31,514 nucleotides of DNA from a virus: IMG/VR virus record IMGVR_UViG_3300043823_000427, positions 1 to 31,514 of that record, one strand, 5' to 3'. The notes under the pieces were generated by a model, which saw nothing but the letters and a program-made list of their open reading frames with translations, made no database searches and was not told the DNA's origin. Each line of letters begins with the position of its first letter. Position 1 is the first letter of the stretch. Below are positions 1 to 31,514 of the stretch, one piece after another. Made by a program: the position numbers and the translations under genes.

Positions 1-2
1 AT

Positions 3-89
3 AGATTCAGAAAAGGTATAAATGAGTTGTTATATGAAGATACAAATAATAATAACTCTACTGATGTATCAGATAGCCTAACTGAATAA
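3..89 (+). CDS. C-terminal end of an unknown protein (partial)
   Basis: The frame is open from the window edge to a TAA at 87-89 and gives 28 residues ending in a polar, Asn/Ser/Asp-rich tail (DTNNNNSTDVSDSLTE). The start lies outside the window and nothing here identifies a family. It runs in the same direction as the genes that follow but is separated from them by the structured segment at 99-265, so it is probably the last gene of the preceding unit. The low-complexity acidic tail looks like a disordered C-terminus. A short chance frame cannot be fully excluded because so little of it is visible. Confidence 0.5.
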   Translation, partial: RFRKGINELLYEDTNNNNSTDVSDSLTE

Positions 90-98
90 ATAACCTAT

Positions 99-265
99 GA
101 TGATTAGTTGGCTAAGCCAATCTCTTACATCAAGCTTATTTTTGTCAAGACCCGTAACAATATAACTAGCGTGCACCAGAACAACGGACACGGCGTCCAG
201 TTGCGTGAAAGTGAGATGATCGTAGGAGTGCTCTGTAGGCATCGAAGGTAAGCCAACTAATTATC
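99..265 (+). ncRNA. Structured element closed by a 15-bp helix (5' leader or small RNA)
   Basis: The arms at 99-113 (GATGATTAGTTGGCT) and 251-265 (AGCCAACTAATTATC) pair over 15 positions, 14 Watson-Crick and one G-U, enclosing 137 nt with no convincing reading frame. Inside, CGTAAC (153-158) can pair with GTTGCG (200-205), and GGAC (186-189) with GTCC (195-198), giving a branched fold. The Shine-Dalgarno sequence of the next gene (AGAAAGGA, about 269-276) begins just after the closing helix. This placement fits a regulatory 5' leader or a processed small RNA. No known riboswitch, tRNA or intron signature was recognised. The fold was inferred by eye, not computed. Confidence 0.5.
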
Positions 266-283
266 TAAGAGAAAGGAATAAGT

Positions 284-526
284 ATGTGCCACGAATGTGG
301 AAATGAGGATGAAGAGTTCTCAATTAATGATATACCTGAAGCTGAGCGAGAAGAGTTTTTAGACTTCGCTTGTATTCAGGTAAGCAAGATAATGGATAAA
401 GCAGAGAATGAGGGATTTCTTTATGAACTCATTACTGAATGGAGTAAAGAACGACAGTTCGCATTCTCTATGGCAACTATGGTAGAAGAGCAACTTAACA
501 AACAATGGAAAGAGGAAGGGTACTAA
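284..526 (+). CDS. Small acidic protein of unknown function
   Basis: Eighty residues, rich in Glu and Asp and mostly helical in character, beginning MCHECGNEDEEF. It has one CxxC at the extreme N-terminus (C2, C5) but no second pair, so a complete zinc site is not evident. The ATG is preceded by a good Shine-Dalgarno sequence (AGAAAGGA). Its TAA overlaps the ATG of the AAA+ ATPase by one base (TAATG), so the two are probably translationally coupled and the protein may act with the ATPase/VWA pair. That role is an inference from position only; no family was recognised. Confidence 0.7.
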   Translation: MCHECGNEDEEFSINDIPEAEREEFLDFACIQVSKIMDKAENEGFLYELITEWSKERQFAFSMATMVEEQLNKQWKEEGY

Positions 527-1917
527 TGAATATCGCAATGTTCATTGAATCATATGAACCAACTATGGGAAATCAACGTCGTCAGATATTGGTAGTTCCT
601 TATAAGAATGATATCAATCTATATTCTCGTGTGACTGATGGCACAAAAGGTACCCACAATAAGTGGGAAGCAACAAGCCTTGATGTTTTAAGCGCCGAGA
701 TTAAAGATGCAGAGACAACAACCAACAAACCGGTTGGTGTGTATGTAACTGCTGCTGATGTGCGTGCTATTGATAGTAAGGGCTATTCTCCAGTCCTAAC
801 TACTAAAGCAGTAAGTGCACATAATAAATCTGTACCAGATGCGCAAGCAAATGTTATGGATATAGTAACAAACTTCTACTCTCAAATCGAGGTAGGTGAT
901 GACAATCTGGAGGAATACGTGATAGATAACAGAGCAACAACTAGCCCACTGGTAGTGCCAGTGCCAACACAAACAATGGATGATGTGCCGCAACAATCTG
1001 CTGCCCAACCATCTTTTAATGTGTCTCTTGCTACAGTGCCACCAATGCACTTAGCAAAACGTTATGTACATCGTAAATGTTATGGTGTTGAAGACTTCTC
1101 AATCTTTGACACAGCACGTGCCGATGGCATCAATGTTCTTATCTATGGTCCAACTGGTCCTGGTAAGACTACAGCTGTAGAAGCGTGGGCCGCTGAACGT
1201 GGTCTTCGTATGGCTACAGTATCTGGTAACGCATCTATGGAATCTCGCCAACTATTCGGTGGCTTTATTCCTGACGGCAACGGAAGTTTTGGCTGGATTG
1301 ACGGTCCAGTAACTGACGTTGTGCGTAATGGTGGTGTCTTATTGCTTGATGAGATGAACTTCATCAGCCCTAAGATTTACACAACTCTATATCCATTGAC
1401 TGATGGTCGTCGTACTATTACATTGCTTGATCATATGGGTGAGACAATCACAGCCCACAAAGATCTTACAATCTTTGCAACTATGAATCCAGACTATATT
1501 GGTACTACGCCGCTTAACTTTGCTATGCGTAACCGCTTTGACATTCAACTGTCCTGGGATTACGATGATACTGTAGAAGCTAAGCTTGTCGATAGCAAGG
1601 CTCTTCATACATTGGTTAAGCAACTTCGTACTGAGGCTGCCAAGGGTCAATATGACACACCAATCTCAACTAATATGTTGATTGAGTTCTGTGAGTTCGT
1701 TACCAAGCTTGGTTATGAATTCGCAGTGGAAAACTTCATCGCTCACTTCAGTGCTGAAGAACAAGCGTCAGTTCGCTTGGTGTTCCAAACTCATGAATAC
1801 AATATCCAAGATGACTTTGGCTTAGCACCTGAGATTGATCATACTCAGGCTGAGAAGGCAGAAGACTTCAAGGAGCAACTAACTAACTGGGTAACTCAAG
1901 CTAGAGCAACAGTATAA
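526..1917 (+). CDS. MoxR/CobS-like AAA+ ATPase
   Basis: 463 residues. The first 170 or so are a divergent, partly low-complexity N-terminus; the AAA+ module follows. Visible motifs are Walker A GPTGPGKT (about 208-215), Walker B LLLDEMNF (D275, E276), sensor 1 in TMNPDY (N321) and an arginine-finger region MRNRFD (near 333-338). The layout matches MoxR/CbbQ/CobS ATPases, which drive conformational work on a VWA partner; that partner gene follows 11 bases downstream. A longer frame starts at 505, but the ATG at 526 overlaps the previous stop and has AGAGGAAGGG in front, so 526 is preferred. Phage homologues are often annotated cobS, but the sequence alone does not separate cobaltochelatase from a general MoxR role. 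Confidence 0.88.
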   Translation: MNIAMFIESYEPTMGNQRRQILVVPYKNDINLYSRVTDGTKGTHNKWEATSLDVLSAEIKDAETTTNKPVGVYVTAADVRAIDSKGYSPVLTTKAVSAHNKSVPDAQANVMDIVTNFYSQIEVGDDNLEEYVIDNRATTSPLVVPVPTQTMDDVPQQSAAQPSFNVSLATVPPMHLAKRYVHRKCYGVEDFSIFDTARADGINVLIYGPTGPGKTTAVEAWAAERGLRMATVSGNASMESRQLFGGFIPDGNGSFGWIDGPVTDVVRNGGVLLLDEMNFISPKIYTTLYPLTDGRRTITLLDHMGETITAHKDLTIFATMNPDYIGTTPLNFAMRNRFDIQLSWDYDDTVEAKLVDSKALHTLVKQLRTEAAKGQYDTPISTNMLIEFCEFVTKLGYEFAVENFIAHFSAEEQASVRLVFQTHEYNIQDDFGLAPEIDHTQAEKAEDFKEQLTNWVTQARATV

Positions 1918-1928
1918 GGAGGTGGTAA

Positions 1929-3770
1929 ATGTTCGATGATGAGTTAGAAAGATATACCCGTGAAGAAAGATCTGAACAAGATCAAGAACGGGCGATACAA
2001 CTTAATGCTCTTTGTCGTGTGTATGAACAAGCCGACAGAGTAATAACTGGTGATCCAGTGCTAGTGCATGTTATGAAAGATGGGCCTGCACCGGCTTGGT
2101 CTGATGGTGCTGCTATCTATATCAATGTCAAAGAAATTAATGACATGGACCTTGAGTCACTCGCTCAAGTTAATGGTCTTAATTTCCATGAGTTAGCCCA
2201 TCATCTATATACCCCACGTCGTGGAACTGTATTCATGAAGTGGGTAGTAGATAATGATCTGATGCGAGCAGCTAATATGCTAGAAGATCAGCGTATTGAA
2301 ACTCTGCTCGTAGGTAGGTATCCATCTGTTGCACCGTTTCTTACTGCAACAGTAGCCCGATGGCTTGCGAGCACACCCGAGGAGGCTATAGGTAACTATA
2401 TGCTGGTGCGTGGCCGTAGATATCTACCACTCGAGATGCGTGAAGCATTCAGGGATCTGTTCGCTCAACCAGAACTTATTCCTGCAATCGCTGACATCGT
2501 AGATCAATATCGTGTCTTAGCATTTCCTCGTGACTATGCTAAGGGCCAGGAACTTATCCAACGGTTCAATGATGAAGTCTTAGCTAACATAGACTTCGAT
2601 GCACCTCATGGTCCTAATGGATGTAGTGAGCGTGAACCTGTAGTTAAGGGTCGTCCTGATCCAGGCAAAGCTCAAGAGCGTGATGCTAAACGTGCTGGTG
2701 GTCAAGGCGTAGCTGAGTCAACCAACACAAACAAACCTAAGCAACAAGCCGCTAATGCTCCTACAACAAAAGAAGAAGCATTAGATATGGCTAATGAAAA
2801 TGCTCGCAATAAAGCTAACAATGATACTGAAGCAGGTCCTAAACCTGTTGCAGGTGAAGGCCATCATGCAAGTTTAGGTGGCATACCTGATAGTGTCAAA
2901 GACATGCTTAACGATGTTATAGATGATGTACTAGCCCGTAAGGATGTACAAGCTGATATCAAAACTAAGCAGAAGGTAATTATAGGTGGCGATGGCAAGC
3001 ATAACGATAGTGTCAGACGTGGTAAGTTTGATACTACTCCTGTGCCTGATAATAGTATGGCTATTTATCGTAAGTTCGCACGTGAGTTAGAACGCTTGCG
3101 TGATGAATGTGAACCTGCTTGGCACAAGGAAGAAGCAAGTGGCAGACTCAATGTCCAGCGTGTTATTCGTGGCTGTGAGATTGATGAAGCCTTTGATCGT
3201 TGGGATGAAGGCACTGATGGTTCTGACATCGAGGCTGTAATCCTAGTTGATCGCTCCGGCTCTATGAGTGGTGGTAATGACCGTGAGGCATCTATCGCTT
3301 GCTGGACTATCAAGCGTGCAGTTGAACAAGTAGGCGGTTTAGTTACTGTCTATGCCTTTGATGATGAAGCTGAAGTAGCCTATCGTCGTGAGGATAAAGC
3401 TGACCGTACTAAATATAAGTTCATCTATGGCAATGGTGGTACTGATCCATATAACACATTGCTAGCTGCTGAGCAGTTATTAATGTCCTCTCGAAAGAAA
3501 AATAAGATGCTATTCATTGTTACTGACGGTGTCTTTGATGATAGTAGAAACAACCCTATTATCAACCGTATTTCTAAGCGTGGAATATTAACTGCTATGA
3601 CGTTAATCATGTCCGATCGTGATATGGAGTATTACAAGAGTCGTCATGATTTCGATGAAGAAGAATTTAGACATGGTGCTGAAATTTTTGGCCGTGTTAA
3701 AAATGCTTCAGATTTATTACCGTTTGCCAAATCCGTGGTGACCGGTGCAATTAGAAAGAGAGGAAGATAA
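1929..3770 (+). CDS. VWA-domain protein with HExxH motif, CobT-like partner of the AAA+ ATPase
   Basis: 613 residues in two parts. The N-terminal part has HELAHH (H87, E88, H91), then LEDQRIE (118-124), an arrangement like the putative metallopeptidase domain found upstream of VWA domains. CobT has a related but degenerate stretch. A polar, Ala/Asn/Lys-rich linker follows. The C-terminal VWA domain carries a complete MIDAS site: DRSGS (D441, S443, S445), T505 in GNGGTD and D533 in IVTDGVF. Such proteins bind a metal-dependent ligand and are remodelled by the MoxR ATPase encoded just upstream. Shine-Dalgarno AAGGAGGT precedes the ATG. Whether it is a protease, a chelatase subunit or a chaperone cannot be decided here. 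Confidence 0.85.
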   Translation: MFDDELERYTREERSEQDQERAIQLNALCRVYEQADRVITGDPVLVHVMKDGPAPAWSDGAAIYINVKEINDMDLESLAQVNGLNFHELAHHLYTPRRGTVFMKWVVDNDLMRAANMLEDQRIETLLVGRYPSVAPFLTATVARWLASTPEEAIGNYMLVRGRRYLPLEMREAFRDLFAQPELIPAIADIVDQYRVLAFPRDYAKGQELIQRFNDEVLANIDFDAPHGPNGCSEREPVVKGRPDPGKAQERDAKRAGGQGVAESTNTNKPKQQAANAPTTKEEALDMANENARNKANNDTEAGPKPVAGEGHHASLGGIPDSVKDMLNDVIDDVLARKDVQADIKTKQKVIIGGDGKHNDSVRRGKFDTTPVPDNSMAIYRKFARELERLRDECEPAWHKEEASGRLNVQRVIRGCEIDEAFDRWDEGTDGSDIEAVILVDRSGSMSGGNDREASIACWTIKRAVEQVGGLVTVYAFDDEAEVAYRREDKADRTKYKFIYGNGGTDPYNTLLAAEQLLMSSRKKNKMLFIVTDGVFDDSRNNPIINRISKRGILTAMTLIMSDRDMEYYKSRHDFDEEEFRHGAEIFGRVKNASDLLPFAKSVVTGAIRKRGR

Positions 3771-3961
3771 TGCATATTATATTCGATAGCTTAACAGAAA
3801 CACTGATAGGGCCATTCGCAGATTATGAATCGGCTCAAATGTTCATGCTTCATGCTTCAGAATGCTTACCAGATGGTGGGGAATACCTATCTATTGAGCC
3901 AGTATCTGATGCACAGGAGTGGGCTTGGGAAAATAATTACGACTTGAGTGCGGTTCTATGA
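3770..3961 (+). CDS. Small acidic hypothetical protein
   Basis: 63 residues, starting at an ATG that shares its A with the TAA of the VWA gene, and ending in a TGA that overlaps the next ATG (ATGA). The sequence begins with a beta-strand-like stretch (HIIFDSLTETLIGPF), then a helix (YESAQMFMLHASE) and an acidic C-terminus rich in Trp and Asp. No Cys motif, signal or membrane segment is seen. It is held in the ATPase/VWA operon by coupling at both ends. No family was recognised. Confidence 0.7.
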   Translation: MHIIFDSLTETLIGPFADYESAQMFMLHASECLPDGGEYLSIEPVSDAQEWAWENNYDLSAVL

Positions 3962-4119
3962 ACCTAAATCAAATACGTAAGGAAGACCCTGCTCGCTGGC
4001 TTAGTGAAATGTTAAGACAGGAAGAGATTGATCGTCTCAACACAAACAAAACAATCGTACGCAAACTACTTATACAACATGGAGCTGAGGATCTCATACC
4101 TATGTTATTGGAGGACTAA
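3958..4119 (+). CDS. 53-residue helical hypothetical protein
   Basis: A short gene missed by a 60-residue cutoff. Translation gives MNLNQIRKEDPARWLSEMLR and so on to HGAEDLIPMLLED, a highly charged, helix-forming protein. The ATG overlaps the previous stop as ATGA and its own TAA overlaps the next ATG as TAATG, so the frame fills the gap between its neighbours exactly. That is the main evidence that it is real. No family is recognised; the charged helical pattern would suit a small adaptor or dimer, but this is only a description. Confidence 0.7.
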   Translation: MNLNQIRKEDPARWLSEMLRQEEIDRLNTNKTIVRKLLIQHGAEDLIPMLLED

Positions 4120-4577
4120 TGGTTAATACATTCTTACCTTGGCCTGATATGACTCGTACAGCAAAATCCCTAGACAATAAGAGACTTGGAAAACAACGTG
4201 TAGAAGCGTTGCAAATCCTGAGGGCTAACTTAGGTCTAACTAAAGGATGGGTTAATCACCCTGCAGCTGTGATGTGGCGTGGACACGAAGGATATCTATA
4301 TGCCTACACTAATGCTATGTGCATAGAGTGGAGAAATCGTGGATATGTGGACAATGTACAAGCACAGCTACAAGAGCTATACGAACAACATGATATACAG
4401 GGTTGGGATCCTCCCTGGTGGTGGAGCAATGATGAGTTCCATAAGTCTCATCGCTCTAACCTAAAGCGTAAAGATCCGGTTTGGTACCGGTTTCGTGTAC
4501 GCAAGGATCTACCGTATAAATGGCCTATGCCGGATAGGTCATTCAGAGTAATAATCAAAAAGGAGAAAAAGAAATGA
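4119..4577 (+). CDS. Pyrimidine-dimer DNA glycosylase-like protein (MSMEG_6728 family)
   Basis: 152 residues beginning MVNTFLPWPDM, with LDNKRLGKQRVEALQIL (about 18-34), WVNHPAAVMWRGHEGYL and, near the C-terminus, FHKSHRSNLKRKDPVWY. These are hallmarks of the actinobacterial MSMEG_6728 proteins, related to T4 endonuclease V (Pyr_excise). Members of that family cut UV-induced pyrimidine dimers by base excision with an associated lyase step. The full family length is present. The start shares a base with the preceding stop (TAATG) and the end overlaps the next start (ATGA). A photolesion repair enzyme would suit a phage of sunlit surface water. The activity is inferred from family membership. 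Confidence 0.82.
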   Translation: MVNTFLPWPDMTRTAKSLDNKRLGKQRVEALQILRANLGLTKGWVNHPAAVMWRGHEGYLYAYTNAMCIEWRNRGYVDNVQAQLQELYEQHDIQGWDPPWWWSNDEFHKSHRSNLKRKDPVWYRFRVRKDLPYKWPMPDRSFRVIIKKEKKK

Positions 4578-5020
4578 TAGTAACCAGCCAAGAAGCAGTT
4601 ACTTTAATTGAAGATAGCCTAAATAACGTAATCCCATTAGATGGAGAAAGGTTAGAAAAGGTGATCTATGCCGCTAATAATAGCAATCTAGTAAGAGATT
4701 GGATTCTAGGTATGCCTAATAGATATACATTAGATGAGTCAATACAATTTGTAAGCTATATGGCTGTTAAATGTACGGCAGAAGATAGTGTTCCTTTTAT
4801 AACAGCTAATGGAATTTATTCCTATGAGAAAGGAGATCTTGAATCAGCTGATGCATATATAACATATGCTCTTAAAATTGATAAGAACTATAGTTTAGCA
4901 CAGTTGATGAAAAGAACTCTAAAACAAGGGATTAATCTCTCTATGCCTCTTATGCGTCTTGGGGTTGATGTTCTTGTACTTAATGAACTTAAAGGAAAAA
5001 AGGGTGCTATAGCTATCTAA
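4574..5020 (+). CDS. DUF4192-like protein (short form)
   Basis: 148 residues. The C-terminal half, with NGIYSYEKGDLESADAYITY followed by ALKIDKNYSLAQLMKRTL, matches the TPR-like end of DUF4192, an actinobacterial family of unknown function whose host members are usually about twice as long. The N-terminal lipid- or ligand-like half of the host form seems shortened or missing. The ATG overlaps the previous TGA and has AGGAGAAAAAGAA upstream. It is the last gene of the first rightward unit, since a new promoter lies just downstream. The family supports an actinobacterial host. No function can be assigned. Confidence 0.6.
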   Translation: MIVTSQEAVTLIEDSLNNVIPLDGERLEKVIYAANNSNLVRDWILGMPNRYTLDESIQFVSYMAVKCTAEDSVPFITANGIYSYEKGDLESADAYITYALKIDKNYSLAQLMKRTLKQGINLSMPLMRLGVDVLVLNELKGKKGAIAI

Positions 5021-5039
5021 ATTACCTAAGCATAAAAAG

Positions 5040-5068
5040 TTGACCAACACAAACAAATTGGTTAAACT
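5040..5068 (+). promoter_or_regulatory. Sigma70-type promoter with overlapping dyad
   Basis: TTGACC (5040-5045), a 17-bp spacer and TAAACT (5063-5068) precede the second rightward unit, followed by ATAGACAGGGAGG, which contains the Shine-Dalgarno sequence of the gene at 5086. TTGACCAA (5040-5047) and TTGGTTAA (5058-5065) form an inverted repeat with one mismatch that covers the -35 and touches the -10, so it could be an operator. The -10/start sequence resembles the leftward promoters described below. Confidence 0.6.
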
Positions 5069-5085
5069 ATAGACAGGGAGGTAAT

Positions 5086-5292
5086 ATGGAAGATGACCTG
5101 TATGAAATACGTGGCACGTTCACGGTCAAGATCAAAAAGTGGAGGATTAAAGATCCAAAACTGCAAAAAAAACCAACGTTCTGCATTCAGATCTATGATG
5201 ACAGTGTTGATAATTGGAGAACTTGTTCCTCTAATGGTTTAGATAAACCTGGAGAAGAAGCGTTCATAACTAAAATCGAAGTAATCAATTAA
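5086..5292 (+). CDS. Small basic hypothetical protein
   Basis: 68 residues with alternating beta-strand pattern (YEIRGTFTVKIKKWRIK, then TFCIQIYDDS), ending near an acidic FITKIEVIN. It starts 18 bases after the -10 box of the promoter at 5040 and has a strong GGGAGGT Shine-Dalgarno sequence, so it heads the unit with a very short leader. No cysteine pair beyond C27 and C42, no membrane segment. Not recognised. Confidence 0.7.
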   Translation: MEDDLYEIRGTFTVKIKKWRIKDPKLQKKPTFCIQIYDDSVDNWRTCSSNGLDKPGEEAFITKIEVIN

Positions 5293-5307
5293 GGAGGTAA
5301 TAATGCT

Positions 5308-5541
5308 ATGCAATTTGCATCAGCAAGGATAGGAGCTAAAGATATGCGTAAGCTAGTTAACTCATTAGAGGCGGCTGGCTTACAAGTATCTACAACAGCT
5401 AAACAACATATAAAAGTAATTAACCCAAGAACAGGTAAGTCTGTGTTCTTTGGGGCACAAAGTCTAGGTGATCCTAGAGCTAATAAAAACATCAAACGAG
5501 ATCTACGACTAGTAGGTTTCAATAAAGATATAAATATATAG
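5308..5541 (+). CDS. HicA-like mRNA-binding fold protein
   Basis: 77 residues with the HicA pattern: an N-terminal helix KDMRKLVNSLEAAGLQV, then a strand with the expected histidine (KQHIKVINP, H34), a hairpin GKSVFFGAQS, and a final helix NKNIKRDLRLVGF. HicA toxins use a dsRNA-binding-like fold and that histidine to cleave mRNA. No HicB antitoxin is encoded beside it: the flanking genes do not look like HicB. An in-frame-looking ATG at 5303 hits a stop after nine codons; the AAGGAGGT at 5291-5298 is correctly spaced for 5308. It may be a non-toxic RNA-binding relative or act on host transcripts. Confidence 0.62.
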   Translation: MQFASARIGAKDMRKLVNSLEAAGLQVSTTAKQHIKVINPRTGKSVFFGAQSLGDPRANKNIKRDLRLVGFNKDINI

Positions 5542-5550
5542 GAGAGCATA

Positions 5551-5841
5551 ATGGCTAAAAAAATCAACCAAACTCTAAAAGCAAACCTAACTAAGAATAC
5601 TTCAGTAGAAAAAGGTGGAGCATGGTTGCTGCACCTTACTATACAAAATGAAGGTGTGCCCACATATATTATGGACACACACTCAGCATGGACTAATCCA
5701 TCTGCTGCTAAGCGATTCTTAAAGCAGGTAGTTTTAGATAATACTCCACGTAAATCTATTAAAATGGAGATTAAAGCTACAGATACAAATGATAAACCAA
5801 CCCATATTACTGGTGAACTTACTTATAAGGTAGATGCATAA
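5551..5841 (+). CDS. Hypothetical protein, basic N-terminus
   Basis: 96 residues. A Lys-rich N-terminus (MAKKINQTLKANLTKN) precedes a mixed alpha/beta body with WLLHLTIQNEGVPTYIMDTH, a helix SAAKRFLKQVVLD and a C-terminal pair of strands. Shine-Dalgarno AGGAGA lies 8 bases before the ATG. It sits between the HicA-like gene and the 44-residue zinc ribbon. It could be examined as a partner of the HicA-like protein because it is adjacent, but it lacks a visible HicB signature. No family recognised. Confidence 0.7.
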   Translation: MAKKINQTLKANLTKNTSVEKGGAWLLHLTIQNEGVPTYIMDTHSAWTNPSAAKRFLKQVVLDNTPRKSIKMEIKATDTNDKPTHITGELTYKVDA

Positions 5842-5842
5842 A

Positions 5843-5977
5843 ATGGATATGGAAACAGTAAAACCCCGTACCTGCCAAATGTGCTTAGGTACGGGGACTG
5901 TATCGTGGTACATAGACGACGATACTTTTGAGACCAGAGAATGCGAATGTAAACTAGAAGGAGATATAAATGCCTAA
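5843..5977 (+). CDS. 44-residue zinc-ribbon protein
   Basis: A short gene that begins one base after the previous stop. It encodes MDMETVKPRTCQMCLGTGTV and ends ECECKLEGDINA. CQMCLGTG (C11, C14) is a DnaJ-type CxxCxGxG knuckle and CEC (C34, C36) can complete a zinc site. The 3' end overlaps the next ATG by eight bases. A second possible start is the ATG at 5849. The gene contains a perfect 9-bp inverted repeat (5864-5896). Zinc binding follows from the cysteine pattern; the role, perhaps nucleic-acid or protein binding, is unknown. Confidence 0.65.
   Translation: MDMETVKPRTCQMCLGTGTVSWYIDDDTFETRECECKLEGDINA
5864..5896 (+). repeat. Perfect 9-bp inverted repeat inside the zinc-ribbon gene
   Basis: CCCCGTACC (5864-5872) and GGTACGGGG (5888-5896) are exact reverse complements separated by 15 bases. 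The arms encode residues around KPRT and GTGT of the zinc ribbon. As RNA this is a stable GC-rich hairpin in an otherwise AT-rich transcript, beginning about 20 bases after the start codon. No T-run follows, so it is not a typical terminator; it may modulate translation or mRNA stability. Confidence 0.6.
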
Positions 5978-6179
5978 ATATAAAGTACAGTTTGATGTTT
6001 CCCGTACAGGTACATTAATATTTGATGCAGATGATGAAGACCATGCTGTAGAGATCTATGAAAATCTAATCAATGGTCAAACTTATCCAGATGAAATTGA
6101 TGGATATGAAGATGTAGATGATTCAAATACAAGTTACTTTGAGTTAACTGATAGCTCAGGTAGATTTATAGCTGAGTAA
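5970..6179 (+). CDS. Small acidic hypothetical protein
   Basis: 69 residues: a beta-strand-rich N-terminus (MPKYKVQFDVSRTGTLIFDA), then a helix (EDHAVEIYENLIN) and a very acidic C-terminal half. The pattern of one strand pair and a central helix with DADDEDHAVE resembles small phage proteins of unknown function that take an alpha/beta sandwich form. Shine-Dalgarno AGAAGGAGAT precedes the ATG, which lies inside the end of the zinc-ribbon gene. It is the last gene of the rightward unit; the terminator begins 12 bases later. Confidence 0.72.
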   Translation: MPKYKVQFDVSRTGTLIFDADDEDHAVEIYENLINGQTYPDEIDGYEDVDDSNTSYFELTDSSGRFIAE

Positions 6180-6191
6180 TTACCAAATAAA

Positions 6192-6223
6192 TTAGCCCCC
6201 GGCTCTTATGAGTCGGGGGCTAA
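6192..6223. terminator. Strong hairpin between converging transcription units
   Basis: TTAGCCCCCGGCTC and GAGTCGGGGGCTAA pair over 14 positions, with one G-U, around a TTAT loop. Rightward transcripts read on into TGTTTGTGTT and leftward ones into TTTATTTGG, so both sides are moderately T-rich and the element probably ends transcription in both directions. It separates the + strand genes from the - strand genes. Confidence 0.85.
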
Positions 6224-6253
6224 TGTTTGTGTTGGGCGGCGTATTATGCCATT

Positions 6254-6400
6254 TTACGCTTCGTCATTTTCATCTTCTGCGTACATATCTTCTAGATCTT
6301 CTAGATCATCTTCATCAAAATCAAAGTCTTCAAAGCCATCTTCTAAATCATCTTCAAAGTCTTCATCAAATAGGTCTGGGTTTAGGTCTTCTCCTGGCAT
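6254..6400 (-). CDS. 48-residue hyperacidic protein
   Basis: The product, MPGEDLNPDLFDEDFEDDLE followed by a continuing run of Asp, Glu, Phe and Leu to AEDENDEA, has no Lys or Arg and more than half acidic residues, with regularly spaced Phe/Leu. A good Shine-Dalgarno sequence (AAGGAGAT) lies 5-6 bases before the ATG and overlaps the end of the ribonucleotide reductase gene, so it is cotranscribed with it. It is the last leftward gene before the terminator. Such proteins can mimic DNA or act as flexible acidic ligands; for this one it is only a suggestion. The serine-rich readings on the other strand are its mirror. Confidence 0.72.
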   Translation of the reverse strand: MPGEDLNPDLFDEDFEDDLEDGFEDFDFDEDDLEDLEDMYAEDENDEA

Positions 6401-6409
6401 GTTATCTCC

Positions 6410-8419
6410 TTATTGGTTATCTTTGACTAGTTTTACTTCACAAGCGTCTGTTGTGCAATAAGCTTCACCAATTGCATCAAACGCCATACCTGCATATACC
6501 CCACTCAAATCGATAGGAAAATGAGTCATATGGGCATTTTCATATTCTTCTGCATTACTTTGTGTGTAAGGCATCTGAGGATAAAGCGTATCATCCATAG
6601 CTAAAAATGATACGGTCTTTAGTTGACCATCATACATATGCAGTACAGTACCAATTGCATCTGCTTCAGTCTTTGGATCAAACGATACAGTTACAGATAC
6701 AGAGTTATCTGACCAATAACGTTGAGCAGTGGCAGCTAGAGAGATCTTTTCATAGATAGAAACTTCCTTCTCAGAACGCATAGCTTGACTCTTAATTGGG
6801 AAGTAGACTACTGAAGTACCTTCAGGATCTGAAGCTGCAGGTTCTACACGATACTGAGCCATTCTGAATAATGGGAGCATAGGATCATTATTAGAAAAGC
6901 GAATTGTACGCATGAAGTACTTTCCTCCTGGTGCCCAGTGAACTCCAGGTGATTCACCCGCAAGAATAGAAACTGTGCCAGATGGCTTAACAGTTGTCAT
7001 CTTGATAGATTCACGGATACCCAACCACTCAGAGTAGCTCTTATCATAGGCAGCTACAGTCGCATAGCCTTCATCCATCCAAGAACGAAGTAGCGGCAAT
7101 CCACGATTGTCTGCAAAGTTAGAAATACCAGAGATTGAAGTACCGATGCGGCGATTACGCTGCATGATTGCATTTGTCTCTTCCCAGTGAGTTGGGATTA
7201 AGGTAACAGTCTTGGCATAAAGATAAGCAAACTTTAAAGTACGCTTGAAATCCTCTAATGTATCGTGACGATTGATATAGGTTTCTACCAATGTACAGCA
7301 CTCCATTGATTCCAATGATTGTTCAGCACATGGGTTATATCCAGCTGCACGCCAGTCTTTGTTATTGATTGGATCAGCTAAGCGGCCATACTTACGAGTT
7401 ACATCCATCCAGACAACTCCAGGCTCACCATTTCGGGCAATACCTTCAATGATTGATGAGAGGTCTTGACCTACTGTAGCTTCTACTGAGTTATTAGACA
7501 TCCAACCCCATTCCATACGGTCTGGGTTCTTCTCATAGTTCTTAAGATTAATAAACTCTTCATCATCAATGCGACCAATAAGAAGTTCAGCTGAACGGCG
7601 AACATTTCCTGATACTACACATACACCAATTAGGTTGCCGATGTCAGCGATGTCCCTACGGGTTAACTTCTCTCCGGCTCGTCCTGTAAAGATCTTTCGG
7701 ATCTGGTTGTGGAGCTTTTCAAGTGGTTCATGTCCTGCTGCTTTTCCACCAAAGGTTTTAATCGGAGTACCGGCCGGTCTAATTTGTGTGTAGTCAAAGA
7801 CAGGGCACTTCGTATCTGGCTTAAGGTAGGCATTGATGAGGGCGCCGAGTGATTCAACCCAGCCTTCTCGGGTGTCGGGGATGACATAGGTGTCTCCTTC
7901 TGTACAATCATAGATTACAAAGTCTTTATCTGCCCCTTTGTCATCAAAGCCAACTCCTACACCCAACATGGATGCCTCCATAAGGAAGGTAAACGGCTTA
8001 GCCGGATCAACCTTAGTCATAGAGTTTGTAGATACAAAGGAACAGTTCTGCAAAGCTGCAGAATTCTTCTGGGCATTAACAAGTGGAGTTCCCATCATCC
8101 ATAGGCCTCGGCCTGGGGGAGTCCACTTAAGTTCAAATAAACGATCGAAAGCTTCTTTAGCTGAAGCCTGAGCTTTGGCATCCGACCATGGAAGCCTTTG
8201 GCTTTTAGCATGATCCTTTTGAAGAGAATACATGCCGTTGATTACACGCTCACATGTATCAACCCAAGTCTCCTTGGTTCCATCCTCCCTAAGACGAGAA
8301 TAAGTTCGTAGGAAGGTAATCTCACCTACCGAGTTACCGGCGGCATCTTGGTATCCCCAAGGAACCTTTTTTCCTCGGTAAGAAGATACAAAATCATCTG
8401 CAAGTTTGAATGAAAACAC
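6410..8419 (-). CDS. nrdJ: Adenosylcobalamin-dependent ribonucleoside-triphosphate reductase (class II)
   Basis: 669 residues, monomeric class II type. It reduces ribonucleotides to deoxyribonucleotides, with B12 generating the thiyl radical. Visible motifs: LQNCSFVST with the first active-site Cys, GVGVGFDDKGA, NPCAEQSLESMECC with the radical Cys, the nearby Glu and the second redox Cys, TVKPSGTVSILAGESPGV, and a C-terminal CTTDAC (C-x4-C) that re-reduces the active site. It is slightly shorter than the roughly 740-residue Lactobacillus enzyme. The start is a GTG: a TAG lies in frame four codons earlier, and a GGGGA sequence sits very close to the GTG. It would enlarge the dNTP pool in the infected cell without needing oxygen. 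Confidence 0.93.
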   Translation of the reverse strand: MFSFKLADDFVSSYRGKKVPWGYQDAAGNSVGEITFLRTYSRLREDGTKETWVDTCERVINGMYSLQKDHAKSQRLPWSDAKAQASAKEAFDRLFELKWTPPGRGLWMMGTPLVNAQKNSAALQNCSFVSTNSMTKVDPAKPFTFLMEASMLGVGVGFDDKGADKDFVIYDCTEGDTYVIPDTREGWVESLGALINAYLKPDTKCPVFDYTQIRPAGTPIKTFGGKAAGHEPLEKLHNQIRKIFTGRAGEKLTRRDIADIGNLIGVCVVSGNVRRSAELLIGRIDDEEFINLKNYEKNPDRMEWGWMSNNSVEATVGQDLSSIIEGIARNGEPGVVWMDVTRKYGRLADPINNKDWRAAGYNPCAEQSLESMECCTLVETYINRHDTLEDFKRTLKFAYLYAKTVTLIPTHWEETNAIMQRNRRIGTSISGISNFADNRGLPLLRSWMDEGYATVAAYDKSYSEWLGIRESIKMTTVKPSGTVSILAGESPGVHWAPGGKYFMRTIRFSNNDPMLPLFRMAQYRVEPAASDPEGTSVVYFPIKSQAMRSEKEVSIYEKISLAATAQRYWSDNSVSVTVSFDPKTEADAIGTVLHMYDGQLKTVSFLAMDDTLYPQMPYTQSNAEEYENAHMTHFPIDLSGVYAGMAFDAIGEAYCTTDACEVKLVKDNQ

Positions 8420-8460
8420 ACATCCCCATTTCTATTAGTTTTTTGACTGTTATCAGGTAC

Positions 8461-9924
8461 TTAGCTGTTTAGGCCTTTATCAATAATTTTATTCGTATCA
8501 TCGGAATTGATGCCACCGGGGATCTCTTTTAGTACATTAGCTCGGTCTCCAAAGAGAGCCGATAACATACCACCAGAGGATTGGCGCTGAGCTGTGATCT
8601 GAATAAATTCTTTATTTTCTTCCAATTTCTTAACTTCACCTACCAATTTAAATAGGCGATCAATTTCATTTCCAGTATTAGGATCTGGGTATCCACCGTT
8701 CAATTCTTCAGCAAAACGAGCAAAAGCGACCCTTGCGCCCTGCATTTCGATAACTGCGTTCAATAAAGAACGTAGTTGGTCCTTGGTTTTAATCTCAACT
8801 GGGAGACTAAAAGCACAACTATTGTTCGGCTTAAAAGCTGGACAATTGCTTGCAACGAAGCAAGTATTGCATTGGCGAAAGGAAGTCTGTGTGCTATTAA
8901 GAACAGGAACATCTGAAATTACACTGCGTCCATCATCTGCAGTTTCCATAACTGACTTGGTCGTAACCCCAAAAACAGGCAATGTCATGGTCTCATTTGG
9001 GTCTCTGGCGATGAATTCTTTCCGCACCTCAACCCCTCTGTTATCAGGATCTATACCCCGGGTTTCCGCTAAACCTGGATCATCCTTTTCACCACTGTTA
9101 TCAGATAACTTACTGTTCAAAGACTTCTCCAATTGTAGATAGGACCAAATAGCTAGACGAGTTACTTCGTTGCTATCATCATTAATAATCTTATCAAAGT
9201 CTAGTCCGGCTCTCTCAATCATCGCCTTGTAACGAGGACGAGCTTGATCCTTCTGCTTCTTTTGATAGCGGACAAGTCTAGTGCCATCCCAGACAATTGT
9301 CTCACCTCTCATCATTGGGCTTAACCATGATAAGGTACTTGCAGTAGCTAGAGGAACCTGACGTAGGTTATCTGGCTTAGCGCAGGCAATTCCATGAAAC
9401 TCTAGGTCAGGGTACTGACTTAGAAGGGCCCTAGAACGTGCTGACAGGCTCGTATCGTCCTCTAGGGATTCTCCTAGTAGTGCGACGTTAGGAAACTGTG
9501 ATGCTAGGCTGTAGAGGCCTTTGTGGCCCGATTCTGGGTGCCAGATGACAGCGTATCTATCAAGTCCAAACTCCTCACCAAAGGTCTTACGCTGGTAATT
9601 AATCCAGTTCTGTCCTAAGGCTTTGGCATCCAACTCGGTAGCCATTTCGATCCTATCAGAGTTAAGAGCTAAGAAGTCTTGGTAGTCAGCCGCATACTCC
9701 TCGAGCTCCCTCTCTGTCATATTCATATCGTTAAGATTATGACCCCCACCATCTAGATAGATCTTTACATCATCTGGAAAGCGTTCAGCCAGAATATATT
9801 GCTTTGTTTTAGGTAGCCCTCTTTTAACGAGCCTCCAGTAGTTAATACTTATATGTTTAGCCCCGACACTATTCAGGAGAGTTCTATGACTGGGTACTTC
9901 TCCGCCCATGAAGACTATATTCAT
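8461..9924 (-). CDS. TGT/DpdA-like TIM-barrel protein with C-terminal Cys cluster
   Basis: 487 residues. The first 220 show a beta/alpha barrel pattern recalling tRNA-guanine and DNA-guanine transglycosylases: IYLDGGGHNL (D58), RYAVIWHP, FPNVALLGESL, LEFHGIACAKPDNLRQVPLAT and STLSW (196-200), where the usual Asp of SxDSTSW is Ala. A helical, polar linker follows. Then comes C352-x2-C355-x5-C361-x8-C370, a likely zinc or iron-sulfur site, and a helical C-terminus. Its ATG overlaps the HAD-like stop... in transcription order the HAD-like gene precedes it by a 4-base ATGA overlap. Family placement is by eye; a base-exchange activity on DNA or tRNA would be possible but several catalytic positions differ. 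Confidence 0.5.
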   Translation of the reverse strand: MNIVFMGGEVPSHRTLLNSVGAKHISINYWRLVKRGLPKTKQYILAERFPDDVKIYLDGGGHNLNDMNMTERELEEYAADYQDFLALNSDRIEMATELDAKALGQNWINYQRKTFGEEFGLDRYAVIWHPESGHKGLYSLASQFPNVALLGESLEDDTSLSARSRALLSQYPDLEFHGIACAKPDNLRQVPLATASTLSWLSPMMRGETIVWDGTRLVRYQKKQKDQARPRYKAMIERAGLDFDKIINDDSNEVTRLAIWSYLQLEKSLNSKLSDNSGEKDDPGLAETRGIDPDNRGVEVRKEFIARDPNETMTLPVFGVTTKSVMETADDGRSVISDVPVLNSTQTSFRQCNTCFVASNCPAFKPNNSCAFSLPVEIKTKDQLRSLLNAVIEMQGARVAFARFAEELNGGYPDPNTGNEIDRLFKLVGEVKKLEENKEFIQITAQRQSSGGMLSALFGDRANVLKEIPGGINSDDTNKIIDKGLNS

Positions 9925-10385
9925 TCGAACTTATTAACCCTACTTCCTATGTGCTTATCAAGAAGAGCAGCTCTTTGGCGCTCTACCTCGGTCTTAAGAT
10001 CATCCCATTGCTTAACAGGACGCTTAGTTCTTAAGAACTTAGGAGTTGCAAACAATATAGAGGGTATGTTTTTAGATAATGCATAAGCACAGTTATCAGA
10101 ATCTGCATCGATAAAAAGCTCTACTTTACCCCTACTCATAGCGTAGTCAATATGGCGTTGGCGCAACTCTTGACCTTCAAAAGCCAAACGTTCGTCATAT
10201 ACCTCTGCGTGTCCAAACACTAAGTGACTGCGAAGCCAATGCTCTGTTTTTTGTTCAGACATGTCAGAAGTAAGTACAGTACGGTAATGCTCAGCAATGA
10301 CTCTGAACAACCTCAATCCATCAGGAATTGGATCGCCTGTTTCTGTCATTAGCACTCCCTCTAGGGAGATGAGAGCTGTTGCCAC
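9921..10385 (-). CDS. HAD-like protein with degenerate catalytic motif
   Basis: 154 residues from a GTG at 10385. The order of strands follows the HAD fold: ATALISLEGVL in place of the DxDGTL nucleophile motif, VLTSD as motif II, VELFIDADSDNCAYAL as motif IV and a final strand IPSILFATP. The nucleophilic Asp of motif I is replaced by Ser, so phosphatase activity is doubtful. A longer frame starts with ATG at 10421, but GTG at 10385 has AGAGGAT just upstream and places the first strand at the N-terminus. It overlaps the transglycosylase-like gene by four bases. A binding or regulatory role is more likely than catalysis. Confidence 0.6.
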   Translation of the reverse strand: MATALISLEGVLMTETGDPIPDGLRLFRVIAEHYRTVLTSDMSEQKTEHWLRSHLVFGHAEVYDERLAFEGQELRQRHIDYAMSRGKVELFIDADSDNCAYALSKNIPSILFATPKFLRTKRPVKQWDDLKTEVERQRAALLDKHIGSRVNKFE

Positions 10386-10488
10386 GTTTATCCTCTGTTT
10401 CGTCCAAATGCTTCTCTTCACAAGATCTTGCTAAAGAAGCTACCACATATACTTTATCGCATAGAGCGCACTGCCATGGATTAGCCAT
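10321..10488 (-). CDS. Short single zinc-finger protein
   Basis: 55 residues, beginning MANPWQCALCDKVYVVASLA, with C7 and C10 followed by C23 and H27 (SCEEKH), the spacing of a compact C2H2/C3H finger. The rest is a polar, Arg-rich tail. The 3' end overlaps the HAD-like gene by about 65 bases in another frame, and the Shine-Dalgarno sequence is poor, which lowers confidence. The start lies 12 bases after the stop of the Lys-rich peptide gene, so re-initiation is possible. If the tail is not used, the conserved part would be only the first 30 residues. Confidence 0.45.
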   Translation of the reverse strand: MANPWQCALCDKVYVVASLARSCEEKHLDETEDKRGNSSHLPRGSANDRNRRSNS

Positions 10489-10500
10489 GGCTTAATTATA

Positions 10501-10611
10501 TTACTTGTCTTTGCTTTCTTTCTTCAAACGCTTAGCTTCACGCTTTTCTTTTAAACTCATTTTAGGTTCTTTTTTAGCGTTTGCATTACCTTTTTGTTCT
10601 TTATTGGCCAC
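10501..10611 (-). CDS. 36-residue Lys-rich basic peptide
   Basis: A GTG-started frame of 36 residues, (M)ANKEQKGNANAKKEPKMSLK and on to KKESKDK, with about 14 Lys/Arg. The GTG is preceded by an excellent Shine-Dalgarno sequence (TAGGAGGAC, 7-8 bases away) that lies inside the end of the upstream nucleotidyltransferase gene, whose stop it overlaps by 11 bases. It forms a charged helix and could bind nucleic acid; nothing more is indicated. Confidence 0.6.
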   Translation of the reverse strand: MANKEQKGNANAKKEPKMSLKEKREAKRLKKESKDK

Positions 10612-11521
10612 GAAGTGTCCTCCTAAGTAGTGTGTCAGTACTAGGAAGCTCTAAACCATATAGCTCTTTTTGCTTCCCAGAATTAAATGCTGTTAAGTTG
10701 TCTTTAATTGTTCTAAGAGCTTGAATAGCTCCCGATTTTTTTCCTGCTTGCCAACGATAATTATTGTAATCTGCGTATCCCGCACCAGTTTTACTGAAAG
10801 CAGTTTTACGACCTACATGGATATCATCATAGAAAGCTGCAGCCTGCTCCATAGCTAAACGAAACTTACGTTCCGCATTTACTTTGTATGCAGGGTTAGT
10901 ACTATGTTTAATTTCATTTAGTGCAGAGGTATAACGATTTACTAAATCTACAGCAGTATCGTGATCTCTTTGAGCATGTTGTTCCCAAGCACGGCTATAA
11001 GGAGGTTGCGGATTACGTTCCGGTTTTACTGTCCAAGTATCTGTTGTTAGATCATATGCAGCGTAAGGATTGATATCTCTAATGTCTGATTGAGGATTAA
11101 CGTAAAATGTAAGCTCATAGCCTTCCCAATTAGCAGTAGAAGGTAATAGATCTGAATTGAACCCATCATTAAAATTCTTAGCAATCTCTACATCAGAGAA
11201 TCCCATAAATTCTGGATTAGTTTCACGAAACTTTACATAATTAATACCTACTAGACAATCTAGATCTCCGGGTTCACGTGCAGCCTCCCATTGATAAGAG
11301 ACTCCTGAACCTGCAAGCCATACATGAGCCCATTTGTGAGGCTCTGCATAATTTTGACCTAAATAACCAAATAGAATAGAGAGAATACCTGTACGTACCC
11401 AGCTTTTTAACTCTTCACCTTGGAAGAGAGTGGGATCAAGCACTAATGAAGGCGCACTGAAATAGGAAGTAGACCCTGGTGTGATTACCGGGGTATCTCC
11501 TACAAAGTCTCCATATTCCAT
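10601..11521 (-). CDS. Nucleotidyltransferase-fold protein
   Basis: 306 residues. Residues about 66-93 read HVWLAGSGVSY and then GDLDCLVGINY: the GS motif (G71, S72) and the paired aspartates D86 and D88 are those of the polymerase-beta/MNT nucleotidyltransferase superfamily, which transfers NMP to RNA, protein or small molecules. The C-terminal 150 residues are helical and without a recognised family. A longer frame begins at 11548, but the ATG at 11521 has AGAGGGTGGAG upstream while the first ATG has none. The gene stands 51 bases after the Thr-rich gene. The substrate is unknown; tRNA or protein modification are both possible. Confidence 0.7.
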   Translation of the reverse strand: MEYGDFVGDTPVITPGSTSYFSAPSLVLDPTLFQGEELKSWVRTGILSILFGYLGQNYAEPHKWAHVWLAGSGVSYQWEAAREPGDLDCLVGINYVKFRETNPEFMGFSDVEIAKNFNDGFNSDLLPSTANWEGYELTFYVNPQSDIRDINPYAAYDLTTDTWTVKPERNPQPPYSRAWEQHAQRDHDTAVDLVNRYTSALNEIKHSTNPAYKVNAERKFRLAMEQAAAFYDDIHVGRKTAFSKTGAGYADYNNYRWQAGKKSGAIQALRTIKDNLTAFNSGKQKELYGLELPSTDTLLRRTLRGQ

Positions 11522-11572
11522 AAGCCTATTCTCCACCCTCTTCGTCATTACGTCACGGCTTGAAGGAAAAAA

Positions 11573-11857
11573 TTATGAAGTTTTAGAAGCAGCCTCTAAG
11601 GAAGTCCTAAGTACAACATATTCTGCAGCAGATTGAGCTTGCAAATCCATAAGAATTTCAGAAGCATATCTGCGAACTTCTAGAAGAGTAGCTTCACGCT
11701 CTACTTCTAGGCTAAATACGTTTGTTTTACGTTCTACATATACATTTCCATCTTCTGTGATCAAAACAGCAAAACCATACATAATCTTAGGTTGAGCAGG
11801 AGCATCAGAGGTTGTAGTTGCGTCAGTGGTTGTAGTGGTAGTTGTATCGTCTGTCAT
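11573..11857 (-). CDS. Hypothetical protein with Thr-rich N-terminus
   Basis: 94 residues. The first 22 are a Thr/Ala/Asp low-complexity stretch (MTDDTTTTTTTDATTTSDAP), then a folded part with strands MYGFAVLITEDGNVYVERK and helices LLEVRRYASEILMDLQAQSA. The translated region looks like a small domain with a flexible tether. The start has GGAT upstream. It lies in the long run of unknown small genes. A tail or virion-associated role would be speculation. No family recognised. Confidence 0.7.
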   Translation of the reverse strand: MTDDTTTTTTTDATTTSDAPAQPKIMYGFAVLITEDGNVYVERKTNVFSLEVEREATLLEVRRYASEILMDLQAQSAAEYVVLRTSLEAASKTS

Positions 11858-11865
11858 TTTTTATC

Positions 11866-12450
11866 CTATTCGTATAGTCCGAGTCGTTTACGGTTTTGTT
11901 CTACTACATATGTCTTAGCGGGACAAAAATCACACAAAAATACTGTTGTACTTGCAGATTTAGCTGCGCTTTCAAGACCAATTTCTTTACGTAATTCATC
12001 TGTTCCTTTAGGAACTAGACGCTTATTCTTTGCCTTCCAATCCATACATCCTTCTACTGGACGTAAATGAAGGTTAAAACACTGCATCGCATCATCATAA
12101 AATGTAGCTTTGGTAGTGTAATAGTCTGGATCTATATCGGCAAGACCTCCACCGACCTTATTACGGATATTCTCAATAACCTGCTTTTTTACTTCTGGTC
12201 TAGAATAGGTTTTGATTCCAATTTTAGTTAAAAATCCAGTATGAGGAATTCCGGCTGATTCATGTTTTTCAATCAAAACAGCTAAAAGAACGTCATCATC
12301 GGGGTTACCTTCAAAATCAGGCAGTTCTTCAATTGTTCTACAGTTATAGCAATATAGCAGACGAATTTTAGGACCGTCGTCCTTAATGGTATTCCAGGTC
12401 TTGCCTTCATCGGCAGGATTGGCTCCTCCGCCTAAAATGGGTAGTGACAT
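11866..12450 (-). CDS. Putative zinc-binding protein of unknown function
   Basis: 194 residues beginning MSLPILGGGANPADEGKTWN, with three cysteine groups: CYNC (C34, C37), CFNLHL...EGC in the middle, and CDFC near the C-terminus, enough for one or two zinc sites. A good Shine-Dalgarno sequence (AAGGAGGGG) precedes the ATG, and a promoter (12471-12499) stands directly upstream, so this is the first gene of a leftward transcript that may extend through the nucleotidyltransferase. The body contains several charged helices. It resembles unassigned actinophage proteins; no specific family could be named. Confidence 0.75.
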   Translation of the reverse strand: MSLPILGGGANPADEGKTWNTIKDDGPKIRLLYCYNCRTIEELPDFEGNPDDDVLLAVLIEKHESAGIPHTGFLTKIGIKTYSRPEVKKQVIENIRNKVGGGLADIDPDYYTTKATFYDDAMQCFNLHLRPVEGCMDWKAKNKRLVPKGTDELRKEIGLESAAKSASTTVFLCDFCPAKTYVVEQNRKRLGLYE

Positions 12451-12470
12451 GTTCCCCTCCTTGTACCCTT

Positions 12471-12499
12471 AGTATATCCGATAAATCGGCTTAATACAA
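12471..12499 (-). promoter_or_regulatory. Leftward promoter upstream of the zinc-binding protein
   Basis: On the - strand TTGTAT (12499-12494), a 17-bp spacer and TATACT (12476-12471), followed by AAGGGTACAAGGAGG. It lies across the end of the upstream gene (stop at 12491) and gives a leader of about 15 bases before the ATG at 12450. It shares the -10 box and spacer with the sites at 16473, 20687 and 30038. Confidence 0.6.
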
Positions 12500-13207
12500 C
12501 TCGTCATCCTTTTCATGAAGCCATGCATATGGGTCAGGAGTCCTACCTCCATGCTCAACAGCATCGTTAATTACTGGAGTAACAGGATCATTGAAATTTA
12601 CTTCAGTAACGTTTTCCTCAAGTAATTTTTTAGCTTTTTTTCTATCTTTAGAACTTGATGAGATAAGAGACTTTGAACTGTCTCCTTTAGGCTTAGGACG
12701 TCCAGATGTCTGTACTACAGGTACAGGAACAAGATTTCGTGTTTCTAAAGATGATCTAGGGTTGTTGAATATTTCTTTAGCAGCTTCATTTTTAGCGTTA
12801 AATTTTCTAATATATTCTCTTCTACGCAAATCATTATTAGCTTCTTCTGATACACCTAGTTTACTTATAGTTCCACCTTCTGGATCATGTTTATACTGAT
12901 CAAAATGGAAATCGCATAGCGGTATATTATTTGCTGTTCCGAACTTAGGGTGGTTCGTAAAGTCAATAGTATGTGTTGCTGGAGGATGTGGACGATTTGT
13001 AGCTGCACATTTAGGTCTAGCCCCATTATTAACCATTTTAGTAAATGCGTCTAAAGGTTCTGCCGGAGTAAACTCATTAGTATCACTAGAGCTAGTAGAT
13101 TTCTTACCTTTACCGCCGTGCTCTCCTTCAACAATTATACCGGGATCTACTATTTCACCATTTTTATTTGGCTCTATACCGAGTTCCTCATATTTTACGG
13201 TTGACAT
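12491..13207 (-). CDS. Hypothetical protein, polar and multi-segment
   Basis: 238 residues from MSTVKYEELG. The central part has CAATNRPHPPATHTIDF and LCDFHFDQYKH, which could form a Cys/His metal site, and the rest is polar with Ser/Lys/Asn-rich linkers. The longer frame to 13249 was not chosen: the ATG at 13207 has AGAAGGAT upstream and begins one base after the preceding stop. C-terminal residues are acidic. It is part of a run of genes (13207-16017) that are all coupled. The unit is terminated or renewed at the promoter 12471. No family recognised. Confidence 0.7.
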   Translation of the reverse strand: MSTVKYEELGIEPNKNGEIVDPGIIVEGEHGGKGKKSTSSSDTNEFTPAEPLDAFTKMVNNGARPKCAATNRPHPPATHTIDFTNHPKFGTANNIPLCDFHFDQYKHDPEGGTISKLGVSEEANNDLRRREYIRKFNAKNEAAKEIFNNPRSSLETRNLVPVPVVQTSGRPKPKGDSSKSLISSSSKDRKKAKKLLEENVTEVNFNDPVTPVINDAVEHGGRTPDPYAWLHEKDDELY

Positions 13208-13208
13208 T

Positions 13209-13535
13209 TTAGTATCCTTCTGGCGGAAGTTTCTTTGCCCTAATATCAAAAGCGTTCATAATAGAACTTACATTATCATTTTTAACAGGCTTAATAGTCA
13301 TACCATGTTGAGCCATTCTTGTGCCCATATTTGCGGCTTTATCATAGTCATCAGAAGCAACCTCAAGATGTTCTGTAACTCCTTGATTAAAATGCTCTTG
13401 TCTAGTAGTCGGCTCTGGTGGTACTCTAAGACCTAAATAGTCAACTGCATCATTAACACCTTTTTTAATCATGTTAGCGGCAGGAGAGTTTTTGATCTTG
13501 CCAATACGACCCTTATGCCAAGGATCTTTAGCCAT
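13209..13535 (-). CDS. Hypothetical protein
   Basis: 108 residues with a basic N-terminus (MAKDPWHKGRIGKIKNSPAA) and a mixed helical body. The ATG overlaps the stop of the preceding gene (TAATG), and the end is two bases from the next start. No cysteine, signal peptide or membrane segment is present. It is one of several polar proteins of about 50-250 residues in this run that share Asn/Pro/Gly-rich, disordered-looking sequence. Confidence 0.7.
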   Translation of the reverse strand: MAKDPWHKGRIGKIKNSPAANMIKKGVNDAVDYLGLRVPPEPTTRQEHFNQGVTEHLEVASDDYDKAANMGTRMAQHGMTIKPVKNDNVSSIMNAFDIRAKKLPPEGY

Positions 13536-13816
13536 TAGTAATTAGCACCCATCTGATCATTAAAGATATGCGCTGTAGGTGAAGCTGAACGCTCTTTAGA
13601 AGAAGCTGACATATCTGTAGGGGCTACCATAGTTGTAGCTTCTTGATCAATAAAATCATAATTCCAATAAGGGTTAAGACCACGGCGGTTAGCAAGCATA
13701 ATGTCATCGCCTGTGCCCTTAGCAACCTCTGTATTAGGGCGTACCTTGCGATACTTACCATCTGTTGAGCCTTCTGTTAGGCTTTGGTTATTTGAACGTG
13801 AGTTGTTAACAGCCAT
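13535..13816 (-). CDS. Hypothetical disordered-looking protein
   Basis: 93 residues, starting MAVNNSRSNNQSLTEGSTDG, low in hydrophobics and rich in Asn, Ser and Thr. A weak motif RRGLNPYWNYDF sits in the middle. The start overlaps the previous TAA (TAATG), the end overlaps the next ATG. Sequence composition suggests an extended, flexible protein. No family recognised. Confidence 0.68.
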   Translation of the reverse strand: MAVNNSRSNNQSLTEGSTDGKYRKVRPNTEVAKGTGDDIMLANRRGLNPYWNYDFIDQEATTMVAPTDMSASSKERSASPTAHIFNDQMGANY

Positions 13817-13965
13817 TATTTATTTCCTTTATCTGATGAAGTTGATACAGCACGTGCTATAGCTTCTTTACTAGCAGCAAACTTATCTGTTGCGTCCCAT
13901 GGCTTAGCTCGCATAGCAGAATCCCCCACTACACGCTTTAAGTGATTCTTACGAAACATACCCAT
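13816..13965 (-). CDS. 49-residue basic hypothetical protein
   Basis: A short gene that was identified from its fit between neighbours. It reads MGMFRKNHLKRVVGDSAMRA, then KPWDATDKFAASKEAIARAV and a short Ser/Lys tail. The ATG has AGGAG six bases upstream and its TAA overlaps the next ATG (TAATG). Arg/Lys-rich with a helical C-terminus. An internal ATG two codons in (MFRKN) is a possible alternative start. Unknown function. Confidence 0.65.
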   Translation of the reverse strand: MGMFRKNHLKRVVGDSAMRAKPWDATDKFAASKEAIARAVSTSSDKGNK

Positions 13966-13973
13966 TGTTACTC

Positions 13974-14183
13974 CTAATTGGTTAAATAGCTAGTAGGAAT
14001 AGTACCATTTCCATGTACTCCAGGGTTCTCAATCATTACATTTCTTGAGAGCTCAGTAGGTGGGGCTACCGTATAAGCTGGGTTTGCGCCTCTTGGATTA
14101 GGGAAGTTTGGGTTCCCTATGTCCATAAGGTCTCTGGACTGAGCAGCTTCTATGTTTTCCCTAAAGGATGGGTTTGGATTCAC
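13974..14183 (-). CDS. Hypothetical Asn/Pro-rich protein (GTG start)
   Basis: 69 residues, (M)NPNPSFRENIEAAQSRDLMD, followed by an Asn/Pro/Gly-rich stretch ending TIPTSYLTN. The start is a GTG that overlaps the preceding TGA as GTGA, so it is probably read by coupled re-initiation, without its own strong Shine-Dalgarno sequence. Largely without predicted secondary structure. It belongs to the same coupled run of unknown genes. Confidence 0.62.
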   Translation of the reverse strand: MNPNPSFRENIEAAQSRDLMDIGNPNFPNPRGANPAYTVAPPTELSRNVMIENPGVHGNGTIPTSYLTN

Positions 14184-14332
14184 TTCTTTTTAGCTTTCTT
14201 AGGCTCAGCCTTCTTTTTAATAATACTCTTAGCCATCTCATCTTTAGCCACATCAGAGGCTGTACGTACTTTAAGGTTCTTTACCTTGTAACCTTTGTAA
14301 TCCCCGCCATCTGGACCTTTAATCTTACCCAT
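14180..14332 (-). CDS. 50-residue Lys-rich protein
   Basis: A short gene reading MGKIKGPDGGDYKGYKVKNL, then a helix with KDEMAKSIIKKKAEP and a C-terminal KKAKKK tail. AAGGAG lies six bases before the ATG; the TGA overlaps the next start as GTGA. The very basic C-terminus suits nucleic-acid binding. No family recognised, but the layout (Gly-rich turn, then basic helix) is clear. Confidence 0.68.
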   Translation of the reverse strand: MGKIKGPDGGDYKGYKVKNLKVRTASDVAKDEMAKSIIKKKAEPKKAKKK

Positions 14333-14334
14333 TA

Positions 14335-14508
14335 CTACTCCTTATCTGCAAACTTATTTTTGACTCTAGACATCATCTTATCATTCCTGCAAGTGGCGCA
14401 TGTAGCTCCATCATGGCTATACATTGCCTCAATAGGTGCCATAATGTTTCCGCACTTGTTGCATTCTTTGCTACCAGAATAAATAGTCTCTGTAGTTGTA
14501 TGGTCCAT
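14335..14508 (-). CDS. 57-residue zinc-ribbon protein
   Basis: A short gene with two CxxC knuckles: CNKCGN (C16, C19) and CATCRN (C37, C40), 17 residues apart, a classical four-cysteine zinc ribbon. The ATG shares its A with the TAA of the upstream gene, and the stop lies two bases before the next ATG. The C-terminal tail is basic. Small treble-clef or ribbon proteins like this are frequent in actinophages. Function unknown; nucleic-acid or protein binding would be typical for the fold. Confidence 0.7.
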   Translation of the reverse strand: MDHTTTETIYSGSKECNKCGNIMAPIEAMYSHDGATCATCRNDKMMSRVKNKFADKE

Positions 14509-14870
14509 TACCAGATAGCCTCATTCATATTACGAGCGGTTCCTTGATAACCGGCTGGATCACGTGTATAGTCTACACGACGTGGCTCATCATAGGCCTC
14601 ATTGACATCCATAACATCCATTATTCCTAGTTCACGAGTACGATAACCATAGCGTGGAGGAAATAGGTTAACTTGTGGAAGTGGTGGACGAACAATATCT
14701 TGAATTAATGCGGCAGGCATAGTTGTAGAATATAGGGCTCTGGTCATTAAAGCCTCTTGAGTAGAGGAAAATGGGCCCATATAATCATAGCGAAGCAGAG
14801 AGGGCTCTGGTTCATCAGATTCTATAGGATATCCTTTTGTATGATCATAGACGCTATCTTGATTCATCAC
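14508..14870 (-). CDS. Hypothetical protein
   Basis: 120 residues beginning MMNQDSVYDHTKGYPIESDE, acidic and rich in Tyr, Pro and Arg, with RPPLPQVNLFPPRYGYRTRE in the middle. No Cys motif or membrane segment. The start overlaps the preceding stop (TAATG-like), and the end overlaps the next ATG. The many Tyr/Pro/Arg residues suggest an extended protein, perhaps structural, but no family could be named. Confidence 0.7.
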   Translation of the reverse strand: MMNQDSVYDHTKGYPIESDEPEPSLLRYDYMGPFSSTQEALMTRALYSTTMPAALIQDIVRPPLPQVNLFPPRYGYRTRELGIMDVMDVNEAYDEPRRVDYTRDPAGYQGTARNMNEAIW

Positions 14871-15475
14871 TATCTTCTTTCTATAGAACTAAATTTATGT
14901 TGATTAATAGCTTGAGCTAAGCTATGCGTAGGCATTTCTTCACCAGTAGCATCTGTAAAGATTCTTGGTCCCCTAAAAGTTCTTTTTTCAAATCCAGCAT
15001 TTCCTGGATGCGGTTGATTATGCGTATCGAATACCGGCTCATTATTTTTAATCTTAGATGCTTTTGCCTTTTTAGCTTGATCTAATTTCCATTTAAGATC
15101 TTTATCACGCTGACCCCAAAGTAATTCTCTTTGAGCTGGATCATCATTACGAGTTGCAAAGTGTGTACCGTTACGTAGAGATTCAACATGTTTCTGCACA
15201 TCTCTAGTACTAAACCAAACTCTATGAGAAGCAAAGTTTTGACCACGAAACTCTACATGTTGGTTTATACCTGTTTCCCAAGCAATTCTCTTACTATTAT
15301 GGGGACTACGACCTAGAATTTCACCAAGTTCACGATGAGACATAAAAGGTAATCCATCATCATCTACAGGTGGAGGCGCTTGGGTAGAGGTACGCTCAAA
15401 TGCTCCTCCACGAATTACTCCATCAGGTCGCATACCATAAGCTTCACGCTGTTCTGGGGTATACTCAATAGGCAT
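14870..15475 (-). CDS. HTH-like hypothetical protein
   Basis: 201 residues. Residues about 44-98 (PFMSHRELGEILGRSPHNSK, then FASHRVWFSTRDVQKHVESL) follow the pattern of a winged or MerR-like helix-turn-helix: helix, turn, recognition helix, strands carrying a basic wing, then a further helix. The rest is Lys-rich with coiled-coil-like DLKWKLDQAKKAKASK and a polar tail. A GTG three codons earlier (15484) is less likely than the ATG at 15475, which shares a base with the previous TAA and has AGGTGG upstream. DNA binding is inferred from the HTH-like pattern only. Confidence 0.55.
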   Translation of the reverse strand: MPIEYTPEQREAYGMRPDGVIRGGAFERTSTQAPPPVDDDGLPFMSHRELGEILGRSPHNSKRIAWETGINQHVEFRGQNFASHRVWFSTRDVQKHVESLRNGTHFATRNDDPAQRELLWGQRDKDLKWKLDQAKKAKASKIKNNEPVFDTHNQPHPGNAGFEKRTFRGPRIFTDATGEEMPTHSLAQAINQHKFSSIERR

Positions 15476-16017
15476 TATTGCCACCTAGGTTTCAAGTGAG
15501 AGAAAGTATCTGCTGTACGAGGATTAAACTCTGCAGGAACAGAAGCTGAAATATTAGACTTACCATCATTAACAAGATGAGGTGCTGGAGCTAATGTAGC
15601 TGCTGGAGTATACCTAGGCACATTCATAGTTAATGAACCATCATTATCAACTAACTTAGGCTTTACATTAAGTCTACGATCAGGTTGTAGATTCTCCGGC
15701 CACAAATACTGAGCTGGATCAATGCGTTCACCACGATGAACACCACGCTGATAAGCACGCTGGTTCTGACGATTCTTAAGAGAGTCGAGAACTGTATCTG
15801 AGACTGCATAAGGCTTACCTTTATCATCACGACGAGAACGAATCGTTCCTAAGTAGCCGTCAGGATATTCTGCTTGTGGAGCACGACCTACACCGATACG
15901 TAGAAAGTCCATTTCACTACGAGGAACTACAGGCGTACCACCACCACCGGTGGTTGTATAAGCTCCTACGAAACCGCTAGCACCGAGGTACTGCCAGTTT
16001 TGATGTGATTCAGCCAT
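15475..16017 (-). CDS. Hypothetical protein, first gene of the coupled run
   Basis: 180 residues: MAESHQNWQYLGASGFVGAY, a Gly-rich stretch (TTTGGGGTPVV), a basic region KNRQNQRAYQRGVHRGER, and a Pro/Ala-rich C-terminus. Low in hydrophobic core pattern, so partly extended. AAGGAG lies six bases before the ATG. Transcription from the lysis side would be stopped by the hairpin at 16062-16084, so the run 12491-16017 needs its own promoter. A TATACT box at 16040-16045 exists but lacks a matching -35. No family recognised. Confidence 0.7.
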   Translation of the reverse strand: MAESHQNWQYLGASGFVGAYTTTGGGGTPVVPRSEMDFLRIGVGRAPQAEYPDGYLGTIRSRRDDKGKPYAVSDTVLDSLKNRQNQRAYQRGVHRGERIDPAQYLWPENLQPDRRLNVKPKLVDNDGSLTMNVPRYTPAATLAPAPHLVNDGKSNISASVPAEFNPRTADTFSHLKPRWQ

Positions 16018-16061
16018 GTTTACTCCTTAGGACAATATAAGTATACCCTGAAAAGCAAAGA

Positions 16062-16084
16062 GCTGGGGGTGTAATTCCCCCAGC
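16062..16084 (-). terminator. Hairpin terminator after the holin candidate
   Basis: GCTGGGGG and CCCCCAGC form an 8-bp GC-rich stem with a 7-base loop. Read leftward, the stem is followed by TCTTTGCTTTTC, so it should end transcripts that come from the holin/endolysin genes. It lies 17 bases past the stop at 16101. Confidence 0.78.
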
Positions 16085-16100
16085 CCATTACTTTAATAGA

Positions 16101-16424
16101 TTACTTAGCTGCTGGTGCGGCAGGAGCAACATTTGCTGCGATTGCAGCTTGTGCTACGGCCTTTTGAGCATCTGTTACAGCAGCAGTCGCTACAGAGGTT
16201 AGCGCTGCAGTTGTTACTGCGTCAAGGTGCTCCTTCTTAGCAAGATCATTTACAACACCCTTAGGGTTAGCCTTAGCAAGCAATGGTCCAACTACACCGA
16301 TGATTGCAGCCCATAGAATGTGCTTAAGGTGGTGGTTGCCTGTCTGGTAGATAGCTACAGCAGATGCAGCGGTTGCATAGACGTAGTGTTCTACAAGAGC
16401 TTTTTCTGATTGTGTGATTTTCAT
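16101..16424 (-). CDS. Two-helix membrane protein, holin candidate
   Basis: 107 residues from MKITQSEKAL. Two hydrophobic segments, about residues 13-28 (HYVYATAASAVAIYQ) and 34-50 (HILWAAIIGVVGPLLAK), are separated by a short polar turn and followed by an Ala/Val-rich C-terminal half. Size, two membrane spans and closeness to the CHAP endolysin (300 bases upstream) fit a class II holin, which makes membrane holes so that endolysin reaches the wall. The frame continues upstream to 16643, but the ATG at 16424 has AAAAGGAT before it and the extended part is the antisense-like shadow of the neighbour. Holin function is inferred from context. Confidence 0.6.
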   Translation of the reverse strand: MKITQSEKALVEHYVYATAASAVAIYQTGNHHLKHILWAAIIGVVGPLLAKANPKGVVNDLAKKEHLDAVTTAALTSVATAAVTDAQKAVAQAAIAANVAPAAPAAK

Positions 16425-16446
16425 AAGGATCCTTTTCTTCAATAAA

Positions 16447-16463
16447 GGGATTGATTTAACCCC
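16447..16463 (-). terminator. Small hairpin with T-rich tail just after the promoter at 16473
   Basis: GGGGTT and AATCCC pair over six positions (one G-U) around AAATC, followed by TTTATT in the leftward direction. It starts about 10 bases after the -10 box, ahead of the holin candidate. It could stop transcripts arriving from the upstream membrane-protein gene or act as an attenuator for the promoter. Weak stem, so confidence is modest. Confidence 0.4.
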
Positions 16464-16472
16464 TCTGCCTAT

Positions 16473-16501
16473 AGTATAGCAGTAATTATTTAACTTCGCC
16501 A
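16473..16501 (-). promoter_or_regulatory. Leftward extended -10 promoter
   Basis: TATACT (16478-16473) with TGC directly before it forms an extended -10 box, and the start region ATAGGCAG matches the other sites of the family. The -35 position (TGGCGA, 16501-16496) is poor, as is usual for extended -10 promoters. It would drive the holin candidate separately from the endolysin. Confidence 0.5.
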
Positions 16502-16725
16502 CTTTCGATATTTGTTGCATATGGGGTAATAATGTGAGACTCTGCAGGTGTATTAGCTTTAGCTGCAGTTGTACTATTTGTAGCTGTTCCTGCTGTAAAT
16601 GCTGTGACAGCTGCAACAATGGACTTAAGATCTGGTTTTCCACCTGCTGCAGTAAAAGCAGCAGCAGCGGCTGTAGTTCCCATAGCTAGGTGGACTGGAT
16701 CGGTTACCTTTAACTTAATTGCCAT
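16486..16725 (-). CDS. Small Ala/Thr-rich membrane-associated protein
   Basis: 79 residues starting MAIKLKVTDPVHLAMGTTAA. Two weakly hydrophobic Ala-rich stretches (HLAMGTTAAAAAFTAAGG and KSIVAAVTAFTAGTAT) could cross or lie on the membrane. Its ATG overlaps the TAA of the endolysin (TAATG). Position between endolysin and holin candidate and its size suggest a holin, antiholin or lysis accessory, but the hydrophobicity is low. It ends just before the promoter at 16473. Confidence 0.55.
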   Translation of the reverse strand: MAIKLKVTDPVHLAMGTTAAAAAFTAAGGKPDLKSIVAAVTAFTAGTATNSTTAAKANTPAESHIITPYATNIESGEVK

Positions 16726-17606
16726 TATTCATTAGCCTTTGCAACCATAGATGTATAAGTTTGAGCAGTTATGCCTTTACCTATAGATGTTTTTAATCCT
16801 GGATAAATCTGTTGATAAAACGGAATTAAAGCAATTTCTTGTGCAGTCAATACTTGACTTACCATTGCGGGAGGAAGTAATCCGGCATTAGCTAAAGCTT
16901 TAGAGACAATAAAAGATACAGTTCCTTTTGCCCCAACTTTAAATTCTGGAGAAGAGGCTCCTGGGTATTGTGGAGCTACTACAACTGTAGGAGCTTTAGT
17001 TGGTACCGGAGTAGGAACATTACTAGGAGCTGTATGAACTGCAGCAACTCCTCCACCTGCAAGTGTTGCAACTCCAGCAGTTCCTGCAGCTACTTTTTTA
17101 CCTGTAGATGATCCTTGAACTGGAGCAGAAGAATGCGAATAATCTGGACGTACAATAGCTAATACATATAAATAAGGCCTATGACGACGATAGCATCCAT
17201 CACCATCAGCTTGGTTACCTGTATAAGATTCTGGACCAGTATTAAACCCGATAGTTGTTAACCCATCTTTAGAAGCAGCCTCTACTATTTCTACATGGTC
17301 AGCAACCCCATTTCCAGACCAGGAATAGAAAACCAAATCTCCTGGTAATCCGGAGTACTTATCAACAACCTGTTTATTTTTTTGAAACCATGTTAAACCA
17401 TCTGGACAGTATGCAAATCCTTTAGGAGTTTGAGCAGCTACTAAATGTGATGCATTTGCTTGAGCAAAGCACCATGAAACACCCATTGCACAGTAAGCTT
17501 CATTTGGAATACCGTACCAGGTTCCATAAGGATTCTCATTATTTGGTCCTTCTACGAATCCTAATTGGGTACGTGCAATGTTTACAATATCTACTCCGGC
17601 TGTCAT
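16725..17606 (-). CDS. CHAP-domain endolysin
   Basis: 293 residues. Residues about 1-150 form a CHAP domain: catalytic Cys in AYCAMGVSWCFA (C39), GDLVFYSW (89-96) and the catalytic His in VADHVEIVE (H104). Such enzymes are amidases or endopeptidases that cut the host wall peptidoglycan. A Ser/Ala/Gly/Pro/Thr-rich linker (about 155-215) leads to a C-terminal domain, FKVGAKGTVSFIVSKALANA onward to IGKGITAQTYTSM, which may bind the wall. No signal peptide is visible, so release would depend on the holin candidates nearby. The end overlaps the small membrane protein and the start overlaps the HNH gene by four bases. Confidence 0.85.
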   Translation of the reverse strand: MTAGVDIVNIARTQLGFVEGPNNENPYGTWYGIPNEAYCAMGVSWCFAQANASHLVAAQTPKGFAYCPDGLTWFQKNKQVVDKYSGLPGDLVFYSWSGNGVADHVEIVEAASKDGLTTIGFNTGPESYTGNQADGDGCYRRHRPYLYVLAIVRPDYSHSSAPVQGSSTGKKVAAGTAGVATLAGGGVAAVHTAPSNVPTPVPTKAPTVVVAPQYPGASSPEFKVGAKGTVSFIVSKALANAGLLPPAMVSQVLTAQEIALIPFYQQIYPGLKTSIGKGITAQTYTSMVAKANE

Positions 17607-18043
17607 TCTTTATCCTCCTTAACAACTTCTGCTGCAGCATCTGTTTGCGCCTTACGATACCTGAAAGTTTCCCACAAAGGAGCAGGAATTTCATGGATAC
17701 CATAACGTGTGCGATGATGAGCTTCACACAAAACTTCTAGGTTTCCTGGACTTTCTATCCACTGCTGAAAATCTTCATCATTTTCGAAGTGAAGTCCAAA
17801 GGCTTGTTCCACTTTATGAGGATCCATATCATTAACTTGAGAGAATTCAATATGGCTATGATGTAGCTCTGGACCGCCTGAGCATAGATCATCATTAATT
17901 ATGCATTTCCATAGGCCTTGGCGTTTAATACGAGCCTTAGCCTGGTTAAAAAGATGGTAATGCGGATCTGATTCACGAGGCTCATGGGCAGGAATAGATA
18001 CAGCTAAATGTAAATTCATAGCTTGCTTATGTGCGTCTGTCAC
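17603..18043 (-). CDS. HNH endonuclease-like protein
   Basis: 146 residues from a GTG that overlaps the preceding TGA (GTGA). The HNH core is ELHHSHIEFSQV, then, after an insertion rich in Asp and Glu, SPGNLEVLCEAHHRTRYG: the paired His in the first part, the Asn, and the last His-His. Upstream, LWKCIINDDLCSGG holds two Cys that could bind zinc. HNH enzymes nick or cut DNA; in phages they act in packaging, homing or defence. The frame reading to 18184 lies over the NlpC/P60-like gene and was not used. It stands among lysis genes, so a free-standing homing role is possible. Confidence 0.72.
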   Translation of the reverse strand: MTDAHKQAMNLHLAVSIPAHEPRESDPHYHLFNQAKARIKRQGLWKCIINDDLCSGGPELHHSHIEFSQVNDMDPHKVEQAFGLHFENDEDFQQWIESPGNLEVLCEAHHRTRYGIHEIPAPLWETFRYRKAQTDAAAEVVKEDKE

Positions 18044-18531
18044 TGGTATATTAACCTTTCTGCCAGATCTCCTGGCGTCACTAAAGCATCTGGTTTGTTT
18101 CTTAATGTGAAGTCTGCATATGCATAGGCTTCTGCTACAAGCTCTGAACAAATATAGCCTTGACGCTTTGCTAAACGAACCCACAATCTACTAGGTGGAA
18201 GTCCTAGTCCAAGGATACGTAGAAATAGGATAAAAATATCTAGATACCCATATGATTTTCCTACTTGATCTATTGCAAAGTCGACAATATCTTTTCTTTG
18301 CTCACTAGTAAGGTCTTCATGTTTGTTATACGCTAGGATATTATATTTGCTAGCTTTGCCAAATTTGACTCCAATAGGACGAGCCTCTATAATAAGGTCA
18401 TCCCCGAGGTATATAAAATTATGATTCCAACGGCTAGTAGTACCTATTCTAATAAGGCGTCCTATAAGTCCCCCAGTTTTTACTACTGCGTAATCTCCAG
18501 GCCTAGGCTCATACTGCGCCGTGGTCGTCAT
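18040..18531 (-). CDS. Permuted NlpC/P60 (papain-like) peptidase
   Basis: 163 residues: PGDYAVVKTGGLIGRLIRIG, then RWNHNFIYLG with the His (H37) and IIEARPIGV, and later YICSELVAEAYA with the Cys (C128). The catalytic His precedes the Cys, the reverse of standard NlpC/P60 order, as in the YiiX/YaeF permuted group. A hydrophobic stretch, YLDIFILFLRILGLGL (about 96-111), may contact the membrane. Members cut peptides or amides in the wall or in lipids. Its position upstream of the CHAP endolysin suggests a second lysis enzyme. The ATG has GGAGG nine bases upstream and lies inside the previous gene. Confidence 0.68.
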   Translation of the reverse strand: MTTTAQYEPRPGDYAVVKTGGLIGRLIRIGTTSRWNHNFIYLGDDLIIEARPIGVKFGKASKYNILAYNKHEDLTSEQRKDIVDFAIDQVGKSYGYLDIFILFLRILGLGLPPSRLWVRLAKRQGYICSELVAEAYAYADFTLRNKPDALVTPGDLAERLIYQ

Positions 18532-18880
18532 TCTTTATATCCTCCACTATTTCTTCGAGATGCTCAATCTCTTGCTTTTCAAGTTTAAGGATATGGCGGA
18601 TGATCATTGCATCTCTTTTGGTTTGTCCAATCATGGCAATACCAATTATAAGTTCTACAGTTACAGCTAGCCATGAAGCTAGGTTCATCCATTTGATATA
18701 AGCAGATGTGTCGCCAAACCAATGTGGCTTGATCCACCAGACTATAGTACCTACTGTCCATATAATAACAAACCACCAGTTACGGATGATTCCCTGTACT
18801 GTCCAGGAGATCTTTTCGCTTAGGGTTAGGATATCACCGGTATCCTTGTGAACATATTTTTTCTTAATGAAATTAAACAT
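18509..18880 (-). CDS. Two-span membrane protein with C-terminal coiled coil
   Basis: 123 residues. Hydrophobic segments NWWFVIIWTVGTIVWWI (about 34-50) and WLAVTVELIIGIAMIG (about 70-85) are followed by a charged helix, HILKLEKQEIEHLEEIVEDI. N-terminus is basic (MFNFIKKKYVHK), which would favour an inside N-terminus. Its ATG overlaps the preceding stop and the end overlaps the NlpC/P60-like gene. It may be a holin or a membrane partner for the lysis enzymes. No family is named with confidence. Confidence 0.65.
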   Translation of the reverse strand: MFNFIKKKYVHKDTGDILTLSEKISWTVQGIIRNWWFVIIWTVGTIVWWIKPHWFGDTSAYIKWMNLASWLAVTVELIIGIAMIGQTKRDAMIIRHILKLEKQEIEHLEEIVEDIKNDDHGAV

Positions 18881-19187
18881 CTTCTACCCTCACTTTCATA
18901 ACTTCAATATCAGTTTTAATAGCTTGTTGATTGTTCAAAAGATCATCAACCTTATTAATTAGCCCTGTCTTGCCATTGTTATACAGCGCATATTCTATAC
19001 GGCTGGTTCGCTTATCTAGCTCATCTAACACTGCAAGTTCTGCTTTAATATCATCTTTTAAGGCCGAAAGATGGGAATCTACAACTTTATCTACTCCATG
19101 TTTAAACATCCACCAAATACCTGTACATATTGCTCCAAATACAAATACATATGAATATGCAATATTGGCCCAGTCTGATGCGTTCAC
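18873..19187 (-). CDS. One-span membrane protein with coiled coil (DUF2746-like)
   Basis: 104 residues from a GTG with AGGAG five bases upstream. Residues about 7-28 (ANIAYSYVFVFGAICTGIWW) form one membrane span; the rest is a coiled coil, with NNGKTGLINKVDDLLNNQQA. The layout resembles DUF2746 proteins of actinobacteriophages, often placed by lysis genes. It heads the lysis unit, directly downstream of a terminator. A holin-like or spanin-like role is inferred only from position and topology. Confidence 0.6.
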   Translation of the reverse strand: MNASDWANIAYSYVFVFGAICTGIWWMFKHGVDKVVDSHLSALKDDIKAELAVLDELDKRTSRIEYALYNNGKTGLINKVDDLLNNQQAIKTDIEVMKVRVEDV

Positions 19188-19206
19188 AGAATCTCCTAAA
19201 ATACTA

Positions 19207-19247
19207 AAGCCGGCGTATGCACATATTGTGCACTACACCGGCTTTTT
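19207..19247. terminator. Nested hairpin terminator after the metallophosphoesterase
   Basis: AAGCCGG (19207-19213) pairs with CCGGCTT (19238-19244), enclosing TGCACA and TGTGCA, a second 6-bp helix. Rightward it is followed by a T6 run; leftward by TTTAGTATTTT. It closes the metallophosphoesterase unit and precedes the lysis unit. Confidence 0.78.
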
Positions 19248-19264
19248 TGTACTGCTAAATGTAA

Positions 19265-20404
19265 CTACTTAAGTGTACTTACAATCTCTTGTCCACGATA
19301 CATGGTCTTACCTTTATGTATATGTACTTGATCAAAATGGAAACTATCATCATCCCCATCTTTAAAGTAAATAACACTTACGCCCTGTTGCCAGTTTTCA
19401 AAATATTGAAGTGCTTGGCCTTTGACATCCACACCACCTTTAACTGAGGGTACAGCTCCGTCCACCCTGCAAAGACATCCAGGTGAAAAAGAGACACTCT
19501 TGATGGCTTGATCACGATCAAATACCGTCTTGCTTTGCTGTTCCATGCGATGAGTATGGCCGAATAATGTTGAGATATTAGGGTTCGAATTTGCATATTG
19601 TGCAGCTGTAGAACCAGATGAGTTGGCACGGTCACCGTGAATAGCACGTAGACGCTTATTAATCCAATGTGCACCAGCTGGATACCCATCTATAAATTCT
19701 ACACCAAGCTCATCACAGCGTAATAGATTTTGTAAACTTAACACAGGCCATGAATCTGGCATATTTGCTACTTTAAGACCATATGCAGCAGCAGCGTTTG
19801 TATTAATGAACCTATTAAGGCGCTTGTCATGATTTCCTTCAAGAAGGATAATACGGGCATCTGCACCAGCATTAGCCCTTTGTTCAGCCAAGAAACGATG
19901 GCCTCGATTAATAGCTAGTTGAGCAGTATGTGCAAAATTAGCTTCTTGTTCATAAGTACCGTACATAGGTAGGTCTAGGAAGTCTCCTAGGTTAATAACT
20001 TGATCTACTGGATGCCCATGATCTAATCCAATAATCTGTAATGCTACATCCATGGCATCTTCATCATGAAATGGATCTAATGTTCCATCTTCATATTTTC
20101 TATAACCAATTTGTGGATCAGGAAGTGCAATAGCAACTTTCCAGCCACTGCTGATCAAATTAGTGCTGGGGGTTGGTTTTGGATTAATGACGACTGGATC
20201 TGCAGGCTGTACTGGTTGCCAGGCAGGACCTTCTGACCATTTAGGTGAAAGAATAATCTTAGTATCGTCTGGATTATTAGACAAGCTTACTTTACTAATC
20301 TTACCTACATCTTCTGGTGTAAGACCGTTAGCTTTTAAAAGCTTATCTATGGAGTTAATAGCGTTATCTGTTTTAGCTGTATTATATGCATCTTCTAACG
20401 ACAT
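19265..20404 (-). CDS. Calcineurin-like metallophosphoesterase
   Basis: 379 residues. The metal-binding motifs appear in order: DPQIG (D96), NLGDFLD (G140, D141), LLEGNHDKR (N191, H192) and GHTHRM near 285. These bind two metals and hydrolyse phosphodiesters or phosphomonoesters. An N-terminal helical region (1-45) and a Pro-rich linker (60-82) precede the catalytic domain; the former resembles an HTH or adaptor fused in other phage members. Its ATG overlaps the end of the small HRxGxCxC gene by ten bases. Substrate unknown; phage relatives are often near DNA metabolism genes. Confidence 0.85.
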   Translation of the reverse strand: MSLEDAYNTAKTDNAINSIDKLLKANGLTPEDVGKISKVSLSNNPDDTKIILSPKWSEGPAWQPVQPADPVVINPKPTPSTNLISSGWKVAIALPDPQIGYRKYEDGTLDPFHDEDAMDVALQIIGLDHGHPVDQVINLGDFLDLPMYGTYEQEANFAHTAQLAINRGHRFLAEQRANAGADARIILLEGNHDKRLNRFINTNAAAAYGLKVANMPDSWPVLSLQNLLRCDELGVEFIDGYPAGAHWINKRLRAIHGDRANSSGSTAAQYANSNPNISTLFGHTHRMEQQSKTVFDRDQAIKSVSFSPGCLCRVDGAVPSVKGGVDVKGQALQYFENWQQGVSVIYFKDGDDDSFHFDQVHIHKGKTMYRGQEIVSTLK

Positions 20405-20634
20405 GCGCAGTTCCCGTTTCTGTGTTCCTTAAGTGATGTTAGTCCGAATGTTGCTCCCGCCGATTGGTAAAGAGTATGAAGACCTCTAGTAGTAAAGTCT
20501 TCATCATTAAGTGATTCATCAAAAGCTTTTCTATCTGAATCTGACATATTTGTAGCCCATGCACCTACAACACATTTACCTGCTACATATGGATTTTCTT
20601 CTTTTGCTTTAGAATATAAAGCATCTAAGCCCAT
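20395..20634 (-). CDS. Small HTH-like protein with C-terminal HRNGNCAC
   Basis: 79 residues: KCVVGAWATNMSDSDRKAFD, then TTRGLHTLYQSAGATFGLTS and LKEHRNGNCAC. The last part has the pattern of a small phage helix-turn-helix domain that ends in HRxGxCxC and is found alone or fused to metallophosphoesterases and related proteins. It overlaps the metallophosphoesterase gene and is the first gene after the promoter at 20687. DNA binding is inferred; it may target the phosphoesterase to DNA or regulate the unit. Confidence 0.65.
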   Translation of the reverse strand: MGLDALYSKAKEENPYVAGKCVVGAWATNMSDSDRKAFDESLNDEDFTTRGLHTLYQSAGATFGLTSLKEHRNGNCACR

Positions 20635-20659
20635 TTCACCCTCCCTCTAAATAATAAAA

Positions 20660-20682
20660 GCAGGATGAGATTATCATCCTGC
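20660..20682 (-). terminator. Hairpin and T-rich tail directly after a promoter
   Basis: A perfect 9-bp stem (GCAGGATGA/TCATCCTGC) with a 5-base loop starts within about five bases of the predicted start point of the promoter at 20687. Leftward it is followed by TTTTATTATTT. It may terminate the transcript of the upstream gene, or be an attenuator or a 5' stabilising hairpin for the HRxGxCxC gene. Confidence 0.65.
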
Positions 20683-20686
20683 CTTT

Positions 20687-20715
20687 AGTATAGCCGATTT
20701 AGTAAGAGGTGTCAA
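20687..20715 (-). promoter_or_regulatory. Strong sigma70-type promoter
   Basis: On the - strand a perfect TTGACA (20715-20710), a 17-bp spacer and TATACT (20692-20687), followed by AAAGGCAGGA. It is the best match of the promoter family in the window. It overlaps the end of the gene at 20699 and would drive the HRxGxCxC protein and the metallophosphoesterase. Confidence 0.78.
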
Positions 20716-21049
20716 TTCCCTCTGACCATGAATCCTTCTGACGAATAGTAGATGGATTAACAATACGTCCATTAGCTTGTGTAAAACCTGCTGATGGTTC
20801 TGTCTGTGGAGCATAACTTGCCTTAACACCGTAAGCAGCGCCTAGACGCTCTTGACCTGCATAAGGACGGTTAGCACGAATGCCAACTCCTTGTGCTGCT
20901 GGATCAGCAGATGCATTGCTTTCGATAGGACGAAGTGTTCCTCGTTCAGGTTTAGCTGATGGAGCTGTGAATGAAACTCCTTGGCCTTCTGATTGACGGC
21001 CTTGTGTATCTTCTGCTGCTACTGCAGCATCAATATCTGATTTTGCCAT
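20699..21049 (-). CDS. Hypothetical polar protein
   Basis: 116 residues, beginning MAKSDIDAAVAAEDTQGRQS, rich in Ala, Gly, Ser and Gln and with scattered Tyr and Pro, so probably extended. No Cys, no membrane span. It carries the -35 box of the promoter at 20687 within its end. Composition resembles the unknown proteins at 12491-16017. The gap of 43 bases upstream (21050-21092) shows nothing clear. No family recognised. Confidence 0.65.
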   Translation of the reverse strand: MAKSDIDAAVAAEDTQGRQSEGQGVSFTAPSAKPERGTLRPIESNASADPAAQGVGIRANRPYAGQERLGAAYGVKASYAPQTEPSAGFTQANGRIVNPSTIRQKDSWSEGIDTSY

Positions 21050-21092
21050 GTTGGTACCTAACTGTTAGAGATCTCTTGGTACTAAGAATATA

Positions 21093-21368
21093 TTAACTTA
21101 CTGCTATTGTAAAGACTATTGCTGAGATATTACCATCTCTAGACTCTACAGTAGTAAATCCTGGACGACAGCTAAGGTCTAAACCACGAGGGGCTACATA
21201 GCCTCTAGCGATAGCAATAGCTTTTACTGCCTGATTTACTGCTGATGCTCCTACTGCCCGGAGCTTAATCTGAGGGCTTTCATACAATGCATGTGCGATT
21301 GCTGAGCCTACAGCTTGGGCATTTGATCCTGCGCTTACACGCAAGAAGTCATCTTTTTCTTCTGTCAA
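21093..21368 (-). CDS. SpoVS-like protein
   Basis: 91 residues. FLRVSAGSNAQAVGSAIAHA, LRAVGASAVNQAVKAIAIAR and GYVAPRGLDLSCRPGF follow the SpoVS family (an Alba-like small fold) along nearly its whole length. SpoVS acts in sporulation in Bacillus and related proteins occur widely, with probable nucleic-acid binding. The start is a TTG with AAAGGA seven bases upstream. It is flanked by an unknown gene and a resolvase-like nuclease. A phage copy might bind DNA or RNA as an architectural protein; that is an inference. Confidence 0.82.
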   Translation of the reverse strand: MTEEKDDFLRVSAGSNAQAVGSAIAHALYESPQIKLRAVGASAVNQAVKAIAIARGYVAPRGLDLSCRPGFTTVESRDGNISAIVFTIAVS

Positions 21369-21417
21369 TTTGTAGTCCTTTAGGTTCGATTTTTAGTCGC
21401 CCACCTAGAGGTATATA

Positions 21418-21765
21418 TTACGGTGTATCGCCAAATCCCGCATCCCTTAATAGGGGAACAAAATCTTCTAATCTAAGACATACCATAAACTCCCCTACAG
21501 AAGCCTCTCCTTGCCCATTTAAGCGGAGAACTACTACAGGTAAGTCTTTACCATTAGCTCGCTCTTTAAGCTGCTTAATGGCTGCGCTAGGGTTGAAATC
21601 AGCCCGTGCCTTTACTTCCCAGTCGATACCAATAGTCCCAGTAACATCAGTCCCTGATCTACCGGCTCCGGTACTTTCAGCAAATGGAAAGCCACGCTTA
21701 GCTAGGTATTCTGCTACAAGCTTTTGAGTTCTATACCCACGATGTTTTCTACTTTGACTTGGCAT
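21418..21765 (-). CDS. PD-(D/E)XK resolvase-like nuclease
   Basis: 115 residues. A basic N-terminus SRKHRGYRTQKLVAEYLAKR, then STGAGRSGTDVTG (D40) and IDWEVKARADF (E50, K52) make a PD-(D/E)XK site of the Holliday-junction-resolvase type: Asp, then Glu-x-Lys. The rest is a helix (AAIKQLKERANG) and strands (PVVVLRL). It would cut branched DNA made during replication or recombination, in line with RecA and Cas4-like genes nearby. It follows the FmdB-like gene directly. Family by motif; exact specificity unknown. Confidence 0.72.
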   Translation of the reverse strand: MPSQSRKHRGYRTQKLVAEYLAKRGFPFAESTGAGRSGTDVTGTIGIDWEVKARADFNPSAAIKQLKERANGKDLPVVVLRLNGQGEASVGEFMVCLRLEDFVPLLRDAGFGDTP

Positions 21766-21936
21766 TTACTTACCTCCCCAGCCTCCACCTTTAAAGATAA
21801 TACCACCTCTAAAAGTCCAATCACGATTCATTGAAGATCCACAATCACATGTTGGTGCAAAATCTGAATCTGAGTTAATAGATCTATCAATCTCTACTGT
21901 GATGCCACAATTTGGACAAGAGTAATCATATTTCAT
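21766..21936 (-). CDS. FmdB-like zinc-ribbon protein
   Basis: 56 residues reading MKYDYSCPNCGITVEIDRSI, then APTCDCGSSMNRDWTFRG and a Gly-rich C-terminus with FKGGGWGG. The CxxC (C7, C10) and CDC (C30, C32) with the final FkGgGW pattern match the FmdB family, small zinc ribbons of unclear, possibly regulatory, function. The start overlaps the preceding stop (ATGA) with a GGAG nine bases upstream; its own stop directly abuts the ATG of the resolvase-like gene. Too short for a 60-residue threshold. Confidence 0.8.
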   Translation of the reverse strand: MKYDYSCPNCGITVEIDRSINSDSDFAPTCDCGSSMNRDWTFRGGIIFKGGGWGGK

Positions 21937-22412
21937 GCTGTGAATCTCCGAGTTCTTGATCGCATACCTCCGTCTGATGTACGGCGGGTTAATTCACGAG
22001 ATACAAGTTGTGCATCCCTCTCAACATTCATAGTCTTTGTTTCAATAAGTTTACGAAAAGCGTAAGCTTTATCTAGTTCATATTGAAGCTCTTTGATCTT
22101 TGGACTATCGGCAATAGTAGCTTTTACTAGAGCAACACGATCACCCTTAGTACCAGTCCAGTTACTAAGCATAGCTGCGGCCTCAGCACTATCTAATGCT
22201 CTTTGAGCTTCACGCTCGTTAAGTATAGCAATAGCTTGAGCACCGGATAAGTGATCATTCCATTGAGTAAACTGTACGAATAAATCCATAAGACCGTCAT
22301 CATCTAGTTCTGTAATATCTCTAGGTAAAGATGGGATATCAAGTTCTGGTCTTTCAGTAAAGCCAAAACCTAGATTTTTTATTTGAGCGAGTGTTTCAGC
22401 TGCAATAGTCAT
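21933..22412 (-). CDS. Hypothetical helical protein
   Basis: 159 residues with long charged helices, ILNEREAQRALDSAEAAAML, and KIKELQYELDKAYAFRKLIE, and a basic C-terminus with RTSDGGMRSRTRR. No Cys or membrane segment. It sits between the unknown gene 22409 and the FmdB-like gene, both overlapping by ATGA. The Arg-rich end would suit nucleic-acid binding. It may be part of the recombination block by location. No family recognised. Confidence 0.68.
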   Translation of the reverse strand: MTIAAETLAQIKNLGFGFTERPELDIPSLPRDITELDDDGLMDLFVQFTQWNDHLSGAQAIAILNEREAQRALDSAEAAAMLSNWTGTKGDRVALVKATIADSPKIKELQYELDKAYAFRKLIETKTMNVERDAQLVSRELTRRTSDGGMRSRTRRFTA

Positions 22413-22852
22413 TTTAATCTTCCTAGCAATTGTGGACGTAGTTTCGCATACTCTGCCATAGTCATATTATGTAAAGCATTTGCAACGGTCTGTTCTGCCT
22501 GCTGATAGTATTTCATGTCTAACTCAGAAATAGATACAGATTTAGATTGTAATAGCTCTGTAATTACTGCTTTAGCTATATCTACAGGAAGTTGTTTATC
22601 AGAATCAGGTAAGAAATCAGCGATAATATTTTCAATACTAGACGCCACATCTTCTACTAGTTTTTCTATATCTACCTCTATAGGTGCCTCTAAAGGTATA
22701 TTTATTTGTGTTGAAGAGCTAAACCTACTGGGTTTACTAGCATATACTTCCTCATACTTTTCGTACATATGTTCTTTAGAAAGAGGTATTTGTTCAGCTT
22801 TACTATATTTACCTGCTAAAGCTTTAATTTTAGTTTTAACAGGTTTATTCAT
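22409..22852 (-). CDS. Hypothetical helical protein
   Basis: 147 residues from an ATG at 22852 (MNKPVKTKIKALAG). A basic N-terminus of about 40 residues precedes an acidic helical region, IEVDIEKLVEDVASSIENII, and a further helix set. Alternative starts at GTG 22873 (AGAAAGGA upstream) or TTG 22900 would lengthen the overlap with the Cas4-like gene to 29 or 56 bases. It lies within the recombination block. No family recognised. Confidence 0.6.
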   Translation of the reverse strand: MNKPVKTKIKALAGKYSKAEQIPLSKEHMYEKYEEVYASKPSRFSSSTQINIPLEAPIEVDIEKLVEDVASSIENIIADFLPDSDKQLPVDIAKAVITELLQSKSVSISELDMKYYQQAEQTVANALHNMTMAEYAKLRPQLLGRLK

Positions 22853-23747
22853 TTGAGTCTCTGAATGGTTCACAGCGCTTACATCCTTTCTCTGGATCAA
22901 TATTGCAAAGTGGTGGGCGAGAATTTTTTACTGCCCAAGCAACATCTAAGCACTTATCAAATATGTCTTTTGTATACTCTGGGTTATAGGCTACTACGAA
23001 CTCTTTATACTCTTGATTAGCCTTAAGCTCATATATAAACACAATCTCTTTAGGAGCAGACTCTAAAATATCTTCTTCAACCATTAGATGGCAGAGGTGT
23101 AGATATACCTGGCCTTGAAGTTGGTGTGAACGAAAAGGAGTCTTTATATTCTTCCAAGCCTTCTCAACGTTATCATCTGATTGAGCCATAATAGCTGGAG
23201 CTTCCATACGAATACCGCCAGAACCGATAGACTTAATTTCGATAAGACAATCATCGCCTAGGCCTCTAATCCAACCATCGGCGTGGCCACGGATCATATG
23301 CTTCTCACTGCGTAGAGGAACTTCTTTATATCTGATTTGAGGAACGCCTAAAGGACAATCACAATCTACATTCTCTAAGTCTGCAGATGTACCGTACCAA
23401 CCAAAACCACAATTACTGCACATCCACTTTCCAAACATAACACCCATCTCTGTAAACCAAGTTTGCCACTTAGCATGGATAGAGTGTCCTTCTGCAAAGA
23501 TAGATGCTAGACGAGCGGTAGGCTTATCACGGGTCTCTACATAGTTACCTTTGATTGCATGGTATTGTGCTAAAGCACACCAGTCTTCTTTGATTACATC
23601 AGAAGGATGGATATAACTCATGTCACGATCATCAAATGGACGTGACAATACATGTCGTTCTACTGCACCCATTAGACGTGTCTCTCTTTTATTAGCTGAG
23701 AGAAATGCTTTTAAATCTTTACTGGCAATAGTTTTAGGTTTGCCCAT
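22845..23747 (-). CDS. Cas4/RecB-like PD-(D/E)XK exonuclease with Fe-S cysteines
   Basis: 300 residues from MGKPKTIASK (ATG 23747). The nuclease core shows RGHADGWIRGL (H145, D147), LIEIKSI (E160, K162) and HQLQGQVYLHL (QxxxY). C57 with C281, C289 and C292 (CNIDPEKGCKRC) give the one-plus-three cysteine layout of Cas4/AddB-type iron-sulfur nucleases. An extra CSNC/CDC zinc-like insertion lies at 110-131. Such enzymes resect DNA ends; with RecA next door it probably makes single strands for recombination. No CRISPR array or other cas gene is present. The frame runs on to 23768, but the ATG at 23747 has AGAAAG upstream. Confidence 0.8.
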   Translation of the reverse strand: MGKPKTIASKDLKAFLSANKRETRLMGAVERHVLSRPFDDRDMSYIHPSDVIKEDWCALAQYHAIKGNYVETRDKPTARLASIFAEGHSIHAKWQTWFTEMGVMFGKWMCSNCGFGWYGTSADLENVDCDCPLGVPQIRYKEVPLRSEKHMIRGHADGWIRGLGDDCLIEIKSIGSGGIRMEAPAIMAQSDDNVEKAWKNIKTPFRSHQLQGQVYLHLCHLMVEEDILESAPKEIVFIYELKANQEYKEFVVAYNPEYTKDIFDKCLDVAWAVKNSRPPLCNIDPEKGCKRCEPFRDSNE

Positions 23748-24072
23748 TCTTTCTGCCCTCTTTCTCAAACCATTCTTCTATAGTGATACCTTGCTTTTTA
23801 GCTCTACGAACTATAGCGTTGCGTTCTCTATGAGACATGCCACCATAGATACCATGTTGTTCCTCTTTTAGTATAGCCTCTTTAAGACACTCTTGTCTAA
23901 CTGGGCATGGTGGTCTACCATCTTTACCCCAGCATATTGCTTTTGCTTTATCTGCAATAGGTTTGTAAAGAGCCTTATCACGGGGAGGAAAAAATATTTC
24001 TGTGTCTTCTCCTTGACACTTTGCATCGTAACGCCAGGTCCATGCGGGGTCGTCACTGTAACGTAATACCAA
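23734..24072 (-). CDS. WhiB-like transcription factor with expanded Cys spacing
   Basis: 112 residues. C19, C47, C56 and C62 would ligate the 4Fe-4S cluster; PCPVRQECL, the helix EAILKEEQHGIYGG and the basic MSHRERNAIVRRAKK are WhiB features (GIYGG in place of the usual GVWGG turn). The middle pair is C-x8-C instead of the usual C-x2-C because of the inserted WGKDGRPP. WhiB proteins bind sigma factor region 4 and regulate transcription; phage copies can alter host expression. The start is a TTG that follows the previous TAA directly and has AAGGTGA upstream. The end overlaps the Cas4-like start. Confidence 0.88.
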   Translation of the reverse strand: MVLRYSDDPAWTWRYDAKCQGEDTEIFFPPRDKALYKPIADKAKAICWGKDGRPPCPVRQECLKEAILKEEQHGIYGGMSHRERNAIVRRAKKQGITIEEWFEKEGRKNGQT

Positions 24073-24420
24073 TTATTCACCTTGTTCATCATGGCCCCCC
24101 ACCCCCTTATTGTACATCGCATCGGTTAATTCATGAAAATGGTGCTCTAGGATAATGACGTAGTCTTCTCCATCTAAGTGGAAAGCTAGTACAGGCTCTC
24201 TGCTGTCTAAAATAGCTTCTTTAACTATCTTTTCTAGTATAGAAGACTGAATACTGAACGACTTTTTACTAGTCCACTTATGCTCAAATAGGTAATGCTC
24301 ATTACGTACATCACCCTTCCGGGACCAAAAGGCCCCGGAAGCAGCATTGCGAGATCCACCAGTCAGTTTAGCTAGCCTCTTCTCATGCTTGAGAGATTGC
24401 TTCTGACCTTCACTCTTCAT
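24073..24420 (-). CDS. PD-(D/E)XK nuclease, Holliday-junction-resolvase-like
   Basis: 115 residues. GSRNAASGAFWSRKGDVRNE (D37) and YLFEHKWTSKKSFSI (E46, K48) make a PD-(D/E)XK site; LEKIVKEAIL is the following helix. It is small, like archaeal Hjc and phage resolvases. Its ATG lies 11 bases inside the recA gene (TGGAG eight bases upstream) and its stop is directly followed by the WhiB start. Located between recA and whiB, it may process recombination intermediates. A second such nuclease is at 21418, so the two may have different substrates. Confidence 0.68.
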   Translation of the reverse strand: MKSEGQKQSLKHEKRLAKLTGGSRNAASGAFWSRKGDVRNEHYLFEHKWTSKKSFSIQSSILEKIVKEAILDSREPVLAFHLDGEDYVIILEHHFHELTDAMYNKGVGGHDEQGE

Positions 24421-25471
24421 CTGGTGACTCCAACATTAGAGCTGGACTATTCTTAAGGGTATCCATAACAGCTTTGCTGATTTCTTCCCTAAGATCAATC
24501 TCTTCCCTAAGAGAATCAATAAGTGCCTGGGAACCTTGCCACTTACGATCGTTGTAGTACATCCAACCACCTCTACGATCAACAATACCGTTGAGAATAG
24601 CCAACGCTACAATTTCTTTACCGGTGTCATAACTACCGCCATCTACTGGACCACCTTCTGAGAAGTAAAAGTCCATGTAAGCAGTCTGTTGTGGGGGATA
24701 GGTCTTGTTCTTAATAGTACGGACACGAATGGTTTGCCCCACACGTTTCTTATCTTGTCCGGTGCCTACCTCGAGCCATTCATCACGCTTTACTTCGCAA
24801 CGAATACTGTAGGCGTAGTCTTTACCAAGACCACCTGGTGTTGTACGAGGATCGCCATGCATAACGCCAATCTTCATACGATATTGGTTGATCATAATCC
24901 CGAGTACTGGGCGCTCTGATTCAATCAAATCTCTCTTTGTTGCTGATGAAACTTTACGGAAGAACTTATTAGTAATAAGAGCTCCACGCCCTACTGTGAA
25001 TTCTTCCATTGTTTTTTCGTCTTCTGCCCCTGGAACCAGAGCAGGCAAGCTGTCAATAACAACGCAGTCAACAGCTTTGCTTTCCATGAATTGGATAACC
25101 GCATCAAATGCATCCTCCATACTATTAGTTTCTACAATAATTACACGCTCAGTATCTACCCCGCATAGTTCTGCATACTCAGGATCAAAGTCCTCAGCAG
25201 CAATCCATACAGCAGTAAACTCGGGATTCTTAGCTTGATTAGCTGCGATTGTCTTAAGAGCAATTGCAGTCTTACCATGCGAAGCTTCTCCCACAAGTTC
25301 TACCCAACGATTCATAGGCCAACCTCCACCTAGAACAACGTCTAAGGTAAGAGAACCTGTAGGAATACGATTAGGCATGTTTACTTCACTAGCTCGTACA
25401 ACTGTTCCTGCACCAAGCTTCTTATTAATATTAGCAACTACTTTCATAGCGTCTGCATTTATTACTGCCAT
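24410..25471 (-). CDS. recA: RecA-like recombinase
   Basis: 353 residues with the RecA core: IPTGSLTLDVVLGGGWP, Walker A GEASHGKTA (61-69), Walker B DCVVIDSLPAL, INQYRMKIG (L1 region) and TPGGLGKDYAYSIR (L2 region). It polymerises on single-stranded DNA and catalyses strand exchange with ATP. The usual GPESSGKTT is altered to GEASHGKTA, as in other phage RecA. It is about the length of bacterial RecA. The ATG shares a base with the preceding stop (TAATG). The end overlaps a resolvase-like gene, consistent with one recombination module. Confidence 0.93.
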   Translation of the reverse strand: MAVINADAMKVVANINKKLGAGTVVRASEVNMPNRIPTGSLTLDVVLGGGWPMNRWVELVGEASHGKTAIALKTIAANQAKNPEFTAVWIAAEDFDPEYAELCGVDTERVIIVETNSMEDAFDAVIQFMESKAVDCVVIDSLPALVPGAEDEKTMEEFTVGRGALITNKFFRKVSSATKRDLIESERPVLGIMINQYRMKIGVMHGDPRTTPGGLGKDYAYSIRCEVKRDEWLEVGTGQDKKRVGQTIRVRTIKNKTYPPQQTAYMDFYFSEGGPVDGGSYDTGKEIVALAILNGIVDRRGGWMYYNDRKWQGSQALIDSLREEIDLREEISKAVMDTLKNSPALMLESPDEE

Positions 25472-25875
25472 TATCCGATCCTATCTACTATTACTGTTGG
25501 ATTAAAACCACTTCCCTTTGCAGGCTGTTTAGCTGGAGTTGCTGCTCCGGAGCTACTGCTTGGTAGCCCTGCACCACTACCTTGCTGAATCTTTGGGTAT
25601 CCGCAATCGTAACAACGCATAACATCAAATGAACCTGATTGGGTCGATTGGACACCAACCTTCATATAGTTACCGCTGTAGCAATTTGGACACATTGTCT
25701 CTTGCTTCTGACTCTGTGCTTTGATAAGAGTTTGATCACTCTTAGGATCATAAACTACAGGGGCATTTCCTTGCTCTGGTCTATATGGAGTTCCCGGAGT
25801 AAGGGATGTGGCAGGTGTGCTGCTTGTGTTTTGTGGTGTGCCTAGCTTATTTGCCCACCAATTATTATTACTCAT
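25471..25875 (-). CDS. Zinc-ribbon protein with disordered arms
   Basis: 134 residues. A polar Thr/Pro/Ser-rich N-terminus (1-58) and a Ser/Ala/Gly-rich C-terminus (97-134) flank a zinc ribbon, CPNC (C62, C65) and CYDC (C88, C91). The ribbon type is common in nucleic-acid-binding proteins. It is coupled to recA by TAATG, and starts eight bases within the previous gene with AGAAAGGA upstream. It may load or help RecA or polymerase, but there is no direct sign of this beyond position. Confidence 0.72.
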   Translation of the reverse strand: MSNNNWWANKLGTPQNTSSTPATSLTPGTPYRPEQGNAPVVYDPKSDQTLIKAQSQKQETMCPNCYSGNYMKVGVQSTQSGSFDVMRCYDCGYPKIQQGSGAGLPSSSSGAATPAKQPAKGSGFNPTVIVDRIG

Positions 25876-26311
25876 GTTGAAGTCCTTTCTCCTCTATGAG
25901 ACCTAAGTTAAACAACGATGAAATACAAGAAAGAGTTGAGGATAAAGAAACAAGCTTAAATGTTTTCATAAGATTATCTATATCTTCTAGCCCATATTTT
26001 TCTAATTCTTCTAAACTTTCTTCTAAAATAAATGCATTAGCTGCCACTTTTGCAACAATATCTGAATGAGAATCTATAAAAGGTATAAGGCTAGCAAAGT
26101 TTTCTAACCTATCTTGACTAGCCTGCTCTTCCATTTCCGCTACTTCATCAGATATAGGAGGTAAACCCATAGCTTCTGCAATATCTTCTGCTGGCATAAG
26201 CATTGAATCATAAATAATCTGTCTAATTAAGACAGGGAGAGGGGTGAACTCTGAACGGTTGTCTTCAAATACAACCATGTTTTGTCTCTTTCTTTTAAAT
26301 CTTTTGAACAT
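25868..26311 (-). CDS. Hypothetical acidic helical protein
   Basis: 147 residues from an ATG that shares a base with the polymerase TGA (TGATG). A basic tag, MFKRFKRKRQNMVVFEDN, is followed by acidic helices (PAEDIAEAMGLPPISDEVAE, LEESLEELEKYGLEDIDNL). The longer frame from 26329 adds six residues that overlap the polymerase. It could be a polymerase accessory protein because it is coupled to the polymerase gene, but no clamp, exonuclease or primase motif is seen. No family recognised. Confidence 0.68.
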   Translation of the reverse strand: MFKRFKRKRQNMVVFEDNRSEFTPLPVLIRQIIYDSMLMPAEDIAEAMGLPPISDEVAEMEEQASQDRLENFASLIPFIDSHSDIVAKVAANAFILEESLEELEKYGLEDIDNLMKTFKLVSLSSTLSCISSLFNLGLIEEKGLQHE

Positions 26312-28287
26312 CACTTGGCCTCTCCCCAACGTTGTACGATCTTAACATCTGCAAGCATTGGGATATTTAAAGCTTCAATGCCTTCCATAGCCTGACGAAT
26401 AGCCTCAGCTGTTTCATCTGCTAGATTATCTGGAGTAACTGTTACAAGTTCATCATGAATTGTAAGAATCAGGTCAGCTTCAGAAGGAATCATCTTATGA
26501 GCTCTGATCATAGCTAGTTTAATAAGATCTGCAGAAGAGCCTTGAATAACGGTGTTAAAAGCTTGACGTTCTGCCCTAGCTCGCTCCCAAGTAGTGCTAG
26601 AGCGCAGCTCTGGAAGGTAGCGTCTACGTCCCATGTAAGTAGTTGCATAAGGCACTGGGCCACGATTGCGGCTATCAGTGATTACCTTACGCTTGTACTT
26701 AGAAATAGCTGGAAACTTCTTACTAAAGGAGTCTAGTAAGTTACGAGCCTCGTTAGTAGATACTCCGATAGTTAATGCAATCTTATCTGGACCAATCCCA
26801 TACATCATACCTAAAACGAGCTGCTTTGCAGCAGAACGATCTACACCAACGGTATCACCGATAGTCGTATAAATATCTACACCATTCACATAGTTATCAC
26901 ACAAGATCCTATCTCCACTAAAGGAAGCTAGAACACGAGGCTCAATCTGTGAGTAATCAGCTACAACCAGCTTATAGCCTTCTGGTGCAACGAACAGGTT
27001 ACGAATAGCCTTACCGTTCTTTGTACGAGGATTAGGCACGTTCTGTAGATTAGGATTACGACTGGAGAAGCGACCAGTTTCTGCACCGTACTGGATAAAA
27101 TCTGTATGGATTCTATTCTTATTCATAAGAGACTTCTTAGCAACAGTTTTAGATTTACCTGCAGTTGTACGAGTAATAGCTCCACCTAGATACGGAATTA
27201 CATAAGTTGTTAGCAGCTTATTAAGATCTGAATACTCTATAAGAGCATCTACTAGCGCATCTTTACCTTGAAAGATTTTAATAGCTGGTTCAGATACAGA
27301 GTAGTCATGTACAGTAAGTTCTAAACCGGCTTCAGCATGCTTCTCTCCTGCAGGAGTTAAAGCCTTAGGACGTAAACCACGACCACCTTCTGCTACCTTT
27401 GAGAATAGAAGTTTTTGTTTTTCAGGAACACTGTTTATATTAAAGGCTTTACCGGCAAATGTATAGATATTTGCTTTAGTGGTTTCAAGCTGAGCTTCTA
27501 AGTCTGTCTTTAATATAGCTAAGGAGTTAACATCAATATCTGCTCCACGAAGTTCCATATGACAGATAACATCTAGTACATCCATCTCTAGATGAAAGAT
27601 GCCCATAAGCTTATCCCTATTTAAATCAGAGTCATACTTTTTAAATAGTTTCCATGTCCATTCCGCATCTAGACCAGCGTATGTAGCAACCTCATCAAAG
27701 GAGTACTTTTCTACTTCTTTACCTACACCCTTAACCATATCGTAATCAAGCTCACGCTTCAAACAGTCAGCCAAACCTAAATGTAGACTGTTACGTGTAT
27801 TTAGAACAAAAGCAGCATTAAGGGTACAGAAGTAAGGCTGTGCAGGAAGCTCCTTAATATACTTAGTAACACTTTGTAAATCAAACTTTAGGTTGTGACC
27901 AATCTTAAGCTTATCACTAGTAAACAATGGCTTAAGCTTCTTAAACACCTCAGCAATAGTAAGTTGTTCTGGAGCTTCTGTAAAAACTTTAGTGGCCTTC
28001 CTCTCATCCTTACTGTAGTCAGAAGGACGAATAGGAAGACCTTTTAAAATACGTTCTTGTGCAGAGGGAAGCAATGGAAAATCAGTACGGAGGTAATCAC
28101 CGTTGGGATGTCCCATAGGAATAACATCAACACGGCCCTCGGTTGCAAACGCAATCCATGTGATGATGTTAAGGCGTGGATCTCCACGGTGATCACCGAC
28201 TGTTTCAACGTCAAACACGAAAGCATTCTGCTCCATGTAGGCGTCGAACATCTCGTTGAGTTGTTCTTCAGTTGTAATAATATTCAT
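26311..28287 (-). CDS. polA: Family A DNA polymerase with 3'-5' exonuclease
   Basis: 658 residues. The N-terminal exonuclease has FVFDVETVGD (D26, E28), IGHNLKFDL and YAGLDAEW; no 5'-3' exonuclease domain is present. The polymerase part has motif A LVVADYSQIEPRV, motif B RSAAKQLVLGMMYGIG and motif C LTIHDELV. In motif B the residue at the E. coli Phe762 position is Leu (L492, codon at 26812-26814). A QGSSADL segment is present. It replicates the phage genome. The ATG has TTTAGGAGA upstream; the leader holds an unusual hairpin (28309-28343). Its TGA overlaps the next gene. Confidence 0.95.
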   Translation of the reverse strand: MNIITTEEQLNEMFDAYMEQNAFVFDVETVGDHRGDPRLNIITWIAFATEGRVDVIPMGHPNGDYLRTDFPLLPSAQERILKGLPIRPSDYSKDERKATKVFTEAPEQLTIAEVFKKLKPLFTSDKLKIGHNLKFDLQSVTKYIKELPAQPYFCTLNAAFVLNTRNSLHLGLADCLKRELDYDMVKGVGKEVEKYSFDEVATYAGLDAEWTWKLFKKYDSDLNRDKLMGIFHLEMDVLDVICHMELRGADIDVNSLAILKTDLEAQLETTKANIYTFAGKAFNINSVPEKQKLLFSKVAEGGRGLRPKALTPAGEKHAEAGLELTVHDYSVSEPAIKIFQGKDALVDALIEYSDLNKLLTTYVIPYLGGAITRTTAGKSKTVAKKSLMNKNRIHTDFIQYGAETGRFSSRNPNLQNVPNPRTKNGKAIRNLFVAPEGYKLVVADYSQIEPRVLASFSGDRILCDNYVNGVDIYTTIGDTVGVDRSAAKQLVLGMMYGIGPDKIALTIGVSTNEARNLLDSFSKKFPAISKYKRKVITDSRNRGPVPYATTYMGRRRYLPELRSSTTWERARAERQAFNTVIQGSSADLIKLAMIRAHKMIPSEADLILTIHDELVTVTPDNLADETAEAIRQAMEGIEALNIPMLADVKIVQRWGEAK

Positions 28288-28298
28288 TGCTCTCCTAA

Positions 28299-28343
28299 AG
28301 TTGGATCAAGGGCCGGTTAGAAAGGAGGTAAAAACCCGGCCCT
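28299..28343 (-). promoter_or_regulatory. Polymerase leader: hairpin with anti-SD loop, and TGATCCAACT box
   Basis: In the - strand transcript AGGGCCGG (28343-28336) pairs with CCGGCCCT (28316-28309). The 19-base loop holds ACCUCCUUUCUAA, which equals the 3' end of actinobacterial 16S rRNA, as far as remembered. CUCCU in the loop can pair with AGGAG (28296-28292), the polymerase Shine-Dalgarno sequence, giving a possible pseudoknot. Between them is TGATCCAACT (28308-28299), also found before the SSB-like gene. No T-run follows the stem, so a terminator is less likely. Confidence 0.45.
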
Positions 28344-28358
28344 CAATCAATGGACTAA

Positions 28359-29054
28359 CTAGTTAGATGCGATCTCTTTAGCGATTTCAGCCAACTGAGC
28401 CTTTGTGGACATGTGGAGAGCTTCCGGTCCTAGAGGTTTGATTGACTTAATCAGTTCAGCGCATGCGATAGGGTCTAGTTGCCATTCCTCAGCAAGATCT
28501 CGTTCCTTTACAGGTACGATTGAATAGGTAGTCTTTTGACCTGAACCAGACTTACTTACTGCCCAGTAAAGATCTGAACGGTTAAGTGGGCCAGTCTTTG
28601 CGTTAGACGCAAGCTTTTCAAGTTGACCACATAGACGAACGCCTACAACCATAAGTTGTACTTGTGGCTCTTCATCTGAGAGATTTAGCACAGTAAATGC
28701 AAACTTTTGATCAGGCTTGCTACCTACTGCAATTAGTGGATCATCTTCACCAATACTGATGAAAGACTTCTTACCAGGGCGATTAATCCAATGTTGCATA
28801 AATGTCATTGGTTCATCAGAAATAAATTTAATTAGTTGCACATCTTCGTCAAAACGAAAATCTGTTGTGAACTCTTTATTTGGCTTAGACACAGCCTTTC
28901 GTGCTGCTGCCCAACCAGTTTGAATTACAGAAGAGCGATCAGGAACTTCATCCTCATTCTCTTCTTCATATAGTTCTACATCTTCTTCAATAACAGGAGA
29001 TGAGTACTTGTTTACATTTGGTACATCGGACTTGATTTTAAGTGAGGCGCTCAT
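28359..29054 (-). CDS. Putative single-stranded DNA-binding protein
   Basis: 231 residues. A charged acidic segment near the N-terminus (EEDVELYEEENEDEV) precedes a beta-rich body with TTDFRFDEDVQLIKFISDEP, RPGKKSFISIGEDDPLI and LNLSDEEPQVQLMVVGV, and a helical end with KAQLAEIAKEIASN. The position directly upstream of the polymerase and the strand pattern resemble SSB-type proteins of actinophages, though without an identifiable OB motif. Start ATG has GAAAGGAG upstream. An alternative is a polymerase accessory factor. Assigned mainly by context. Confidence 0.5.
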   Translation of the reverse strand: MSASLKIKSDVPNVNKYSSPVIEEDVELYEEENEDEVPDRSSVIQTGWAAARKAVSKPNKEFTTDFRFDEDVQLIKFISDEPMTFMQHWINRPGKKSFISIGEDDPLIAVGSKPDQKFAFTVLNLSDEEPQVQLMVVGVRLCGQLEKLASNAKTGPLNRSDLYWAVSKSGSGQKTTYSIVPVKERDLAEEWQLDPIACAELIKSIKPLGPEALHMSTKAQLAEIAKEIASN

Positions 29055-29069
29055 GGCGCTCCTTTCGGT

Positions 29070-29098
29070 AGTTGGATCATATCTAGGACGGTTGTCCT
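29070..29098 (-). promoter_or_regulatory. Leader of the SSB-like gene: hairpin and TGATCCAACT box
   Basis: AGGAC/GTCCT (29098-29094 and 29089-29085) form a small hairpin, followed by TGATCCAACT (29079-29070) and then GAAAGGAG before the ATG at 29054. The same ten bases occur in the polymerase leader in the same order (hairpin, box, Shine-Dalgarno), which suggests common control of the two genes, perhaps by a protein binding the RNA. Confidence 0.4.
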
Positions 29099-29110
29099 TG
29101 CGATAGGTAG

Positions 29111-29578
29111 TTAAGCGGTTTCTTGATCATGAATTCGTTTCCAAGCTTCTGCCAATTCAATTGACAAATCTGGAAATCTATTCCAATCAACTCTCGGAGT
29201 CCCGATAAGACTTCGAGCTTGGAAAGCAAGTATAGTTGCTTCAATCATTGACTTAGAGTACATACGCCAACCTGGCTTCTTTACTCCATCAACAATCATA
29301 GACTTAAGGCGATAGGGTGCACGTGGTATATAACCTTTTCTTTCCCAAAGCCTTACAGTAACTATTGGTCTTCCTAGTGCTTGGCATAATGCACTTACAC
29401 TATAAAGTTCTACCGTCTTGCCATTCGGTAGAGTTTTTACCTGTGGATTTGCATCCCAGGATCCTGTTATGGCTGGTTTCTTCGGTGCCACTCCCGGTTC
29501 TAATGGACGACGTTTCCTTTTTGATCCTGGATAATATTCATCCAAGTCTGCAAGGAACTTGTCAACATCATCCTCCAT
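29111..29578 (-). CDS. MerR-like HTH protein
   Basis: 155 residues. A basic, Pro-rich N-terminus (GSKRKRRPLEPG) precedes a MerR-type module: YSVSALCQALGRPIVTVRLW, ERKGYIPRAPYRLKS and GWRMYSKSMIEATILAF, i.e. helix-turn-helix with wing. The C-terminal effector part of classical MerR is absent. DNA binding is likely. It lies between an unknown gene and the SSB-like gene, so it may regulate or assist replication. Phage proteins of this kind are also annotated as excise or terminase-like; here context favours a regulator. Confidence 0.68.
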   Translation of the reverse strand: MEDDVDKFLADLDEYYPGSKRKRRPLEPGVAPKKPAITGSWDANPQVKTLPNGKTVELYSVSALCQALGRPIVTVRLWERKGYIPRAPYRLKSMIVDGVKKPGWRMYSKSMIEATILAFQARSLIGTPRVDWNRFPDLSIELAEAWKRIHDQETA

Positions 29579-29579
29579 A

Positions 29580-30017
29580 TTATTCCTCTACAATATAAAA
29601 TGCATATGAAACTGATTTAGGAAACATCTCATCGATGCAATCTTCTGTAAGTTTGCCTTCATAGTAGGCAGCCATAATTGCACCCTCATCTACAACTGGA
29701 ACCATAGTTACACAGTCATCATAGATGCCTTTGGCTTTTAGAATACGATCAGCTGCATCTTGATCTAAAGACTGTACTACACGACGTTGACGCTTAAGTG
29801 CAGTTACTCCAGCAACCGTTTCCGGTAAAGAATAAATTAAATGGCCTTTTTCATCAGGCTCACCATCTGTATCTACAAGATCAGATAGTTCTGCCTTGAT
29901 TTTATTATTAGCTTTTGTAAGATCGTCAATACGACGCTTTGCAGTAATATAGTCCGCAACCTTAGCAAGCAATGGGTTTACAGGTTTTGGATCCTCGTTT
30001 TTAATAACCTTTGGCAT
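29580..30017 (-). CDS. Hypothetical helical/beta protein
   Basis: 145 residues. Helices RIDDLTKANNKIKAELSDLV in the first half (coiled-coil-like), then strands HLIYSLPETVAGV, a basic patch LKRQRRVVQS and a C-terminal domain with YYEGKLTEDCIDEMF. Proteins of similar layout occur in actinophages near replication genes, without assigned function. The promoter at 30038 begins 25 bases upstream and there is a GGAGGGG near the ATG. It is the first gene of the replication unit driven by that promoter. Confidence 0.7.
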   Translation of the reverse strand: MPKVIKNEDPKPVNPLLAKVADYITAKRRIDDLTKANNKIKAELSDLVDTDGEPDEKGHLIYSLPETVAGVTALKRQRRVVQSLDQDAADRILKAKGIYDDCVTMVPVVDEGAIMAAYYEGKLTEDCIDEMFPKSVSYAFYIVEE

Positions 30018-30037
30018 GAATTTCCCCTCCTGCCTAT

Positions 30038-30066
30038 AGTATAGCCAGTTATTCTAGGGATTGCAA
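30038..30066 (-). promoter_or_regulatory. Leftward promoter of the replication unit
   Basis: TTGCAA (30066-30061), a 17-bp spacer and TATACT (30043-30038), followed by ATAGGCAGGAGGGG. It overlaps the 3' end of the ribbon-helix-helix gene and drives the genes from 30017 leftward, including SSB-like and polymerase genes. The -10 and start region agree closely with the sites at 5040, 16473 and 20687. Confidence 0.68.
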
Positions 30067-30210
30067 ATCGGTGTCAATATAGGCTTTAAGTGCCTCAATA
30101 ATGACATCCGTAACAGTACGCTTATCATCAGCCGCCTTAATTTTGACAGCAGACCATAGCTCATCTGATACCCGGATGGTGCGGGTTGGGGTCTTAGGTG
30201 CGTTTGGCAT
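30049..30210 (-). CDS. Ribbon-helix-helix DNA-binding protein
   Basis: 53 residues: MPNAPKTPTRTIRVSDELWS, then AVKIKAADDKRTVTDVIIEA and LKAYIDTDLQSLE. The strand RTIRVSDELW followed by two helices is the Arc/CopG ribbon-helix-helix pattern, with the Arg/Ile residues facing DNA. It has no clear Shine-Dalgarno sequence and starts 12 bases after the helicase stop. The promoter at 30038 sits in its own 3' end, so it might regulate that promoter. Repressor function is inferred. Confidence 0.72.
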   Translation of the reverse strand: MPNAPKTPTRTIRVSDELWSAVKIKAADDKRTVTDVIIEALKAYIDTDLQSLE

Positions 30211-30222
30211 AGTAAGAATAGT

Positions 30223-31514
30223 TTAGACCGAAATTGTCTCTAAGAAAGCCCTAAGTGTCCCAACTGTTAAATTAACTCCACCTAGCTCATTAATACCCTC
30301 ACCATCGATAATTGCATTGGCCACTGAAGTTTTCTGAACCAACATGGCATGTTGTCGTTCTTCGATAGATCCTTCCATTAAGAAGTCTTGAATAACGATC
30401 GAAGGCCACGTACTAGACGCCCTCCTAATGCGACCATTCCTTTGTATAGCCAAGCCAGCATTCCAAGGAAGATCATAATTAATAAGGAGATTAGCTTGAG
30501 GGAGATCAACACCGTAACCTCCAGCGTCAGAAGAAACAAGAGCCCTGCAATTCGGATCGTTTTGAAAAGCTTGTTTTGATTTCTCTTTTGTTTTTGCATC
30601 CATAGCTCCTGTGTATCCTACAGACATATAGCCTATTAGTTCATTTCTAATAAGACCAACCATATGTACATAGCTTGTGAAAATAACTACTTTGTTTGCT
30701 GGATCTTGGTCTAAAAAGTTTGTTACATATTCTTTTAGTGCAGATATCTTTGGCTGTTTATTTAATTTATCTAATAGTCCGGCGTCTGCTAGATCACCTA
30801 CATACTTAGAACTATGTTTAGACTCATGTATCAATTCTGGGTGATCGCATAACATTCTAAGAGCAGTAAGCTTAGACATTACTTTGCCTTTAAGAGCATC
30901 CATAGTGCTGTCAGAACCTACACCCTCATAATGAGAGAACAGGTCGAAAGATGAGCCAAAAGAATCTACCGCTTCATCTAAGTCTGCTAGAAGTTCTTTG
31001 GCAATATGCTTATAGAGTTTAGCTCCAGCATGATCAAATTCTACAAGAATAGGTTCTGCAAATATAGTATCTGGTAGGTATGGAGCAACGTCTGCATCCT
31101 GTTGGCGTTTACGTACTGACGCAGATGCCATAGTTTTACTTAATGTAGGAAGGTTACGGTAGCGCTCTACACCACCAAATTGATTGCGAACAATAAAGGT
31201 TTTATCAAATAGATCAAAACGTCCTAATACATTTTTGTCTACAAATTGCATTATAGAGTATAATTCTTCTGGCTTACCATTCTCAATAGGTGTGCCGGTA
31301 AGAGCAAATTTTATAGGACTCTTTAAATCTTTTACATGCTTTGATCTTTTAGATCTGAATGACTTAATAGCTGTTGCTTCGTCACATACGATGAATCCTC
31401 TTGCGAGTTTTGATACGTGTGCCCAGTCATTAACAACCTGCTCGTAGTTAAGAATGACATAATCGACGAGTGAGTGTCCCCAGTCAAAGGCTTCTTCATA
31501 TTGCTTTTCTCTTT
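30223..31514 (-). CDS. SNF2-family helicase (partial, start outside window)
   Basis: The open frame runs from the right edge of the window to a TAA at 30223-30225, giving 429 residues. Motif II (VCDEATAIKS), motif III (FALTGTPIENGKPEELYSIM), motif IV-like VIFTSYVHMVGLI, motif V (SSDAGGYGVDLPQANLLINYD) and motif VI (QRNGRIRRA) of SNF2/Rad54-type ATPases are all seen. The missing part is motif I and earlier. The ATPase moves along duplex DNA; in phages it is usually part of replication or recombination. An internal ATG at 31251 is not a start because the frame continues upstream with conserved motifs. Confidence 0.88.
   Translation of the reverse strand, partial: REKQYEEAFDWGHSLVDYVILNYEQVVNDWAHVSKLARGFIVCDEATAIKSFRSKRSKHVKDLKSPIKFALTGTPIENGKPEELYSIMQFVDKNVLGRFDLFDKTFIVRNQFGGVERYRNLPTLSKTMASASVRKRQQDADVAPYLPDTIFAEPILVEFDHAGAKLYKHIAKELLADLDEAVDSFGSSFDLFSHYEGVGSDSTMDALKGKVMSKLTALRMLCDHPELIHESKHSSKYVGDLADAGLLDKLNKQPKISALKEYVTNFLDQDPANKVVIFTSYVHMVGLIRNELIGYMSVGYTGAMDAKTKEKSKQAFQNDPNCRALVSSDAGGYGVDLPQANLLINYDLPWNAGLAIQRNGRIRRASSTWPSIVIQDFLMEGSIEERQHAMLVQKTSVANAIIDGEGINELGGVNLTVGTLRAFLETISV

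Follow-up and report, generated by a model that had tools for sequence, protein, structure and literature searches.

A covarying structured RNA with exchanged interiors precedes a CobS-like AAA+/VWA operon in uncultured bacteriophages

The sequence analyzed, referred to here as the window, is the complete 31,514-nucleotide stretch at positions 1 to 31,514 of the IMG/VR virus record IMGVR_UViG_3300043823_000427. It opens with the 3' end of a coding sequence (3-89, + strand, ending in ...RFRKGINELLYEDTNNNNSTDVSDSLTE* with its stop codon at 87-89), and 10-13 nt past that stop codon is the start of a structured RNA element (99-265, + strand) detected by covariance models R1 and R2. A Shine-Dalgarno-like AAAGGA that is not sequestered follows (272-277, +), and then three + strand genes: a small ORF of 80 aa (MCHECGNEDEEFS..., 284-526), a CobS/MoxR-like AAA+ ATPase (535-1917; PF07728; phrog_249), and a CobT-like protein with a VWA domain (1929-3770; PF13519 slightly under the cut-off). 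Genes in this order form a conserved three-gene set in uncultured bacteriophages. The preliminary description of this DNA placed the element right before a CobS/CobT-like operon, and this is indeed its position, with ~20 nt separating its 3' end from the ATG at 284 and about 10 nt separating its closing helix, P1, from the Shine-Dalgarno sequence. The small ORF had no Pfam or PHROG match. No reverse transcriptase was found among the ten nearest proteins scanned, the neighbours being the unassigned small ORF, the AAA+ protein, and the VWA protein.

Genes for a pyrimidine-dimer glycosylase (4119-4577), a B12-type ribonucleotide reductase (6410-8419), and a queuine tRNA-ribosyltransferase-like protein (8461-9924), the last possibly involved in 7-deazaguanine DNA modification, were also noted in the window. 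The nearest annotated CobS relatives were from Gordonia and Brevibacterium phages (~45% identity), and one window protein had a sub-threshold match to DUF4192; our guess is that the host is actinobacterial. A CobS profile search of genome contigs for hosts returned weak AAA+ relatives only.

The element is closed by pairing between arms at 99-113 (GATGATTAGTTGGCT, P1 5' strand) and 251-265 (AGCCAACTAATTATC, P1 3' strand), both assigned on the + strand from pairing and covariation. All 15 positions are paired, with one G-U, around an interior of 137 nt, exactly as had been read from the letters. No other helix in the 31.5-kb window reached 15 bp with no more than one G-U and a loop between 20 and 250 nt, and none by this definition occurred in 12 dinucleotide-preserving shuffles of the window. 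The folded region was somewhat more stable than shuffled sequences (z = -2.2, with 4 of 200 shuffles equally stable). The interior also held up as lacking a credible gene: no same-strand ORF exceeds 47 aa, the length of one with a TTG start, and among relatives there are indels of any length.

Relatives were gathered with the CobS-like and VWA proteins as queries against viral contigs. A CobS 64-83% identical to that of the window was encoded by about 20 distinct phage contigs, and nearly all of the contigs toward the upper end of this range contained, at the corresponding position, an element 142-168 nt long, with a 5' end of (G)GUUGGCYAAGC and a 3' end of GGUA-AGCCAACC or a compensated version. 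At the window-type loci tested, relatives of the small ORF (33-63% identical) were always 3' of the element. The upstream gene differed from clade to clade while the association with the operon was constant; in L002 and L015 a similar upstream protein tail ends 10-20 nt ahead of the element. A covariance model (R1) built from 10 relatives with one interior type (type A, below) and excluding the window matched the window element (102-262; E = 4.4e-12), as well as eleven further loci outside its training set at E = 6e-8 or better. The R2 model identified the window element at E = 2.9e-22. Significant model matches numbered one per phage record in the 20 records searched, and a second match in G012 was a 17-nt chance match on the opposite strand. 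The entire viral collection, when scanned by pattern, yielded no convincing copy away from the operon locus; matches at L034, L039, L041, L042, L045, L047, L119, L122, L123, L125, and L126 were rejected as chance, having no operon nearby and no convincing R2 match. Blastn of the element against annotated phages gave short chance matches only. A possible minimal version of ~95 nt was seen ahead of the operon in a diverged relative (L031, near 3460-3560), with a closing helix GAUUAGCUAA...UUAGCUAAUC and AAUCUCC / CGAGGGU.

The preliminary description had named compensatory changes in P1 and in inner helices as the mark of an RNA, and such changes were found. In the type A alignment (10 sequences), a 40-pair structure was 95.7% paired and 18 pairs were altered on both sides, while slid controls were less than 40% paired. 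In an alignment of 22 homologues, P1, P2, and P3/P5 were paired in 95.8% of cells, and 19 of the 23 outer pairs showed two-sided compensatory changes, a level reached by none of 500 shuffles and far above that of all six slides. The 12 modelled pairs of P1 (102-113/251-262) were intact in 259 of 264 cells, and 10 of them were altered on both sides among the 22 homologues, with concerted variants such as GGCU/AGCC, GGCC/GGCC, GGUC/GACC, and AACU/AGUU. The outer helices contained 34 G-U cells versus 4 A-C cells, indicating an RNA of the + strand. The element is thus almost certainly a real structured RNA transcribed from the + strand.

Two inner helices had been proposed from the single sequence, and inner helices proved to be real (P2 and the P3/P5 stem, found comparatively), but they are not exactly those of the single-sequence fold. 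P2 is formed by GCC-A-A-UC (116-122, +, with A119 and A120 unpaired) and GA-A-GGU (244-249, +), pairing 116-118 with 247-249 and 121-122 with 244-245. Its wobble pair, G116-U249 in the window, is G-U in 19 of 22 homologues, with G-C and A-U as alternatives, and its two YY/RR pairs occur in the covarying forms CC/GG, UC/GA, and CU/AG. Because Y1-R2 and Y2-R1 covary, P2 was preferred and the CCCUG/CGGGG hairpin of the single-sequence fold was rejected. Adjoining P2, base 123 (+) is correlated with base 243, U occurring with C in 18 of 22 homologues and G with U in the other 4, and the correlation extends to members with different interiors (Fisher p = 1.4e-4, a value that ignores shared ancestry); this is a probable non-canonical or tertiary contact. 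The 5' strand of P3 corresponds to 127-131 (+), where relatives have ACU and the window has a weak CAU(C), so that its assignment in the window itself is tentative. The alignments also revealed a conserved internal-loop motif, CAAGACCCGUAACAAUAU (146-163, +; CAAGACCCGARUAAUUUAY in type A), and a conserved 3' linker between P3 and P2, CUCUGNNGGCAUC (231-243, +; CCCUGNNNGCAAC in relatives). The apical hairpin of the window (182-203, +; CAAC GGAC-ACGGC-GUCC A GUUG), identified from the sequence, is variable and differs in each interior type.

Beyond P5, there were at least five unrelated-looking versions of the interior, which could be aligned only poorly and were typed by eye: type A (L004-L007, L010-L012, L014, L046, and L065), type B (L013, L020, and L026), type C (L008, L009, L033, L066, and the window, by its CAAUAUNACUAG motif), type D (L015, L030, and L068), and a short form (L002). 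L002 and L004 share 99% identity over 100 bp upstream and 1.3 kb downstream of the element, whereas their interiors are 49% identical, which is the background level of unrelated pairs. When the two were compared over 11.5 kb in 100-column steps, identity fell to 56% and 61% in the pair of steps that include the element, and the next lowest step was at 83%. The element is a sharp break in a 16-kb stretch that is otherwise 97-98% identical, and the breakpoints of the exchange lie within the P1 arms. Further divergent islands were present over about 40 kb, indicating several exchanged segments, the RNA among them.

Phages with a CobS about 53-65% identical to that of the window have an RNA of 185-205 nt at the same position. 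This RNA has a P1 and a 4-bp P2 (GCAC/GUGC and AUAC/GUAU in the aligned set; by eye, ACAU/AUGU in L082 and GUAG/CUAC in L073), and the same P3 with a U-C mismatch (AUACUUGAU...UUCCAGUCCC). In seven of these distant RNAs, covariation within the set itself was seen at 9 of 17 pairs, with 90.8% of cells paired. The R2 model did not detect this architecture, so homology to the window element, which is probable, is argued from synteny, the shared P3 motif, and this separate covariation. In the distant set and in L067, L088, and L096, a hairpin of 14-17 bp (-23 to -32 kcal/mol) separates P1 from the Shine-Dalgarno sequence. The hairpin is clear of P1, and it is followed by a U tract in L073, L088, and L096. 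In several distant relatives the hairpin has no U tract, so termination may fail there. In the window's clade the hairpin's place is taken by a structureless linker of ~20 nt with no terminator. A search of nine distant loci for a partner within the RNA for the 5' arm of the hairpin found none consistently above shuffles, and only in L098 was the complementarity such that fewer than 5% of shuffles (10 of 200) matched it. An antiterminator switch is therefore not indicated, and no expression platform, that is, a pairing exclusive with the terminator or the Shine-Dalgarno sequence, was found.

Other conserved structures were observed near these loci. A second stem-loop with an internal loop lies between the upstream stop codon and P1 in L005, L006, L007, L009-L012, and L027 (for example, CUAACG-ACU-AGAGGCGGGAGUUC-UUUU-GAACGAAAACCUC-AUUC-CGUUAG) and is absent in the window. 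Compensatory changes seem to maintain its pairing, and the upstream stem-loop had no Rfam match in L005 and L013. In the gap between the small ORF and cobS, L005, L006, L073-L086, and L094 have a UUCCCUAACAAAUCGUUAGGGAA-type hairpin followed by a conserved ACGAUUCC/ACGAUACC and the cobS start codon; this hairpin is probably another leader element. In the same gap of the most distant relatives (L089, L090, L091, and L097), just 5' of cobS, there is a sequence like a tRNA acceptor/T-arm minihelix (e.g. GCGUG...CAAGGUUCAAGUCCUUG..CACGC) without a full tRNA, which could be a processing or mimicry element. In Gordonia phage Hanem (L103:877-2041; OP867024.1 55162-56326), about 1.17 kb devoid of annotated genes precedes small genes and a related AAA+/VWA pair. 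This region is 85-100% conserved in eleven Gordonia phage records, some of which annotate small ORFs there, it had no Rfam match, and it could hold a large ncRNA.

The impression that the element belongs to no known class was upheld by an Rfam 15 search, in which no family matched it at the gathering threshold, the only hits being two tRNAs elsewhere in relatives. At E ≤ 10 the best match (E = 0.079) was to a miRNA, on the wrong strand and far under its cut-off. A tRNA or tmRNA was discarded as an identity, as ARAGORN found none in the window. No description of such an element was found in the open-access literature. In retrons, the msr-msd ncRNA is closed by the a1/a2 helix. The element resembles a retron ncRNA in being a non-coding element whose two ends form a sealing helix of 12-15 bp, but in this comparison, made by context only, it has no reverse transcriptase among its identified neighbour genes and no long msd hairpin. 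GOLLD and ROOL are phage-linked. Along with OLE, they are ornate large non-coding bacterial RNAs with elaborate folds and unclear function (PMC12286853); they are hundreds of nucleotides long, whereas the element is ~160 nt with a single rod-like fold and a variable interior, and it has no sequence or Rfam match to them. The manA and wcaG motifs (Weinberg et al. 2010, PMC2864571) are likewise structured RNAs that were identified by comparative genomics upstream of genes in aquatic bacteriophages, in what may be 5' UTRs. The element differs from them in lacking an Rfam match, in its genes, and in its cassette-swapped interior, and no cyanophage relatives of it were found. Riboswitch leaders of the crcB and pfl type share with it a complex, P1-closed fold upstream of an operon; in crcB and pfl the terminators overlap the motif (PMC2864571), whereas in relatives of the element the terminator-like hairpin, where present, is past P1 and has no consistent antiterminator. 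Extrachromosomal mycobacteriophages have non-coding origin RNAs that are found beside parABS and are transcribed in reverse (PMC7157519); they offer a case of a non-coding RNA locus in actinobacteriophages, but the element is neither beside parABS nor reversed. Structured RNAs upstream of phage operons are a known kind; the constant frame with interchangeable interiors is the unusual feature.

The element combines conserved, covarying secondary structure with a non-coding sequence, as does a stand-alone ncRNA, and it is predicted, with confidence that is only just on the favourable side, to be a phage ncRNA that is discrete and modular and sits at the head of the operon, rather than to be a classical riboswitch. 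Three observations favour this reading: the interior is swapped, the 3' hairpin of relatives does not overlap the RNA's closing helix, and no expression platform was found. A discrete ncRNA of ~150-170 nt would accumulate, instead of the element serving solely as a leader that senses a ligand. In the window's clade, processing at the P1 helix would release it from the operon transcript, and in the more distant relatives the stem-loop past P1 would end it. A protein, possibly a product of the operon or of the host, would dock on the conserved P1/P2/P3 end as the constant part, and the exchanged interior would be the variable part that bears specificity. However, the window's clade has no terminator and its RNA is right before the ribosome-binding site, as a leader would be, and the missing U tracts of several distant hairpins also weigh against a discrete transcript. 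The constant tie to one operon despite a differing upstream gene suits a cis-acting element as well. Such a leader (a riboswitch, a protein-binding autoregulatory element, or an mRNA-stabilizing 5' structure), in which P1 about 10 nt before the Shine-Dalgarno sequence sets the translation or mRNA stability of the small ORF, CobS, and VWA genes, is a serious possibility without being a probable one. It fits the invariable position directly 5' of the same operon, the complex fold with its conserved purine-rich internal loop, and the unstructured linker and exposed Shine-Dalgarno sequence of the window clade, but no alternative pairing to the Shine-Dalgarno sequence or to a terminator was found. 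Loop motifs are conserved across homologues, yet the interior, where an aptamer would be expected, is replaced wholesale between alleles of near-identical phages, unlike in ligand-binding riboswitches.

The remaining explanations are less likely. A self-cleaving or other catalytic RNA that cuts the polycistronic transcript just 5' of the operon would suit the compact fold, the invariant unpaired motifs AUACU, CCCUGNNNGCAAC, and AAGACCCGA, and the correlated change from U/C to G/U beside P2, but it is improbable given that no Rfam ribozyme matched even at E = 10 and that the helices are the most conserved parts while the interior varies freely. Where the preliminary description had allowed for a riboswitch-like leader, a cleaved small RNA, or a DNA-level site, the comparative data strongly support an RNA, make a classical riboswitch less likely than a discrete ncRNA, and do not support the DNA site. 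That last reading takes the P1 arms for the terminal inverted repeats of a small mobile or recombination element, with an incidental RNA fold; in its favour, the arms do repeat each other in inverted orientation and the breakpoints of interior exchange fall within them. The arms nevertheless change in concert between lineages (e.g. GGTTGGCT/AGCCAACC versus GGCTAACT/AGTTAGTC) and there is no fixed site sequence, for which reasons the reading is unsupported. In addition, the arm changes include G-U-compatible ones and almost no A-C, P2 and P3 covary too, and no empty site was found among operon-carrying relatives, all of which makes a DNA site very improbable. A functionless chance inverted repeat, for which nothing speaks except the weak z-score of the single-sequence fold, is refuted by the covariation, as well as by the match to a model built without the window and the uniqueness of the helix relative to shuffles, and its likelihood is negligible.

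A more speculative and rather unlikely extension of the discrete ncRNA is that the locus is a phage 'RNA serotype', in which unrelated folded interiors are recombined within the fixed P1/P2/P3 frame under diversifying selection and the interior provides specificity, for example toward a defence of the host, a phage competitor, or a protein partner, the AAA+/VWA complex being one candidate. If so, the locus would parallel, at the level of RNA, the swapping of tail-fibre or immunity cassettes.

These data add a well-supported family of structured RNAs that Rfam lacks, carried by uncultured aquatic phages of a widespread group. The whole exchange of an RNA interior within a conserved closing frame, between flanks that are ~99% identical, is unusual for a regulatory RNA and constitutes a natural experiment on what the RNA recognizes. 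The element may also help to explain the presence, in many phages, of a module of CobS/MoxR-like AAA+ proteins with VWA partners.
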